Positions 1 to 64,000 of a stretch of 64,000 bases of DNA are shown one piece after another. The notes under the pieces were generated by a model, which was not told where the DNA came from, did no database searches, and saw only the letters and a program-made list of their open reading frames with translations. Source of the stretch: Pseudomonas hygromyciniae. Lineage in GTDB: Bacteria > Pseudomonadota > Gammaproteobacteria > Pseudomonadales > Pseudomonadaceae. Position 1 is the first letter of the stretch, and each line of letters starts with the position of its first letter. The DNA lies in assembly GCF_016925675.1 (NCBI RefSeq), contig NZ_CP070506.1, positions 4,648,501 through 4,712,500 on the forward strand, read 5' to 3'. A program made the translations under genes and the position numbers.

Positions 1-32
1 ATTCGTCGCTGAAAACCAGATCAAGAGAAGTC

Positions 33-986
33 ATGTTCAAGCGAAACACCAAAGCCCTGGGGGGCGCCGCCTTGTGCGGCGCCCTGCTGGTCAGCGGCTG
101 CGCCAATCAGATGTCGCAGCGTAGCGAGCACGAGGAACGGATCGAGCGCAAATTGCTCGACCACAGCCTGCAGATTGATGTCGGCGAACCCAAAGTGCTC
201 GAGCTGCCACAACGCCGCGTGCGCATTCATGAACAGCGGACTTTCGAAGTCACTGAATTTGAAGTCACGCGCCACTATGATCGCTACACGCCCTACCAAC
301 CCTGGCGCGAACTCTATGAGATCCCGCTGGGCGCCGTGGCAGTTGTGGCGGGCGCTGGGGCCAACGTGGCGAACATCTTTGCCCTGGGCAACCTGCCGGA
401 CAGCATGACCCACGACTGGATCAGTTACGGCGTGGCCGGGCTCAACCCGTTCATGAACGTGCAGTCCCATGGTCGGGCGCAACAGAACCTGGCGGGCATC
501 GATGAAATCCAGCGTGACCGACGCCTGGAGTACACCAGCCTGCCCTGGAGCGAGCGACCGGTGCAGGTAAAGGCCGGCAAGCAGACCCACGAGATGACCA
601 CCGACCGCAACGGAGTCCTGCGCCTGAACCTGCTGGACAGCCCGTTTGCCGAACAAGACCTGAGCCAGGTCCGTACCTTGCGGATCAGCATTGAAGATGC
701 CCAGGACGATGTGCATTCGGACGCATCCCTGGCCATCAGCACCACCCTGCGTGGCAAGCTGCTGGAGGCCCATACGCTGATCTACGACGACTTGGAGGAT
801 GACGAAGTCAGCCAATGGGTACATCGGGTCAAGCGCTTGTCGGAGCTGGGTCTGGAAGAAGAAGCCAGCGAGCTGGAACAGAGCCTGATTGAACTGACGC
901 GCAATGATCCCGAATTGCAGCAGGAATTTCTCAAGGCCCTGACCAAGGATGGCGGCCGACTGGTGGCCGACCCCGGCACCCGCTGA
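33..986 (+). CDS. Putative outer-membrane lipoprotein of unknown function
   Basis: 317 aa. The N-terminus is a lipoprotein signal peptide: basic start, hydrophobic stretch, then lipobox LVSGC at about residues 19-23, so the mature protein should be lipid-anchored. The rest is soluble and charged, with no domain I recognise. The last third is acidic and helical, with repeated Leu/Glu. An AGAGAAG ribosome-binding site precedes the ATG. The gene converges with dinB, separated only by a REP hairpin. Export is well supported; function is unknown. Confidence 0.75.
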   Translation: MFKRNTKALGGAALCGALLVSGCANQMSQRSEHEERIERKLLDHSLQIDVGEPKVLELPQRRVRIHEQRTFEVTEFEVTRHYDRYTPYQPWRELYEIPLGAVAVVAGAGANVANIFALGNLPDSMTHDWISYGVAGLNPFMNVQSHGRAQQNLAGIDEIQRDRRLEYTSLPWSERPVQVKAGKQTHEMTTDRNGVLRLNLLDSPFAEQDLSQVRTLRISIEDAQDDVHSDASLAISTTLRGKLLEAHTLIYDDLEDDEVSQWVHRVKRLSELGLEEEASELEQSLIELTRNDPELQQEFLKALTKDGGRLVADPGTR

Positions 987-990
987 CCCT

Positions 991-1020
991 CTGTAGGAGC
1001 CGGCTTGCCGGCTCCTACAG
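991..1020. repeat. REP-type palindrome between convergent genes
   Basis: A 13-bp perfect stem (CTGTAGGAGCCGG / CCGGCTCCTACAG) with a 4-nt loop. It belongs to the GTAGGAGC repeat family seen elsewhere in the window. The dinB stop codon (complement of CTA at 1015-1017) lies inside the right arm. It may also act as a bidirectional 3' stabiliser. Confidence 0.8.
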
Positions 1021-2073
1021 GGACAGTTCCAGTTGTTCATTTCCCACGCTCAAATCGAGCAACCGCACACCAATCCCCAGCAACCGCACCGGCTTACCGC
1101 CCCGATTGAACGCCTGGGTCAGCAACTGCCGATAGCTCTCCAGATCCCGCCCCGCCCCCGCCTGCTCCAGGGTGGTCTGGGTAAAGTCGTGGAACTTCAC
1201 TTTGACAAAGGGTTTGCCCGGCCGATAACTGCTGTCGATACGCTGCATGCGCCCAGCCAGTGTTTCCATCAGTTCCGGCAGCTTTTCCAGGCAACTGGGC
1301 AGGTCCGGCAGATCGACATCGTAGGTGTTCTCCACGCTGATCGATTGCCGGCGACTGTCGTTATGCACCGCACGATCATCAATCCCACGCGCCAAACTCC
1401 ATAAGCGCTCACCAAAGCTGCCGAATTCGCGCACCAGCGCCAGCTTGTTCCACTCGCGCAATTGCAGGCAATCCTCAATCCCCAGGCGTGCCAGCTTGTC
1501 GGCGGTGACCTTGCCAACGCCGTGCAGCTTGCTGACTGGCAACTGCGATACGAAATCTTCCACCTGGTCCGGGGTGATCACAAACAGTCCATTGGGCTTT
1601 TTCCAGTCGCTGGCGATCTTGGCCAGAAACTTGTTGGGTGCCACCCCCGCAGAAACCGTGATGTGCAACTGATTGGAAACGCGCCGACGGATATCCTGGG
1701 CGATGCGCGTGGCGCTGCCGCCAAAATGCGCGCAGTCGGAAACATCCAGGTAAGCCTCGTCCAGAGACAACGGCTCGATCAGATCGGTGTAATCGCGGAA
1801 AATCGTGTGGATTTCCTTGGACGCTTCTTTATAGGCATCCATGCGCGGCTTGACGATGGTCAGGTCAGGGCAGAGCTTCAACGCATGGCGCGACGACATC
1901 GCCGAACGCACGCCGTAGGCCCGGGCCTCGTAGTTGCAGGTAGCGATCACCCCGCGCCGATCAGCCGAGCCCCCTACCGCCAGCGGCTTTTGCGCCAGGC
2001 TCGGGTTATCCCGCATTTCGATGGCAGCGTAGAAACAATCACAGTCGACATGGATGATTTTGCGCTGCGTCAT
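1015..2073 (-). CDS. dinB: DNA polymerase IV (DinB, Y family)
   Basis: Error-prone translesion polymerase of the SOS response. The 352-aa product begins MTQRKIIHVDCDCFYAAIEM, the Y-family motif whose Asp binds catalytic metal. The second acidic pair is in SLDEAYLDV (about residues 103-111), followed by a helix-hairpin-helix thumb (LHGVGKVTADKLA) and a little-finger domain. The frame stays open 29 codons upstream, but a LexA-like box lies in that extension, so the ATG at 2073 is preferred; this gives the usual family length. The stop codon is inside a REP palindrome. Confidence 0.95.
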   Translation of the reverse strand: MTQRKIIHVDCDCFYAAIEMRDNPSLAQKPLAVGGSADRRGVIATCNYEARAYGVRSAMSSRHALKLCPDLTIVKPRMDAYKEASKEIHTIFRDYTDLIEPLSLDEAYLDVSDCAHFGGSATRIAQDIRRRVSNQLHITVSAGVAPNKFLAKIASDWKKPNGLFVITPDQVEDFVSQLPVSKLHGVGKVTADKLARLGIEDCLQLREWNKLALVREFGSFGERLWSLARGIDDRAVHNDSRRQSISVENTYDVDLPDLPSCLEKLPELMETLAGRMQRIDSSYRPGKPFVKVKFHDFTQTTLEQAGAGRDLESYRQLLTQAFNRGGKPVRLLGIGVRLLDLSVGNEQLELSL

Positions 2074-2131
2074 ATAAAGGGAGGCGTGATCGGGACATAA
2101 AGTAGACGGATCGCCAGTATCGCATTCACAC

Positions 2132-2147
2132 CTGTATATAGCACCAG
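2132..2147. promoter_or_regulatory. Probable LexA (SOS) box of dinB
   Basis: CTGTATATAGCACCAG matches CTGT-N8-ACAG with one mismatch in the outer bases. It lies 59-74 bp upstream of the dinB start. dinB is a classic SOS gene. Confidence 0.6.
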
Positions 2148-2323
2148 TACTTTGAATCATCTGACAAAGCAGTCGGAAAAAATCTTGATGAATTCATTTT
2201 CTCAATCGAAAGGCTCCCCTCAATAGAGCTGGAAGCCACGGCCAGACTGGCCTCAAACCCTTCCAGCGCCCCTCTTTGAGAGCTAAGCGATTGAAGCACA
2301 AGCGCTTTTCTTGAAATCAGCGG

Positions 2324-2351
2324 TTGACACACCGTCATTCCTCTGTAGAAT
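2324..2351 (+). promoter_or_regulatory. Promoter of first tRNA-fMet gene
   Basis: TTGACA (2324-2329), 16-bp spacer, TAGAAT (2346-2351), ending 13 bp before the tRNA. A near-consensus sigma-70 promoter. The same elements recur before the second tRNA copy. Confidence 0.75.
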
Positions 2352-2364
2352 GCCGACACACAGA

Positions 2365-2441
<77 letters not shown>

Positions 2442-2447
2442 AACATC

Positions 2448-2480
2448 AAAAAAGGCTACTCGAAAGAGTGGCCTTTTTTG
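2448..2480 (+). terminator. Intrinsic terminator of tRNA-fMet copy 1
   Basis: AAAAAAGGC-(TACTCGAAAGAGTG)-GCCTTTTTT hairpin starting 7 bp after the tRNA and ending in a T run. The hairpin is duplicated exactly after copy 2. Confidence 0.85.
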
Positions 2481-2504
2481 TGCGCGTCGATTTCCTTCCC
2501 GTCC

Positions 2505-2605
2505 TGTAGGAGCGAGCTTGCTCGCGAAGGTCGTCAACGATAACGCGCACATCCAGCATCAACCCGCCGCCCTTGAGCTTTTCCCGAGTAAGCTCGCGCC
2601 TACAG
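2505..2605. repeat. REPIN-like inverted pair of GTAGGAGCGAGCTTGCTCGCG repeats
   Basis: Left end CTGTAGGAGCGAGCTTGCTC and a decayed inverted right end (GAGTAAGCTCGCGCCTACAG), with the GTCAACGATAACGCG core that also occurs in the copies near 13.4, 35.1 and 54.5 kb. Non-autonomous repeat lying between the two tRNA copies. Confidence 0.75.
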
Positions 2606-2673
2606 TGAAAACTCGTTTTCAATCGAGCACTTAGGCTGATTCGCAGTTATTTTGCCCTTTATGTCATTAACGG

Positions 2674-2701
2674 TTGACACCTCGTCGCTGCGCTGTAGAA
2701 T
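2674..2701 (+). promoter_or_regulatory. Promoter of second tRNA-fMet gene
   Basis: TTGACA (2674-2679), 16-bp spacer, TAGAAT (2696-2701). The hexamers are the same as for copy 1 while the spacer has diverged. Confidence 0.75.
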
Positions 2702-2713
2702 GCCGCCCACAGA

Positions 2714-2790
<77 letters not shown>

Positions 2791-2796
2791 AACATC

Positions 2797-2829
2797 AAAA
2801 AAGGCTACTCGAAAGAGTGGCCTTTTTTG
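2797..2829 (+). terminator. Intrinsic terminator of tRNA-fMet copy 2
   Basis: Exact duplicate of the hairpin and T run after copy 1. The stretch from here to mprF (about 240 bp) shows no gene. Confidence 0.85.
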
Positions 2830-3069
2830 TATCTGTAGAAAAAGTTCTTTTGAAACAATGGCATGGCATCTTTCATGAAACCGCGCGCGGGTTTCGAAGT
2901 CCTTCCATTTCAGGACTATGCTCAAGTGCCGAGCACATCCTTGCGCGACCAATGGACGCTGTCGCCTGACCCGGTGATCCGCGTTACTATTTGTAATTAT
3001 TTTGTACATAGGGATTGGTAACTTGGCTGGATACCCCCATCCTGTCGCGCACAATCCAAGAGGTGATTG

Positions 3070-5712
3070 ATGCGCGCCAATTCGTCTGAACCACAAGACA
3101 CCGTCACAGCTACACAACCGATCGCGCCCACCCGCCTGCGCTGGCTGGATCTGTTGAGCAAGTATCGGCAACCCATTGGGTTGGCGGTCACGCTGCTGCT
3201 GTTTGCAATCGCCTTGATCGCCTGCCGCCACTTGCTGCTAGAGCTGGATCTGTACGCCCTCCACGATTCGATCCTGGAAGTACCGAAGCCTTCCCTGCTG
3301 GGTGCCTTTGCCGCCGCGATCGCCGGGTTCATCATTCTATTGGGCTACGAATTTTCCGGCGCACGCTACGCCGGAGTAAAACTTCCCGCCAGGACCCTGG
3401 CCTACGGCGGTTTTACTGCATTCGCCATCGGCAATGCGATTGGCCTATCGATGCTGTCCGGCGGCTCGGTGCGCTACCGTCTATATGCACGGCATGGCAT
3501 CGGCGCTTCGGAAGTGGCCCGCATGACCGTATTTGCCAGCCTGGCCTTGGGCTGCGCCTTGCCGCCACTCGCCGCCCTGGCGACCTTGAGCAACCTGCCA
3601 GCCGCTTCCAACGCCCTGCACTTGCCCGCAGTGCTGCTTGGCGGGATCGCAGGTGCGGTGTTGTTGCTCTCGGCCGTGTTGTGTATCGGGATCTATCGCC
3701 GCCGCCTGCCCGAACAACCCTACCCCGACAACCTGCTGGTCAAGGCTGGCCGCCGCACTTTGCGCCTCCCTGGGCGCCGCCTGACCTTCCTGCAACTGAT
3801 CATTACCGCCCTGGACGTCGCTGCCGCCGCTACCGTTCTCTATATGTTGCTGCCGGAAGCCCCACCGTTCGGCCCGTTCCTGCTGGTGTACCTGCTGGCG
3901 CTCGCGGCGGGCGTGCTCAGCCATGTACCGGGCGGTGTCGGCGTGTTCGAAGCGATCCTGCTGGCCGCGTTTGCCGACAAGCTCGGCGCCGCGCCGCTGG
4001 CCGCCGCCCTGCTGCTGTACCGCATGATCTATGTGGTACTGCCACTATTGATCGCGTGCATCCTTCTGCTGATCAACGAAGCTCAACGCCTGTTCCAAAC
4101 CCAGCACAGCCTGCGGGTGGCCTCGGGTCTCGCGGCACCGGTGTTGGCCGTGCTGGTTTTTTTGTCCGGGGTGGTGCTGCTGTTCTCCGGCGCCACCCCA
4201 GAAATTGACTCACGCCTGGAAAACATCGGCTTCCTGATTCCCCACCGCCTGATTGACGCCTCGCACTTTGGCGCCAGCCTGATCGGCGTGCTGTGCCTGT
4301 TACTGGCCCAGGGCCTGCGTCGACGCCTGTCGGCAGCCTGGATGCTGACCATGGTGCTGTTGCTGGTGGGCGCCCTGCTCTCACTGCTCAAAGGCTTCGA
4401 CTGGGAAGAAGCCAGCCTGATGACCACCACTGCGGTGCTGCTGGCGATCTTCCGGCGCTCGTTCTACCGCGCCAGCCGCCTGACCGAGCTGCCGTTTTCG
4501 CCGCTGTACCTGGTGGCCAGCGTGTGCGTGCTGGGTGCGTCGATCTGGCTGCTGCTATTTGCCTATCAGGATGTACCTTATAGTCATCAACTGTGGTGGC
4601 AATTCACCCTCGACGCCAACGCCCCGCGCGGCCTGCGCTCGCTGCTGGGCGCCGCCATCCTGCTGGTAATTGTGTCGCTGACCTGGCTGTTGCGCACCGC
4701 CCGCCCAGTGATCCACCTGCCAACCGCCGATGAGCTGGAACGTGCCACCAAGATCCTGATGGCCTCGTCGCAACCCGACGGCGGCCTGGCACTGACCGGC
4801 GACAAGGCCCTGCTGTTTCACCCCAACGACGAAGCGTTCCTGATGTACGCCCGTCGCGGCCGCAGCCTGGTGGCGCTGTACGACCCGATCGGCCCGACCC
4901 AGCCACGGGCCGAGATGATCTGGCAGTTCCGCGACCTCTGCGACATTCACCACGCCCGCCCGGTGTTCTACCAGGTGCGCGCGGAGAACCTGCCCTTCTA
5001 TATGGACATCGGCCTGACCGCGATCAAGCTGGGCGAAGAAGCCCGGGTCGATCTCAAGCGCTTTGACCTGGAGGCCAAGGGCAAGGAGATGAAAGACCTG
5101 CGCTACACCTGGAACCGCGGGACGCGGGACGGCCTGTCCCTGGAAATCTTCGAGCCGGGCCAGGCGCCGATGGCGGCGCTGAAAGTCATCTCCGATGCCT
5201 GGTTGACGGGTAAGAATGTGCGCGAAAAAGGCTTCTCCCTGGGACGTTTCAGCGACGAATACCTCAAGCACTTTCGCATTGCGGTGATTCGCTTCGAAGG
5301 GCAGCCGGTGGCGTTCGCCAACCTGCTGGAGACCTACAGCCATGACCTGGCCAGCCTGGACCTGATGCGTGCGCATCCCGAGGCGCCAAAGCTGACCATG
5401 GAGTTCATGATGATCGGCTTGATCCAGCACTATAAGAGCCACAACTATGCACGCTTCAGCCTTGGCATGGTGCCGTTGTCGGGCCTGCAACCGCGCCGTG
5501 GCGCACCGCTGACCCAGCGCCTGGGCTCGATGGTGTTCCGCCGTGGCGAGCAACTGTATAACTTCCAAGGTTTACGCCGCTTCAAAGACAAGTTCCAGCC
5601 TGACTGGGAACCTCGTTACATGGCCGTGCCCGCAGGACTTGATCCGCTGGTGGCACTGGCCGATACCGCCGCCCTGATCGCAGGCGGCTTGACTGGATTG
5701 GTGAAACGCTGA
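3070..5712 (+). CDS. mprF: Bifunctional aminoacyl-phosphatidylglycerol synthase/flippase MprF
   Basis: 880 aa. The N-terminal ~540 residues hold about 14 hydrophobic helices (flippase domain). The C-terminal ~330 residues form the soluble GNAT-fold transferase that moves an amino acid from aminoacyl-tRNA onto phosphatidylglycerol (motifs around DPIGP and FSLGMVPLSG). The modification lowers membrane charge and raises resistance to cationic peptides. The P. aeruginosa counterpart uses alanyl-tRNA; substrate choice here is inferred. ATG at 3070 follows AGAGGT at 5-bp spacing, better than the TTG just upstream. It overlaps the next gene by one base (TGATG), so the two form an operon. Confidence 0.93.
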   Translation: MRANSSEPQDTVTATQPIAPTRLRWLDLLSKYRQPIGLAVTLLLFAIALIACRHLLLELDLYALHDSILEVPKPSLLGAFAAAIAGFIILLGYEFSGARYAGVKLPARTLAYGGFTAFAIGNAIGLSMLSGGSVRYRLYARHGIGASEVARMTVFASLALGCALPPLAALATLSNLPAASNALHLPAVLLGGIAGAVLLLSAVLCIGIYRRRLPEQPYPDNLLVKAGRRTLRLPGRRLTFLQLIITALDVAAAATVLYMLLPEAPPFGPFLLVYLLALAAGVLSHVPGGVGVFEAILLAAFADKLGAAPLAAALLLYRMIYVVLPLLIACILLLINEAQRLFQTQHSLRVASGLAAPVLAVLVFLSGVVLLFSGATPEIDSRLENIGFLIPHRLIDASHFGASLIGVLCLLLAQGLRRRLSAAWMLTMVLLLVGALLSLLKGFDWEEASLMTTTAVLLAIFRRSFYRASRLTELPFSPLYLVASVCVLGASIWLLLFAYQDVPYSHQLWWQFTLDANAPRGLRSLLGAAILLVIVSLTWLLRTARPVIHLPTADELERATKILMASSQPDGGLALTGDKALLFHPNDEAFLMYARRGRSLVALYDPIGPTQPRAEMIWQFRDLCDIHHARPVFYQVRAENLPFYMDIGLTAIKLGEEARVDLKRFDLEAKGKEMKDLRYTWNRGTRDGLSLEIFEPGQAPMAALKVISDAWLTGKNVREKGFSLGRFSDEYLKHFRIAVIRFEGQPVAFANLLETYSHDLASLDLMRAHPEAPKLTMEFMMIGLIQHYKSHNYARFSLGMVPLSGLQPRRGAPLTQRLGSMVFRRGEQLYNFQGLRRFKDKFQPDWEPRYMAVPAGLDPLVALADTAALIAGGLTGLVKR

Positions 5713-6992
5713 TGATTCGACGCTCCTGGCGGTATGTATTGGCAAGCCTGGTGGTGCTGGCCCTGATCCTCGGTGGCGGCTACTGGTACTGGAATCGCCC
5801 CGCCCCTCAACCGACCCTGGAACAACTGCCCCAGGCCGACGGCTCGACCATGACCCGTGTGACCCCTGGCACCAGCGCCAAGGCCCGTGTAGCGGTAGCC
5901 GTGATGGCCGACGCCAGCCTGACCGACAGCCAACTGATTGCCCTGAGCCAGGGCGGCAGCGCGCAGATCGTGCAAGTGATCCTGCCCAAGGACGATTGCA
6001 AGCTGCAGGAGCAAGCCTTGCAGGCGGCCCTCGGCCAGCTCAAGGGCCCCGCCACCCTGGTCAGCGGCATCGGCCCTGGCGCCGCGCTGGCCTGGCGCTG
6101 GCTGGCAACGCAGAACGACGACAAGGCCAATGCCATCTCCGTGGGCTTCGCCCTGGTCCAGGAAGGCTGCAAGGACCCACTGCCCAAGACCGCCGCCCAC
6201 GGCAACTGGTTGGTGGCCTGGAACGATAACCCTGACGACGAAAGTGCTAGCTTCGTACGCGACACCCCGCGTGCCACCACCAGCATCAGCGACTACGACA
6301 TCAACTACCCACAAGTACTGAACAACGAACTGCGCAAGCAACTGGTGGGTTCGGACAATGGCGGCCTGGCGATCCCGGTGGTTGAAGTACCGGCCGGCCA
6401 GGCCAAGGACACCGTGACCCTGTTCCTTTCCGGCGACGGCGGCTGGCGCGACCTGGACCGCGACGTGGCCGGCGAGATGGCGAAGATCGGTTATCCGGTG
6501 GTCGGCGTCGATACCCTGCGCTACTACTGGCAGCACAAAAGCCCGGAGCAGAGTGCCAAGGACCTGAGCGAGCTGATGCAGCACTATCGGCAAAAATGGG
6601 GCACCAAGCGCTTTGTACTGACCGGCTATTCGTTCGGTGCCGATGTGCTGCCGGCCATCTACAACCGCCTGCCGGAAGCCGAGCAGCAACGGGTAGACGC
6701 TATTATCCTGCTGGCCTTCGCTCGCACCGGCAGCTTTGAGATCGAAGTGGAAGGCTGGCTGGGCAATGCCGGCAAGGAAGCCGCCACCGGCCCGGAAATG
6801 GCCAAGCTGCCAGCCGCCAAGGTGGTGTGCATCTACGGCGAGGAAGAAGTCGACGAGAGTGGCTGTACCGACAAGACTGCGGTGGGTGAAGCCATGAAGC
6901 TACCGGGCGGCCATCACTTCGACGAGAACTACCCGGCACTGGCCAAACGCTTGGTGGATATCATCGAGAAGCGCCAGGCCAAGGCCGAGTAA
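5712..6992 (+). CDS. Exported AcvB/VirJ-family hydrolase, probable alanyl-phosphatidylglycerol hydrolase
   Basis: 426 aa. It starts with a basic N-terminus and one hydrophobic segment (about residues 8-26), so it is secreted or anchored with the catalytic part in the periplasm. The alpha/beta hydrolase nucleophile motif GYSFG places Ser at 307, and the likely catalytic His is in GGHHF (401-402). It is translationally coupled to mprF. In P. aeruginosa the equivalent pair makes and hydrolyses alanyl-PG, keeping the lipid level in check; same role inferred here. Confidence 0.85.
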   Translation: MIRRSWRYVLASLVVLALILGGGYWYWNRPAPQPTLEQLPQADGSTMTRVTPGTSAKARVAVAVMADASLTDSQLIALSQGGSAQIVQVILPKDDCKLQEQALQAALGQLKGPATLVSGIGPGAALAWRWLATQNDDKANAISVGFALVQEGCKDPLPKTAAHGNWLVAWNDNPDDESASFVRDTPRATTSISDYDINYPQVLNNELRKQLVGSDNGGLAIPVVEVPAGQAKDTVTLFLSGDGGWRDLDRDVAGEMAKIGYPVVGVDTLRYYWQHKSPEQSAKDLSELMQHYRQKWGTKRFVLTGYSFGADVLPAIYNRLPEAEQQRVDAIILLAFARTGSFEIEVEGWLGNAGKEAATGPEMAKLPAAKVVCIYGEEEVDESGCTDKTAVGEAMKLPGGHHFDENYPALAKRLVDIIEKRQAKAE

Positions 6993-7028
6993 TCGCCCAT
7001 CCTGTAGGAGCCAGTTTCCTCAGGCACT

Positions 7029-7067
7029 AAAAAGCCCCCGCTGCCGCACGGCAACGGGGGCTTTTTG
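7029..7067. terminator. Bidirectional terminator between the mprF operon and kup
   Basis: AAAAAGCCCCCG-CTGCCGCACGGCAA-CGGGGGCTTTTT hairpin with A and T runs on both sides, between two convergent genes. Confidence 0.9.
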
Positions 7068-7072
7068 TTGGG

Positions 7073-8974
7073 TTACATTTCTACCTGGGTGCCCAGCTCA
7101 ATCACCCGGTTCACCGGCAGCTTGAAGAAGCGCAGGTTGCCGTTGGCGTTCTTCAGCATGAAGGCGAACAACCCTTCACGCCAGCGCGCCATGCCCTCGA
7201 GCTTGGAGGCGATGACCGTCTCTCGGCTGAGGAAGTACGTAGTGCGCATAGGGCTGAAGTCCAGATCATCCAAGTGACACAGCTTCAGGGCTTCGGGCAC
7301 GTCCGGCTCGTCGGTAAAGCCGAAGTGCAGGATCACCCGGAAGAAGCCGTCACCGTAAGAGTCCACCTCGAAGCGGCGCTGGGCCGGGACGCGCGGGATG
7401 TCTTCATAGACCACCGTCAACAGCACCACTTGCTCGTGCAGCACCTGGTTGTGCAGCAGGTTGTGCAACAAGGCGTGGGGCACCGCGTCCGGGCGGGCGG
7501 TGAGGAACACCGCCGTGCCCTGTACGCGATGGGGCGGTTGCACGCGGATGCTGCTGATAAAGATCGGCAGCGGCAGCCCGCCCTCGTCCAGGCGCTCCAC
7601 CAGCAATTGCTTACCGCGCTTCCAGGTGGTCATCAACACAAACAGCACGATCCCCGCCAGCACCGGGAACGCGCCGCCCTGCACGACTTTCGGCACGTTG
7701 GCCGCGAAGAACAGGCCATCCACCAGCAAAAAGCCCAGCAAAACAGGCACTGCCAATACCGGCGGCCATTTCCACAGCAGCAGCATCACGGCGGAGACGA
7801 GGATGGTGGTCATCAGCATAGTCCCGGTCACGGCCACGCCATAAGCCGAGGCCAGGGCGCCCGAGGACTCGAAGCCCAGCACCAGCAGGATCACACCGAC
7901 CATCAGCGACCAGTTCACCGCGCCAATATAGATCTGGCCCTGTTCGGCGCTGGAGGTGTGCTGGATATGCATGCGCGGGATGTAACCCAGCTGGATCGCC
8001 TGGCGCGTCAACGAGAACGCACCGGAAATCACCGCCTGGGAAGCAATTACCGTCGCCAGGGTGGACAAGCCCACCAGCGGCAGCAATGCCCAGCTTGGCG
8101 CCAGCAGGTAGAACGGGTTGCGCGCAGCTTCAGGGTCGCCCAGCAACATCGCGCCCTGGCCAAAATAGTTGAGCACCAGGGCCGGCAGCACCAGGATGAA
8201 CCAGGCGCGAGCAATGGGTTTGCGGCCAAAGTGGCCCATGTCGGCATAGAGCGCCTCGGCGCCGGTCAAGGCCAGCACCACCGCGCCAAGGATCGCCACG
8301 CCGATACCCGGATGAACCATGAAGAAACGCACGCCCCACATCGGGTTCATCGCATTGAGCACTTCGGGATGCTGGACGATGCCATAGATGCCCAGGCTGC
8401 CAAGAACCAGGAACCAGGTGACCATCACCGGCCCGAACAGCTTGCCGATGCGGTCTGTCCCGTGCTTCTGGATCAGGAACAACCCCACCAGCACCACCAG
8501 CGCCACGGGCACGACCCAATGCTCCAGGCCATCGAACGCCAGCTCCAGGCCCTCGATCGCCGACAATACCGAAATCGCCGGGGTGATCATGCTGTCGCCA
8601 TAGAACAGCGCCGCACCGCACAAGCCGCACACCACCAGGAAACTGCGCAACCGCGGGTGATTGCCGGCCGCCCGTCGTGCCAGTGCGGTAAGGGCCATGA
8701 TGCCGCCCTCACCTTGGTTGTCGGCGCGCAGCACGAACAACATGTACTTGATCGACACCACCCAGATCAGCGACCAGAAGATCAGCGCCAGGATCCCCAG
8801 CACCCCATCATGATTGACCTGAACCCCATAGTTGCCAGAAAACACCTCTTTAAGGGTGTAGAGCGGGCTGGTACCGATATCGCCGTAGACCACCCCGACA
8901 GCTGCCACCAACATGCCGATTGGCTTTGCGCTGGAATGCCCGGCATCCGCCGCCTGACTATTTGCCTGACCCAT
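7073..8974 (-). CDS. kup: Low-affinity potassium uptake protein Kup
   Basis: 633 aa, inner-membrane K+/H+ symporter of the KUP/HAK/KT family. The N-terminus has the family signature [19 protein letters not shown], followed by 12 hydrophobic helices up to about residue 450 and a cytoplasmic C-terminal domain. ATG at 8974 follows AGGAG at 6-bp spacing; an upstream in-frame start lacks this. It is a single gene ending at a bidirectional terminator. Confidence 0.95.
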
Positions 8975-9277
8975 CAACCACTCCTGCCCTTTTGACCTAA
9001 GGTCTTTTATAAACAACACAGCTGTACAGCTAAGCCTAAGCTGTTCACAGCATGCGCTGTTTTACTTCTAGTAACAGATGATTTGTTGACCATCGGCTTT
9101 ACCCAAATGCAACGGCGCGAAGCATAGCGCAGCACTCGTCGTATTTCCCTGCATAAAGCTGGTCAAGCGCGTTTCCCACCGCTAGAATTGCGCACTTTTT
9201 GATCAGAGGCACATCAAGTGCCCATCCGCAGCCCTGTCGTACCCGACTGGCGGCGTCATTCAATACCGAGGTTAGAC

Positions 9278-10618
9278 ATGTCCACCACCATCGCAAAAGC
9301 CAACCCCAAGGTTGGCTTTGTTTCCCTGGGTTGCCCGAAGGCTCTGGTCGACTCCGAGCGCATCCTCACGCAACTGCGCATGGAAGGCTACGACGTCGTG
9401 TCCACCTACCAGGACGCCGACGTGGTGGTGGTCAACACCTGTGGCTTCATTGACTCGGCCAAGGCCGAGTCCCTGGAAGTGATCGGCGAAGCCATCAAGG
9501 AAAACGGCAAGGTCATCGTTACCGGCTGCATGGGTGTGGAGGAAGGCAATATCCGCAACGTGCACCCAAGCGTATTGGCCGTGACCGGACCGCAGCAGTA
9601 CGAGCAGGTGGTCAACGCCGTGCACGATGTGGTGCCGCCGCGCCAGGACCACAACCCACTGATCGACCTGGTGCCGCCACAAGGCATCAAGCTGACCCCG
9701 CGCCATTATGCGTACCTGAAGATTTCCGAAGGCTGCAACCACAGCTGCAGCTTCTGCATCATCCCATCGATGCGCGGCAAGCTGGTCAGCCGCCCGGTGG
9801 GCGATGTATTGGACGAAGCCCAGCGCCTGGTCAAGTCTGGCGTCAAAGAGCTGCTGGTGATCTCCCAGGACACCAGCGCCTACGGCGTCGACGTGAAATA
9901 CCGCACCGGGTTCTGGAACGGCGCGCCGGTGAAAACCCGCATGACCGAATTGTGCGAAGCCTTGAGCAGCCTGGGTGTGTGGGTGCGCCTGCACTACGTC
10001 TATCCATACCCGCACGTCGACGAGTTGATCCCGCTGATGGCCGCCGGCAAGATCCTGCCGTACCTGGACATCCCGTTCCAACACGCCAGCCCGAAAGTGC
10101 TCAAGGCCATGAAACGCCCGGCCTTTGAAGACAAGACCCTGGCGCGGATCAAGAACTGGCGCCAGATCTGCCCAGAGCTGATCATCCGTTCGACCTTTAT
10201 CGTCGGCTTCCCCGGCGAAACCGAAGAAGACTTCCAGTACCTGCTGGATTGGCTGACCGAAGCCCAGCTCGATCGCGTCGGCTGCTTCCAGTACTCGCCA
10301 GTGGAAGGTGCGCCAGCCAACCTGCTGGACCTGGCCGTGGTGCCGGATGACGTCAAGCAGGACCGTTGGGAGCGTTTCATGGCCCATCAGCAGGCCATCA
10401 GCTCGGCACGCCTGCAACTGCGCATCGGCAAGGAAATCGAAGTACTGATCGACGAAGTGGACGAGCAAGGCGCGGTCGGCCGTTGCTTCTTCGACGCTCC
10501 GGAAATCGACGGTAACGTATTTATCGACGACGCCAGCGGTCTCAAGCCAGGCGACAAGGTGTGGTGCACGGTCACCGACGCCGACGAGTACGATCTCTGG
10601 GCGCAAAAACGCGACTAA
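9278..10618 (+). CDS. rimO: Ribosomal protein S12 methylthiotransferase RimO
   Basis: 446 aa radical-SAM enzyme that methylthiolates the conserved Asp of ribosomal protein S12. The N-terminal MTTase domain has its three cluster cysteines ([20 protein letters not shown]). The radical-SAM motif CxxxCxxC is at C153, C157 and C160. A C-terminal TRAM domain covers about the last 65 residues. The ATG at 9278 follows a GAGG; the longer frame lacks a good ribosome-binding site. Followed by an intrinsic terminator. Confidence 0.96.
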
Positions 10619-10631
10619 GCTGAAAAAATTG

Positions 10632-10669
10632 AAAAAGCCCTGCTTCTGGACAAGATGCGGGGCTTTTTT
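10632..10669 (+). terminator. Intrinsic terminator after rimO
   Basis: AAAAAGCCCTGCTTCT-GGAC-AAGATGCGGGGCTTTTTT, an imperfect GC-rich stem ending in six T. Confidence 0.8.
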
Positions 10670-10720
10670 CGGTCTATCGTTTGCCCCATCAACGCCAACA
10701 AGCAGCAAGGAGCAGCGGGC

Positions 10721-11191
10721 ATGGGCCAGCACTCGGTTATTCACACGCCTAAACCCAGCGATTATCAGGAGCTGACCCGGATCTGGGAGGACTCGGTGCG
10801 GGCCACCCATGACTTCCTGCCGCAAAGCTACATCGAGTGCCTGCGACACCTGGTGCTGACGCGTTACCTCGATGCGGTGATGCTGATCTGTACCAAGGAC
10901 GCGCGCCAACGGATCACCGGGTTTGCCGGCGTCGCCGCAGGCAAGGTCGAGATGCTGTTCATCGACCCGCAATACCGGGGCCAGGGCCTGGGGCGGCAAT
11001 TGCTGCACTATGCCGTTGCGTCGATGAATGCCGATGAACTGGACGTCAACGAACAGAACCCACAGGCCCTGGGCTTCTATATCAAGCAAGGTTTTGAAGT
11101 GATTGGGCGCACCGAGCATGACGGCATGGGCCAGCCCTATCCCTTGCTGCACATGCGCCTGAAACAGGCCCAACAAACACGCAGCGGCTGA
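10721..11191 (+). CDS. GNAT-family N-acetyltransferase
   Basis: 156 aa. The GNAT fold is shown by motif A, QYRGQGLGRQLL (about residues 85-96), which binds acetyl-CoA pyrophosphate, and the C-terminal NEQNPQALGFYIKQGFEV motif. It resembles YjaB-type small acetyltransferases; the substrate cannot be told. ATG at 10721 follows AAGGAG. It is monocistronic between a terminator and a REPIN. Confidence 0.85.
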   Translation: MGQHSVIHTPKPSDYQELTRIWEDSVRATHDFLPQSYIECLRHLVLTRYLDAVMLICTKDARQRITGFAGVAAGKVEMLFIDPQYRGQGLGRQLLHYAVASMNADELDVNEQNPQALGFYIKQGFEVIGRTEHDGMGQPYPLLHMRLKQAQQTRSG

Positions 11192-11208
11192 CACAACCCA
11201 AATCAAAT

Positions 11209-11294
11209 GTAGGAGCTGGCTTGCCTGCGATGCGGTCAACTCGGTGCATCAGGTATGCCGAGGTGATGCCATCGCAGGCAAGCCAGCTCCCACA
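11209..11294. repeat. REPIN, GTAGGAGCTGGCTTGCCTGCGATG type
   Basis: Left end TGTAGGAGCTGGCTTGCC and inverted right end GGCAAGCCAGCTCCCACA, separated by about 50 bp. Same family as the copies at 26.4 and 59.7 kb. Confidence 0.8.
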
Positions 11295-11378
11295 AAAAGC
11301 GCGAGCACTGAAATGGGGCCGGGATTAACCGGCGCCAGGCAGGTACAATAGCGGCCCCCTTTTGTTACGGCCCTTGTC

Positions 11379-12089
11379 ATGACTGACCCCATACGCCTCT
11401 CCAAACGCCTCATCGAACTGGTCGGTTGCTCCCGTCGGGAGGCCGAACTGTTCATCGAAGGCGGCTGGGTCTCGGTGGATGGCGAAGTGATCGACGAGCC
11501 GCAGTTCAAGGTCACGACACAAAAAGTCGAACTTGATCCCGAGGCCAAGGCCACGGTTCCTGAGCCGGTGACTATCCTGTTTCATGCACCGGCCGGCGTA
11601 GACGTCGACAGTGCGATGCAGTCCCTGAGCGCCGAGACCCTGTCCGAAGAGCACCGCTTCAGCAAGCGCCCGCTCAAAGGCCACTTCCTGCGCCTGACCG
11701 CCAGCGCCGATCTGCAAGCCAAGGCCAGCGGCCTGCTGGTGTTTACCCAGGACTGGAAGATCCTGCGCAAGCTGACGGCCGACGCCGCCAAGATCGAGCA
11801 GGAGTATGTGGTTGAGGTCGCAGGCGACGTGGCAGAGCACGGCCTGAACCGCCTCGCCCACGGCCTGATGTACAAAGGCAAGGAATTGCCGGCGGTCAAA
11901 GCCAGCTGGCAGAACGAGAACCGCCTGCGCTTTGCCCTGAAAAACCCGCAGCCCGGCATCATCGCCCTGTTCTGCGAAGCCATTGGCCTGAAGGTTGTGG
12001 CCATTCGCCGGATCCGCATTGGCGGCGTGTCCATCGGCAAGGTGCCGGTTGGCCAGTGGCGCTACATGTCCGGCAAAGAAAAGTTCTAA
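11379..12089 (+). CDS. RsuA/RluF-family rRNA pseudouridine synthase homologue, catalytic Asp apparently absent
   Basis: 236 aa. Residues 1-60 form an S4 RNA-binding domain (LSKRLIELVGCSRREAELFI). The rest fits the RsuA/RluF catalytic fold, with recognisable SGLLVFTQDW, EQEYVVEV and KVVAIRRIRIGGV motifs. In active members the segment before GLL reads GRLDxDTE, with the Asp forming the covalent uridine adduct. Here it reads ADLQAKAS, so the Asp appears to be Gln. The protein may bind rRNA without catalysis, or the alignment may be misjudged. Confidence 0.75.
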   Translation: MTDPIRLSKRLIELVGCSRREAELFIEGGWVSVDGEVIDEPQFKVTTQKVELDPEAKATVPEPVTILFHAPAGVDVDSAMQSLSAETLSEEHRFSKRPLKGHFLRLTASADLQAKASGLLVFTQDWKILRKLTADAAKIEQEYVVEVAGDVAEHGLNRLAHGLMYKGKELPAVKASWQNENRLRFALKNPQPGIIALFCEAIGLKVVAIRRIRIGGVSIGKVPVGQWRYMSGKEKF

Positions 12090-12155
12090 GTCGCCCTATC
12101 TATCGACATCACCCGTCCGGGCGGTGTCCACAGTCGAATACCAGGATTGCCCACC

Positions 12156-12617
12156 ATGATTCACAACGACGTACTGCGCAGCGTGCGCTACATGCTCGAC
12201 ATCAGCGACAACAAGATGGTCGAGATCATCAAGATCGGCGGCATGGAAGTGTCCAAGGAAGACCTGCTGACCTACCTCAAGAAGGACGAGGAAGAAGGCT
12301 TCGTGTTCTGCCCCGACGAGGTCATGGCGCACTTCCTCGATGGCCTGGTGATCTTCAAGCGCGGCAAGGACGAAAGCCGTCCACCGCAGCCGATCGAAAC
12401 CCCGGTGACCAACAACATCATCCTCAAGAAGCTGCGCGTGGCCTTCGAACTCAAGGAAGACGACATGCACGCCATCCTCAAGGCGGCCGAGTTCCCGGTG
12501 TCCAAGCCAGAGCTGAGCGCGCTGTTCCGCAAGTTCGGCCACACCAACTATCGCCCGTGTGGCGACCAGTTGCTGCGTAACTTCCTCAAGGGCCTGACCC
12601 TGCGGGTTCGCGCGTAA
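12156..12617 (+). CDS. DUF1456 (YehS-like) protein
   Basis: 153 aa made of two copies of one helical unit (each starting MIHNDVLRSVRYMLD / NNIILKKLRVAFEL), the layout of DUF1456. Function unknown; no signal peptide, so cytosolic. ATG at 12156 is preferred over a TTG three codons earlier. Only 3 bp separate its stop from trmO, so they are probably co-transcribed. Confidence 0.85.
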   Translation: MIHNDVLRSVRYMLDISDNKMVEIIKIGGMEVSKEDLLTYLKKDEEEGFVFCPDEVMAHFLDGLVIFKRGKDESRPPQPIETPVTNNIILKKLRVAFELKEDDMHAILKAAEFPVSKPELSALFRKFGHTNYRPCGDQLLRNFLKGLTLRVRA

Positions 12618-12620
12618 GCC

Positions 12621-13316
12621 ATGAGTTACAACGTCTCGCCCGTGGGCTTTGTGCGCTCCTGCTTCAAGGAGAAGTTCGCCATCCCGCGCCAGCCACAACT
12701 GGCGCCCGCCGCACGGGGCGTGTTGGAGCTGGTGGCACCGTTCGACCAGGGTGAGGCGGTGCAAGGCCTGGAGCAGGTCAGCCATGTGTGGCTGCTGTTC
12801 CTGTTTCATCAGGCCCTGGAAGACAAGCCGCGCTTGAAAGTGCGCCCACCGCGCCTGGGCGGCAATACATCCATGGGTGTCTTTGCAACCCGCGCGACCC
12901 ATCGCCCCAATGGGATCGGCCAGTCGGTAGTAAAACTGGACAAGGTGGAGCCAGGCCGGCTATGGATTTCCGGGATTGATCTGCTCGATGGCACGCCGGT
13001 ATTGGATATCAAACCGTATGTGCCCTATGCCGACATCGTCGACACGGCTACCAACAGCATCGCCAGCAGCGCGCCGCAACTGATTCCCGTGCAGTGGCTG
13101 AAGACTGCCCTGCACCAGGCGCAAGGCCACGCCCAGCGCCTGGGCGAGCCGTTGGTGGAGCTGATTGAGCAATGCCTGGCGCAGGATCCGCGGCCGGCCT
13201 ATCAGACGCCCGGGCCAGAGCGCGAATACGGCGTGCGGTTCTGGGATGTGGATGTGCGCTGGCACTATCCCGAGGCGGGGATGATTTGTGTGCTTGAAGT
13301 GGTTGCCGCGCAGTAA
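12621..13316 (+). CDS. trmO: tRNA (N6-threonylcarbamoyladenosine37-N6)-methyltransferase TrmO
   Basis: 231 aa. N6-methylates t6A37 in tRNA using S-adenosylmethionine. The TsaA/YaeB beta-barrel domain has the signatures PRQPQL, VSHVWLLFLFH and GVFATRATHRPNGIGQS, and the C-terminal part carries a DVDVRWHY motif. Second gene of a likely two-gene operon with the DUF1456 gene. Confidence 0.92.
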   Translation: MSYNVSPVGFVRSCFKEKFAIPRQPQLAPAARGVLELVAPFDQGEAVQGLEQVSHVWLLFLFHQALEDKPRLKVRPPRLGGNTSMGVFATRATHRPNGIGQSVVKLDKVEPGRLWISGIDLLDGTPVLDIKPYVPYADIVDTATNSIASSAPQLIPVQWLKTALHQAQGHAQRLGEPLVELIEQCLAQDPRPAYQTPGPEREYGVRFWDVDVRWHYPEAGMICVLEVVAAQ

Positions 13317-13327
13317 ATCGCAGCAAT

Positions 13328-13368
13328 GAAAAAGCCCGCACTGCCTTCACAGGCAATGCGGGCTTTTC
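13328..13368 (+). terminator. Intrinsic terminator after trmO
   Basis: AAAAAGCCCGCACTGCC-TTCACA-GGCAATGCGGGCTTTT hairpin with flanking A and T runs. Confidence 0.85.
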
Positions 13369-13385
13369 TTTGCAAACGCCTTCAT

Positions 13386-13487
13386 CTGTAGGAGCGAGCT
13401 TGCTCGCGAAGAACCCAAGGGCAACGCGTCAACTCTGCATGACCGCGTTATCGTTGACGACTTTCGCGAGCAAGCTCGCTCCTACAG
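13386..13487. repeat. REPIN, GTAGGAGCGAGCTTGCTCGCG type
   Basis: Perfect inverted ends (TGTAGGAGCGAGCTTGCTCG and its complement), about 100 bp overall with the GCGTTATCGTTGACG core. It lies between convergent trmO and fpr. Confidence 0.9.
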
Positions 13488-13498
13488 GTGTCCCGAGG

Positions 13499-14278
13499 TC
13501 ACTTCTCGACGAAGGCGCGTTCGATCAGGTAGTCACCCGGCTCACGCATCCGTGGCGAAACCTTCAGACCGAAGCTGTTCAGCACTTCGCTGGTCTCATC
13601 CAACATGCTTGGGCTACCGCACAGCATGGCGCGGTCGTCTTCGGGGTTGATCGGCGGCAGACCGATATCGCTGAACAGCTTACCGCTGCGCATCAGGTCG
13701 GTCAGGCGGCCTTCGTTTTCGAAGGGCTCGCGGGTCACGGTCGGGTAGTAGATCAACTTTTCACGCAGCGCCTCGCCGAAGAACTCGTTCTGCGGCAGGT
13801 GCTCGGTGATGAATTCGCGATAGGCGACTTCGTTGACGTAACGCACGCCGTGGCACAGGATCACTTTTTCAAAGCGCTCGTAGGTTTCCGGGTCCTGGAT
13901 CACGCTCATGAATGGGGCGAGGCCAGTACCGGTGCTGAGCAGGTACAGGTGCTTGCCCGGCTTCAAATCGTCCAGCACCAGGGTGCCAGTCGGTTTTTTG
14001 CTGATGATGATCTCGTCGCCTTCCTTCAAATGCTGCAATTGGGAAGTCAGCGGGCCATCCGGGACCTTGATGCTGAAGAACTCCAGATGCTCTTCCCAGT
14101 TCGGGCTGGCGATGGAGTAAGCGCGCATGAGCGGGCGGCCGTTAGGCTGTTGCAGGCCGATCATCACGAACTGACCGTTCTCGAAGCGCAGGCCCGGGTC
14201 GCGGGTGCACTTGAAGCTGAACAGAGTGTCGTTCCAGTGATGAACACTGAGGACACGCTCGTGGTTCATGTTGCTCAT
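13499..14278 (-). CDS. fpr: Ferredoxin/flavodoxin--NADP+ reductase Fpr
   Basis: 259 aa FAD enzyme passing electrons between NADPH and ferredoxin/flavodoxin in oxidative-stress defence. The FAD-binding domain has RAYSIASPN, the NADP domain has LLSTGTGLAPFMSV, and the C-terminus ends AFVEK as in Pseudomonas Fpr. ATG at 14278 (MSNMNHERVLSVHHW) follows AGGAG at 10 bp. It is divergent from a LysR gene, the arrangement of fpr and its activator FinR in pseudomonads. Confidence 0.95.
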   Translation of the reverse strand: MSNMNHERVLSVHHWNDTLFSFKCTRDPGLRFENGQFVMIGLQQPNGRPLMRAYSIASPNWEEHLEFFSIKVPDGPLTSQLQHLKEGDEIIISKKPTGTLVLDDLKPGKHLYLLSTGTGLAPFMSVIQDPETYERFEKVILCHGVRYVNEVAYREFITEHLPQNEFFGEALREKLIYYPTVTREPFENEGRLTDLMRSGKLFSDIGLPPINPEDDRAMLCGSPSMLDETSEVLNSFGLKVSPRMREPGDYLIERAFVEK

Positions 14279-14378
14279 GTACGGGGAACTCCTGGAAATG
14301 GGTCTGCGCCAAAATGATAGGTGCGCAATTGCACAGTATTCTAATGGCGGCGACAATATCTGTTAACTGGATTATTAA

Positions 14379-14391
14379 GATAAGGGTTATC
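14379..14391. promoter_or_regulatory. Inverted repeat in the fpr-finR intergenic region
   Basis: GATAA-GGG-TTATC, a perfect inverted repeat in an AT-rich stretch between the divergent genes, 13 bp before the finR ATG. Position fits a LysR-type autoregulatory site; no binding data known to me. Confidence 0.35.
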
Positions 14392-14403
14392 GGTTATATC
14401 GAT

Positions 14404-15330
14404 ATGCGATTTACTCTCCGTCAACTGCAAGTCTTCGTCGCCGTCGCCCAGCAGGAAAGTGTGTCACGCGCTGCTGGCCTTCTGGCCTTATCTCAATCCG
14501 CCGCCAGCACCTCGATCACCGAGCTGGAGCGCCAATCCAGCTGTCAATTATTCGACCGCGCCGGTAAACGCCTGAGCCTCAACGCCCTCGGCCATCAACT
14601 GCTACCCCAGGCGGTGGCGCTACTGGACCAGGCCAAGGAGATCGAAGACCTGCTCAACGGCAAGTCCGGCTTCGGTTCCCTGGCGGTCGGCGCCACCCTG
14701 ACCATCGGCAATTACCTGGCCACCCTGCTGATCGGCAGTTTCATGCAGCAGCATCCCGAGAGCCAGGTGAAGCTGCATGTACAGAACACTGCGCATATCG
14801 TGCATCAGGTTGCGCATTACGAAATTGATCTGGGTCTAATCGAAGGTGACTGCAGCCACCCGGACATCGAGGTGCAAACCTGGGTCGAGGATGAACTGGT
14901 GGTGTTCTGCGCGCCGCAACATCCCCTGGCCCAGCGCGGTCAGGCGACCATGGAGCAGTTGACCCATGAAGCATGGATCCTGCGGGAACAGGGCTCCGGG
15001 ACACGCCTGACCTTTGATCAAGCCATGCGCCATCATCGCAGCGCGCTGAATATCCGCCTGGAGCTGGAGCATACCGAGGCGATCAAGCGGGCGGTGGAGT
15101 CGGGATTGGGGATTGGCTGCATTTCGCGCCTGGCGTTACGAGATGCGTTCCGCCGTGGCAGCCTGGTGCCAGTAGAGACGCCGGACCTGGACCTGGCCCG
15201 GCAGTTCTACTTTATCTGGCATAAACAGAAGTACCAGACCTCGGCCATGCGCGAGTTCCTCGAACTGTGCCGCGCCTTCACCGCCGGGGTGCAGCGCAGC
15301 GACGAGATCGTCCTGCCGAACATCGCCTAG
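14404..15330 (+). CDS. finR: LysR-family regulator, FinR-like
   Basis: 308 aa. The N-terminal winged HTH (MRFTLRQLQVFVAVAQQESVSRAAGLLALSQSAASTSI, about residues 1-40) is followed by a LysR effector domain. In Pseudomonas the LysR gene divergent from fpr is FinR, needed for its superoxide induction; the name rests on that context. ATG at 14404 is the family start. Its TAG stop overlaps the dagK stop on the other strand within CTAG. Confidence 0.85.
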   Translation: MRFTLRQLQVFVAVAQQESVSRAAGLLALSQSAASTSITELERQSSCQLFDRAGKRLSLNALGHQLLPQAVALLDQAKEIEDLLNGKSGFGSLAVGATLTIGNYLATLLIGSFMQQHPESQVKLHVQNTAHIVHQVAHYEIDLGLIEGDCSHPDIEVQTWVEDELVVFCAPQHPLAQRGQATMEQLTHEAWILREQGSGTRLTFDQAMRHHRSALNIRLELEHTEAIKRAVESGLGIGCISRLALRDAFRRGSLVPVETPDLDLARQFYFIWHKQKYQTSAMREFLELCRAFTAGVQRSDEIVLPNIA

Positions 15331-15689
15331 ATCAGGATCACGGCCCACACTACGGTGATCATGGTCAGCGCCACGAATTGCGCGGCGCTGCCCATGTCCT
15401 TGGCGTTTTTCGACAGGGGGTGGCGATCCAGGGAAATCCGGTCGATTGCCGCTTCCACAGCCGAGTTGAGCAACTCCACAATCAACGCCAGCAGGCACAC
15501 GGCAATCAGCAGTGCGCGCTCTACGCGGCTGACCGTGAGGAAGAAGCTCAACGGAATCAGGATGACATTGAGCAAGACCAACTGGCGAAAGGCCGCCTCG
15601 CCGGTGAAAGCCGCACGCAGGCCATCGAGGGAGTAGCCCCCTGCGTTGAAGATACGTTTGATACCGGTTTGACCCTTGAAAGGCGACAT
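15327..15689 (-). CDS. dgkA: Diacylglycerol kinase DagK
   Basis: 120 aa, three-helix inner-membrane kinase recycling diacylglycerol to phosphatidic acid. The active-site block ELLNSAVEAAIDRIS and KNAKDMGSAAQF (about residues 66-105) matches bacterial DgkA. ATG at 15689 (MSPFKGQTG) is the Pseudomonas start. It lies immediately downstream of erdR, as in P. aeruginosa. Confidence 0.93.
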   Translation of the reverse strand: MSPFKGQTGIKRIFNAGGYSLDGLRAAFTGEAAFRQLVLLNVILIPLSFFLTVSRVERALLIAVCLLALIVELLNSAVEAAIDRISLDRHPLSKNAKDMGSAAQFVALTMITVVWAVILI

Positions 15690-15763
15690 AGGTAGGCAAC
15701 TGAGCAAAAAAGATGGGAGGAAGCTAGAGCACGCCTGGTCAAAAAAGCGTGAATCGAGCCACC

Positions 15764-16414
15764 CTACGAGTGGGAAATTGACTCAAGTTGTTGCAACAGC
15801 AGCGCCGCCTGGGTCCGGGTGCGCACACCCAGCTTGCGGAAAATCGCGGTGACGTGCGCCTTGATAGTGGCTTCGGACACGCTCAATTCATAGGCGATCT
15901 GCTTGTTCAGCAAGCCTTCGCAGACCATGGTCAACACACGGAACTGCTGGGGCGTAAGGCTGGCGAGCCCTTCCTGGGCAGCCTTGGCTTCGGCGGACAC
16001 GTTGATTTCTTCGAAGGCCTGGGGCGGCCACGAGACGTCACCGTCCAACACCGTACGCACCGCTGTTTGAATCTGCTCCATGGAACTGGATTTGGGGATA
16101 AAACCACTGGCCCCGAACTCCCGGGAACGCACTACGATATCGGCCTCTTCCTGGGCCGACACCATCACCACCGGAATCTGCGGATATTGCCCGCGCAACA
16201 GCACCAGGCCGGAAAACCCGTAGGCACCAGGCATGTTCAGGTCCAACAGCACCAGATCCCAATCGGTCTTGTCAGTCAGGCGGGCTTCCAGTTCCGCGAT
16301 GCTGCCCACTTCCACCAGGCGTACATCCGGGCCCAGGCCCAGTGTGACCGCCTGGTGCAGCGCGCTGCGAAAAAGTGGGTGGTCATCGGCAATCAGGATT
16401 TCGTATGTGGCCAT
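15764..16414 (-). CDS. erdR: NarL/LuxR-family response regulator ErdR-like
   Basis: 216 aa. Receiver domain with acidic pocket (ADDHP) and phospho-acceptor Asp58 in LVLLDLNMPG, then a LuxR-type HTH (LTPQQFRVLTMVCEGLLNKQIAYELSVSEATIK...). No kinase gene is adjacent. Gene order with dgkA and the DTW gene matches P. aeruginosa PA3603-PA3606, where this regulator (EraR/ErdR) controls ethanol/acetate genes such as acsA. The role is transferred by synteny. Confidence 0.85.
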   Translation of the reverse strand: MATYEILIADDHPLFRSALHQAVTLGLGPDVRLVEVGSIAELEARLTDKTDWDLVLLDLNMPGAYGFSGLVLLRGQYPQIPVVMVSAQEEADIVVRSREFGASGFIPKSSSMEQIQTAVRTVLDGDVSWPPQAFEEINVSAEAKAAQEGLASLTPQQFRVLTMVCEGLLNKQIAYELSVSEATIKAHVTAIFRKLGVRTRTQAALLLQQLESISHS

Positions 16415-16575
16415 TTATTAAATGATCCTGTTTTTTATGGGAGCACCGATGGGTTCGGTGCTCACCAACGTACGAGGTGCCAGCCAGCGGCTGTCACGAA
16501 CAGTTACGCTTGATGGCATTTTAGCCGGCTCAGGCGTTGCAGTGCCATCATGCAAAGGTCATCTGGCCCCAATGC

Positions 16576-17286
16576 CTACAGATAAGGGGCAAGACGCGTG
16601 TGGACGCTGTCCGTCGGGTCCAGGGCCAACTGGAACTTGGCCGCCAGGTAATGGGTACTGAACACATCCAGGTAGGCATCCAGCACTTCGCTGGCCTGTT
16701 GGTCCTCGGCCAGCTCCAGGCACAAGGCCGCCACTTCGGCTGTGCAGAAATGGTCATCGCGTTTGGAACGGCGCAACTTGTAGCGCGATAGCTGCTCCGG
16801 TTCCAGGCTCAGTACCGGCAGATGCTCCAGATACGGGCTCTTGCGGAACATCTTTCGCGCTTCGCTCCAGGTGCCGTCCAGCAGGATGAACAGCGGGCGC
16901 TTGCCATCCGCCACCTTGACCTCGTTGACCACCCGCTGTGGCGCTACAAACTCGCCGGGAAAGACGATGTAGGGTTGCCATTGCGGGTCGGCCAACAGCG
17001 CCAGCAGCTCAGGCTCAACGGCGGTGCGCGCCCAGGGGAAAGCGCTTGTATCGTCGATGACATCGGCGATCAGCCAACCGGTATTACTGGGTTTCATCGG
17101 TTCCACGTCATGCATCAACAGACACATGGCCGACTTGGCCGCGACCTTGGGGCGCCAGGCACACAGACAATATTCGGGGATGACCCGGCACCTGGGGCAA
17201 CGTTCGGCACGCGAGCCACGGGCAACAAAGGGGCTCACGGCACGGGCCAGGCGCTGGGTACGCAGACGGAACACCGCGTGGCTCAT
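16576..17286 (-). CDS. DTW-domain protein, probable tRNA-uridine aminocarboxypropyltransferase
   Basis: 236 aa. A Cys4 zinc-type motif is in CPRCRVIPEYCLCAW (about residues 30-44), and the family block is FILLDGTWSEARKM (about residues 131-144), with DGTW in place of the name-giving DTW. The family (TapT/TuaA, YfiP) makes acp3U in tRNA with SAM; substrate inferred from the family. ATG at 17286 chosen as the conserved start. Confidence 0.82.
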   Translation of the reverse strand: MSHAVFRLRTQRLARAVSPFVARGSRAERCPRCRVIPEYCLCAWRPKVAAKSAMCLLMHDVEPMKPSNTGWLIADVIDDTSAFPWARTAVEPELLALLADPQWQPYIVFPGEFVAPQRVVNEVKVADGKRPLFILLDGTWSEARKMFRKSPYLEHLPVLSLEPEQLSRYKLRRSKRDDHFCTAEVAALCLELAEDQQASEVLDAYLDVFSTHYLAAKFQLALDPTDSVHTRLAPYL

Positions 17287-17479
17287 AGCGGGTGCCGTTG
17301 TGAAGCGATGAAAGTCGACACGGAGAAAACTCGGGGGCAGCAAAAGTGCCGGCAGTTTAGCAGAGCCGCCCAGCCAATACGCCTGGCCGTCGCAGCTAGA
17401 GGTCACCTATAATCCTGCGCCACTGAACGCACTGCGCAGTGACGGGTCTATGGACCAGTAACCGAATCAGGAGAGTTTC

Positions 17480-17914
17480 ATGCTGCGTCTTATGTTGCGT
17501 CTTGCCGCCCCCACAGTTGCCCTGGCGCTGGTATTGCCCTTGGGCGCCCAGGCAGCCTCCCTGGTGGAGCTGCAAATGAACAAGAAGCTGCAAAGCGTCG
17601 CAGCGGAAAGCAACAAAGACCTGCCCAGGGAAATTGATGAGCAAACCTTGGAGGTGGCCTACACCGTCGAAGGCATGCATCTGATTGACCACCTGAGCGT
17701 GCTGCCCGAACGGGCCGAGCAAATGCGTGCCAACCCCAAGGCTGTGTATTTCCAGCTGGGGCAAAGCGTTTGCCTGAACAAAGGCTATCGCGAGTTGATG
17801 GCCAAGGGCGCCGTGATGCGCTACGAAATCACCGAGAACAAGACCAATCGCCCGGTGGCGTCGGTCAAGTTCGTTGAAGCTGATTGCCCGGCCCCAGCCA
17901 AGAAGAAAAAGTAA
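17480..17914 (+). CDS. Exported PA3611-like small protein
   Basis: 144 aa with a clear Sec signal peptide ending QAASL (about residue 25). The mature part is about 115 residues with two Cys (about 97 and 136) that could form a disulphide, and a Lys-rich tail. Sequence and neighbourhood resemble P. aeruginosa PA3611, described as a quorum-sensing-regulated virulence-associated protein. AGGAGAG precedes the ATG. A weak GC hairpin follows (17915-17957). Confidence 0.75.
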   Translation: MLRLMLRLAAPTVALALVLPLGAQAASLVELQMNKKLQSVAAESNKDLPREIDEQTLEVAYTVEGMHLIDHLSVLPERAEQMRANPKAVYFQLGQSVCLNKGYRELMAKGAVMRYEITENKTNRPVASVKFVEADCPAPAKKKK

Positions 17915-18183
17915 GCCCCTCCCCGAGAACCCTGTGGCGAGGGGTACACCCCTCACCACAATTCCCCCTGCAAAACCCTCGTCAATCCCATTAAGTTATT
18001 GCCAGACAAGACTTTAGGGGCTCATGATCGAGTGATCCGATAACATTCCCAGGGTAAAAAAGGTTGCCCTCGCGTGACTTGCAGTGCCAAGGTTTTTAAT
18101 CACAAGGAACATACAGAGCCTGTTTCGTCGCCGCCAGTAGCCTGCAATAAGACGCCGGGGCTCTGTAACGAAGGAGAAGCTGA

Positions 18184-19296
18184 ATGCCTGATCAACCGAA
18201 TGACCTCCTGACCCGTCATTTTCCAGAAAACGGGGCCGACCTCACGCAACAGGTCGAAGCGCAACTTAACCTGATTGCCCCCAGCAGCCCGAATATTCCT
18301 CTTTATCGCGACATGATCCTCACCGTGCTGCGCATGGCCCAGGACGACCGTGACCGCTGGAACGCGAAGATCACCTTGAAAGCCATTAATGAACTGGACC
18401 ACGCGTTTCGTGTGCTCGAACAGTTCAAGGGCCGCCGCAAGGTCACCGTCTTCGGCTCGGCCCGTACCCCTGTCGAAAGCCCGCTCTATGCCCTGGCCCG
18501 GGAAGTGGGCGCGGCCCTGGCCCGCTCAGACCTGATGGTCATCACCGGCGGCGGTGGCGGCATCATGGCTGCCGCCCACGAAGGCGCTGGCCTGGCGCAC
18601 AGCCTGGGGTTCAATATCACCCTGCCCTTTGAACAGCATGCCAACCCGACCATTGATGGCACGGACAACCTGCTGTCATTCCATTTCTTCTTTACCCGCA
18701 AACTGTTTTTCGTCAAGGAAGCCGATGGGTTGGTGCTATGCCCGGGTGGCTTCGGCACCCTGGATGAAGCGCTGGAAGTCCTGACCCTGATCCAGACCGG
18801 CAAAAGCCCACTGGTTCCCGTGGTTCTGCTGGACGAGCCCGGTGGTGGATTCTGGCAAGGTGCCCTGGACTTTATTCGCAGCCAGTTGGAAGCCAATCGC
18901 TACATCCTGCCTACCGATCTCAAGTTGGTACGCCTGGTGCACAGCGCGGAAGAGGCCGTGAATGAAATCAACCAGTTCTATGCCAACTTCCATTCCACCC
19001 GCTGGCTGAAGCGCCAGTTTGTGGTACGCATGAATCACCCGCTTAGTGAGCGCGCATTGGCGCATATACAGACCGAATTCGCTGACCTGCGCCTGAGTGA
19101 TGACTTCCAGCAATCGGCCTATGGAGGTGAAGAGCACGATGAGGCACGCTTCAGCCACCTGACGCGGTTGGTGTTCAACTTCACCGGGAGGAACCAGGGG
19201 CGGTTGCGGGAGTTGGTGGATTACATCAACTTGCCGGAAAACTGGGCGCAGGCCCAGGGTAAAACACAGCAACGGCTGACGCCGGAGCCCGCGTGA
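18184..19296 (+). CDS. LOG-family protein (PpnN/YgdH-like nucleotide hydrolase)
   Basis: 370 aa. The Rossmann-type LOG fold is shown by VTVFGSAR (about 85-92), ITGGGGGIMAAAHEGA (about 121-136) and the signature PGGFGTLDE (about 186-194), the phosphoribohydrolase active site. Long members cleave nucleoside monophosphates; substrate not determinable here. Extra N- and C-terminal regions lengthen it beyond the ~190-aa cytokinin type. AAGGAG precedes the ATG. Confidence 0.85.
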   Translation: MPDQPNDLLTRHFPENGADLTQQVEAQLNLIAPSSPNIPLYRDMILTVLRMAQDDRDRWNAKITLKAINELDHAFRVLEQFKGRRKVTVFGSARTPVESPLYALAREVGAALARSDLMVITGGGGGIMAAAHEGAGLAHSLGFNITLPFEQHANPTIDGTDNLLSFHFFFTRKLFFVKEADGLVLCPGGFGTLDEALEVLTLIQTGKSPLVPVVLLDEPGGGFWQGALDFIRSQLEANRYILPTDLKLVRLVHSAEEAVNEINQFYANFHSTRWLKRQFVVRMNHPLSERALAHIQTEFADLRLSDDFQQSAYGGEEHDEARFSHLTRLVFNFTGRNQGRLRELVDYINLPENWAQAQGKTQQRLTPEPA

Positions 19297-19309
19297 TGCC
19301 GTAAAATGC

Positions 19310-19345
19310 AAAAAAGGCCCGCTATTTTCATAGCGGGCCTTTTTG
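19310..19345 (+). terminator. Intrinsic terminator after the LOG gene
   Basis: AAAAAAGGCCCGCTATT-TTC-ATAGCGGGCCTTTTT, a strong stem with T run. Confidence 0.88.
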
Positions 19346-19361
19346 TATAACGCAAAATCCT

Positions 19362-19450
19362 TGTAGGCGCTGGCTTGCCAGCGATAGCGGTCTGTCAGTC
19401 ATTGTATTGATACCTGGACCACCGCTATCGCCGGCAAGCCGGCTCCTACA
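19362..19450. repeat. REPIN between the LOG gene and recX
   Basis: Left end TGTAGGCGCTGGCTTGCCAG and inverted right end CGGCAAGCCGGCTCCTACA with a core carrying inverted CGATAGCGGT / ACCGCTATCG. Confidence 0.75.
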
Positions 19451-19459
19451 AGGGTGCCT

Positions 19460-19927
19460 TCAGTCGTCCAGATCGCGACCGCTCAACAAGCGGCTGATCA
19501 TCTCCATCGAAAATCCGCGATAGCTCAAAAAACGCCCTTGCTTGGCACGCTCACGAGCATCAATCGGCAAATGGCCGGCAAACTTACGACGCCAGGTGTC
19601 TTCCAGTTGCGTTTGCCAACTGATGCCGCACTCACGCAGCGCCAGATCGATATCGGCGCGTTGCAAGCCTCTCTGGCTCAGCTCTTCGCGAATCCGCGCC
19701 GGACCGTAGCCCGAACGTGCCCGGTAGGAAACAAAACTTTCGAGATAACGCGCTTCTGAAAGCAGCCCCTCTTCCGTCAAGCGATCGAGGGCTGTTTCAA
19801 TCATTTCGGGAGGGGCGCCACGCTGACGCAGTTTACGCGTCAGCTCGACACGACCATGCTCGCGTCGTGCGAGCAGGTCCATTGCCGTACGCCGTACGGC
19901 AACCAGCGTATCGAGTACAACGGTCAT
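19460..19927 (-). CDS. recX: RecA-modulating protein RecX
   Basis: 155 aa, all-helical RecX repeats ([28 protein letters not shown] is typical). It caps and depolymerises RecA filaments. It is 8 bp downstream of recA, so it is expressed by readthrough of the SOS-induced recA transcript. Confidence 0.95.
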
Positions 19928-19935
19928 CGTTGGGC

Positions 19936-20994
19936 TCAGATATCAGCGTCGGCTTCTGCCATATCGTCAACAGGTTCGCGGTTGGCAGCGGCCTTGACGT
20001 CTGGCGCTGGGGTCAGCAGCTTGTCGCGGATCTGCTTCTCAAGGGTCGCCGCAATATCGGGGTTGTCCTGCAGGAACTTGGCCGAGTTGGCCTTGCCCTG
20101 ACCGATTTTGCTGCCGTTGTAGGCATACCAGGCACCGGACTTCTCGACGAAACCGTGCAGCACGCCCAGGTCGATCATCTCGCCGTTCAGGTAGATCCCC
20201 TTACCGTAGAGAATCTGGAACTCAGCCTGACGGAATGGCGGCGCCACCTTGTTCTTCACAACCTTGACGCGAGTTTCGCTACCGACAACCTCATCACCTT
20301 CCTTCACCGCGCCGGTACGGCGGATGTCCAGGCGGACCGAAGCGTAGAACTTCAGCGCGTTACCACCGGTAGTGGTTTCCGGGCTGCCGAACATCACGCC
20401 GATCTTCATCCGGATCTGGTTGATGAAGATCACCAGGCAGTTGGCATTCTTGATGTTACCGGTGATTTTACGCAGGGCCTGGGACATCAGACGGGCTTGC
20501 AGGCCGACGTGCATGTCGCCCATTTCGCCTTCGATCTCTGCCTTCGGCACCAGGGCCGCCACGGAGTCGACCACGATCACGTCGATGGCGTTGGAGCGCA
20601 CCAGCATGTCAGTGATTTCCAGGGCTTGTTCGCCGGTGTCCGGTTGCGAAACCAGCAGGTCGTCGACATTGACGCCCAGCTTGCCAGCGTATTCAGGATC
20701 CAGGGCGTGCTCGGCATCGACGAACGCGCAGGTGGCGCCCATTTTTTGTGCCTGGGCAATCACCGACAGGGTCAGGGTGGTTTTACCAGAAGACTCTGGA
20801 CCGTAGATTTCAACGATACGGCCTTTTGGCAAGCCGCCAATGCCGAGCGCGATGTCCAGACCCAGAGAGCCAGTGGAAATAGCCGGGATCGCCTGACGGT
20901 CGTGATCGCCCATACGCATTACGGCACCCTTGCCGAATTGACGTTCGATCTGACCCAGGGCCGCAGCCAAGGCTTTCTTCTTGTTGTCGTCCAT
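19936..20994 (-). CDS. recA: Recombinase A
   Basis: 352 aa. Core DNA strand-exchange protein and LexA/S24-repressor coprotease. Starts [20 protein letters not shown]; Walker [10 protein letters not shown] (about residues 66-74), Walker [11 protein letters not shown], loop L2 and an acidic C-terminus. The frame is open far upstream, but the ATG at 20994 is the universal start and the LexA box lies 41-56 bp before it. It connects directly with the tailocin repressor, whose autocleavage it would trigger. Confidence 0.98.
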
Positions 20995-21034
20995 TAAAGT
21001 CCTCACGTAATCAATAAGGCCTGACGGCCAACAC

Positions 21035-21050
21035 CTGTATAAGTAGACAG
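21035..21050. promoter_or_regulatory. LexA (SOS) box of recA
   Basis: CTGTATAAGTAGACAG matches CTGT-N8-ACAG exactly, at the expected place upstream of recA. Confidence 0.88.
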
Positions 21051-21077
21051 TATTGTTCCATAAAGATCGGGGATCGC

Positions 21078-21578
21078 CTACCCCTGATTTTCTATTTCTG
21101 CTGCAGCTCGTCGCAACAGCCCCTCTAATGCGGCCTTTACCGTTTGTCGGCGGACCTCGTCGCGGTTGCCAGGGAAGTGCTGGCACTCGGCCGTAACCTC
21201 TTCGCCGACACCCCAGGCCAGCCAGACGGTACCCACCGGTTTATCCGGCGAGCCGCCATCGGGACCCGCCACGCCGCTGACCGCCACGGCAAACCGCGCC
21301 AGGCTTTTTTCCTGGGCGCCACGGGCCATGGCCTCGACCACTTCACGGCTCACCGCGCCAACCTTGGGGAACAACCCTTGCGGCACATTCAGCTGGCGGG
21401 TCTTCTGCCGATTGGAATAGGTCACGTAGCCGGCCTCGAACCAGGCCGAACTTCCGGGAATCCGCGTGATGGCTTCGGCGATACCGCCACCGGTGCAGGA
21501 CTCGGCGGTGGTGACGTGGGCATTGAGCACCTGCAAACGCCGGCCAAGTTCGGCGGCGAGTTGGGTAATTTCCTTCAC
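21078..21578 (-). CDS. pncC: Nicotinamide-nucleotide amidohydrolase (CinA C-terminal domain)
   Basis: 166 aa, single-domain CinA/PncC that deamidates NMN to NaMN in pyridine-nucleotide recycling. Family signatures are [15 protein letters not shown] (about 23-37), the catalytic-site Tyr region [10 protein letters not shown], and [12 protein letters not shown]. It lies upstream of recA in the same direction and forms one border of the tailocin locus. Confidence 0.93.
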
Positions 21579-21659
21579 GGTCGTCTCCAGGAAAGTGCGG
21601 GGGTTTGCCTACCCTACAGGAGCCCATCGGCCACGCAAGCTGCAGACGGCGTCAACAGA

Positions 21660-22166
21660 TTACCGGGCGACGCCCCGAACATATGCCTGGCAGGCCCGCA
21701 ATGCGATCAATCCGTTATCGCCGGCGTCGGTGATGCCGATAATTCGTTGAGCATGCGCCGGGTCAAGTCGGCCTCGCGGGGCTCCATGAACCACGCTGCG
21801 GGTGGCGGTGGTGGCTGGCATTGCGGGGCTGTCGCCGGGGTCGGTGGCGTCGAGTAGGACTGACAAGCGCACATCAGCAGTGGCCAACCGATCACGCAGA
21901 TAGACCTGGTTACGCTGTGCATCGCTCAACTCCCGTGTGTGCTGTTGGTCGCTGGCGCGCAGTTGTTGCTCCAGGACCTGGCGCTTGCGTTGTTCGGCCT
22001 GGTGCTGAACCAGTGCCGCCTGGCTTTGCTGGTTGAGCACCTGTGAATGCCGCGCGGCCTGGCGTTCAAAGGCAAGGCCATGGCGCCAGGCCTGGACCTG
22101 CCAACTGGCCGCCGCCGGGATGAGCATCAGCAAGGCAGCAGCCAGCATGCGCCAGCTCAGTTGCAT
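21660..22166 (-). CDS. Tailocin i-spanin (Rz-like)
   Basis: 168 aa. One N-terminal hydrophobic segment (about residues 4-22) is followed by a long coiled coil rich in Gln/Ala/Glu (about 30-105), the layout of inner-membrane Rz spanins. Last gene of the tailocin operon, after the lysozyme. The ATG at 22166 starts directly at the membrane segment. A proline-rich lipoprotein (Rz1) is encoded inside it in another frame. Confidence 0.8.
   Translation of the reverse strand: MQLSWRMLAAALLMLIPAAASWQVQAWRHGLAFERQAARHSQVLNQQSQAALVQHQAEQRKRQVLEQQLRASDQQHTRELSDAQRNQVYLRDRLATADVRLSVLLDATDPGDSPAMPATTATRSVVHGAPRGRLDPAHAQRIIGITDAGDNGLIALRACQAYVRGVAR
21707..21922 (-). CDS. Nested o-spanin lipoprotein (Rz1-like)
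   Basis: 71 aa in an alternative frame wholly inside the Rz-like gene. It begins with a short hydrophobic stretch ending in LLMCAC (lipobox-like; Cys at about 18 or 20), then a Pro-rich region with a PPPPP run followed by AAWFMEP. Lambda Rz1 has the same lipobox plus PPPPPAW arrangement. With Rz it would bridge inner and outer membranes and complete lysis. The exact start is uncertain. Confidence 0.7.
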   Translation of the reverse strand: MHSVTRSICVIGWPLLMCACQSYSTPPTPATAPQCQPPPPPAAWFMEPREADLTRRMLNELSASPTPAITD

Positions 22167-22708
22167 AGCACCGCCCTCGCCTTCGCCCACAATTGCTGGC
22201 GATGTTCCAGCCCATTGAGGCCGCCATTGATCCGGCGGGTGATCGCGGTGAATTGGTCCTGATCCGCCAGCTCATTCAAGCCATTGCTGAGCCAGAACCA
22301 AGCGGCGGATTCGGCTGCCCATTGCGGTTGCTCCAGCAACTCAGGAAAGTGCAGCAGGCGCTCATCGCCAAACAGCGCCCGGCTACAGGCCAGGTAATTG
22401 CGCCGCCCGGTAATCTGGATCAGGCCACGGCCGCGGAACTTCTGGCCGTCTCCGTCGGCTTCGGGGCTGTTACCCAAGCGCGCGGCCAAGGTGCCGGTGT
22501 CGTACTTGCTCAGGTATTGCTCGCCACCCAGTTCCCGCACATAGCGCAACTCACTGGACTCGTGGCCGACCTGGGCGATAAAGGCTGCCATACGCTTAGG
22601 TGCCGTGATGCGGTGATGGAGCATCGCCGCGTTCAGCGCAGATAGAAAAACGCCCGCTTGGGCGCGGGCGTTGGGCAGGATCTGTTGCAGTTGCGTGAGT
22701 GTCATCAT
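22157..22708 (-). CDS. Tailocin endolysin, glycoside hydrolase family 19 (chitinase-like lysozyme)
   Basis: 183 aa. Cuts peptidoglycan to release tailocins. The GH19 catalytic region has AAFIAQVGHESSELRYVREL with the acidic catalytic residue, then KFRGRGLIQITGRRNY. ATG at 22708 (MMTLTQLQQILP) follows GGAG. The reading frame is open upstream and continuous with gene D because of a frameshift in D, but this start lies 18 bp beyond the expected D stop. Overlaps the Rz start by 10 bp. Confidence 0.9.
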   Translation of the reverse strand: MMTLTQLQQILPNARAQAGVFLSALNAAMLHHRITAPKRMAAFIAQVGHESSELRYVRELGGEQYLSKYDTGTLAARLGNSPEADGDGQKFRGRGLIQITGRRNYLACSRALFGDERLLHFPELLEQPQWAAESAAWFWLSNGLNELADQDQFTAITRRINGGLNGLEHRQQLWAKARAVLCN

Positions 22709-22725
22709 CCTTGATCTCCAACGGT

Positions 22726-23737
22726 CTAAGAGGCCAATCCACGGGCCATGATCGAACTGCGATAGCCTGTCACCGTGTCGCCTGCGTGGGTCACCTTGTC
22801 GATCGACCAACTCCCCCTGCATATACCCCGGCCAGGTTTCATCCAGCAGCAGCAACCCTTCGGCAGACAGCAACGGGTTGCCGGGGCAATCGATGGCGAT
22901 GGTCAACCCTTCCCTCCCGACCCGGCGCAACTCGCCCTCGGCCACGGACCGCGCTTCGGTTTCGCTCTGGCAGCGCTGGCGCAAGGTCTTGAACGGCGCG
23001 ATCCCTACCTCGACCACGCGCTGGCGAGACGCGGCGGCATCCCACCAACTGACTCGGCAGCCCTGATATTTGGCCCGCGCGTTGTCATCAATCCGGGCGC
23101 TGATAAATGCCTGCTCGCCGGGGCGATTATCCTGGGTTACCGATAGCCGCACATCCGGTAGCTGCTGGCCCGACAGCGATTTGACCTGTCCGCTTTCAGC
23201 CAGCACATACAGCTCGTTGACCGGTTTGGTCACCGCGTTGTAGCGCCCGGCCAGGCGGGTGATAAAGCCCATGTCGGTCTCGTTGGACTGGTCGATATGC
23301 TCAATCGCGATTCCATCCAGTGCCGGCGCTACCCTGGGTGAAAACCCGTGCCGCGTGGCCAGTTGACGAAACAGCGCGCCCAGGGTGGTGGGACCATGGC
23401 TGGCGGAACGGCGCTGGCGGTACCCGCTCGGGTCCTGCACGCTGAACGGCGCCGCCGTGGCCACGATCGCCAGGCGCATGGGAAACAGGTAGGGGGTGCG
23501 CTGGGTGATCACAAACTCGCCTTTCTCCACCAGCCCCGACTCGCGATACCCCACGCGCAGGCCGATCTTGGCGCCCAGGCTCGGCAGGCCTTCCAGGCCC
23601 TCGATATTGATGGTCAGTTCCAGGCGGTCGGATTCGATACCCGCCGCGTCGGTGTGTTTCCACTGCATCAGCCGTGGATTGATCAACGCCGCGTTGGCGC
23701 CATAGATTTCCACGACCGGGGTAAATCCCATTGCCAT
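22726..23737 (-). CDS. Tail protein D (late control D, baseplate hub), apparently frameshifted near the C-terminus
   Basis: Contractile-tail hub protein homologous to P2 gpD. Residues 1-310 read normally, starting MAMGFTPVVEIYGANAALIN after AGGAGG. Just after YMQG the frame changes: a run of five G in the mRNA (22813-22817) has one base too many. Removing one base restores WSIDKVTHAGDTVTGYRSS, then IMARGLAS and a TAG at 22726-22728. As written, the frame instead runs through into the lysozyme, giving a 526-aa fusion ending at 22157. A sequencing error or a real mutation are both possible. Confidence 0.85.
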
Positions 23738-23746
23738 GCTGCCTCC

Positions 23747-23959
23747 TTAATCCCAGGCCGAAACGGGTGTTGCGACACCCGGTTTCGTGTCCATCTCGGG
23801 CACGATCACCCATACGCCCGCCGGCAACACCGGGCCATGCTCGGCAAGCCCGGGGTTCAAGCGCCAGAGGGTTTCTTCGGCCGCGTCATCGCAACGCCCC
23901 AGCTCGCGGTAAAGCAGCAGGTTGACCGAATCACCGGCAATACTTCGCACTCTACGCAT
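23747..23959 (-). CDS. Tail protein X (LysM-like)
   Basis: 70 aa, gpX family: a single LysM-like unit (RSIAGDSVNLLLYRELGR...LNPGLAEHGPVLPAGVWVIVPE). In P2-like tails gpX works in tail assembly near the hub. It overlaps gpU by 8 bp and precedes D by 9 bp, in the R-pyocin order U-X-D. Confidence 0.88.
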   Translation of the reverse strand: MRRVRSIAGDSVNLLLYRELGRCDDAAEETLWRLNPGLAEHGPVLPAGVWVIVPEMDTKPGVATPVSAWD

Positions 23960-24335
23960 TGACGAACTCCTCCAGCACCAGCGACCAACTGATCACCATG
24001 GCGGTGCCGTCATCGATCACATTGGCCTGGTTTTCGATGACTGCCGTGATGCGCCACAGGCCCCAGTTGCGGCCGATACCATCGACCAGCGGCAGCGGCG
24101 CCCGTGCATCCTGCAAGGCGCGCAACTGGTCGAGGCGCTGCATGCCAACGGCCGCCGTGGCGGCACCGGCGAAGGTCAGTTTTTCCAGCTTCTGGCCGTT
24201 CTGTCGCGACTGGGGCTTGCTGGCAATAATCTCCAGGTCGCCCCAGCCGCCATCACTGCTGCGCTGGAGCGTGGAATAGGCGAACCCTCGGGACAGCCCG
24301 AAAATAAAGTCGCCCAGCACCATCTGCTGTCGCAT
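23952..24335 (-). CDS. Tail protein U (tail terminator-type)
   Basis: 127 aa, gpU family (MRQQMVLGDFIFGLSRGFAYSTLQR; central GRNWGLWRIT). In P2 it completes the head-proximal end of the tail; in a tailocin it caps the particle. Start overlaps the tape-measure stop by one base. Confidence 0.88.
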   Translation of the reverse strand: MRQQMVLGDFIFGLSRGFAYSTLQRSSDGGWGDLEIIASKPQSRQNGQKLEKLTFAGAATAAVGMQRLDQLRALQDARAPLPLVDGIGRNWGLWRITAVIENQANVIDDGTAMVISWSLVLEEFVNA

Positions 24336-25699
24336 TAATCACCTCCATCGGTCAGTGCCGCGTTGCGCCGAACCGCCAAAGAGTCGGTGAGCATCGGCAC
24401 GCATTGGTTTTGCAGGGATTGCAGAACCCGGTCGACCACCTGCTGAGCGTCTGCGGGGTTGACGCCGGTGATCTGGATGCTCGGTGCCAGGGTGACCTGG
24501 ACGTTGTCCGAGCGGGCGCTGTTGAGCTCTTTGCTCACTGCATCGGGCGATGGCAGGCGGTCACTGGGGCCGAACAATTTTTCACCGAGCCAACTACCGC
24601 CCTCGCCGCCCAACAGGCCGCCGATAACGCCGCCCACCGCAGTGCCCACGCCAGGGAATACCAGGGTGCCAAGGGCCGCTCCGGCAGACGCGCCGGCCCA
24701 TGCGGCACCGGCGGTACCGAGGCCGCTGCCGACGGCTCGCATGTTGCCGCTGCGCACGCCCCGGACGACGTTGATGACGGCATCGGCGGAGCGCAATGGC
24801 GTCAACCTGCGCACGCCGATGGACCCCAGCCGGCTCAGGGTTGGGACCAGGCGGGAGGCTGGGGCCTTGCGCAGGCCGAGGGCTGATGCACTCTTTAATA
24901 GCAACGCCTTGCCTGCGCTCAACCCACGGGTAGAAACCCTTCGCAGGCTGGCGCTTACCGAAGTCACCCGCGCCAGGAACCCCGTTTTCAGGCCGTCAAA
25001 CATCTTGCCTGCGCGCTCGCCCAGGCTCCTCATGATTGCCATGGGCCCAGTGGCGCTGCTGCCGGTCCCTGAGGTTTTTCTCGGCATCGGTGGGCTGGTG
25101 CGGCCAGTGCCGTTTTGCCTCACCGTTTTTCGTGACCCTTTGGGCCCGTAACGAGCCCGCCCGGTCAAGGGTTCGCTGGCGCCTGGGCAGCAGCAGTCCT
25201 TGCTATCGTCCCGGAACAATTTCCCGACGTAGGGCAACTTGCCCAGCGTTGCATCGACTACCTTGCCCGATACCCGGCTCTTGACCGTATCAAGCAAGCT
25301 TTCACCCACCCATTTGGAACTCTTGCTCAACCAGGACCCAGTCGCCGAAGCCTTGTCTTCGGGCGCAGCTTGCGGCGCACTGGTCATGGCTTCAGCGACC
25401 GTGCCGCCCAGCGGTCCACCCGTGATAAACAGGGTGCCATTGAGGGTTTCCAGGCTCTCGCGCAGGCGCACCTGTTCCTCGGTCAACGCGTGGATATGCA
25501 GGCTGGCGTTGGCCAGGGCCAGGCTCAGCTCAGACGGCGGCTCGGTTGCGCCGCCCACACTGGAGGCGCCAACCAGACTTTCGTCCTGTGCTTCAAGCAG
25601 GCCCGGCAGTTGCAAGGCTCCACTTTCGGCCAGCCCGGGAAAGGTCATCCAGCGCTTATCTTCATCGGCAAGCTTGAGCGTATATCGAGCGTCTTGCAT
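24335..25699 (-). CDS. Tail tape measure protein
   Basis: 454 aa. Sets tail length and fills the tube lumen. N-terminal 100 residues are helical. Around 173-177 is an unusual DCCCPG cysteine cluster, then a basic Ser/Thr/Gly-rich stretch. Residues about 330-385 are a Gly/Ala-rich hydrophobic segment (GAAWAGASAGAALGTLVFPG) common in tape measures. It is short compared with phage tape measures. Position between the tail chaperone and U identifies it. Confidence 0.85.
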   Translation of the reverse strand: MQDARYTLKLADEDKRWMTFPGLAESGALQLPGLLEAQDESLVGASSVGGATEPPSELSLALANASLHIHALTEEQVRLRESLETLNGTLFITGGPLGGTVAEAMTSAPQAAPEDKASATGSWLSKSSKWVGESLLDTVKSRVSGKVVDATLGKLPYVGKLFRDDSKDCCCPGASEPLTGRARYGPKGSRKTVRQNGTGRTSPPMPRKTSGTGSSATGPMAIMRSLGERAGKMFDGLKTGFLARVTSVSASLRRVSTRGLSAGKALLLKSASALGLRKAPASRLVPTLSRLGSIGVRRLTPLRSADAVINVVRGVRSGNMRAVGSGLGTAGAAWAGASAGAALGTLVFPGVGTAVGGVIGGLLGGEGGSWLGEKLFGPSDRLPSPDAVSKELNSARSDNVQVTLAPSIQITGVNPADAQQVVDRVLQSLQNQCVPMLTDSLAVRRNAALTDGGD

Positions 25700-25711
25700 C
25701 TCGCTCTACTC

Positions 25712-25867
25712 CTATTTGACGCCAAGGCGATTAATCGCGATGTCGTAGCGGCGCAATGCTTTGGCGGCATTCCATTCGAGAATTTCCGCTTCGTTTACCG
25801 AGTAAACCAGCGGGACGACGTCGAGGATTACTTCGATGTCGCGCTGCGAAAGAAGTCCGCCGGTTTG
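25712..25867 (-). CDS. Tail assembly chaperone, -1 frameshift extension (E')
   Basis: This segment has no start of its own. It is read after a -1 slip at the UUUAAAC site near the end of the upstream chaperone frame and adds 51 residues (beginning QTGGLLSQRDIEVILDVV), with stop TAG at 25712-25714. The product would be 227 aa (176 + 51). P2-like phages make E and E+E' in this way. The segment is open with Pseudomonas-like codon use and ends 12 bp before the tape-measure ATG. Confidence 0.8.
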   Translation of the reverse strand, partial: QTGGLLSQRDIEVILDVVPLVYSVNEAEILEWNAAKALRRYDIAINRLGVK

Positions 25868-26394
25868 TTTAAAAAATCGTCGATGCGCTCCTGCAGTTGC
25901 GTCCAGTCGGGCACGGCCAGGCCGTCCAGGTCGGGGATCATCAGGCCGGTGCAGTGGGAGGTGATGAACTCGGCACGCTCTTTGTTGGTGGCGAGTTTTT
26001 TCATCACCTTGGTGGCACGCAGGGCGGGCATTTCCAGGGTGACGCTGGTCAACACGCGGCCGGCCACTTCCAGCGGCAACAGCAGTTGCACCTGCTCGCC
26101 GGGCTCGGTGGAGTCGCCCAGAAAGAACGAGGTCGGGCGCGTCGACATATCGTGTACGTGCTGGGCAATGCTCACGTAGTCCGGGCGCTTGAGTTGGTCC
26201 AGCTCCTTTTCCGAGAGGCCGGTGGCCAGTTTGGCCAGCTCGAAGAACTGGTCGTCCTCGTCCTCGCCGGCGCGGGCCAGCGCTTGTTTTTGCGCGGCGT
26301 AGAACAAGGGTTTGAGTTGGATCTGCTCGATGCTCGCACCGCTGTCGGCGGTGATGGGCGCCAGCAGGATGTGCAGGGGTGGCTTCCAGGCCAT
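25828..26394 (-). CDS. Tail assembly chaperone (gpE / Mu gp41-like)
   Basis: 188 aa. It lies between tail tube and tape measure, the canonical slot for the frameshifting chaperone that wraps the tape measure during assembly. It has no signal peptide. The ATG at 26394 (MAWKPPLHILLAPITADSG) follows AAGGAA. A UUUAAAC heptamer in frame at 25867-25873 allows a -1 shift into E'. Confidence 0.85.
   Translation of the reverse strand: MAWKPPLHILLAPITADSGASIEQIQLKPLFYAAQKQALARAGEDEDDQFFELAKLATGLSEKELDQLKRPDYVSIAQHVHDMSTRPTSFFLGDSTEPGEQVQLLLPLEVAGRVLTSVTLEMPALRATKVMKKLATNKERAEFITSHCTGLMIPDLDGLAVPDWTQLQERIDDFLNKPADFFRSATSK
25867..25873 (-). promoter_or_regulatory. Programmed -1 ribosomal frameshift site (U UUA AAC)
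   Basis: On the minus strand the zero-frame codons TTT TTA AAC contain X XXY YYZ as T TTA AAC. An overlapping T TTT TTA heptamer is just upstream (25870-25876). Slipping back one base joins the chaperone frame to E'. Confidence 0.75.
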
Positions 26395-26444
26395 GGGCGA
26401 AATTCCTTGAGTAAAAATGTTGGACCCGTCGTGGGCACGGTCAA

Positions 26445-26532
26445 TGTAGGAGCTGGCTTGCCCGCGATACAGGCAGCGCGGTCTTTCAGTTGAACAGAGG
26501 TGATGCCATCGCAGGCAAGCCAGCTCCCACAC
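26445..26532. repeat. REPIN inside the tailocin operon
   Basis: TGTAGGAGCTGGCTTGCCCG ... GGCAAGCCAGCTCCCACA, the same family as at 11.2 kb. It lies between the tail tube and chaperone genes, where it may end or stabilise tail-tube mRNA. Confidence 0.85.
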
Positions 26533-26564
26533 TGACCGTGCCTATTTCAGATCCGTGAAAAGGC

Positions 26565-27071
26565 TTACGGCATCAGCACCGCACGCCGGGCATCGCCGAG
26601 GATATCGACGCCGTTGAGCACAAACTTCTGGGTGCGTACGTCGATGTCGATCACCGGCACGCCGTTGTCCAGGCGCTGGTACGTGCGGCAGGACAGATCC
26701 AGGGTGATGGTGGCCTTTTCGCCCATCTTCAGCTTGGCTTCTTCCAGGGATTTGAGCTTGCCGCCGACGGTGTGGTAGGTGAAGTAAGTCTTGCCGTCTT
26801 GGTCCTGGCCCGCTTCACGCACGTTGAGCAAAATGTCTTCACCCAGCCGCACGCCCAGGGCCAGCATGATTTCAGGACCGGCGCCTTGCAGCACCAATTT
26901 GGCGTTCAGCACCTTGGCGCTCTTGGCCATTTCTTCGGCGATAAAACGCCCGCCGGACATGGGCTCCATCTCGAACTCGATCTTCGGCGGGGAGAACTCC
27001 TCGACGGTCGCCGACAGCGGCAGGCCCTGGAGGGTGGCCGCAATGGCCTGTCTGACTCGGTTGGTAAACAT
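26565..27071 (-). CDS. Tail tube protein (FII)
   Basis: 168 aa, major tube protein of contractile tails (MFTNRVRQAIAATLQGLPLSATVEEFSPPKIEFE). It forms the inner tube driven through the target envelope. Start overlaps the sheath stop by one base, so the two are translationally coupled. Confidence 0.92.
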   Translation of the reverse strand: MFTNRVRQAIAATLQGLPLSATVEEFSPPKIEFEMEPMSGGRFIAEEMAKSAKVLNAKLVLQGAGPEIMLALGVRLGEDILLNVREAGQDQDGKTYFTYHTVGGKLKSLEEAKLKMGEKATITLDLSCRTYQRLDNGVPVIDIDVRTQKFVLNGVDILGDARRAVLMP

Positions 27072-28237
27072 TAGAGAACGTCCTCCAGAAACTGCTCGAT
27101 GATTTCATCGCGGGCATTGAGTTGATAAACCATGTGTTCGTTTGGCGCGTAGCGCCCGTAGTCGATCACGATGAACCAGGTGCCGTTCTTGTACTTCTCG
27201 ACACTGTTGAGTTCCGGGTGCAGGTACACGCTGCCTCCAGGAATGGTTTCGTCGGCCACCAGGGTTTGCAGCCAGTCGTTGATGCGCTTGACTTCCTGAT
27301 CCATGAACGACTTGGTCAGGTTGTGCGCCATGGCTTTCTGCCCGGCCTTGACCAGCTTGCGGCTGATGGCGTCTTCCAGGCCCACATAGCTGATGAACTT
27401 GCCGGTGATGGAGCGGTTACCCAGCAGCGAGAAGCCGCCGAGAATGGTGCGGGCGTAGTAACTCACGCCGTAGCGGTTGAGCAGGTCGCCCTCGGTGGAG
27501 GTGTCGAGGATGTTGTACTCGACCACCCGCGACACGTCTTCGGCGAAGGTCACCTGGTTGCCTGGGCTCTCCCATTGCTTGACCTTGGCCAAGGCGGCGA
27601 TGGCCAGGGACGACGGCGCGAGGAACACGTTTTTCTTCGCGGCCTTGGAGTACACGGACGGCATGTTGTGTACCAGCAGGCAGCGATCGAAACCCAGGTC
27701 GGCGCCGCCCAGCTCGCCGCTGTAGGTCACTTGGTCGGCGACGCTGGCGTCTTTGCCGTCCAGCACCACACGGGCCTTGATGCGCTTGCCGAAAGCGGCA
27801 AACTCACCGGCCACGGCCTTGGTCCCGGTAAAGCCTGGGGCGCCAATGATGGTCAGGTCTTCGGGGACGCTGCTCAGCGCCGCGAGGCCCAGCTTGCGAC
27901 CGGTCACCGGCTCATTGCCGCCGATCACGTTGTTGAGGGTATCGGCGGGGGTGCTGCCCTCTTCGACGATCACCACATAGACCGGCACCTTGACCACTTT
28001 GAGGATCTGGTACACCGCATGAAACAGCGTGCCCGACTCGGCGCCGGTCGGGTCCAGCAGTGCCTGGGCGGTGAAGCTGTTGATGCGGAACGGAGCGTTT
28101 TTCGGGATCGACAGATGCGCATTGGGCGCGGTGCCGACCAGACCGATCACGTTGTCACCCAGGCCACCCATGGCCTCGGGGGATTCGCTGGCATTGACGG
28201 TGATGCCGTTATGCTCGAAGTTCAAAACCTCAGCCAT
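27071..28237 (-). CDS. Contractile tail sheath protein (FI)
   Basis: 388 aa, tail sheath family: N-terminal GITVNASESPEAMGGLGDNVIGLVGTAPNA, and a conserved C-terminal domain with the NDWLQTLVADETIPGGSVYLHPELNS region. The presence of a sheath makes this an R-type (contractile) tailocin, not an F-type one. Closely follows a small gene with a 2-bp gap. Confidence 0.95.
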   Translation of the reverse strand: MAEVLNFEHNGITVNASESPEAMGGLGDNVIGLVGTAPNAHLSIPKNAPFRINSFTAQALLDPTGAESGTLFHAVYQILKVVKVPVYVVIVEEGSTPADTLNNVIGGNEPVTGRKLGLAALSSVPEDLTIIGAPGFTGTKAVAGEFAAFGKRIKARVVLDGKDASVADQVTYSGELGGADLGFDRCLLVHNMPSVYSKAAKKNVFLAPSSLAIAALAKVKQWESPGNQVTFAEDVSRVVEYNILDTSTEGDLLNRYGVSYYARTILGGFSLLGNRSITGKFISYVGLEDAISRKLVKAGQKAMAHNLTKSFMDQEVKRINDWLQTLVADETIPGGSVYLHPELNSVEKYKNGTWFIVIDYGRYAPNEHMVYQLNARDEIIEQFLEDVL

Positions 28238-28239
28238 GA

Positions 28240-28443
28240 TTATTCAGCCTTCTTGGTGACGGCCTTCTTGGCCGGTGGGGTGTCTTGGGCGGCAGCCAGC
28301 ACGCTGGTCAGTTCCAGTCGGCCAGCAGTGCGCAGGGCGGTTGCTTCGACGTCCAGCAGGTCCAGTTCCTGGCCGACGGCGGACCAGTGGCCACCTCCGG
28401 TGGGGAATGGGATGAGGACGGTGTAGGTTTGGCGGTTGGCCAT
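28240..28443 (-). CDS. Small protein of unknown function upstream of the sheath
   Basis: 67 aa beginning MANRQTYTVLIPFPTGGGHW, with a Lys/Ala-rich C-terminal tail (PPAKKAVTKKAE). No domain recognised. It is 2 bp before the sheath gene, so probably co-translated with it. Confidence 0.65.
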   Translation of the reverse strand: MANRQTYTVLIPFPTGGGHWSAVGQELDLLDVEATALRTAGRLELTSVLAAAQDTPPAKKAVTKKAE

Positions 28444-28462
28444 GAGGGACTCCAGAAACGCG

Positions 28463-28484
28463 AAAGCCCCAGCGATGGGGCTTT
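28463..28484 (-). terminator. Intra-operon hairpin upstream of the sheath block
   Basis: AAAGCCCC-AGCGAT-GGGGCTTT, a perfect 8-bp stem between the fibre-assembly gene and the sheath-tube block. Only three T follow on the minus strand, so it is a weak terminator or mRNA processing/stability element. Confidence 0.45.
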
Positions 28485-28534
28485 GTTGGATGCGAAAAAA
28501 AACCGCTTTCGCGGTGTTTATGATTGCTGCCGGT

Positions 28535-28807
28535 TTACTCACCCGGCAGTGGGAAACGCGCCTTGATTTCGGCGACTTTAGCCCGCCACGCTTTCTCCTT
28601 GGCCTCGGTTTGATCGTACTGCCACTCCATATAGAGCGGGTCCGAATCCGTTCGGTAAGCCAGGCGACGATTGAATGCCACATCAGCGGCCTGTTCGGCC
28701 TGCAAAGCAGTGTCGACTTCGGCCTGAGAGAAGCCCATATCAAGCAACTGTTCTACAGTTACATTGTAAAAAGTCTGATCTTTATTTCTGAATTCTTTAA
28801 TCATCAT
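28535..28807 (-). CDS. Probable tail fibre assembly chaperone
   Basis: 90 aa. The C-terminal half (DPLYMEWQYDQTEAKEKAW ... AEIKARFPLP) resembles C-terminal parts of phage tail-fibre assembly proteins. It directly follows the fibre gene with an ATGA overlap, so the two are coupled. The AT-rich start suggests it was acquired together with the distal fibre. Confidence 0.65.
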   Translation of the reverse strand: MMIKEFRNKDQTFYNVTVEQLLDMGFSQAEVDTALQAEQAADVAFNRRLAYRTDSDPLYMEWQYDQTEAKEKAWRAKVAEIKARFPLPGE

Positions 28808-29652
28808 CAAACTCCAGCCGCTACGACGTTGCCGACATTACTCAGCAAGTTAGACAAACTCCCACCAGAATCCTTAACCACACCGCCAACAAGATGTGCC
28901 CAAGTCCTATTTTGGGTGATTGACGAAGCAAACACCGACAGCACCATCGTACCGCCGGACAAGTCCGCAAACTTCGTTGAAAGTTCAGCATCTACAACAG
29001 AATACGTAAGATCCACCCTATAGTTCGCAGAATACCCTGAGTGAAAAATATTAAGCGCTCCCAGCTTCACCTTATTCCCTGAAAAAGTCACCGACCCCTG
29101 TACCGAAGAGTCAGCACCATGTGCACGATAAAATAGAGATGAGCCGAAGGAATACCAATCGGAAGTTTCTGCCTTCAATACAGTGGGCATAACGACATCA
29201 ACGCTGCGAAAGTAGACACTGCCACCTTCAAGCGACAAAAAGTGGATATTGGAGCGGCCAGCCATATACTCGCCAACTTTCGGGTAGAAAACCGGATTAC
29301 TTCCCCCGCCATATTTGTAAAAAACCAGCTTATTAGAGACTGACCAATATGGAGTCTGATCAGTAGGCGCTGCATATTCATGCGTCTGACCAGCCTTCAG
29401 GGCGATCATTACAAAAGGTGTTGTTTTAGTTCGACTCATCGCCTCTTTAATTGTTTTAATCGGCGCTTCAACCGTACCCAACGCGAGGTCGCTACCGGCT
29501 ATCGCGTCGACATGAAGCAATCTGGACATGTCAGGGATAGCTCGAACAGCCGCCAATACAGAAGCATCTATTTCAGCAACTTTACCATTGACCACGCTGG
29601 TTAACTTATTTGCAGCCGCGACCAAACTAGCGATCGTAGTTTCCATACTCAT
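28807..29652 (-). CDS. Distal tail fibre / receptor-binding protein (AT-rich module)
   Basis: 281 aa. N-terminal coiled region (VAAANKLTSVVNGKVAEID), then a long stretch of short beta-type repeats rich in Ser, Gly and aromatic residues, as in right-handed beta-helix fibre tips. No enzyme motif recognised. The DNA is clearly more AT-rich than its neighbours and uses rare Pseudomonas codons (AAA, TTA, ATA), pointing to exchange by horizontal transfer. ATG at 29652 follows AGGGAG. Likely determines which strains are killed. Confidence 0.75.
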   Translation of the reverse strand: MSMETTIASLVAAANKLTSVVNGKVAEIDASVLAAVRAIPDMSRLLHVDAIAGSDLALGTVEAPIKTIKEAMSRTKTTPFVMIALKAGQTHEYAAPTDQTPYWSVSNKLVFYKYGGGSNPVFYPKVGEYMAGRSNIHFLSLEGGSVYFRSVDVVMPTVLKAETSDWYSFGSSLFYRAHGADSSVQGSVTFSGNKVKLGALNIFHSGYSANYRVDLTYSVVDAELSTKFADLSGGTMVLSVFASSITQNRTWAHLVGGVVKDSGGSLSNLLSNVGNVVAAGV

Positions 29653-29691
29653 ATTCAACTCCCTATATTGCTTATCTTGTGAATCTGTTCG

Positions 29692-30222
29692 TCACTTGGC
29701 TTCCAGAGCCATGACTCGAAATAGAACACCTACATGCCGAGTCATATTGTCAACGCTGGCCGTAGCTAGCTCTGCGATTTCCTCGGTCAACAACACATTC
29801 AAATTTTCACTCCCAACCACAATCGTCACGCTATCCACCGGCAACGGCGAAATATCCAACGTAAACTTCTGCAACACCCGCGCAGCAGCCGCCTTATACG
29901 TCAGCAACTTCCCCGCCACCGAATACACCGCCAACAACGTGCCACTGGCGAGATAAAACCCAAACTCGCCAATCTCATACTCGCCATCGCCATCAAACAG
30001 CGCGGCCATGCGCAGTTGGCGCTGGCCCAGGTCTTCGTAATCCACAATCGCCACGCGCTGGCGCTCATTGCGCAGGGCGGTTTCGTTGCCCGTGGGGTTG
30101 TAGCGGCCGGTGCCGGCGGCGATGTGGGTGATTTCGCCTTTCAAGCCTTGGTTCTTTGCCTGCAGCACTTCATCCAATCCCTTGGAGGTGAAGCGCACCA
30201 GGCGCGTAATGTCATCGGTCAT
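29692..30222 (-). CDS. Tail fibre N-terminal anchor protein (gpH-like, DUF3751)
   Basis: 176 aa. It begins MTDDITRLVRFTSKGLDEVLQAK and has the GKLLTYKAAAARVLQKFTLDI block of phage tail-collar fibre N-termini, the part that attaches the fibre to the baseplate. Typical fibres continue for several hundred residues; here the frame stops and a separate AT-rich gene follows 39 bp later with its own ribosome-binding site. It is coupled to gpI by an ATGA overlap. The last ~50 residues already use AT-rich codons. Confidence 0.8.
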   Translation of the reverse strand: MTDDITRLVRFTSKGLDEVLQAKNQGLKGEITHIAAGTGRYNPTGNETALRNERQRVAIVDYEDLGQRQLRMAALFDGDGEYEIGEFGFYLASGTLLAVYSVAGKLLTYKAAAARVLQKFTLDISPLPVDSVTIVVGSENLNVLLTEEIAELATASVDNMTRHVGVLFRVMALEAK

Positions 30223-30857
30223 GGCTGCGCCCTGAGGTCGTAGTCGTTAATGGTGTAGTGCTGGGCAACGCCCGCACTGTTAAGCCTTGAACTCAATACA
30301 AGTTCCGGCAGCGCGCCCCACAGCGACAACTCGCCGTCGTTCAGCGCCCGGTGGGCGACGCCGGTGATCGGCAGCCCACCGAGCACTTCATGCACCAGGG
30401 TGATGGTGGCCAGGTCGCGCTCGCTCTTGGCCGCATTGATGCGGCGGATCAAGCGGTTGTGGTCGCCACTGGACCAACTGCGGCCGATGATCGCCTGCAC
30501 GTCGAAGGTGTAGGGCTGGGCCAGCGGGCGCTGTTGGTACCAGGCCAGGATGTTGGGGGTGAACCCCAAGGATTCGACCGCGTGGCTCAAGGCCTTGGGC
30601 GTGCCGGCCTGGCGCTGGATTTGCCAGGACAGCGCCACCGTCAGGCGTTTTTCGGTTTCGCTAGCATCGGCATTCCATTCGCTGACGCCACGGTCGGCGG
30701 CCAGGTAAGGCAGGAACGGCGCTGGCGTTTGCAGTGGGTTCATCAGCGCTGGAAATGGCGGCACGACCCGTTCGAGCAGGCGGCCAAAGCCCAGGTCCAA
30801 CGCCTTCTCCAGTGGTGAGCTGTTGGCGGGCAATAGGCTGGGAGACTGTTCACTCAT
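30219..30857 (-). CDS. Baseplate protein I (gpI)
   Basis: 212 aa, P2 gpI family (LLPANSSPLEKALDLGFGRLLERV; SWQIQRQAGTPKALSHAVESLGF). Baseplate wedge component. ATG at 30857 overlaps the gpJ stop by 4 bp (ATGA). Confidence 0.9.
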   Translation of the reverse strand: MSEQSPSLLPANSSPLEKALDLGFGRLLERVVPPFPALMNPLQTPAPFLPYLAADRGVSEWNADASETEKRLTVALSWQIQRQAGTPKALSHAVESLGFTPNILAWYQQRPLAQPYTFDVQAIIGRSWSSGDHNRLIRRINAAKSERDLATITLVHEVLGGLPITGVAHRALNDGELSLWGALPELVLSSRLNSAGVAQHYTINDYDLRAQP

Positions 30858-31849
30858 AAGCTGCGCACCTCCACCTCGACACCCGTGCAATACGGGGCCT
30901 GGAACGCCGTGGTGATAATCGGCGCCAGCGGTTCAAGGATCTCCAGTTGCGCCGCCCCCGCGGTGTGGATGGTGTAGTCGATCCAGCTCGGATCCACGCG
31001 CCCTTCCAGGCAGTGACAGGACTCGGCATAGGTCTGCAACAACTGCTGGGCCGCCACTTGCGTCAGCCCCGAGTCCGGGCCGGCGTTGATCTTGGCTACC
31101 ACGCGGATTTTGTAAGGCACGATCTGCGCGCCCTGCACCGTGACCCAATCGGTTTCCGGGCGCACATCGGGCCGGGCGAAATGGCGCCGCACCCCTTCAA
31201 GCAAATCTGCCGAAGGTGTGCCATTGCCGGCACGGGACAGCACGGTGACCATCACTTCCCCTGGCGCGGTGCGCCGGGCGTTGCCGTCCTTGACCTGGGC
31301 GGCATAGCCATCCGGGTCGAAGGTATAGCTGACCGTGACCAGACCCGCAGCGGTACTGTGGACTTTCACCGCAGGCCGCTCGCCGAGGGTAAACACCTCA
31401 CGCCGGTACTGCATGCGCGAACCGGCAGCCGGCGCGTGGGGTGCCAGGTAGTAACGCAGCCGGGCATCGTCATCGCTTTCCAGGGTCGGCGGCACAGGCG
31501 GGAACGCCGCCGGGTCGCCTGGGTCGAGCACCTGGCGCTCCAGGCCCATATCGGCCAGGCGGGCATCCAGGTTGCTGCCAGTGGCCCACCACGCCAGCAT
31601 CTGCTGGATACGCGCGTTGTACTTGCGCTCATGGGTTTGCAGGCGCACACAAAACGCTTCCAGGGCCAGGGTCAGCAACTCACTTTCGTTGTCCAGGCTG
31701 ACCCTGAGCTTGGCCGCGCTTTGTGGGGCGCGAGCGGCCACATAGTCGACGACAAACGCCTTGAACTGCGCCAGCAGCGGCTCGAACTCATCGACAGCGA
31801 TCAGGTCGGGCGGCGCCAATTGGTTCTGCCCGGGGATCAACATACTCAT
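30854..31849 (-). CDS. Baseplate J protein (gpJ)
   Basis: 331 aa, baseplate_J/gp47 family. N-terminal region with DEFEPLLAQFKAFVVDYV; central GDPAAFPPVPPTLESDDDARLRYYLAPHA; C-terminal beta-rich domain. Wedge protein linking hub and sheath. ATGA overlap with gpW upstream. Confidence 0.92.
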   Translation of the reverse strand: MSMLIPGQNQLAPPDLIAVDEFEPLLAQFKAFVVDYVAARAPQSAAKLRVSLDNESELLTLALEAFCVRLQTHERKYNARIQQMLAWWATGSNLDARLADMGLERQVLDPGDPAAFPPVPPTLESDDDARLRYYLAPHAPAAGSRMQYRREVFTLGERPAVKVHSTAAGLVTVSYTFDPDGYAAQVKDGNARRTAPGEVMVTVLSRAGNGTPSADLLEGVRRHFARPDVRPETDWVTVQGAQIVPYKIRVVAKINAGPDSGLTQVAAQQLLQTYAESCHCLEGRVDPSWIDYTIHTAGAAQLEILEPLAPIITTAFQAPYCTGVEVEVRSL

Positions 31850-32178
31850 GTCACCACCTCGAAGGATTGCTTGCGGTTTTTCCAGGTGCCGGCAAACCGC
31901 AGCAACAAGCCAGCGCCCTGGCGATTGGCGACGATGACTTGCGGCACAAAATCGCCGATGCCGTTCTGCGGGTTGTAAAAGGCTTGGGCGGCGTGGCTTT
32001 GGGCGAGGATCAACAGATCGTCGCCCAGGTTCTGCCCCAGTAGTTGCGGGATCAGCGAACCGTACAGCGGGCGTTTCTGCCGTGTGCCCAAAGGCGTGGT
32101 CAGGGCCCGGGTGGCGCGCTGGACAAATTGCGGCCAGTCGTCCAACACGGCCCCGGTGTTTCTCTCAATTCCGATCAT
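31846..32178 (-). CDS. Baseplate wedge protein W (gp25-like)
   Basis: 110 aa, gpW/gp25 lysozyme-like fold without lytic role. Signatures: PLGTRQKRPLYGSLIPQLL and the C-terminal KNRKQSFEV. It nucleates sheath assembly in contractile systems. Confidence 0.9.
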   Translation of the reverse strand: MIGIERNTGAVLDDWPQFVQRATRALTTPLGTRQKRPLYGSLIPQLLGQNLGDDLLILAQSHAAQAFYNPQNGIGDFVPQVIVANRQGAGLLLRFAGTWKNRKQSFEVVT

Positions 32179-32187
32179 GGCAAATCC

Positions 32188-32799
32188 TTATGCCGTGCTG
32201 ATAACTCGGCCCTGGTGATCCACCACCGGGCCACTCAAGTGCACGCCGGACGCATCCAGCAGCATGCCGACGGCTCCGACGTGCACACTGATGGTTGCGG
32301 CGGTCATGACCAAACGGGCGGCGCCCAAACTCATTTCCACGTGCTCGCGAGAGCCGCTGAATGCCGTGGGGCCGTTGTTCCAATCCAGGACGTGACCTGC
32401 GGCGTCGTAGGCGCTTTGCGTACCGTCCTGATAACGCCGGCTCGTCAGGCTGGCCACACGGGACAGCGGCGGGAAGCGATCACTGTTGAGGCCAAACAAC
32501 GCCACCGACTGCCCGCCGCCCTCGCCGCCGCCGTAGTTGAGCAGCAGGCATTGCTCACCCACCGTGGGGATCCGCGTTTCCGTCTGCGCCCCGGCGCTGG
32601 GGTTGAAGAAGCGAATCGCCGGGGTCAGCAATTCGCCATGGCTGACCTTGCAGGTATTGCTGGCCGCGTCGACCTCCTGGCACACGCCGATCCGGCAAAA
32701 GCTCTCGGCTCGCCGATAGAGGTCTTCAAGCTGGGTTTCCATTTGCGCCAGGCGCTCGACGATGGGTGCCAGTTGCAGGCGTAACAGAGCATCGAACAT
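32188..32799 (-). CDS. Baseplate spike protein V (gpV)
   Basis: 203 aa. N-terminal helix, an OB-fold-like middle (FCRIGVCQEVDAASNTCKVSHGELLTPAIRFF), GEQCLLLNYGGGEGG, then a C-terminal beta-helix spike with an HVGAVGMLLDASGVHLSGP repeat. Forms the membrane-piercing tip. No apex metal-binding motif (HxH) is obvious at the C-terminus. Confidence 0.92.
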   Translation of the reverse strand: MFDALLRLQLAPIVERLAQMETQLEDLYRRAESFCRIGVCQEVDAASNTCKVSHGELLTPAIRFFNPSAGAQTETRIPTVGEQCLLLNYGGGEGGGQSVALFGLNSDRFPPLSRVASLTSRRYQDGTQSAYDAAGHVLDWNNGPTAFSGSREHVEMSLGAARLVMTAATISVHVGAVGMLLDASGVHLSGPVVDHQGRVISTA

Positions 32800-32802
32800 G
32801 GG

Positions 32803-33315
32803 CTACTCCTGCAATGGCCGGTATTGATCGGGATCGTCGATATTCGACACTTCCCAGGTGCAAGCAAACAGCGGCTTGCCGATGGGGTCGTCGAGCAGCG
32901 GCGGGCCGAGGTACAGGGTTTGGTTGAAGGACACGGTCCAACTGTCGTAGTTGATGTCGGCCCCCGCCAGGGTCGACGGCAGCGCGACGATATTCACGGG
33001 CACATCGCACTGGGCCGCCGGCAACTGCCAACGGTTATCCAGCACCAGGTCCATTAACTGGCTCGCCAGGTCGCAGGCCTCAAAGGGCTGTGCGCCCTGA
33101 GCGGCCATGACCTTGAGTGAAATCGACAACACATGGGCCTTGCGCCCTTCAAGGGAGCGTACGCCCGGGCCATTACGCTCGACCGTGATCGCCACTCCGG
33201 TTTGATCCGCCGCCAGAACGCCCGGCGGTCTGCCCACCCGTAGCTCGGGGAACGTCGCACGCAACGCCTGGCCGATGGCTATCGGCAGTTGTGAAGGTTT
33301 TTCAATGAGGGTCAT
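32803..33315 (-). CDS. Tailocin protein of unknown function (PA0615-like position)
   Basis: 170 aa beginning MTLIEKPSQLPIAIGQALRATFPEL. No domain recognised; compact alpha/beta composition. It occupies the same position (between holin and V) as a conserved gene of R-pyocin clusters. ATG at 33315 is internal to a slightly longer frame and gives the better family start. Only 3 bp separate it from V. Confidence 0.75.
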   Translation of the reverse strand: MTLIEKPSQLPIAIGQALRATFPELRVGRPPGVLAADQTGVAITVERNGPGVRSLEGRKAHVLSISLKVMAAQGAQPFEACDLASQLMDLVLDNRWQLPAAQCDVPVNIVALPSTLAGADINYDSWTVSFNQTLYLGPPLLDDPIGKPLFACTWEVSNIDDPDQYRPLQE

Positions 33316-33336
33316 GGTGTGGCTTCCTTGCAACAA

Positions 33337-33669
33337 TCACTTTGAATCCGGAGGCTGGTTGACCCCGATGCGCTTGGCGGCCCAGCGCTCATACAGGCCG
33401 ATGGCAACATCGGCGCCGGCCATGGCGGTCAAGCACCCCAGAGCGCCGGCCGTCCAGATCGACATGCCGGCGGCGTACAGCAACATCAACGCGGAAACCC
33501 CGCACACCATGCATGCCCCGGAACGCAGGGCCAGGCGGCGGACCAGCGACCAACCGCGGGCGCCCTCCTTGTCGGCCCGCCACATTTCCCCGGACACGCC
33601 GCCGATCAGGGCCAGAATAATCACCAGCCAGATAGGCATTTCTGCCAACGCTTGCTGCTCGTTTGTCAT
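33337..33669 (-). CDS. Tailocin holin
   Basis: 110 aa with three predicted membrane segments (about residues 12-27, 49-68 and 72-90), size and topology of phage holins. ATG at 33669 follows AGGAGG at 6-bp spacing. First gene of the tailocin operon, as in R-pyocins. Controls timing of lysozyme release. Confidence 0.82.
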   Translation of the reverse strand: MTNEQQALAEMPIWLVIILALIGGVSGEMWRADKEGARGWSLVRRLALRSGACMVCGVSALMLLYAAGMSIWTAGALGCLTAMAGADVAIGLYERWAAKRIGVNQPPDSK

Positions 33670-33751
33670 GTCACGCCTCCTGGAATGCGTAAAACCGGCA
33701 GGTGGCCGGTGCTTTGATAAATAAGTGGTTGGGTGTATCGGTAGGCATTCC

Positions 33752-33776
33752 AAAAAGCCCGGAGGCCCGGGCTTTT
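33752..33776 (-). terminator. Terminator-like hairpin in the tailocin leader
   Basis: On the minus strand: AAAAGCCCGG-GCCT-CCGGGCTTTTT, ending in five T. It lies between the leader promoter and the holin gene, so it could stop transcription before the operon unless overridden. Confidence 0.65.
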
Positions 33777-33977
33777 CAGTAATGCGGTCCGTGCGATCTT
33801 TCGGCGCTACTGGCGCGGTACGGATCTTTCCTCGATGTTTTTCCGACCACGATCCCTGTCTGCCGGATAACTGCTTCTGGTGCTTTACGCTGCACACCCG
33901 GGTCAGTTGCCAACCCTCTGAACCGTCAAGGCCGGTTCATCGCTGCCTGTTGTAAAACCGTGAAACTAAAGAGCGTC

Positions 33978-34079
33978 GGCATCCTTGCCGGTGTTGCCTG
34001 GCGTCCTTGCCATCACTCGATGGCGTCCATGCCAGTGTTGCGTGCCTTCCTTGTCTTCCTTGGCAGCATCCTTGCCACC
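33978..34079 (-). promoter_or_regulatory. Array of six CANGGANG (RsmA/CsrA-like) motifs with 22-nt period
   Basis: On the minus (transcribed) strand, CANGGANG occurs six times; plus-strand starts are 33980, 34002, 34024, 34046, 34055 and 34067. Four lie at exact 22-bp steps. Several are GGC-ANGGAN-GCC hairpins with ANGGAN in a hexaloop, the known shape of high-affinity RsmE/CsrA sites. They fall in the leader downstream of the predicted tailocin promoter. RsmA/RsmE binding is inferred. Confidence 0.65.
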
Positions 34080-34115
34080 TCCACCAGGCCTTGTTGGCTG
34101 GCTTGAGATGGAGAA

Positions 34116-34131
34116 TATGCATGTATGCATA
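34116..34131. promoter_or_regulatory. Repressor operator 1
   Basis: TATGC-ATGTAT-GCATA, palindromic, between -35 and -10 of the tailocin promoter. Shares WATGC-N6-GCATW with three other sites around the repressor gene. Confidence 0.65.
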
Positions 34132-34136
34132 TACAG
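34121..34136. promoter_or_regulatory. Near-consensus LexA box overlapping operator 1
   Basis: On the minus strand CTGTATATGCATACAT: CTGT-N8-ACAG with one outer mismatch. It lies within the tailocin promoter and may add direct SOS control. Confidence 0.45.
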
Positions 34137-34138
34137 TC

Positions 34139-34154
34139 AATGCATAAATGCATT
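34139..34154. promoter_or_regulatory. Repressor operator 2
   Basis: AATGC-ATAAAT-GCATT, a near-perfect 16-bp palindrome overlapping the -35 end of the tailocin promoter. Confidence 0.65.
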
Positions 34155-34169
34155 TAATTTTGCAATTGA

Positions 34170-34185
34170 AATGCACAAACGCATT
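34170..34185. promoter_or_regulatory. Repressor operator 3
   Basis: AATGC-ACAAAC-GCATT, same WATGC-N6-GCATW pattern, upstream of the tailocin promoter. Confidence 0.6.
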
Positions 34186-34226
34186 AATTCCTTGGGCAGC
34201 GGGCACTTGGCGGTTTTCCACAGGCG

Positions 34227-34253
34227 AAAAAAAGCCCGCTCTCAGGCGGGCCG
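34227..34253 (-). terminator. Intrinsic terminator of the repressor gene
   Basis: On the minus strand GCCCGC-CTGAGA-GCGGGC followed by seven T, 18 bp after the repressor stop. It insulates the tailocin promoter from repressor transcription. Confidence 0.88.
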
Positions 34254-34270
34254 TTTCTTACAGATAAGGT

Positions 34271-34999
34271 TTAGCGGGCGTACATGCCCCACCAGAAAAC
34301 GTGGCCGAGAATGCTGATCTGCTCCTCCTGGATATCCTGGAAGCTGTAGTCCTCATCCGGATGCTCATCGCGATTGAAACTGCGCAGGCGGATCCCCGAA
34401 GGCAGGCGATAGAGCTGTTTGACCCGCAGTTGACCGTTGTGGTTGATGGCATACAAGTCACCATCCACGATATCGCCAATCCCGCTCTTACCGGCGTTCA
34501 CCCCCACCGTCGCCCCATCGCGCAACACCGGCAGCATGCTGTTGCCACGCACCGTCACACACTTGGCCTGGTCGAACTGCACACCGTTATGCCGCAGGCT
34601 GCGCTTGCCAAAACGCAGGCTGGCCTTCTCGCTTTCCTCGATGACGAATCTTCCTGATCCAGCAGCCAATTCAACCTCGCGCAAAAAGGGGATCGACACC
34701 TCGTCATCATTAACGGGCGTGTCGTCGTCCCACAGGCTTATATCCTTGAGCTCCGAATGCATCGGGTCGCGCTCTTCCTGCCACGCCGACCCCGCGCGCC
34801 CACGCAACTGGTCGGTGCTGACCCGAAAATAATCGGCGATACGCGAGATGTGCTTGTCCGACGGATCAACGATCTTGCCGCTGAGAATCCGGGACAGAGT
34901 GGATTGAGGCACGCCGGTACGCCGGTGAAGCTCCGTGGGGGAGATCCCGTCGCGATCGAGCAGCTCTCTTAAGACGATTGAAACGTTGCGTTTTTGCAT
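34271..34999 (-). CDS. Tailocin S24-family repressor (CI/PrtR-like)
   Basis: 242 aa. N-terminal HTH (about 14-40: GISPTELHRRTGVPQSTLSRILSG), then an S24 LexA-type domain. Predicted self-cleavage at Ala113-Gly114 (ELAAGSG); catalytic Ser154 (RGNSM) and Lys194 (LRVKQL). RecA filaments would trigger cleavage and derepress the tailocin, as PrtR does for pyocins. No prtN-like activator gene is present nearby. ATG at 34999 chosen because the HTH follows directly. An operator at 35035 suggests self-repression. Confidence 0.9.
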   Translation of the reverse strand: MQKRNVSIVLRELLDRDGISPTELHRRTGVPQSTLSRILSGKIVDPSDKHISRIADYFRVSTDQLRGRAGSAWQEERDPMHSELKDISLWDDDTPVNDDEVSIPFLREVELAAGSGRFVIEESEKASLRFGKRSLRHNGVQFDQAKCVTVRGNSMLPVLRDGATVGVNAGKSGIGDIVDGDLYAINHNGQLRVKQLYRLPSGIRLRSFNRDEHPDEDYSFQDIQEEQISILGHVFWWGMYAR

Positions 35000-35034
35000 A
35001 ATCGGGATAGTGACGGGAGTTTTTGGGGTTGGCA

Positions 35035-35050
35035 AATGCTAATTTGCATA
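35035..35050. promoter_or_regulatory. Repressor operator 4 (autoregulatory)
   Basis: AATGC-TAATTT-GCATA, WATGC-N6-GCATW, 35 bp upstream of the repressor ATG. A possible minus-strand promoter (TTTACA at 35072-35077, AAATAT at 35048-35053, 18-bp spacer) overlaps it. Confidence 0.6.
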
Positions 35051-35115
35051 TTTTGTGCATGGCGTATGAACTGTAAAGTACTGACCACGCACATCCACAC
35101 CTACATGCCGGCTTT

Positions 35116-35232
35116 CTGTAGGAGCGAGCTTGTCTCCGGGCGACGTTCCGACGAAAAACCTCAGGGCACCGCGTTTACCCAGCAAGCACGCATTATCGTT
35201 GACGTTCTTCGCGAGCAAGCTCGCTCCTACAG
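35116..35232. repeat. REPIN between the tailocin locus and mutS
   Basis: Left end TGTAGGAGCGAGCTTGTCTC (decayed) and right end GCGAGCAAGCTCGCTCCTACA with the GCATTATCGTTGACG core. The remaining ~150 bp before mutS shows no gene. Confidence 0.85.
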
Positions 35233-35390
35233 TCAAGATCGGCGTTAGGCGTACGCCTGGTGCGTTTTACCTAGCCGTTTGTGAACTGCGAAGCACTGAC
35301 CTCGCATGTTAACCTTGTCGCCATCGCAAAAAATGCTGGGCCAAGCGCCCCCTTTGCCCCATCACTTTCAACGAATTTGCCTACTATCCA

Positions 35391-37982
35391 ATGAGTAAAA
35401 ACACGTCTGATCTGTCCTCCCACACCCCGATGATGCAGCAGTACTGGCGCCTGAAAAACCAGCACCCTGATCAGTTGATGTTCTATCGCATGGGCGACTT
35501 CTACGAGATCTTCTATGAAGACGCGAAGAAGGCAGCCAAGCTGCTGGATATCACCCTGACCGCGCGCGGGCAGTCGGCTGGGCAGGCGATTCCGATGTGT
35601 GGGATTCCTTATCACTCGCTGGAAGGTTATCTGGCCAAGCTGGTCAAGCTCGGTGAGTCGGTGGTGATCTGTGAGCAGATCGGCGACCCGGCGACCAGCA
35701 AGGGCCCCGTGGAACGTCAGGTGGTGCGCATCATTACCCCGGGGACGGTAAGTGATGAGGCGCTGCTGGATGAGCGGCGTGACAACCTTATCGCGGCGGT
35801 GCTGGGGGATGAGCGGCTGTTCGGCCTGGCGGTGCTGGATATCACCAGTGGCAATTTCACGGTCCTGGAAATCCAGGGTTGGGAAAATCTGCTGGCGGAA
35901 CTGGAGCGCATCAATCCGGTGGAATTGATGATCCCGGATGACTGGCCCAAGGACTTGCCGGCAGAAAAACGCCGTGGGGCCAAGCGTCGTGCGCCGTGGG
36001 ACTTTGAGCGCGATTCGGCGCTGAAAAGTCTGTGCCAGCAATTTTCCGTACAGGATCTGAAGGGGTTTGGTTGCGAGACTCTGACCCTGGCCATCGGCGC
36101 CGCCGGTTGCCTGCTCAACTACGCCAAGGAAACCCAGCGCACCGCCCTGCCCCATTTGCGCAGCCTGCGCCATGAGCGCCTGGACGACACGGTGGTGCTC
36201 GATGGGGCCAGCCGACGCAATCTGGAGCTGGACACCAACCTGGCCGGTGGGCGCGACAATACCCTGCAATCGGTGGTGGACCGTTGCCAGACCGCCATGG
36301 GCAGCCGCTTGCTGACCCGTTGGCTGAATCGCCCGCTGCGCGACTTGACCGTGCTGCAGGCACGCCAGTCGTCTATTACCTGCCTGCTGGACGGCTACCG
36401 CTTTGAAAAGCTGCAACCGCAGCTCAAGGAAATCGGCGATATCGAGCGGATTCTCGCGCGAATCGGCCTGCGTAATGCCCGCCCGCGAGACTTGGCGCGC
36501 CTGCGTGACGCACTGGGCGTACTGCCCGAGCTGCAACAGGCGATGACCGAACTGGAAGCGCCGCACCTGCAGCAGCTTGCCGTCACCGCCGGCACCTACC
36601 CGGAACTGGCTGCGTTGCTGGAAAAAGCCATTATCGATAACCCGCCGGCGATCATCCGCGACGGCGGCGTGCTCAAGACCGGCTACGACAGCGAGCTGGA
36701 CGAGCTGCAAGCCTTGAGCGAGAACGCCGGGCAGTTCCTGATCGACCTGGAAGCCCGCGAAAAAGCCCGTACCGGCCTGGCCAACCTGAAGGTCGGCTAC
36801 AACCGCGTGCACGGCTACTTTATCGAGTTGCCGAGCAAGCAGGCCGAACAGGCACCGATCGATTACCAGCGCCGCCAGACGCTCAAAGGTGCCGAGCGCT
36901 TTATTACACCCGAGCTGAAAGAATTCGAAGACAAGGCACTGTCGGCCAAGAGCCGCGCCCTGGCCCGAGAAAAGATGCTCTACGAGGCCCTGCTCGAAGA
37001 CCTGATCGGCAAGCTGGCACCGTTGCAGGACACCGCCGCGGCCCTGGCCGAGCTGGATGTGCTGAGCAACCTGGCCGAACGCGCCCTGAACCTTGACCTG
37101 AACTGCCCGCGCTTTGTCAGCGAGCCGTGCATGCGCATTGTCCAGGGTCGCCATCCGGTGGTGGAGCAAGTGCTGACCACCCCGTTCGTGGCCAACGACC
37201 TGTCGCTGGATGACGATACGCGCATGCTGGTGATCACCGGTCCGAACATGGGCGGTAAATCCACCTACATGCGCCAGACCGCATTGATCGTGTTGCTGGC
37301 CCATATCGGCAGCTTCGTGCCGGCGGCCAGTTGCGAGTTGTCCCTGGTGGACCGCATCTTCACCCGGATCGGCTCCAGCGATGACCTGGCCGGTGGCCGT
37401 TCGACCTTTATGGTGGAAATGAGCGAGACCGCCAATATCCTGCACAACGCCACTGACCGCAGCCTGGTGCTGATGGATGAAGTGGGGCGCGGCACCAGCA
37501 CTTTCGACGGCCTGTCCCTGGCCTGGGCTGCCGCCGAGCGCCTGGCGCACCTGCGGGCCTATACGCTGTTCGCTACCCACTACTTCGAACTGACCGTGCT
37601 GCCGGAAAGCGAGCCGCTGGTGGCCAACGTGCATCTCAATGCCACCGAGCACAACGAGCGCATCGTGTTCCTGCACCATGTGCTGCCTGGGCCGGCCAGC
37701 CAGAGTTACGGCCTGGCCGTGGCACAACTGGCCGGTGTGCCGAACGACGTGATCCTGCGTGCCCGCGAGCACCTCAGCCGCCTGGAAACCACGGCCCTGC
37801 CCCATGAAACCGTGGTTGCCAGCCCAGCCAAGGCCGCTAGCAAACCTGCGGCACCGCACCAGAGCGATATGTTCGCCAGCCTGCCCCACCCGGTACTGGA
37901 TGAGTTGGCAAAGCTTGACCTGGATGACTTGACACCACGAAAAGCGCTCGAAATGTTATATGCACTGAAGACTCGGATATAA
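35391..37982 (+). CDS. mutS: DNA mismatch repair protein MutS
   Basis: 863 aa. Mismatch-binding domain I has the Phe-X-Glu motif in [13 protein letters not shown] (about 34-46). The C-terminal ABC-type ATPase has Walker [10 protein letters not shown] (about 617-625), [12 protein letters not shown] signature and the FATHYFELT His. Forms one border of the tailocin locus; fdxA follows. Confidence 0.98.
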
Positions 37983-38124
37983 CGCAGACGCTTGCAAGCT
38001 GGTAGACTCTCGCGCGGTTTGGGATGCTGCGGGCTTTTAGCCTGGCCTGCAGACTATCGCTCCCGAACCTCGCGAGCCCTGCCACAAGGGGTTTCGCTGC
38101 CGCCGCCTGAGGAGAGAATTAGAA

Positions 38125-38448
38125 ATGACCTTCGTCGTCACCGACAACTGCATCAAGTGCAAGTACACCGACTGCGTAGAAGTGTGTCCGGTGGACTGCT
38201 TTTACGAAGGCCCGAACTTTTTGGTAATCCACCCGGATGAGTGCATCGACTGCGCCCTGTGTGAGCCAGAATGCCCGGCCGTTGCGATTTTTTCCGAGGA
38301 TGAAGTCCCGGCTGAGATGCAGGAATTTATTCAGTTGAACGTCGAACTGGCGGAAATCTGGCCAAACATCACCGAGAAGAAAGACTCGCTGCCCGACGCA
38401 GCCGAGTGGGATGGCGTAAAAGGCAAGATCAAAGACCTCGAACGCTAA
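38125..38448 (+). CDS. fdxA: 7Fe ferredoxin FdxA
   Basis: 107 aa. Two clusters: CxxxxCxxxxxCP ([14 protein letters not shown], about 9-21) and [12 protein letters not shown] (about 39-50), giving [3Fe-4S] and [4Fe-4S] as in Azotobacter-type ferredoxins. Directly downstream of mutS, the usual Pseudomonas order. Followed by a terminator. Confidence 0.95.
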
Positions 38449-38466
38449 TCGCGTCGCGCCCCCTCT

Positions 38467-38490
38467 AAAAGGCCCCTTGCGGGCCTTTTT
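38467..38490 (+). terminator. Intrinsic terminator after fdxA
   Basis: AAAAGGCCC-CTTGC-GGGCCTTTTT hairpin 18 bp after the stop. Confidence 0.85.
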
Positions 38491-38527
38491 GCGTTTCCGG
38501 GAGCCGGTGATTTACTTTTCTGCAGGC

Positions 38528-38659
38528 AAAAAAAGGGGCGGTTTGACCCGCCCACATTTTTTCCCTAGTCCCTGTGTTCCTTTTCATCGTCCTGATGAAT
38601 CGCATCCTGCGAGGTTCCCTGAGTCATCGTTCCTTGATGACTGTGTCAATCCGTGGACA
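38528..38659 (-). ncRNA. rsmZ: RsmZ, GacA-dependent sRNA that sequesters RsmA/RsmE
   Basis: About 132 nt. On the minus strand the 5' end TGTCCACGGATTGACACAG and internal AAGGA, GGGAA, CAGGATG and CAGGACG motifs match RsmZ of P. protegens/P. fluorescens. It has repeated exposed GGA sites, a GGGCGG hairpin and a T7 terminator (38526-38553). A TAATAT -10 box (38668-38673) sits 9 bp upstream, and a GacA box lies about 180 bp upstream, the known spacing. It is located next to fdxA as in other pseudomonads. Confidence 0.88.
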
Positions 38660-38667
38660 CAGGACTG

Positions 38668-38673
38668 ATATTA
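38668..38673 (-). promoter_or_regulatory. -10 element of rsmZ
   Basis: TAATAT on the minus strand, 9 bp before the predicted 5' end. No good -35 box, as expected for an activator-dependent promoter. Confidence 0.6.
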
Positions 38674-38831
38674 GAGACTTCCCGAACAAGTTCAACGGGA
38701 TCCATTCCCAAGCACAACACCCAATCGCTCTCGACCAAGAATAAATAGTCGTTATTTTTCAATGATATAGAAATATATCCAAGTAATTCGAGACGTCTCG
38801 GCGCGGTTAAAAAACCAAACACTTACGAAAA

Positions 38832-38849
38832 AGTAAGTGAATGCTTACA
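38832..38849 (-). promoter_or_regulatory. GacA upstream activating sequence of rsmZ
   Basis: TGTAAGCATTCACTTACT on the minus strand against consensus TGTAAG-N6-CTTACA (one mismatch). It is about 175-190 bp upstream of the RsmZ 5' end. Confidence 0.82.
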
Positions 38850-38902
38850 TGGCCGATTAGGGAAATGCGTACTCAGCCTCCCAAAAGGTTTACGCCAGAC
38901 AT

Positions 38903-38935
38903 TAAAAAGCCCCGACAAGGTCGAGGCTTTTCTCC
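38903..38935 (-). terminator. Intrinsic terminator after apbC
   Basis: AAAAAGCCCCGAC-AAG-GTCGAGGCTTTTCT, about 12 bp after the apbC stop on the minus strand. Confidence 0.75.
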
Positions 38936-38946
38936 CTTCAAGTCGA

Positions 38947-40041
38947 TCAGTCGTCGCTGACAGTGATGGTCGGCATTGCCTGGGAACCGGCTTCCTGCAA
39001 GACAATCCGCGCGCCCACGTGACGGGCCAGTTCCTGGTAGACCATGGTGATCTGCCCATCGGGCTCGGCGATCACCGTCGGTTTACCACCATCGGCCTGC
39101 TCACGAATGCCCATCGACAGCGGCAGCGATGCCAGCAGCTCAACGCCATATTGGGTGGCGAGCTTTTCCCCGCCGCCTTCACCGAACAGATGCTCGGCAT
39201 GACCGCAGTTGGAGCAGATGTGCACCGCCATGTTTTCCACCACACCCAGCACCGGGATGTTGACCTTGCGGAACATTTCCACCCCCTTGCGTGCGTCGAG
39301 CAGCGCCAGGTCCTGGGGCGTGGTGACAATCACTGCGCCCGCCACCGGGACTTTTTGCGCCAAGGTCAGCTGGATATCGCCGGTGCCTGGCGGCATATCG
39401 ATCACCAGGTAGTCGAGGTTGCCCCAATCGGTCTGCATCACCAACTGCATCAAGGCACCGGAGACCATCGGCCCACGCCAGACCATCGGCGTATTGTCAT
39501 CCGTAAGGAACGCCATCGACATGACTTCCACGCCATGGGCCTGGATTGGCACGAACCACTTCTGCTCCTTGATCTTGGGCCGTGAACCTTCGGCAATGCC
39601 AAACATCACGCCTTGGCTGGGGCCGTAGATATCGGCGTCGAGAATCCCCACCCTGGCCCCTTCACGGGCCAGGGCCAGGGCCAGGTTGGCCGCCGTGGTC
39701 GACTTGCCCACGCCGCCCTTGCCGGACGCCACGGCCACCACGTTCTTGACGTTGGCCAGGCCAGGAATCTGCGCCTGGGCCTTGTGCGCGGCGATCACGC
39801 ACTGGATGTCGACCTTGGCCGAACGCACGCCATCCAGGCCTTCGATGGCCATTTGCAGCATCTGTGCCCAGCCACTCTTGAACAAACCTGCGGCGTAGCC
39901 CAGTTCAAGCTGGACCGTGACCTGATCGCCCTGCACATCAATGGCCCGGACACAGCCGGCGCTGACCGGGTCCTGGTTCAGATAGGGATCGGTGTACTGG
40001 CGAAGAACGGCTTCCACCGCTGCGCGATTGACGGCGCTCAT
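38947..40041 (-). CDS. apbC: Iron-sulfur cluster carrier protein ApbC (Mrp)
   Basis: 364 aa. N-terminal MIP18-like domain, then a deviant Walker A SGKGGVGKSTTAANLALAL (about 106-124), PPGTGD switch and the cluster-binding CxxC in ICSNCGH. Carries and transfers [4Fe-4S] clusters. Divergent from metG, a frequent arrangement in gammaproteobacteria. Confidence 0.95.
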   Translation of the reverse strand: MSAVNRAAVEAVLRQYTDPYLNQDPVSAGCVRAIDVQGDQVTVQLELGYAAGLFKSGWAQMLQMAIEGLDGVRSAKVDIQCVIAAHKAQAQIPGLANVKNVVAVASGKGGVGKSTTAANLALALAREGARVGILDADIYGPSQGVMFGIAEGSRPKIKEQKWFVPIQAHGVEVMSMAFLTDDNTPMVWRGPMVSGALMQLVMQTDWGNLDYLVIDMPPGTGDIQLTLAQKVPVAGAVIVTTPQDLALLDARKGVEMFRKVNIPVLGVVENMAVHICSNCGHAEHLFGEGGGEKLATQYGVELLASLPLSMGIREQADGGKPTVIAEPDGQITMVYQELARHVGARIVLQEAGSQAMPTITVSDD

Positions 40042-40212
40042 GGGCTACTCCCGGAAAAGACAGACTAAAACAGGCGGCTATCCTAACCGTTCCGGCGCTT
40101 GAGGGGCATGCTTTCGCGAGATTGGAAAACGCTGAAACGGCCTCACGGGGTGAAATAAATTTCCCGGCGCTTTATAGTGGCCGACCTCCGTTTCATCAAG
40201 TAGCCGAGCCCC

Positions 40213-42264
40213 ATGTCCGAGCCACGCAAGATCCTCGTCACCAGCGCCCTGCCCTATGCCAATGGTTCCATCCATCTTGGCCATATGCTTGAGTACATCC
40301 AGACCGATATGTGGGTGCGCTTCCAGAAGCATCGCGGCAATCAATGCATTTATGTCTGCGCGGACGACGCCCACGGTTCGGCCATCATGTTGCGCGCCGA
40401 AAAGGAAGGCATCACCCCGGAACAACTGATCGCCAACGTCCAGGCTGAACATAGCGCCGACTTTGCCGAGTTCCTGGTGGATTTCGACAACTTCCACTCG
40501 ACCCATGCCGAAGAAAACCGCGAGCTGTCGAGCCAGATCTACTTGAAGCTGCGTGACGCCGGGCACATTGCCACCCGCTCGATCACCCAGTATTTCGACC
40601 CGGAAAAGAAAATGTTCCTGGCCGACCGCTTCATCAAGGGCACCTGCCCCAAATGCGGCACTGAAGACCAGTACGGCGACAACTGCGAAAAATGCGGCGC
40701 CACCTACGCGCCGACCGACCTGAAGGATCCGAAGTCGGCGATCTCGGGCGCCACCCCGGTGCTCAAGGATTCCCAGCACTTCTTCTTCAAGCTCCCGGAT
40801 TTCCAGGAAATGCTGCAGACCTGGACCCGCAGCGGCACCCTGCAGGACGCCGTGGCAAACAAGATCGCCGAATGGCTGGATGCCGGCCTGCAACAGTGGG
40901 ATATCTCCCGCGATGCGCCGTATTTCGGCTTCGAGATCCCCGATGAGCCGGGCAAGTACTTCTATGTATGGCTGGATGCGCCGATCGGCTACATGGCCAG
41001 CTTCAAGAACCTCTGCGACCGTACGCCTGAGTTGGACTTCGACGCTTTCTGGGGCAAGGACTCCACCGCCGAGCTGTACCATTTCATCGGCAAGGACATC
41101 GTCAACTTCCACGCCCTGTTCTGGCCGGCGATGCTCGAAGGTTCGGGCTACCGCAAGCCAACCGGCATCGCCGTGCACGGTTACCTGACGGTCAATGGCC
41201 AGAAGATGTCCAAGTCCCGTGGCACCTTTATCAAGGCGCGCACTTACCTGGACCACCTGTCGCCGGAATACCTGCGCTACTACTACGCGTCCAAGCTGGG
41301 CCGTGGCGTCGACGACCTGGACCTGAACCTCGAAGACTTCGTGCAGAAGGTCAATTCGGACCTGGTGGGCAAGGTGGTCAACATTGCCAGCCGTTGCGCC
41401 GGTTTTATCCACAAGGGCAATGCTGGCGTGATGGTGCCGGTCAACGCCGCGCCGGAACTGACCGACGCCTTCCTGGCGGCCGCGCCAAGCATCGCCGATG
41501 CCTATGAAGCCCGTGACTTTGCCCGCGCCATGCGCGAGATCATGGGCCTGGCCGACCGTGCCAACGCATGGATCGCCGACAAGGCGCCGTGGTCATTGAG
41601 CAAGCAGGAAGGCAAGCAGGATGAAGTCCAGGCCATCTGCGCCACCGGCATCAACCTGTTCCGCCAGTTGGTGATCTTCCTCAAGCCGGTGCTGCCGTTG
41701 CTGGCCGCTGACGCCGAGGCGTTCCTCAACGTTGCACCGTTGACCTGGAATGACCACACCAGCCTGCTCAACAACCATCAGCTCAATGAGTTCAAGCCGC
41801 TGATGACCCGTATCGACCCGGTCAAGGTGCAAGCCATGACAGACGCATCCAAGGAAGACCTGACCGCCAGCCAAACCGACACCGGCGAAGCCGCCCCGGC
41901 GGGCAATGGCGAGCTGGCCAAGGATCCGCTGTCGCCCGAAATCGATTTCGACACGTTCGCCGCGGTGGACCTGCGGGTCGCGCTGATCATCAAGGCCGAA
42001 GCCGTGGAAGGCGCCGACAAGCTGTTGCGCCTGACCCTGGATATCGGTGACGAGCAACGCAACGTGTTCTCCGGGATCAAGAGTGCCTACCCGGACCCGT
42101 CCAAGCTCGATGGTCGCCTGACCATGATGATCGCCAACCTCAAGCCACGGAAAATGAAATTCGGCATTTCTGAAGGCATGGTGATGGCAGCCGGTCCCGG
42201 CGGCGAGGAAATCTACCTGCTCAGCCCGGACAGCGGCGCCAAGCCTGGCCAGCGCATCAAGTAA
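40213..42264 (+). CDS. metG: Methionine--tRNA ligase
   Basis: 683 aa class I synthetase. HIGH motif is NGSIHLGHM (about 17-25), zinc knuckle [18 protein letters not shown] (about 145-162), KMSKS as QKMSKSRGT (about 332-340), and a C-terminal tRNA-binding EMAPII-like domain (about 575-683). Charges both elongator and initiator tRNA-Met. Confidence 0.98.
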
Positions 42265-42370
42265 CCCGAAGTGCCCTGTCGCGGTGATTGGCCGCGACAG
42301 GGCGGTTTGCGCTAGTACCCTCTTCCTGCTTGCCGGATAATCAGGCCCTGTTTGCTTAACCGGCTCGACC

Positions 42371-42922
42371 ATGACCGAACTGCTTGTCGCCCTTCTCAGC
42401 GCCGCCCTGATCAGCCACTACATGCTGCGTCTTTCGCTGCCCGGTGATCCACAGCTGGAGCGGCGGCGGGTGCATGCCCTTGGGTTGGCGACCACGCTGT
42501 TGCTCGCATTCAGCGGCCTATCGGCCTGGCTGCTTGATAACTTTGTATTACAACCCTTGGCGCTGGGCGCGTTATGGCTGTTTGCCTATGTGCCCGTGAC
42601 GATCCTAGTGAGCCAGCCGTTGCTCAATGTGCTCTCCCGCCGCGTGCCCGCACTGCCCTTCGATGGGTTATGGGTGCCACTACTGGCTAGCACCGGCGTA
42701 CTCAGCGTGGCCCTCCTGGGCCCGGGCAACGCCAGCGAGCTGATCTATAGCCTGGGCATCGGCCCGGCATTCTGGCTGGCCCTCAGCCTGTTCGACGACT
42801 TGCGCCAGCGAATCGACGAAAACAATATCCCCCGGCCCTTTAAAGGCCTGCCCGTGGACCTGCTCAGCGCCGGACTGATGGCCGTGGCGTTCCTGGGCTT
42901 AAACGCAATGATCAAACCATGA
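42371..42922 (+). CDS. rsxA: Rnf/Rsx-type subunit A (RsxA-like membrane protein)
   Basis: 183 aa with six hydrophobic helices. It keeps remnants of RsxA motifs ([13 protein letters not shown]; the C-terminal [18 protein letters not shown]), but is diverged and shorter than usual (~193 aa). First gene of a tight run with B, D, G and E; overlaps the next start by 4 bp (ATGA). Confidence 0.75.
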
Positions 42923-44127
42923 GCCTGATTCAACGTATCGACGCCCTGCTGCCCCAGACCCAATGCGGCAAATGCGGGCACCCGGGTTGCAGACCCTACG
43001 CCGAGGGTATCGCCCAGGGCGAGGCCATCAACAAGTGCCCGCCGGGTGGCACCGAGACCATTGCCGAGCTGGCCCAGTTGCTGAGCTTGCCCCCCCTGGA
43101 GCTGGACAGCGCCCGTGGCGAAGCCCCCGCGCAGATTGCCTTCATCCGCGAGGCCGAGTGCATCGGCTGCACCAAGTGCATCCAGGCCTGCCCGGTGGAC
43201 GCGATTGTCGGCGCGGCCAAGCTGATGCACACCGTTATCGTTGATGAATGCACCGGCTGCGACTTGTGTGTAGCGCCTTGCCCGGTGGATTGCATCGACA
43301 TGCTGCCACTGCCCCAGGCCACGGTACTGCCGATTGTCGCGGGCTATGCCAGCACGGCCGAGGAGCGCCAGGCGCGGGCGACCAAGCGTGATCGAGCCCG
43401 ACGTCGCTTCGAGCAGCGCAATGCGCGGCTGCAGCGTGAGGAAGAGCACAAACTGACCGAACGCCTGGCCCGCAGCACACGCCCAGCACCCAGCGCAGAG
43501 GCCAGCAGCAACCCGTTACAGGCCGCCATCGAACGCGTGCGCGCGCAAAAAACCGCAGACATCGACGCGGCGCTAAAAAAAGCCAAGATCAACCTGGCGA
43601 TGAGCCGGGCACAACTGCACAAATCCCTGAAAGCCTTTGGCCATCCGCCAACCTTTGAGCAGCAGTCGCAGTTGATCATCCTGCAACAGCAATTTGAAGC
43701 CGCCGAACGGGCATTGACCTCGCTCGAAGCAAACGCCCCAACTGTGGCGATGCCCCAGGCCAATAAAGATCCCGAGCTCAAGCGTGCAAAAATCCAGCTG
43801 GCCATGCGCCGCGCCGAGCTGAAAAAAGCCCAGGACACCCTGGCCGACGCCGAACAGTTGGCCGCGCTGGGCGCAGCCCTGGCTGCCGCTGAACAAGCCT
43901 TGCATGCAGCCGAGGAAAGCTCCGAGCAGCCCCGGCCCGACCTGCAACGTGTCGAGAAGCGGCCGATCGACAGCCAGCTTCGCCAATTGAAAACGGCGCT
44001 GGCCTATGCCCGCGCCGACCTGAGCAAACTCGAACGACAGCCCGCCAGCAGTACAACCGACTTGATGAACGCCAGGCAGCGTCTGGATGACGCCCAGCGT
44101 TTGGTGGATGAACATGTCGGCGCCTGA
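42919..44127 (+). CDS. rsxB: Rnf/Rsx-type subunit B with long C-terminal coiled coil
   Basis: 402 aa, twice the usual RsxB. Residues 1-50 hold the [21 protein letters not shown] [4Fe-4S] domain; residues about 75-120 hold two CxxCxxCxxxCP ferredoxin clusters. The N-terminal membrane anchor of classical RsxB is missing. Residues about 150-400 are an Ala/Lys/Glu coiled coil ([13 protein letters not shown] and repeats) like the C-terminal tail normally carried by RsxC. No rsxC gene is present. Confidence 0.82.
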
Positions 44128-45079
44128 CGTTGTCGAGCGCCAGCAACAGGCCATGCAGCGCCTATTAATGGCGGCAACGCCTGGCTTGCTGGTGCTGTTC
44201 TGGCTGTATGGCTGGGGCGTGTTGATCAATCTATTGCTGGCCGGCACCTGTGCCTGGGTTGTGGAAGCCGGAGTACGTCGCTTGCGGGGCAAGGGCTCCA
44301 GCGACCTGAGCGGCCTGGTCAGCGCGGTGCTACTGGCCCTGGCGCTGCCGCCTTATTGCCCGTGGTGGTTATGCCTTGGCGCGGTCAGCAGTGGATTGCT
44401 GTTGGGCAAACACCTGTATGGCGGCAAGCAGAACCCCTTCAACCCGGCCATGCTCGGTTATGCGCTGATGCTGCTGGCCTTTCCCCAACCCATGACCCAT
44501 TGGCCGGCGTCCCACGGGCTGGATCTGCTGGCAGGCCTGCAACAGGTAATGGGCCTGCACGGCGAGACCGCCGATGCCTGGGCCAGGGCTACGGCGCTGG
44601 ACGCTTTGCGCATCAATAACAGCCTGACCATCGATGAGCTATTCGCCCGCCACCCGGCTTTCGGCCAGATCGCCGGTAAAGGCAGCGAGTGGGTGAACCT
44701 GGCGTTTCTCGCGGGCGGCCTCTTTTTGCTGCAGCAGCGGGTCTTCAGTTGGCATGCACCGGTGGGCATGCTCGCCAGTCTGTTTGTTATCAGCTTGCTG
44801 TGCTGGAACGGCTCCGGTTCTGACTCCCACGGTTCGCCGCTGTTTCATCTGTTGACTGGGGCCACCATGCTCGGGGCGTTCTTTATCATCACCGAGCCAG
44901 TGTCGGGTGCGAAAAGTGCACGGGCGCGCCTGCTGTTTGGTGTGGGCGTTGGATTGCTGACCTATCTGATCCGCACCTGGGGCAGCTACCCGGATGGCGT
45001 GGCGTTTGCGGTGCTGATGATGAACCTGGCGGTGCCGGCACTGGAGCGCTGGACGCGGCCGCAGGCGGTGAATGCATGA
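44108..45079 (+). CDS. rsxD: Rnf/Rsx-type subunit D
   Basis: 323 aa integral membrane protein with about nine hydrophobic helices. It has the RsxD family regions [19 protein letters not shown] and [21 protein letters not shown], where the last Thr of the S/T-GAT motif carries covalent FMN. Start may be ATG 44108 or 44114; both overlap the end of rsxB. Confidence 0.85.
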
Positions 45080-45681
45080 AGCGCACGTCTCAAACAGTGA
45101 TCGTGCTGCTGATCGCCACCGGCGCGGTGGGCCTGACGATCGGCCTGCAACAGCTGACCGCCAAGTCGATTGCTGCGCAGCAGCGAGAGATGCAGAGTCG
45201 GGCGCTGCTGGATGTGCTGCCCGTTGGCAGTTATGACAATCAACCGCTGGAGCGCCCACTGGGCATCACCTCGCCAATGCTGGACAACAGTCAACTGCAG
45301 GGTGGTTACCTCGCGACCTTGGCCGGCAAACCCAATGCGGTTGTGCTGCGCTCACAGGTCGATGGATATGGTGGGCGCATAGAGTTGCTGATTGCCATCG
45401 ACCACAACGCCAAGCTGCTCGGGGTAAAGACCCTGGCGCACGCGGAAACGCCGAGCCTGGGCGGGCATATTGGCGAGCCTGGCAATGCGTGGCTGGCCTC
45501 ATTCAAGGGTCTGTCGCGGGGAAACCCACAGGCTTGGGCGCTAAAGAAAGACAGCGGTCAGTTCGACCAGATGGCCGGCGCGACCATCACTTCCCGCGCA
45601 GTGATCAACGCGATCCATGATGCCTTGCGTTACTTTGACGAACATCGTCAGGCACTGCTGGAGACCACCGCCCATGACTAA
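45076..45681 (+). CDS. rsxG: Rnf/Rsx-type subunit G (FMN-binding)
   Basis: 201 aa. One N-terminal membrane helix, then a periplasmic FMN-binding domain with ETPSLGGHIG and the flavinylation motif GATITS (about 167-172). ATGA overlap with rsxD. Confidence 0.87.
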   Translation: MKRTSQTVIVLLIATGAVGLTIGLQQLTAKSIAAQQREMQSRALLDVLPVGSYDNQPLERPLGITSPMLDNSQLQGGYLATLAGKPNAVVLRSQVDGYGGRIELLIAIDHNAKLLGVKTLAHAETPSLGGHIGEPGNAWLASFKGLSRGNPQAWALKKDSGQFDQMAGATITSRAVINAIHDALRYFDEHRQALLETTAHD

Positions 45682-46174
45682 GCCGTTCGCCCTCGGCAGC
45701 CTGCTGTTGCCTGCGCTGCTGAGTGTCAGCGCTACGCTGGCGAACGCAGCAGCCTTCTGGGCTCTATGGGTACTGGTCTTGACGCTCCATGGCTGGAGCT
45801 GCGGCTGGGTGCGCAATCGCCTCAGTGACCACTGGCGGCTGACTGCCAATGTGTTGCTGGCCACCACCTGGGCCAGTTGCGCATATCTGGTGGCGCAGGC
45901 TCTGGCCTATGGCTCGTCTACGCACCTGGGGGCATACCTGGCGCTGATCGGTATGCAATGCGTACTGCTTGAGCATGCTGGTTTGTTCGCCACCGACCGG
46001 CGTAGGGCGCGGCTCCAACTGTTCGCCGTATTCGCCGGGTTGCTGCTTGCAATCGCCCTATTGCGCTATTTACTCGGCAGTGGCATCGCCCCCCTAGCCC
46101 CCACAGGGTTTATCCTGCTCGGGCTGTTGCTTGCCGGGTGGCAGGCCTGGACCCAACGCCGCAAACCACAATGA
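45674..46174 (+). CDS. rsxE: Rnf/Rsx-type subunit E-like membrane protein (short)
   Basis: 166 aa with five or six hydrophobic helices. Position after rsxG and before nth matches rsxE, but it is much shorter than the usual ~230 aa and few motifs remain. Overlaps rsxG by 8 bp. Assignment rests mostly on context. Confidence 0.65.
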   Translation: MTKPFALGSLLLPALLSVSATLANAAAFWALWVLVLTLHGWSCGWVRNRLSDHWRLTANVLLATTWASCAYLVAQALAYGSSTHLGAYLALIGMQCVLLEHAGLFATDRRRARLQLFAVFAGLLLAIALLRYLLGSGIAPLAPTGFILLGLLLAGWQAWTQRRKPQ

Positions 46175-46190
46175 AGGAACCGCTCGCCCC

Positions 46191-46829
46191 ATGAATGCCG
46201 CAAAACGCCTGGAGATCTTTCGCCGGTTTCACGAGGACAACCCGGAGCCCAAGACCGAGTTGGCCTACTCGTCGCCGTTCGAGTTGCTGATTGCCGTGAT
46301 CCTGTCAGCGCAATCGACGGACGTGGGCGTAAACAAGGCCACGGCCAAGCTGTTTCCCATAGCCAATACTCCGGCCGCGATCCACGCCCTGGGGGTTGAA
46401 GGGTTGTCGCAATACATCAAGACCATTGGCCTTTACAACAGCAAGGCGAAAAACGTCATTGAAACCTGTCGCCTGCTGGTCGAGTTGCATGGCGGTGAAG
46501 TGCCACAGACCCGCGAAGCATTGGAGGCACTGCCTGGCGTGGGCCGCAAGACGGCCAATGTGGTGCTCAATACTGCCTTTCGGCAATTGACCATGGCGGT
46601 GGACACCCACATTTTTCGCGTCAGCAACCGCACCGGAATCGCTCCGGGCAAGAATGTGGTGGAGGTGGAGAAACAACTGATGAAGTTTGTGCCCAAGCCG
46701 TACCTGCTCGACTCACACCACTGGTTGATTCTGCACGGTCGTTATGTGTGCCAGGCCCGCAAGCCGCGCTGCGGCAGCTGTCGCATCGAAGATTTGTGTG
46801 AATACAAGGAAAAGACATCGGACGATTGA
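46191..46829 (+). CDS. nth: Endonuclease III
   Basis: 212 aa. DNA glycosylase/AP lyase for oxidised pyrimidines. Helix-hairpin-helix LPGVGRKTANVVLN (about 113-126) with the catalytic Lys, catalytic Asp in AVDTHIFRV, and [4Fe-4S] Cys spaced C-X6-C-X2-C-X5-C at the C-terminus. Follows the rsx genes as in other gammaproteobacteria. Confidence 0.96.
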   Translation: MNAAKRLEIFRRFHEDNPEPKTELAYSSPFELLIAVILSAQSTDVGVNKATAKLFPIANTPAAIHALGVEGLSQYIKTIGLYNSKAKNVIETCRLLVELHGGEVPQTREALEALPGVGRKTANVVLNTAFRQLTMAVDTHIFRVSNRTGIAPGKNVVEVEKQLMKFVPKPYLLDSHHWLILHGRYVCQARKPRCGSCRIEDLCEYKEKTSDD

Positions 46830-46936
46830 GCAATCATTGGTTTTATTGATCACTCGATTGAAAAAATCTTTTTTACCCGGTGCACGATTGTCGATATAAG
46901 GAGCGCCAACGGCAGTCTTAGCCTGGAGTTAACCTT

Positions 46937-47119
46937 ATGAGCACTGGCAAAGAACAACTGGATGTAGAAGATGACTTCGTGGCCACGGACCCTGACGAGG
47001 CAGCCGAGGCACCTGTAGAAGTTGCCAAGACCAATTTGAGCAAACGCCGCACCATCGACAACCTTCTGGAAGAGCGACGCCTGCAAAAACAGTTGGCCGA
47101 TTACGATTTCGATCTCTAG
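46937..47119 (+). CDS. PA3496-like small protein
   Basis: 60 aa, acidic N-terminal half and basic C-terminal half (SKRRTIDNLLEERRLQKQLADYDFDL). Matches PA3496-family proteins by sequence type and by position after nth; suggested role in envelope integrity comes from family naming only. No signal peptide. Confidence 0.75.
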   Translation: MSTGKEQLDVEDDFVATDPDEAAEAPVEVAKTNLSKRRTIDNLLEERRLQKQLADYDFDL

Positions 47120-47134
47120 CCAAACGATCACACA

Positions 47135-47158
47135 GAAGCCTCCGCCATGGAGGCTTTT
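47135..47158 (+). terminator. Probable terminator after the PA3496-like gene
   Basis: GAAGCCTCC-GCCAT-GGAGGCTTTTCC hairpin with a short T run, between convergent genes. Confidence 0.65.
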
Positions 47159-47180
47159 CCTGCCTGTTGCTCCCTGCGTC

Positions 47181-47813
47181 TTAAACCAGGCCGTTGCGCT
47201 GAGCGAGCTCGATCAGGTCCACCAGGGACCTTGCATTGAGCTTGAGCAGCAAGCGCGTCTTGTACGTGCTCACAGTCTTGTTGCTGAGGAACATGCCATC
47301 AGCGATCTCCTTGTTGGTCTTTCCCTGGGCCAATTGCTGCAACACCATCATCTCCCGACCTGACAGCCGCTCGACCATATCGGCTTCGCTGGTGTTGCCC
47401 TGTGTGGAGCGTACCGAGTTGAGTGCCTGGTTGGGGAAGTAGCTGTAGCCAGACAGCACCGCCTTGATCGCGCTCAGCAACTCGGTGAGGTCCTGCTGCT
47501 TGCACACATAGCCCGCTGCGCCTGCCTGCATGCAGCGCATGGAAAAGTGGCCTGGCGCCTGTGACGTCAGCACCAGTACCTTGAACGGTTGCGCCTGCTT
47601 TGTGGAAGACAGGCGACAAATAACTTCCAAACCGTCAAGTTTGGGAATTCCAATATCCAGGATGACAATATCCGGCATATGCTCCCGCGCTAGTTGCAAC
47701 GCGTCGACTCCGTTATCGGTCTCTGCAACGACCTCATAACCATGACGCTCCATTAGCATGCGTACAGCAAGACGAATGACGGGATGATCATCCACGATCA
47801 GCACTTTATTCAT
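47181..47813 (-). CDS. NarL/FixJ-family response regulator (BvgA/RocA1-like)
   Basis: 210 aa. Receiver domain with DDHP and Asp53 (ILDIGIPKLDG); C-terminal LuxR HTH (LSGREMMVLQQLAQGKTNKEIADGMFLSNKTVSTYKTRLL). Resembles BvgA/RocA1-type regulators that act under hybrid kinases; no kinase in the neighbourhood. ATG at 47813 gives the standard start. A 600-bp intergenic region lies upstream. Confidence 0.82.
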   Translation of the reverse strand: MNKVLIVDDHPVIRLAVRMLMERHGYEVVAETDNGVDALQLAREHMPDIVILDIGIPKLDGLEVICRLSSTKQAQPFKVLVLTSQAPGHFSMRCMQAGAAGYVCKQQDLTELLSAIKAVLSGYSYFPNQALNSVRSTQGNTSEADMVERLSGREMMVLQQLAQGKTNKEIADGMFLSNKTVSTYKTRLLLKLNARSLVDLIELAQRNGLV

Positions 47814-48170
47814 GGGCAAGTCCAATTTCGCTGTTCGAATTATTCAGAACCAGCACAATAGCCTAGTCGTTTCCTCCTTGGCATAGCACTCCCCCCCAAG
47901 TAACGACAAGCAGAGACCCAACCCACAAAGTTATGAGAATAGACCTACAAAAAAACGCCTATATGGATGTGTCGGTTTTTGTTCGGCCTTTCAGAACTTT
48001 CCGTGGGCAAACATATTTTGAGCCAAAAAAGCCCCCTGCGCCCCGGAAACGTAAACGGGACGCACGCCATTCACAGCAAATACCTATTGCACAGCCAGCT
48101 TGTACGGGGGCCGCAGCCCTCCCAAGGCGTTTCCAAAAAGTTCCCACGTGCAACAGCCACTGACAATACC

Positions 48171-48195
48171 TGGAATTATCTGACAGATAATTCCA
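48171..48195. repeat. Perfect 11-bp inverted repeat
   Basis: TGGAATTATCT-GAC-AGATAATTCCA. Possible dimeric-regulator operator or hairpin in the intergenic region upstream of the response regulator. Confidence 0.7.
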
Positions 48196-48381
48196 CAAAC
48201 TAAATAAAACGCTTCATCCGTCCTACTTAATAACCGAATGAATTTAAACACAAATAACGCCAGACACCTGACAGACCAACTTCCAGATACAAAATCCAAG
48301 CATAAAAAACCAATAAACACCGACAGCCCCACTCCCGGGAACAATATTAAACATCAATAAACGCTCACCTGATTTCAGGCA

Positions 48382-48417
48382 AAAAAAATGGCCCCTCTTA
48401 CGAGGAACCATTTTTTA
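48382..48417 (-). terminator. Intrinsic terminator of argG
   Basis: AAAAAATGGCCCCTC-TTAC-GAGGAACCATTTTTT hairpin with A/T runs on both sides, 17 bp after the argG stop. Confidence 0.8.
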
Positions 48418-48433
48418 TGAGGCTACAGATACT

Positions 48434-49651
<1,218 letters not shown>

Positions 49652-49841
49652 GCCATCACTCCACGGGGTTTTACGGAAAGGCGTCGATTCTACCGATCAA
49701 AACCGTGAAATTACAGGGGCGCGACAGCAAATGAAGATAAAGCGACAGATTATGTCGGGCGAGCGACGAATGGCCGCACCTTAAAACGCCTTGGCTGTGG
49801 GGAATCAGATGCCTAGCGTCATCGTTGACGAGCATCGCTGG

Positions 49842-49858
49842 CCAGCCAGCTCCCACAG
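49842..49858. repeat. Single REP half
   Basis: GCCAGCCAGCTCCCACAG, one end of the GTGGGAGCTGGC repeat without a matching partner nearby. Confidence 0.6.
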
Positions 49859-49865
49859 AGAAGTA

Positions 49866-50786
49866 TCAGGAGGTCGCTGCCGCATTCGCCGGGGCCGTGG
49901 CCTGGGGCGCCGGTTTTTCGGGGGCAGGCACGCGGTCGAGGTGGATATTGACCCGCCGGTTCTTCGCCCGGTTGGCCGGATTGGTGTTGGGGACCAGTGG
50001 ATAACGCTCACCATGAAAACGCAGGACAATCTGCGACTCAGGGATGCCGTTGGCCTTGAAGAAGTCCATCACCGCCAGACCCCGGCGCCGTGACAGGTCA
50101 CGATTGGTCAGGCGGTTGCCGCTGTTGTCCGAATGGCCGTCCAGTTCGATATGGTTGACGGTAGGGTCGGCCTTGATGAATTCAAGCATCACCATCAGCT
50201 TGGCCTTGGCTGCCGGATCCAGGTCAATCCCCCCGCCCGGAAAACCGACTTCAGCCTGCTTGACCTGCTCGAAGTTCATCGGCAGCAACTTCGCGGTACA
50301 CAACTGGTAGTCGCTATAGGCCTTATTGAATCGCACCGGCAGCAGACGGATTTCCGAATAGCCGCCGTCCCTGGAATAGTGGCGCACGGTAGGGGTGCGG
50401 CCATCCAGCAAGCCATTGAACAGGCGTCCGGCCTGGGCTTGAGAGCTGTTGAACAGCACATCGCCGCTGCCCGCACGCACGGCACCGAGGTTGATATCAC
50501 CGCGCCCCGGCTGCCACGGCGCGGCCGCCGCCAATAACGTCGCGGAACCGACGCCCAGCGCACTATTGTAGGCTTTCAGGCGAAATGTCGCCTGCTCGCC
50601 GGCCCTGCGCACGAACTCACCCGAGCCAAAATCGGCGATAGGCTGGCTCAAGCGGCACTCGAACTTGTCGCCTTCCACCTTCCACTCGACATTCTCCAGG
50701 CGCGTCTGGAATGTCAGGGCCATCGCGGGCAAGCTGGCGAACACGCTGAGCAGGGCTAGATATTGCTGGCGCACGGGCGGCTCCAC
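49866..50786 (-). CDS. motY: Flagellar motor protein MotY (OmpA-family C-terminus)
   Basis: 306 aa. Signal peptide ending ALT (about 25), an N-terminal MotY-type domain, then an OmpA-like peptidoglycan-binding domain (NHIELDGHSDNSGNRLTNRDLSRRRGLAVMDFF). Anchors the MotCD stator to peptidoglycan around the flagellar motor. Between argG and pyrC exactly as in P. aeruginosa. Pro/Ala-rich tail. Confidence 0.88.
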   Translation of the reverse strand: MEPPVRQQYLALLSVFASLPAMALTFQTRLENVEWKVEGDKFECRLSQPIADFGSGEFVRRAGEQATFRLKAYNSALGVGSATLLAAAAPWQPGRGDINLGAVRAGSGDVLFNSSQAQAGRLFNGLLDGRTPTVRHYSRDGGYSEIRLLPVRFNKAYSDYQLCTAKLLPMNFEQVKQAEVGFPGGGIDLDPAAKAKLMVMLEFIKADPTVNHIELDGHSDNSGNRLTNRDLSRRRGLAVMDFFKANGIPESQIVLRFHGERYPLVPNTNPANRAKNRRVNIHLDRVPAPEKPAPQATAPANAAATS

Positions 50787-50930
50787 TGGTTTCTACAACA
50801 CATCAAGGCGTCATACATCGTTAAGGCATACCCAGGGATATCGGTCGCGTCCTGCAAAACTTGATAGCGAGTGCCTGCAAGAGTCTTTTCCGGTAGCATT
50901 CCCACCAGATTGACCCGCCTGGAATCCCCA

Positions 50931-51977
50931 ATGTCCGACCGCCTGACCCTGCTGCGTCCCGACGACTGGCATATTCATCTTCGCGATGGTGCTGCGTTGC
51001 CCCAAACCGTGGCCGATGTTGCGCGCACGTTTGGCCGTGCCATCATCATGCCTAACCTGGTACCTCCGGTGCGTAATGCCGCTGAAGCCGACGCCTATCG
51101 CCAGCGCATCCTCGCTGCGCGACCGGCCGGTAGCCGCTTCGAACCGTTGATGGTGCTCTACCTGACCGACCGCACCCAGCCCGCCGAAATACGCGAAGCC
51201 AAGGCCAGCGGTTTCGTGCACGCCGCCAAGCTGTACCCGGCCGGCGCCACGACCAACTCCGACTCCGGCGTAACCAGTATCGACAAGATCCTGCCCGCCA
51301 TCGAAGCCATGGCCGAAGTGGGCATGCCGCTGCTGATCCACGGTGAAGTCACCCGTGGCGATGTGGATGTGTTTGATCGCGAGAAGATCTTCATCGACGA
51401 GCACATGCGCCGTGTGGTCGAGCTGTTCCCGACGCTCAAGGTCGTGTTCGAGCACATCACCACCGCAGACGCCGTGCAGTTCGTCACCGAGGCTTCGGCC
51501 AACGTCGGCGCAACCATCACCGCGCACCACCTGCTATACAACCGCAACCACATGCTGGTGGGTGGGATTCGGCCGCACTTCTATTGCCTGCCGATCCTCA
51601 AGCGCAACACCCATCAGGTGGCGTTGCTCGATGCGGCTACCAGTGGCAGCGCAAAGTTCTTCCTCGGCACCGACTCGGCGCCCCACGCCCAGCACGCCAA
51701 GGAAGCCGCCTGCGGTTGTGCCGGCTGCTACACCGCCTATGCGGCGATCGAGCTGTACGCCGAAGCCTTCGAATCGCGCAACGCCCTGGACAAACTCGAG
51801 GCCTTCGCCAGCCTCAATGGCCCACGTTTCTATGGCCTGCCGGCGAATACCGACCGTATTACCCTGGTCCGTGAAGACTGGACCGCCCCCACCAGCCTGC
51901 CATTTGGCGAGCTGACCGTTATCCCGCTGCGCGCCGGTGAAACACTGCGCTGGCGCCTGCTGGAGGAACACAAGTGA
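50931..51977 (+). CDS. pyrC: Dihydroorotase
   Basis: 348 aa, class II zinc amidohydrolase of pyrimidine synthesis. Metal-binding DWHIHLRD (about 13-20), [15 protein letters not shown] and FLGTDSAPH motifs. ATG at 50931 gives the family start. Its stop overlaps the rnt GTG start. Confidence 0.96.
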
Positions 51978-52645
51978 GTGAAGACCATTACGACGACGAA
52001 CAGGAACACAGTGGCGGCGGTTCGCGCCACCCAATGGCCGAGCGTTTCCGCGGCTATCTGCCTGTCGTTATCGACGTAGAAACCGGCGGCTTCAATTGCG
52101 CCACCGATGCACTGCTGGAAATTGCGGCGACCACCATCGGTATGGACGAACAGGGTTTTGTGTATCCAGAACACACCCACTTCTTCCGCGTCGAGCCGTT
52201 TGAAGGCGCCAATATCGAAGCCGCAGCCTTGGAGTTCACCGGGATCAAGCTCGACCATCCACTGCGCATGGCCGTCAGCGAAGAAGCGGCGTTGACCGAC
52301 ATCTTCCGTGGCGTACGCAAGGCCTTGAAGGCCAACGGCTGCAAACGCGCGATCCTGGTCGGCCACAACAGCAGTTTTGACCTGGGCTTTCTCAACGCCG
52401 CCGTGGCACGCCTGGACATGAAGCGCAACCCGTTCCACCCGTTCTCCAGCTTTGACACCGCCACCCTGGCTGGCCTGGCTTATGGCCAGACCGTACTGGC
52501 CAAAGCATGCCAGGCAGCCGGTATCGACTTCGACGGTCGCGAGGCCCACTCGGCTCGCTACGACACCGAGAAGACCGCCGATCTGTTCTGCGGCATCGTT
52601 AACCGCTGGAAACAGATGGGCGGCTGGGAAGATTTCAGCGACTGA
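51974..52645 (+). CDS. rnt: Ribonuclease T
   Basis: 223 aa DEDD 3'-5' exoribonuclease for tRNA end turnover and stable-RNA maturation. Exo[10 protein letters not shown] (about 32-40), Exo[12 protein letters not shown], Exo[14 protein letters not shown]. Begins with GTG overlapping the pyrC stop, so the two are coupled. Confidence 0.95.
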
Positions 52646-52668
52646 TTACGTCGCCAAATCCCACGCAT

Positions 52669-52701
52669 AAAAAAACCGGCCCTCTCAGGCCGGTTTTTTT
52701 T
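52669..52701. terminator. Bidirectional terminator between rnt and the peroxiredoxin gene
   Basis: AAAAAACCGGCC-CTCTCA-GGCCGGTTTTTTTT, with runs on both sides between convergent genes. Confidence 0.9.
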
Positions 52702-52716
52702 CACCGCGAATCTGGC

Positions 52717-53319
52717 TTACAGCTTGCCAGCGTTCTCGGTCAGGTAAGCCGCAACGCCTGCTGGCGAAGCGTTCATGCCCTTGTCGCCTTTTTTCCAGTT
52801 GGCCGGGCAGACTTCGCCGTGCTCTTCGTGGAATTGCAGAGCGTCGACCAGGCGGATCAGCTCTTCCATGTTACGGCCCAGCGGCAGGTCGTTGATGATC
52901 TGCGAGCGCACAACGCCCTTGTCGTCGATCAGGAACGCGCCACGGAAAGCCACGCCGCCTTCGGACTCAACGTCGTAGGCCTTGGCGATGTCGTGCTTCA
53001 TGTCGGCAGCCATGGTGTATTTGACTTTGCCGATGCCGCCATCATTGATAGCGGTGTTGCGCCAGGCGTTGTGGGTGAAATGGGAGTCAATGGAAACGGC
53101 AACCACTTCAACGTTACGCGCCTTGAAATCGTCCATGCGGTGATCCAGGGCGATCAGCTCGGACGGGCAGACGAAGGTGAAGTCCAGCGGGTAGAAGAAC
53201 ACCAGGCCGTATTTGCCTTTGATGGCTTCAGACAGCTTGAAGCTGTCAACGATTTCGCCATTGCCGAGGACGGCTGGTACGTCGAAATCCGGGGCTTGTT
53301 TGCCGACGAGTACGCTCAT
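52717..53319 (-). CDS. Typical 2-Cys peroxiredoxin (AhpC/Prx1 type)
   Basis: 200 aa. Peroxidatic Cys51 in DFTFVCPSE, resolving Cys in GEVCPANW (about 170). Reduces H2O2 and organic peroxides. Same position as P. aeruginosa PA3529. Divergent from bfd across a Fur-box region. Confidence 0.93.
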   Translation of the reverse strand: MSVLVGKQAPDFDVPAVLGNGEIVDSFKLSEAIKGKYGLVFFYPLDFTFVCPSELIALDHRMDDFKARNVEVVAVSIDSHFTHNAWRNTAINDGGIGKVKYTMAADMKHDIAKAYDVESEGGVAFRGAFLIDDKGVVRSQIINDLPLGRNMEELIRLVDALQFHEEHGEVCPANWKKGDKGMNASPAGVAAYLTENAGKL

Positions 53320-53487
53320 TGGTTATCTCCTGATGGTATTTGAAGTAAATGGACCGCCCCGAGTCTGCCGTGAATTGACGACAGGCCTGTGACGCGATCA
53401 CGCTTCGTAAAGACCGGCCATCATACCTGAAAAAAACCGTTCGTCAGTGAGGGCGCCATGGCGAGCAATAGTTTGAGAAAGCACTTT

Positions 53488-53506
53488 GACAATCATTCTC
53501 GTTAAC
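53488..53506. promoter_or_regulatory. Probable Fur box upstream of bfd
   Basis: GACAATCATTCTCGTTAAC matches the 19-bp Fur consensus at 13 positions. It lies 48 bp before bfd, an iron-repressed gene in P. aeruginosa. Confidence 0.6.
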
Positions 53507-53553
53507 ATTAAGATCCGTCGCACTTAAGCCTTAAACCGCGATGGTTCTCCCTT

Positions 53554-53772
53554 ATGTATGTCTGCCTCTGCACTGGCGTCACCGACGGACAAATCCGCGA
53601 AGCGATCTATGAAGGTTGCTGCAGCTACAAGGAAGTGCGTGAAACTACCGGCGTTGCCAGCCAATGCGGCAAATGTGCTTGCCTTGCCAAGCAAGTGGTA
53701 CGGGAAACCTTGACTAAACTGCAGGTAGCCCAGGCCGCGATCCCCTACTCGGCAGAATTTACACACGCCTGA
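53554..53772 (+). CDS. bfd: Bacterioferritin-associated ferredoxin Bfd
   Basis: 72 aa. [2Fe-2S] ligands Cys4, Cys6, Cys38 and Cys41 in the BFD arrangement. Reduces BfrB to mobilise stored iron under iron starvation. Followed by its terminator and then bfrB. Confidence 0.93.
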   Translation: MYVCLCTGVTDGQIREAIYEGCCSYKEVRETTGVASQCGKCACLAKQVVRETLTKLQVAQAAIPYSAEFTHA

Positions 53773-53789
53773 AACAACCTATTTTAAAG

Positions 53790-53815
53790 AACCGGACTTA
53801 GCGTCCGGTTTTTTT
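53790..53815 (+). terminator. Intrinsic terminator after bfd
   Basis: ACCGGAC-TTAGC-GTCCGGTTTTTTT, so bfd and bfrB are separate transcripts. Confidence 0.88.
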
Positions 53816-53973
53816 ATGCCTGCAATTCAAATAGTTAGGTCCAAGACGCGGAACACAAACATTCTTATTCCGATTAATTTTCATTTATTATTCAATAACT
53901 TAGGTTTGACACTAGTAATCGTGCAGCTCAAACTCCGCCTTATATACAACGAATACAAGGCAGGACCCCAATC

Positions 53974-54444
53974 ATGAAAGGCGACATCTCAGTCATCCAG
54001 CAACTCAATAAAATCCTTGCCAATGAACTGGTCGCGATCAATCAGTACTTCCTGCATGCGCGCATGTATGACGACTGGGGCCTGGAAAAGCTCGGCAAGC
54101 GCGAGTACAAGGAATCGATCAAGGCCATGAAGGACGCAGACGCGCTGATCAAGCGCATCCTGTTCCTCGAAGGTCTGCCGAACGTACAGGACCTGGGCAA
54201 GCTGAATATCGGCGAGCACACCCTGGAAATGCTCAACAGCGACCTGGGCTTCGAGCGCAAGAGCCATGCCGACCTCAAGGCCGCCATCGCCCACTGCGAG
54301 ACCAAGGGCGACTTCGGCAGCCGTGAGCTGCTGGAAGATATTCTGGAAGACCAGGAAGAGCATATCGACTGGCTGGAAACCCAAGTTGGCCTGATCGACA
54401 AAGTAACTCTGGAAAACTACCTGCAATCGCAGATGGGTGAGTAA
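53974..54444 (+). CDS. bfrB: Bacterioferritin BfrB
   Basis: 156 aa. Four-helix bundle with di-iron Glu/His ligands (E18 region, EESIK and HxxE motifs) and heme-ligating Met52. Iron storage 24-mer partnered with Bfd. An AT-rich promoter region precedes it. Confidence 0.95.
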
Positions 54445-54455
54445 TCTCTAAATAT

Positions 54456-54556
54456 TGTAGGAGCGAGCTTGCTCGCGAAAAGCGTGAAGGCGCCGCGTTC
54501 ATTCAGAATGCTCGCGTTATCGTTAACGCCCTTCGCGAGCACGCTCGCTCCTACAG
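54456..54556. repeat. REPIN between bfrB and grxD
   Basis: TGTAGGAGCGAGCTTGCTCG ... GCGAGCACGCTCGCTCCTACA, about 100 bp, with the GCGTTATCGTTAACG core. Confidence 0.88.
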
Positions 54557-54561
54557 GTACG

Positions 54562-54599
54562 AAAAAGCCCCGCTCTCGAATGAGAAGCGGGGCTTTTTA
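54562..54599. terminator. Terminator downstream of grxD and bfrB
   Basis: AAAAAGCCCCGCTTCTC-type hairpin (AAAAAGCCCCGCTCTCG / AGAAGCGGGGCTTTTT) between convergent genes, T/A runs on both sides. Confidence 0.85.
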
Positions 54600-54610
54600 T
54601 TGTGCGCGAA

Positions 54611-54949
54611 TCAGGCTTCGGTCTTGGCCGCCGCCTTTTCAGCAGCATCCTTGATCAGCGCCTGCAACGAACCATCAGCCGCCATTTCGGTGATGATATC
54701 GCTACCGCCGACCAGTTCACCGGCCACCCACAGTTGTGGGAAAGTTGGCCAGTTGGCGTACTTCGGCAGGTTGGCGCGGATTTCCGGGTTTTGCAGGATA
54801 TCGACGTAGGCGAACTTTTCGCCACACTGCATCACGGCCTGGGAAGCCTTTGCGGAGAAGCCGCACTGCGGGGCATTCGGTGCGCCCTTCATGTAAAGCA
54901 GAATGGTGTTGTTAGCAATCTGCTCTTTAATCGTTTCGATGATATCCAT
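54611..54949 (-). CDS. grxD: Monothiol glutaredoxin (Grx4 type)
   Basis: 112 aa. CGFS active site in APQCGFSAKA (about 27-36) and the GSH-binding WPTFPQLW. Works in Fe-S cluster delivery. Iron-handling neighbours bfd and bfrB are consistent. C-terminal AEKAAAKTEA tail. Confidence 0.95.
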   Translation of the reverse strand: MDIIETIKEQIANNTILLYMKGAPNAPQCGFSAKASQAVMQCGEKFAYVDILQNPEIRANLPKYANWPTFPQLWVAGELVGGSDIITEMAADGSLQALIKDAAEKAAAKTEA

Positions 54950-55052
54950 GGAACACCTCGGCTGGAACTTTGCGACTCACAGGTCGGCACGGTGGCGCAT
55001 TGTAACGCAAAATCCGAGCGTGGTGCTCGGGCTCCCCGACAGACTCACTGCG

Positions 55053-57161
55053 TCACGCCGCCGCGACCTGCACCGGCACACCATTCAATGCTGCGTTGCC
55101 CGACAACTCATCCAACTGCCGCTCATCCGTCAGGTCGTTGGCACTCGCCCCAGGCTGCGCGCTGGCGATGTTCATATGCACACCCGGCCGATCATGGCCC
55201 CACCCGTGGGGCAGGCTGACCACGCCAGGCATCATTTCCAGGCTGGCCAACACCTGCACTTCGATCATGCCGATCCGCGAACTGACCCGCACCCGCTGCC
55301 CGTCACTCAGTTGGCGGCTGGCGAGATCATCCGGGTGCATCAACAGTTGATGCCGCGGCTTGCCCTTCACCAGCCGGTGATAGTTGTGCATCCACGAATT
55401 ATTGCTGCGCACATGCCGGCGACCGATCAACAGTAACTCGTCGACCTTAGGCAGCGGTAAGGCCGCAAACCGCGCTAGGTCCGCCAGGATCACGGGCGGA
55501 GCCGCCTGGACCCGGCCGTTGGCAGTTTTCAAACGCCCCGCCAGATTGGCCTTCAGCGGCCCCAGGTCCAGGCCATGGGGATGATCGGCCAGCATGTCCA
55601 CCGACAGCTTGTGAGTGGAGGCGTCGCCATAGGCGCCCGCCCGCAAGCCAAGATCAATCATCTGCGCTGGCGCCATCGTCGGCTTGAGCGGGTTGCCGGT
55701 GCGGGCCGCAAACGCCTGGGCCAGACCGACGAAAATTTCCCAGTCGTGCAACGCCCCCTCGGGTTTGGGCAAAATCGCCCGATTGAAGCGCGTGACGTTA
55801 CGCACCGCAAACATATTGAAGGTCGTGTCGTAGTGATCGTTTTCCAAGGCCGACGTCGAGGGCAGGATCAAGTCGGCATAGCGGGTGGTCTCGTTGATAT
55901 ACAGGTCCACGCTGACCATAAACTCCAGGCCATCCAGCGCCTGCTCCAGTTGCCGACCGTTAGGCGTAGACAACACCGGATTGCCAGCCACGGTGACCAG
56001 CGCGCGGATTTGCCCTTCACCGGCGGTAAGCATTTCTTCGGCCAGGGCCGATACCGGCAGCTCGCCGCTGTATTCGGGCCGCCCCGAAACCCGGCTCTGC
56101 CAACGATTGAAATGCCCGCCTGACGTGGCTGCCACCAGGTCCACCGCAGGCTCGGTGCACAAGGCGCCGCCCACCCGGTCCAGATTGCCGGTGACCAGGT
56201 TGATCAACTGCACCAGCCAGTGGCACAAGGTGCCGAATGCCTGGGTCGACACCCCCATGCGTCCGTAGCAGACCGCCTTGTCCGCGGCTGCAAAGTCCCG
56301 CGCCAACTGGCGAATCTGCTCGGCCGGCACCGCGCATTGAGCGCTCATGGCCTCGGCGGTAAAGCTCGCGAGGGCGCGGCGTACCTCGTCCAAACCGTCC
56401 ACCGGCAAGTGGCTGTCACGGGTCAGGTGTTCTTCGAACAACGTGTTAAGCACCCCGAACAGCAACGCCGCGTCCCCACCAGGGCGCACAAACAGATGCT
56501 GGTCGGCCATGGCCGCCGTCTCACTGCGCCGGGGGTCGACCACCACCACTTTGCCGCCGCGCGCCTGAATCGCCTTCAGGCGCTTTTCCACATCCGGCAC
56601 GGTCATGATGCTGCCATTGGAAGCCAGTGGATTGCCGCCCAGGATCAGCATGAAGTCGGTCTGGTCAATATCCGGGATGGGCAGCAACAGCCCATGCCCA
56701 TACATCAGGTGGCTGGTGAGGTGATGGGGCAATTGGTCCACCGATGTCGCGGAAAAACGATTGCGTGTTTTCAACTGCCCAAGAAAATAGTTGCTGTGGG
56801 TCATCAAGCCATAGTTATGCACGCTCGGATTGCCCTGATACACCGCCACCGCATTCTGCCCATGCCGCGCCTGGATGCCCGTCAACCGCTCGGCCACCAG
56901 GGCGAAGGCCTCGTCCCAGGGGATCGGTTGCCACTCGCTGCCTACCCGCAGCATCGGTTGGTGCAGGCGATCGGGATCGTTCTGGATATCCTGCAGGGCC
57001 ACGGCCTTGGGGCAGATATGGCCACGGCTGAAGGTGTCCAGGGCATCGCCCTTGATCGAGGTAATGGCAATGCTGCCTGCGTCCGAGGTGGTGGTTTCCA
57101 GGGTCAGGCCGCAGATGGCTTCGCACAGGTGGCAGGCACGGTGATGGAGAGTCTTGGTCAT
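55053..57161 (-). CDS. Molybdopterin oxidoreductase (formate dehydrogenase/nitrate reductase-like)
   Basis: 702 aa. N-terminal [4Fe-4S] motif CHLCEAICGL...HICPKA (about 8-54), then the Mo-bis-MGD core and a molydopterin dinucleotide-binding C-terminal domain (SRQLSDGQRVRV; SLPHGWGH). No signal peptide or partner subunits are nearby. Substrate unknown; an assimilatory or formate-type enzyme are both possible. ATG at 57161 (MTKTLHHRACHLC) chosen by the Fe-S domain. Confidence 0.85.
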   Translation of the reverse strand: MTKTLHHRACHLCEAICGLTLETTTSDAGSIAITSIKGDALDTFSRGHICPKAVALQDIQNDPDRLHQPMLRVGSEWQPIPWDEAFALVAERLTGIQARHGQNAVAVYQGNPSVHNYGLMTHSNYFLGQLKTRNRFSATSVDQLPHHLTSHLMYGHGLLLPIPDIDQTDFMLILGGNPLASNGSIMTVPDVEKRLKAIQARGGKVVVVDPRRSETAAMADQHLFVRPGGDAALLFGVLNTLFEEHLTRDSHLPVDGLDEVRRALASFTAEAMSAQCAVPAEQIRQLARDFAAADKAVCYGRMGVSTQAFGTLCHWLVQLINLVTGNLDRVGGALCTEPAVDLVAATSGGHFNRWQSRVSGRPEYSGELPVSALAEEMLTAGEGQIRALVTVAGNPVLSTPNGRQLEQALDGLEFMVSVDLYINETTRYADLILPSTSALENDHYDTTFNMFAVRNVTRFNRAILPKPEGALHDWEIFVGLAQAFAARTGNPLKPTMAPAQMIDLGLRAGAYGDASTHKLSVDMLADHPHGLDLGPLKANLAGRLKTANGRVQAAPPVILADLARFAALPLPKVDELLLIGRRHVRSNNSWMHNYHRLVKGKPRHQLLMHPDDLASRQLSDGQRVRVSSRIGMIEVQVLASLEMMPGVVSLPHGWGHDRPGVHMNIASAQPGASANDLTDERQLDELSGNAALNGVPVQVAAA

Positions 57162-57454
57162 GGCCAGTCTCTTTATTAGGGCTTTGGCCCGACTATGGGC
57201 CGCGCCCACTCGCGGCGCCAGCAAGGTTCGCCCCGTGAATCAACGGGCATCAGGCCAAGCCATGGGCAAGCATGAGCAAATGTTTCAGAAACCTCCCGTA
57301 CACCCGTTGAAACCGACGAAACCTGGCCCCGTGCCGCCATCACGCATTGCAAAAGGTCTCGACGCCAGTGTACAAATGACCCGCTGCTGTCCGTAAACAG
57401 GCTTCAAAAGTGCTATTCCCGCCCCTTTGAACACCCCTAAAAAACCGTAGCCTA

Positions 57455-57470
57455 TTGGTAAGACGCGACA
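57455..57470 (-). promoter_or_regulatory. Candidate ArgR half-site upstream of argF
   Basis: On the minus strand TGTCGCGTCTTACCAA matches the Pseudomonas ArgR half-site TGTCGC-N8-AA. It is about 124 bp before argF, a gene repressed by ArgR in P. aeruginosa. The rest of 57162-57593 has no gene. Confidence 0.45.
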
Positions 57471-57593
57471 TTTAATGTCAATATCGCGCCTTCCCCTATT
57501 TCGTCGCCCCGTGCGGCTTTCGCCGCAGGTCTCGCCCGTTGTCACAATAAACAAGGCTTTGAGTATCTGCGGTCTGTTGCAAAAAGGTAGTTA

Positions 57594-58517
57594 ATGATGA
57601 GCGCAAGGCACTTTCTCTCCCTGATGGATTGCACGCCCGAAGAGCTGGTCAGCGTGATCCGTCGAGGCATTGAGCTTAAAGACCTGCGTAATCGCGGCGT
57701 ACTGTTCGAGCCTTTGAAAAACCGCGTACTCGGGATGATTTTCGAGAAATCGTCCACCCGTACCCGCCTGTCCTTCGAAGCCGGCATGATCCAGCTCGGC
57801 GGCCAAGCCATCTTTCTGTCGCCCCGGGACACCCAACTGGGCCGTGGCGAGCCAATCAGCGATTGCGCCATTGTCATGTCACGCATGCTCGATGCGGTGA
57901 TGATCCGTACCTTCGCCCATAGCATCCTCACCGAATTTGCCGCCAACTCGCGAGTGCCGGTGATCAATGGGCTGTCCGATGACCTGCATCCGTGCCAGTT
58001 GCTGGCCGATATGCAGACGTTCCTCGAACATCGCGGTTCGATCCAGGGCAAAACCGTTGCCTGGATCGGCGATGGCAACAACATGTGCAATAGCTATATA
58101 GAAGCGGCGATCCAGTTCGACTTCCACTTACGCATTGCCTGCCCCGAGGGCTACGAGCCCAGCGCCGAATTCCTGGCCAAGGCCGACGCCCGCGTTCAAA
58201 TCGTGCGCGACCCGAAAGACGCCGTGGTCGGCGCGCACCTGGTGAGTACCGACGTCTGGACCTCCATGGGCCAGGAAGACGAGACCGCCAAGCGCCTGGC
58301 CCTGTTTGCACCGTATCAAGTCACCCGTGAATTGCTCGACCTCGCCGCGCCAGACGCGTTGTTCATGCACTGCCTACCGGCGCATCGCGGCGAAGAAATC
58401 AGCCTCGACCTGTTGGATGACCCGCGCTCCGTCGCCTGGGACCAGGCAGAAAACCGCCTGCATGCCCAGAAGGCCCTGCTGGAGTTCCTGGTCCCACCGG
58501 CGTATCACCACGCATGA
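57594..58517 (+). CDS. argF: Ornithine carbamoyltransferase (anabolic)
   Basis: 307 aa. Carbamoyl-phosphate motif [10 protein letters not shown] (about 52-61), ornithine loop, and [10 protein letters not shown] (about 258-267). Makes citrulline for argG. Begins MMSARHF; the second ATG (57597) may be the true start. Overlaps the next gene by 4 bp. Confidence 0.96.
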
Positions 58518-59623
58518 GCCAGCCACTTCTGCTGAAACTCCGCGATCTGGCATGCGGCTATCAGGACCAGCGGGTGGTGCAGAACCTCAACCTGCACCTG
58601 AATGCCGGCGATATCGGTTGCCTGCTGGGCTCCTCGGGCTGCGGCAAGACCACCACCCTGCGTGCGATTGCCGGGTTTGAGCCGGTCCACGAAGGCGAAA
58701 TCAACCTGGCGGGCGAAGTGATCTCCAGCGCAGGTTTTACCCTGGCACCGGAGAAACGTCGGATTGGCATGGTGTTCCAGGACTACGCACTGTTTCCGCA
58801 CCTCAGCGTGGCCGACAACATCGGCTTCGGCATTCGCAAACACCCGCAAAAAGAGCGAGTGGTGGCTGAATTGCTGGAGTTGGTCAACCTGAAGAACCTG
58901 GGCAAGCGCTTCCCCCACGAACTGTCCGGCGGCCAGCAACAGCGCGTGGCCCTGGCCCGTGCGTTGGCTCCGGAGCCGCAGTTGCTGCTGTTGGACGAGC
59001 CCTTCTCCAACCTCGACGGTGAACTGCGACGCAAGCTCAGCCATGAAGTGCGGGACATCCTCAAGGCCCGTGGCACCAGTGCGATCCTGGTGACCCATGA
59101 CCAGGAAGAAGCCTTTGCCGTAAGCGACCACGTAGGTGTGTTCAAGGAAGGCCGGCTGGAGCAATGGGACACGCCCTACAACCTCTATCACGAACCGCTG
59201 ACGCCTTATGTGGCAAGTTTTATTGGCCAGGGGTACTTCATCCGCGGGCAGTTGAGTTCGCCGGAATCGGTCAGCACCGAACTGGGCGAGTTGCGCGGCA
59301 ATCGTGCCTATACCTGGCCGACGGGCAGCGCGGTGGATGTATTGCTGCGCCCGGATGACATCGTGTATGCGCCGGACAGCGCCTTGAAAGCGCAGATCGT
59401 CGGCAAGACTTTCCTCGGTGCCTCAACCCTGTACCGCTTGCAGTTGCCGACCGGTGCCCAACTGGAATCGATTTTCCCCAGCCATGCCGACCATCAGGTA
59501 GGTGCACAGGTGGGGATCCGCGTGGCGGCAGAGCATCTGGTGCTGTTCCAGGCCTCGGGGAGCACGGCGGCGCAGATTGTGCAGGTGGAATCCGGTGTGC
59601 GGCGCTATAGCACCGCCAGTTGA
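58514..59623 (+). CDS. ABC transporter ATP-binding protein (FbpC/PotA-like)
   Basis: 369 aa. Walker [10 protein letters not shown] (about 39-47), Q-loop [10 protein letters not shown], signature [15 protein letters not shown], Walker [13 protein letters not shown], and a C-terminal TOBE-like regulatory domain. Fits iron/spermidine/Mo-type importer ATPases, but no permease or binding protein is nearby. ATGA overlap with argF suggests coupling, as at PA3537-PA3538. Confidence 0.88.
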
Positions 59624-59654
59624 ATAAACCCGATCCGACATTTAGCAGCGGGCT

Positions 59655-59745
59655 TGTGTGGGAGCCGGGCTTGCCCGCGATGCAGGCGCCTCGGTCTGTC
59701 AGCTGCATCGGGGTGATGCTATCGCAGGCAAGCCAGCTCCCACAG
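59655..59745. repeat. REPIN, GTGGGAGC type
   Basis: TGTGGGAGCCGGGCTTGCCC ... GGCAAGCCAGCTCCCACAG, between the ABC ATPase and ybaK. Confidence 0.85.
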
Positions 59746-59780
59746 AGGCTGGCTTGCACATTTGACTCCCACTGTTGAAA

Positions 59781-60251
59781 TCACACCCGGCCAATCGGCG
59801 CAAATGTAGCCTGGGTGTGCTCTGCCAGCACCGCCGCCGCCAACTCCACCTCAAGCCCTCTCCTGCCAGCGCTGACAAAAATTGTCGTAAAAGGCTGTGC
59901 GCTCACATCGATGAACGTGCGCAAGCGCTTCTTCTGCCCCAGCGGGCTGATCCCCCCCAACAAGTAACCGGTAGAGCGCTGCGCCGCCGCCGGGTCGGCC
60001 ATCTCGACCTTCTTCACGCCCGCCGCATGCGCCAGGGCCTTCAAATCCAGACTTCCGACGACCGGCACCACCGCCACCAACAATTCACCTTTTTCGCTAC
60101 TGGCGAGCAAGGTCTTGAATACCTGCGCCGGGTCCAGGCTCAGTTTTTCCGCGGCCTCCAGGCCATAAGAGGCGGCCTTGGGGTCATGTTCGTAACTGTG
60201 GATGCGATGTTCGGCGCGAACTTTTTTCAACAAGTCCAATGCGGGTGTCAT
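59781..60251 (-). CDS. ybaK: Cys-tRNA(Pro)/Cys-tRNA(Cys) deacylase YbaK
   Basis: 156 aa. YbaK/ProX-fold editing domain with conserved KVFKTLLA-type (QVFKTLLAS), GSLDLKALA and the substrate loop [11 protein letters not shown]. Clears Cys misattached to tRNA-Pro. Confidence 0.93.
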
Positions 60252-60452
60252 GGGGGCTCCAGGCTTGGGGGAAACGTGGAAAAGCAGGCCACCGATTCTA
60301 GGACAAACCCAGGCAAAAGGCTCTAGTGCAGGGCACCGTGCGACGAATCCGCGCAGATCCTGGGCACGCTTGCCGCCCGTTGCGACGACGTATTGTCGCG
60401 ATCATTCATCACATTAATAGTTTGAAAATGACCGACCGTTCACTTTCGACCT

Positions 60453-60481
60453 TTGACAGCGGTGTTTCTTGTCTATATTTT
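60453..60481 (+). promoter_or_regulatory. Predicted glpF promoter
   Basis: TTGACA (60453-60458), 17-bp spacer, TATTTT (60476-60481), in the 370-bp gap upstream of glpF. Confidence 0.6.
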
Positions 60482-60493
60482 TTCGTTTCCGAA
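60482..60493. promoter_or_regulatory. Candidate GlpR operator
   Basis: TTCG-TTTC-CGAA inverted repeat directly after the -10 box of the glpF promoter. DeoR-type GlpR encoded at the end of the cluster is the likely ligand. Confidence 0.45.
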
Positions 60494-60622
60494 TACTGTA
60501 GGAATACACTCGCAGTATCCGAGCAGTAAGCCGTGGCCAGAATGGGGATTCTGTTTACGGTGAAAATCGCGCATGGCCCGTTGTGGCAGAGCGCCAGACA
60601 AGAAAAAAAATCGAGGTTTTCA

Positions 60623-61477
60623 ATGACAACTGCTCTTCAACAGCCTTCACTTTCAAGCCAATGCATGGCCGAATTCCTCGGCACCGCGCTGCTGATCTTC
60701 TTCGGCACAGGCTGCGTCGCTGCGCTCAAGGTCGCGGGTGCCAGCTTTGGCTTGTGGGAAATCAGCATCATCTGGGGGATCGGCGTAAGCATGGCGATCT
60801 ATCTGAGCGCCGGCATTTCCGGGGCTCATCTCAATCCAGCCGTCAGTATCGCGCTGTGCATCTTTGCCGATTTCGACAAGCGCAAACTGCCCTTCTATAT
60901 CATCGCCCAGGTCGCCGGCGCCTTTTGTTCGGCGGCGTTGGTCTACACGCTCTACAGCAATCTTTTTTTCGATTACGAACAAACTCACCACATGGTCCGT
61001 GGCTCGGCTGCCAGCCTGGAACTGGCCTCGGTGTTCTCCACCTACCCCCACGCCCTGCTGAATACCGCCCAGGCATTCCTGGTGGAGATGGTCATCACCG
61101 CCATCCTGATGGGTGTGATCATGGCCCTGACCGACGACAACAACGGCTTGCCCCGTGGCCCTCTGGCCCCGCTGCTGATCGGTTTGCTGATCGCCGTGAT
61201 TGGCAGCGCCATGGGCCCGCTGACCGGGTTTGCCATGAACCCGGCCCGGGATTTCGGGCCCAAGCTGATGACCTTTTTCGCCGGTTGGGGTGAAATGGCC
61301 TTCACCGGCGGGCGCGATATTCCTTATTTCCTGATTCCGATCCTTGCACCGATTGTCGGTGCCTGCCTCGGCGCTGCGGCCTATCGCGGGTTGATTGCCC
61401 GCCATCTGCCCAACGTCGCACCTGCTACAACTGATGCAGCCGAAACCGCCGCCAGCGGTAACACCCGAACTTCCTGA
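60623..61477 (+). CDS. glpF: Glycerol uptake facilitator GlpF
   Basis: 284 aa aquaglyceroporin with six transmembrane helices. NPA boxes HLNPAVS and AMNPARD form the pore. ATG at 60623 is within a longer open frame; it starts at the conserved N-terminus. First gene of the glpFKR unit. Confidence 0.96.
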   Translation: MTTALQQPSLSSQCMAEFLGTALLIFFGTGCVAALKVAGASFGLWEISIIWGIGVSMAIYLSAGISGAHLNPAVSIALCIFADFDKRKLPFYIIAQVAGAFCSAALVYTLYSNLFFDYEQTHHMVRGSAASLELASVFSTYPHALLNTAQAFLVEMVITAILMGVIMALTDDNNGLPRGPLAPLLIGLLIAVIGSAMGPLTGFAMNPARDFGPKLMTFFAGWGEMAFTGGRDIPYFLIPILAPIVGACLGAAAYRGLIARHLPNVAPATTDAAETAASGNTRTS

Positions 61478-61486
61478 AAGCGGTAG

Positions 61487-63061
<1,575 letters not shown>

Positions 63062-63158
63062 GCCAAGCGCCGGACCCGCTTAGGGTTGTAACTGGCAGGG
63101 AGCAGATTCCTGCGTCATCATGGGCCACTTTTTTGTACGGCAGCCCAAAGGACGCCCC

Positions 63159-63914
63159 ATGAATCTGCCTCCCCGTCAGCAGCAAATACTCGAACTGGTC
63201 CGCGAACGCGGCTATGTCAGCATCGAGGAAATGGCGCAGTTGTTCGTTGTTACCCCGCAAACCATCCGCCGCGATATCAATCAACTGGCGGATGCCAATC
63301 TGCTGCGTCGCTACCACGGCGGCGCCGCCTATGACTCCAGCGTCGAAAACACCGAGTACGCCATGCGTGCCGACCAGATGCGCGATGAAAAACAGCGTAT
63401 CGGCGAAGCCATTGCCGCACAGATCCCTGACCATGCCTCGCTGTTCATCAATATCGGCACCACCACCGAATCCATCGCCCGGGCGCTGCTCAACCACAGC
63501 CACCTGAAGATCATCACCAACAACCTCAACGTCGCCATGATGCTCAGCGCCAAGGACGACTTCGACGTGCTGCTGACCGGCGGCAATGTGCGCCGTGACG
63601 GCGGTGTGGTGGGCCAGGCCAGCGTGGACTTTATCAACCAGTTCAAGGTTGACTTCGCCCTGGTGGGGATCAGCGGTATCGACGAGGACGGCAGCCTGCT
63701 GGACTTTGATTACCAGGAAGTCCGGGTTTCCCAGGCGATCATTGCCAATGCGCGCAAGGTGATCCTGGCGGCGGACTCCAGCAAATTCGGGCGCAATGCC
63801 ATGATTCGCCTGGGGCCAATCAGTTTGATTGATTGCCTGGTCACCGATCAGCAGCCGGTGCCGGCGCTGGTGCAGTTGCTCAATCAGCATAAGATTCGCC
63901 TGGAAGTCGTCTGA
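63159..63914 (+). CDS. glpR: Glycerol-3-phosphate regulon repressor GlpR (DeoR family)
   Basis: 251 aa. [23 protein letters not shown] (about 7-26) and the DeoR effector domain with [15 protein letters not shown] and [12 protein letters not shown]. Represses glp genes until glycerol-3-phosphate binds. ATG at 63159 chosen by the HTH; glpD probably lies beyond the window. Confidence 0.94.
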
Positions 63915-63952
63915 TCTATCTCTGAGATCTCTGGCGCCTAGGCCACCGCCTT

Positions 63953-64000
63953 CGCGGGCAAGCCCGCTCCCACAGGTTGATCGCATTCCAACTGTGGGAG
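63953..64000. repeat. REPIN cut by the window end
   Basis: CGCGGGCAAGCCCGCTCCCACAG plus the start of an adjacent CTGTGGGAG copy at the last bases. Confidence 0.75.

Follow-up and report, generated by a model that had tools for sequence, protein, structure and literature searches.

We found that the 5' leader of a Pseudomonas tailocin operon carries six CANGGANG motifs on its transcribed strand, an array that is real and far outside chance. The array may mark an Rsm-type leader and, together with an antitermination-type element lying below it, perhaps something more. The best overall explanation, to which we give about an even chance, would be an Rsm platform gating an antitermination-type leader before the lysis genes. 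The locus in the window (that is, the whole 64,000-nt stretch of DNA analysed) contains the following features, listed in the order of transcription.

34271..35035, minus strand: S24-type tailocin repressor gene (Cro/CI-type HTH and Peptidase_S24; Pfam PF01381 and PF00717), with the array downstream and codirectional.
34252-34233, minus strand: terminator-like hairpin of the repressor gene (terminator/promoter scan).
34117..34153: two ATGCAT-N2-ATGCAT palindromes (34153-34140 and 34130-34117), at the -35 and in the spacer (read from the sequence).
34112..34140, minus strand: predicted promoter TTGACT-17-TATTCT (promoter scan and aligned tailocin leaders).
33977..34079, minus strand: Rsm-type array of six CANGGANG sites (motif count, simulations, relatives and letter constraint).
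33967..33974, minus strand: boxA-like sequence GCTCTTTA (leader alignment; match to the rrn/nut-type consensus).
33829..33946, minus strand: conserved structured RNA element with four helices (covariation across copies).
33752..33776, minus strand: terminator-like hairpin AAAAGCCCGG-N4-CCGGGCTTTT(T), between the leader and the first gene (read from the sequence).
33337..33669, minus strand: holin, the first gene of the tailocin operon (Pfam PF16085).

Phage-tail genes follow the holin on the minus strand. Ten window proteins were submitted to Pfam, and seven had matches (repressor, holin, baseplate V, baseplate J, tail protein I, tail fibre and tube FII), the other three having none. A homologue of the repressor is annotated as prtR in EU982300. 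The promoter scan found TTGACT-17-TATTCT as the sole promoter-like site within 33600-34300, which bears out the original prediction, made from the window alone, of a promoter just upstream of the array. Transcription of the leader is expected to start near 34104, and the array begins 37 nt past the -10. The ATGCAT palindromes are likely operators of the repressor; similar sequences were present in array-bearing and array-less tailocin leaders alike in the leader alignment. The downstream terminator-like hairpin that had also been predicted is present in the sequence at 33776-33752, with a similar hairpin in most aligned leader rows reaching that far, but it was not flagged by the rule of the terminator scan.

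The six motifs lie on the minus strand at 34067-34074, 34055-34062, 34046-34053, 34024-34031, 34002-34009 and 33980-33987 (5' ends at 34074, 34062, 34053, 34031, 34009 and 33987), and five of the six sites have the form AAGGA. The window as a whole was not enriched in CANGGANG (48 observed versus 43.6 expected). Among 200 simulated 64-kb windows (Markov-1), the maximum number of motifs per 105 nt was one in 94 cases, two in 105 and three in a single case, and 20,000 simulations of 140 nt with local composition gave at most four motifs, once. The count of six motifs in about 100 nt of the transcribed strand stands as first noted, as does the spacing of exactly 22 nt between the starts of the last four. 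Clustering of ANGGA on the transcribed strand, as in leaders bound by CsrA/RsmA, is thus observed here.

To characterize the distribution of the array, a DNA search with 33740-34260 was carried out over 398 sampled Pseudomonas genomes, 269 of which matched; the listed matches were either near full-length or confined to the part below the array. At least 64 of the 398 genomes (the window's own included) carry the array at the orthologous site, and all of these 64 have the tailocin repressor upstream (91-99% identical) and a holin downstream. The array occurs in dozens of Pseudomonas species at the same place after the tailocin promoter; named records include P. veronii, P. rhodesiae, P. marginalis, P. 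lactis, P. grimontii and P. trivialis, and one record is labelled P. viridiflava. Among the 63 leaders with the exact boxA string, six motifs were found in 45, five in 17 and four in one; the array of locus L067 has six. Alignment across relatives had been suggested as a check of the original prediction, and both motifs and spacing proved to be kept at the same site. In locus L009 the array is kept and the exact boxA string is absent. A leader of P. sivasensis (L173, reverse strand from ~6957) has an intact array, but GCTTTTTAG stands in place of its boxA and the element looks damaged; it represents a natural array without the antitermination part.

For comparison, an array-less set of 26 leaders was assembled, consisting of 25 genomes chosen by hand from the matches (a non-random choice) plus EU982300; locus L070, with two motifs and no tailocin repressor, was excluded. 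No CANGGANG could be found above the element core in any of the 26, and the promoter, the first transcript nucleotides, the boxA and the element are common to the array leaders and those array-less ones that were aligned. In the repressor tree, one branch separates the 64 array from the 26 array-less members (support 99/89), and the split was held by 98% of 200 bootstrap trees, in a bootstrap that had not settled. For the sampled leaders, this single-branch split points to one gain or loss of the array. The excluded L070 (G098:C1:2434221-2434638) is a second leader in its genome, with a shortened two-motif array and no match to the tailocin repressor, and shows the array, as a remnant or in a related form, outside the tailocin. 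As a further observation, a Mu-like Com zinc-ribbon gene lies between leader and holin in several array-less loci (L031, 2025-2333, PF10122; L072, L076, L080 and L083), and a Com-like match follows the holin in some array leaders, for example, L010, L015 and L017.

Similar arrays were also sought elsewhere. A contig scan for three GGC-ANGGAN-GCC hairpins returned at least 119 stretches, and 26 loci among the matches listed resemble the tailocin leader in having a boxA or element downstream. Of the other 117 matches, 85 fall in an open frame and 32 outside (L173 among the latter), and arrays of this sort may also occur in another class of leader. Three loci (L149, L152 and L195, the first two from Omnitrophota) contain GGC-ANGGAN-GCC repeats with a regular spacing of 37-41 nt, perhaps CRISPR-like or other repeats.

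The pattern of substitution within the array was then measured in the 64 leaders, which had been found by DNA similarity without use of the motif. Differences from consensus amounted to 1.4% at the fixed motif letters, 15.9% at the N letters and 5.2% at the other array columns; column permutations were as extreme in 13 of 20,000 for the low rate at fixed letters and in none of 20,000 for the high rate at N letters, figures that, given kinship among the sequences, measure the pattern and are not exact probabilities. A larger set of 111 distinct arrays (196 loci) gave 1.3%, 14.0% and 4.9%, respectively, with one permutation in 20,000 as extreme for each contrast. This set, which lacks L009, L039 and L065, was partly motif-selected (the search string fixed part of the last motif and boxA, and additional loci were picked up through the motif); for this reason the tests of conservation and distance were run again with the 64 similarity-found leaders, and gave the same outcome. 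The letters that are kept (C, A, GGA and G) and those that are free (N) correspond to the RsmA/CsrA reading code, and the second site is the weakest of the six. Constrained letters around a free N, as in a leader bound by CsrA/RsmA, are thus observed across the 64 leaders, and the Rsm reading of the original prediction is supported in part: relatives retain the motifs with their spacing, and variation falls on the letters that RsmA/CsrA leave free. From these sequence patterns, we consider it quite probable that an Rsm protein binds the array.

Two other explanations of the repeats bear on the same data. If the array were a functionless young repeat whose copies are alike by descent, its confinement to a single side of the dividing branch in the repressor tree would be expected; however, letter rates differ along the Rsm code, and at least four motifs are kept in all 64 clade members examined, which makes this origin extremely unlikely. 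It is also very unlikely that the TGGC-N6-GCCA palindromes, about two helical turns apart, form an operator array for a DNA-binding protein. Such an array would agree with the near-invariant stems and with the spacing across relatives, where intervals of 22 or 23 bp predominate among the last four sites. On the other hand, the loop centre is asymmetric and is kept even in the two palindrome-free sites, the N letters within the motif are free, and the six sites are codirectional, with no reverse-strand motif copy in any of the 111 arrays.

Several motifs had been predicted to sit in hexaloop hairpins. An ANGGAN hexaloop can indeed be drawn at four of the six sites, on stems of 6, 4, 4 and 4 pairs, and the 20,000 local simulations never gave more than two hexaloops with at least three pairs. 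RNAalifold drew four hexaloop hairpins unprompted on the 111 arrays. The predicted fold of the whole leader, however, disfavours the hairpins at sites 4, 5 and 6: the second-pair probability was 0.66 at site 1, 0.00 at sites 4 and 5 and 0.11 at site 6, and for sites 4 and 5 one long stem with an ANGGAN/ANGGAN internal loop is preferred. The separate-hairpin model shows double changes in 2 of 23 pairs (4 cells), and the long-stem model, with a 7-pair inner stem for sites 4 and 5, in 3 of 26 pairs (9 cells). Since most of its double changes sit in the inner stem, the long-stem form is maybe as real as the separate hairpins. A test of covariation had been proposed along with the hairpins, and no real covariation could be observed, the stems being almost invariant across relatives. 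Hexaloop pairing is thus unproven by covariation, and this line of proof was dropped given the small stem variation. The predicted probability that GGA is unpaired in the window leader was 0.82-0.86 at five sites and 0.46 at the last, with a mean of 0.79 in the predicted folds of 62 array leaders. Accessibility of GGA is likely in these models, the hairpins of the array are possible, and the exact fold is less certain.

Below the array, GCTCTTTA resembles a boxA of the rrn/nut type in its match to the consensus. The last motif starts 13 nt before it in 62 of 63 leaders, the exception having lost its last CANGGANG. In the larger set the same 13 nt are seen in 128 of 130 distinct leaders, whereas the distance from boxA to element varies from 28 to 45 nt. 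The string [CT]TCTTTA occurs within 110 nt above 343 of the 377 element copies with enough upstream sequence, a count that includes duplicates and comes from a scan that partly had boxA in its pattern. The element itself, ~120 nt long, was analysed in 28 copies (the window's and 27 less than 90% alike, picked by script) with four hand-drawn helices. In this alignment 99.0% of 588 cells were paired, and changes on both sides were seen in 11 of 21 pairs (51 double-changed cells), whereas shuffles gave 13.3 such cells on average and none of 500 reached 51; sliding the partner strand lowered pairing to 52% or less. The structured RNA at 33829-33946 is real. Neither in the window nor in six relatives did the element match Rfam at the gathering score, and a permissive Rfam search of the leader returned weak hits only, which were taken for chance.

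A covariance model of the element found it in 35 of 59 Pseudomonas genomes and, among 145 genomes of the order (few of them of the family), in the window's own genome only. It was located near repressor genes in the phages PseuP_224, Orimi01 and Medea1 and in many viral contigs, and is shared with array-less tailocins; loci with the element include L033, L034 and L404-L429. The element is thus a candidate new RNA family of Pseudomonas tailocins and phages, specific to Pseudomonas in the samples searched. A second copy in the source genome (G000:C1:3533557-3533685, L492) has GCTCTTTGG in place of the boxA string and presumably belongs to a prophage leader. As in nut/put-type RNAs, the boxA lies near the transcript start and conserved RNA secondary structure follows it, and by its place, boxA and structure we propose that the element may be a nut/put-like antitermination RNA. 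The boxA-like sequence and the element were absent from the original prediction, and their presence changes the likely mechanism.

The array lies ~300 nt above the holin start and does not overlap a ribosome-binding site, and few copies of CANGGANG occur in the first 300 nt past the core start (an average of 0.14 over the 64 array leaders). An RsmA/CsrA site that overlaps the ribosome-binding site is common but not universal, and at such a distance the array would not act in the usual way, by blocking the ribosome. We propose instead that the array would act as a multi-site platform for RsmA/RsmE/RsmI in the tailocin 5' leader. DNA damage would remove the S24-type repressor and the leader would be transcribed; Rsm dimers would bind the nascent array, whose last site abuts the boxA, and bound Rsm would hinder Nus-factor loading or the antiterminated polymerase state at boxA and element. 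Most transcripts would then end at the terminator before the holin, with a short leader RNA that soaks up Rsm protein as a by-product, and read-through to the lysis and tail genes would occur once leader transcripts and RsmX/Y/Z together exceed the free Rsm pool, which would take a prolonged damage signal plus an active Gac system. In this scheme we infer termination, binding in the cell, its repressive direction, the antitermination route and the titration threshold. The chances that the array acts as a cis gate at all seem to us slightly below even, and the routing of such gating through boxA is doubtful.

The main reason for preferring a mechanism that involves boxA is the fixed 13-nt distance between last motif and boxA. 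Counting against this route, L173 (degraded boxA and element) and L009 (no exact boxA) keep the array. A refolding switch at boxA was unsupported: when the motifs were forced open, mean predicted boxA access remained essentially the same (0.52 before and 0.50 after; of 62 array leaders, 3 showed a rise and 7 a fall), predicted access in array-less leaders being 0.30 (24 counted). Steric hindrance or effects on bound factors would thus be needed. RNAalifold also paired motif 3 (AAGGA) with boxA (UCUUU), with zero compensating changes, and such pairing may be regarded as a minor idea only. An alternative that dispenses with boxA is an effect on stability or on early Rho termination, in which Rsm on the leader would shield the 5' end or expose a Rho site and thereby alter the amount of operon mRNA. 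CsrA and Rho act together in the pgaA example. The TATTCT string was located in 114 distinct leaders, and in all but one of these (113) the first motif starts 35-38 nt past the -10. Action of RsmA/CsrA proteins on mRNA translation and stability is described in PMC3791407. This route would leave the fixed boxA distance unexplained, and we regard it as fairly improbable.

A different possibility is that the terminated leader, ~350 nt in length, accumulates on induction and titrates Rsm in trans, as RsmX/Y/Z do, thereby turning on Gac/Rsm-controlled traits while the cell is damaged. The window also has a true RsmZ gene, at 38528-38661 on the minus strand (Rfam RF00166, 119.2 bits), 4.5 kb from the array, and the large ORF between them (35391-37982) is, judging from its protein sequence, presumably mutS. 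The array equals this RsmZ in number of ANGGA sites (six), one of its Rfam hits, weak and below cut-off, is to the RsmZ model (17.2 bits, E 0.13, against a gathering cut-off of 44), and a terminator-like hairpin closes the leader ahead of the first gene. Retention of the array in L173 despite its degraded boxA and element is also in line with a sponge. However, no other Rsm family reached the Rfam threshold in the array, and the resemblance to RsmZ is no more than the motifs give: among 500 mono-nucleotide shuffles 43 attained the local alignment score of 20, as did 125 of 500 shuffles with the motifs fixed, and derivation of the array from RsmZ was rejected. Moreover, the promoter would be repressed in healthy cells and induced cells would be near lysis, and the studied arrays, L070 excepted, lie in cis to the operon at a fixed boxA distance for which a sponge would have no need. 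We hold a main role as a sponge to be unlikely.

Rsm proteins bind ANGGA presented atop hairpins, and the source genome encodes four proteins of the CsrA family. The gene for the fourth lies at 1498-1674 of a second contig (L489, ~250 kb), beside a ParB-like gene; this contig is likely a plasmid. The encoded protein is 87.9% identical to CsrA of plasmids NC_004444, NC_011838 and NC_021506 and 89.7% identical to one in NZ_CP039632, and in this way the array of the tailocin could come into contact with an Rsm protein from a plasmid. Purified RsmQ binds all ANGGA forms at hairpin tops, according to a passage of PMC9928087, and chromosomal RsmE bound effectively only ATGGA and AGGGA, in a passage of the same source that does not cover RsmA. 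The odds for binding and for the gate are slightly lowered by the poor binding of RsmE to AAGGA, the commonest form in the array. In a further excerpt of this paper, deletion of plasmid rsmQ had little effect on transcripts but altered many proteins. Its main text does not contain the words tailocin, prophage, phage or bacteriocin, and the terms pyocin, prtN, phage and holin are all absent from the main text of PMC6061880. In P. fluorescens SBW25, the tailocin holin is reported as a cause of plasmid cost, and among 50 genes induced by the plasmid only 6 were independently lowered when gacS was lost (PMC8544851). The latter figure does not show strong Gac dependence of the plasmid-induced set, and its relevance hinges on whether SBW25 has the array. 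Among the matches listed for full-text open-licence literature, in which longer result lists were partly covered, we found no tailocin or pyocin leader under RsmA/CsrA, in agreement with the earlier statement that no described tailocin leader of this form was known.

Tailocin release kills the producer, and the SOS/repressor step is the control usually considered. The sequence patterns above suggest that this suicidal weapon may also be controlled at the RNA level besides DNA damage, with the array adding a second key to what makes a damaged cell complete tailocin release, namely the Gac/Rsm network, under which other antagonistic traits also stand. The array would give plasmid-borne Rsm proteins a defined point of contact with the tailocin, and its six short sites make the control of tailocin release directly testable. 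It is rather unlikely, in our assessment, that the leader is a two-part RNA device, of a type absent from the papers searched, in which one clade added a six-site Rsm platform to a phage-derived processive antitermination RNA. If this were true, weapon release would need both DNA damage and Gac/Rsm relief, and an Rsm protein brought by a plasmid could bind the array and silence the weapon.

Several known systems resemble parts of this leader. CsrA/RsmA-controlled Pseudomonas mRNA leaders of the hcnA type have ANGGA in the 5' leader. The tailocin leader is similar in this respect, some of the motifs in both lying in possible hexaloops, but it has six sites far from known start codons, adjoins a boxA-like sequence and a structured element, and precedes a phage-derived operon. 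RsmX, RsmY and RsmZ, like the array, contain several spaced ANGGA motifs, many in possible hairpins and with GGA predicted to be accessible; in contrast to them, the array has no Rfam match at the gathering score and lies in the leader of a repressor-controlled operon rather than in a free GacA-driven gene. Lambda nut, HK022 put and rrn boxA are antitermination leaders, which share with the tailocin leader an early boxA, a conserved stem-loop RNA and a terminator-like hairpin before the operon, whereas the tailocin element differs in sequence, has several helices and was found in Pseudomonas only in the samples searched. CsrA control of the colicin lysis gene cel was reportedly described by Yang et al. 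in 2010. The role of boxA is also treated in PMC4807359. In Serratia, CsrA controls prophage activation (Wilf et al., 2013, as cited in a passage of PMC7366521), so that a CsrA-family protein acts on a resident phage element there, as in our reading of the tailocin, although that passage concerns no tailocin leader. In colicin E2, CsrA binds the lysis-gene mRNA, and modelling gives a threshold and a delay after SOS induction, the delay being also seen in experiments according to the authors (excerpts of PMC5157957). Colicin E2/E7 cel, as presented there, and the tailocin operon as we read it would both be SOS-induced bacteriocin systems with the lysis step under CsrA-type control; the colicin target is the lysis-gene mRNA of a plasmid, whereas the tailocin sites would be six leader motifs of a chromosomal phage-tail operon. 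The threshold and delay described in those excerpts indicate that such logic exists in another bacteriocin.
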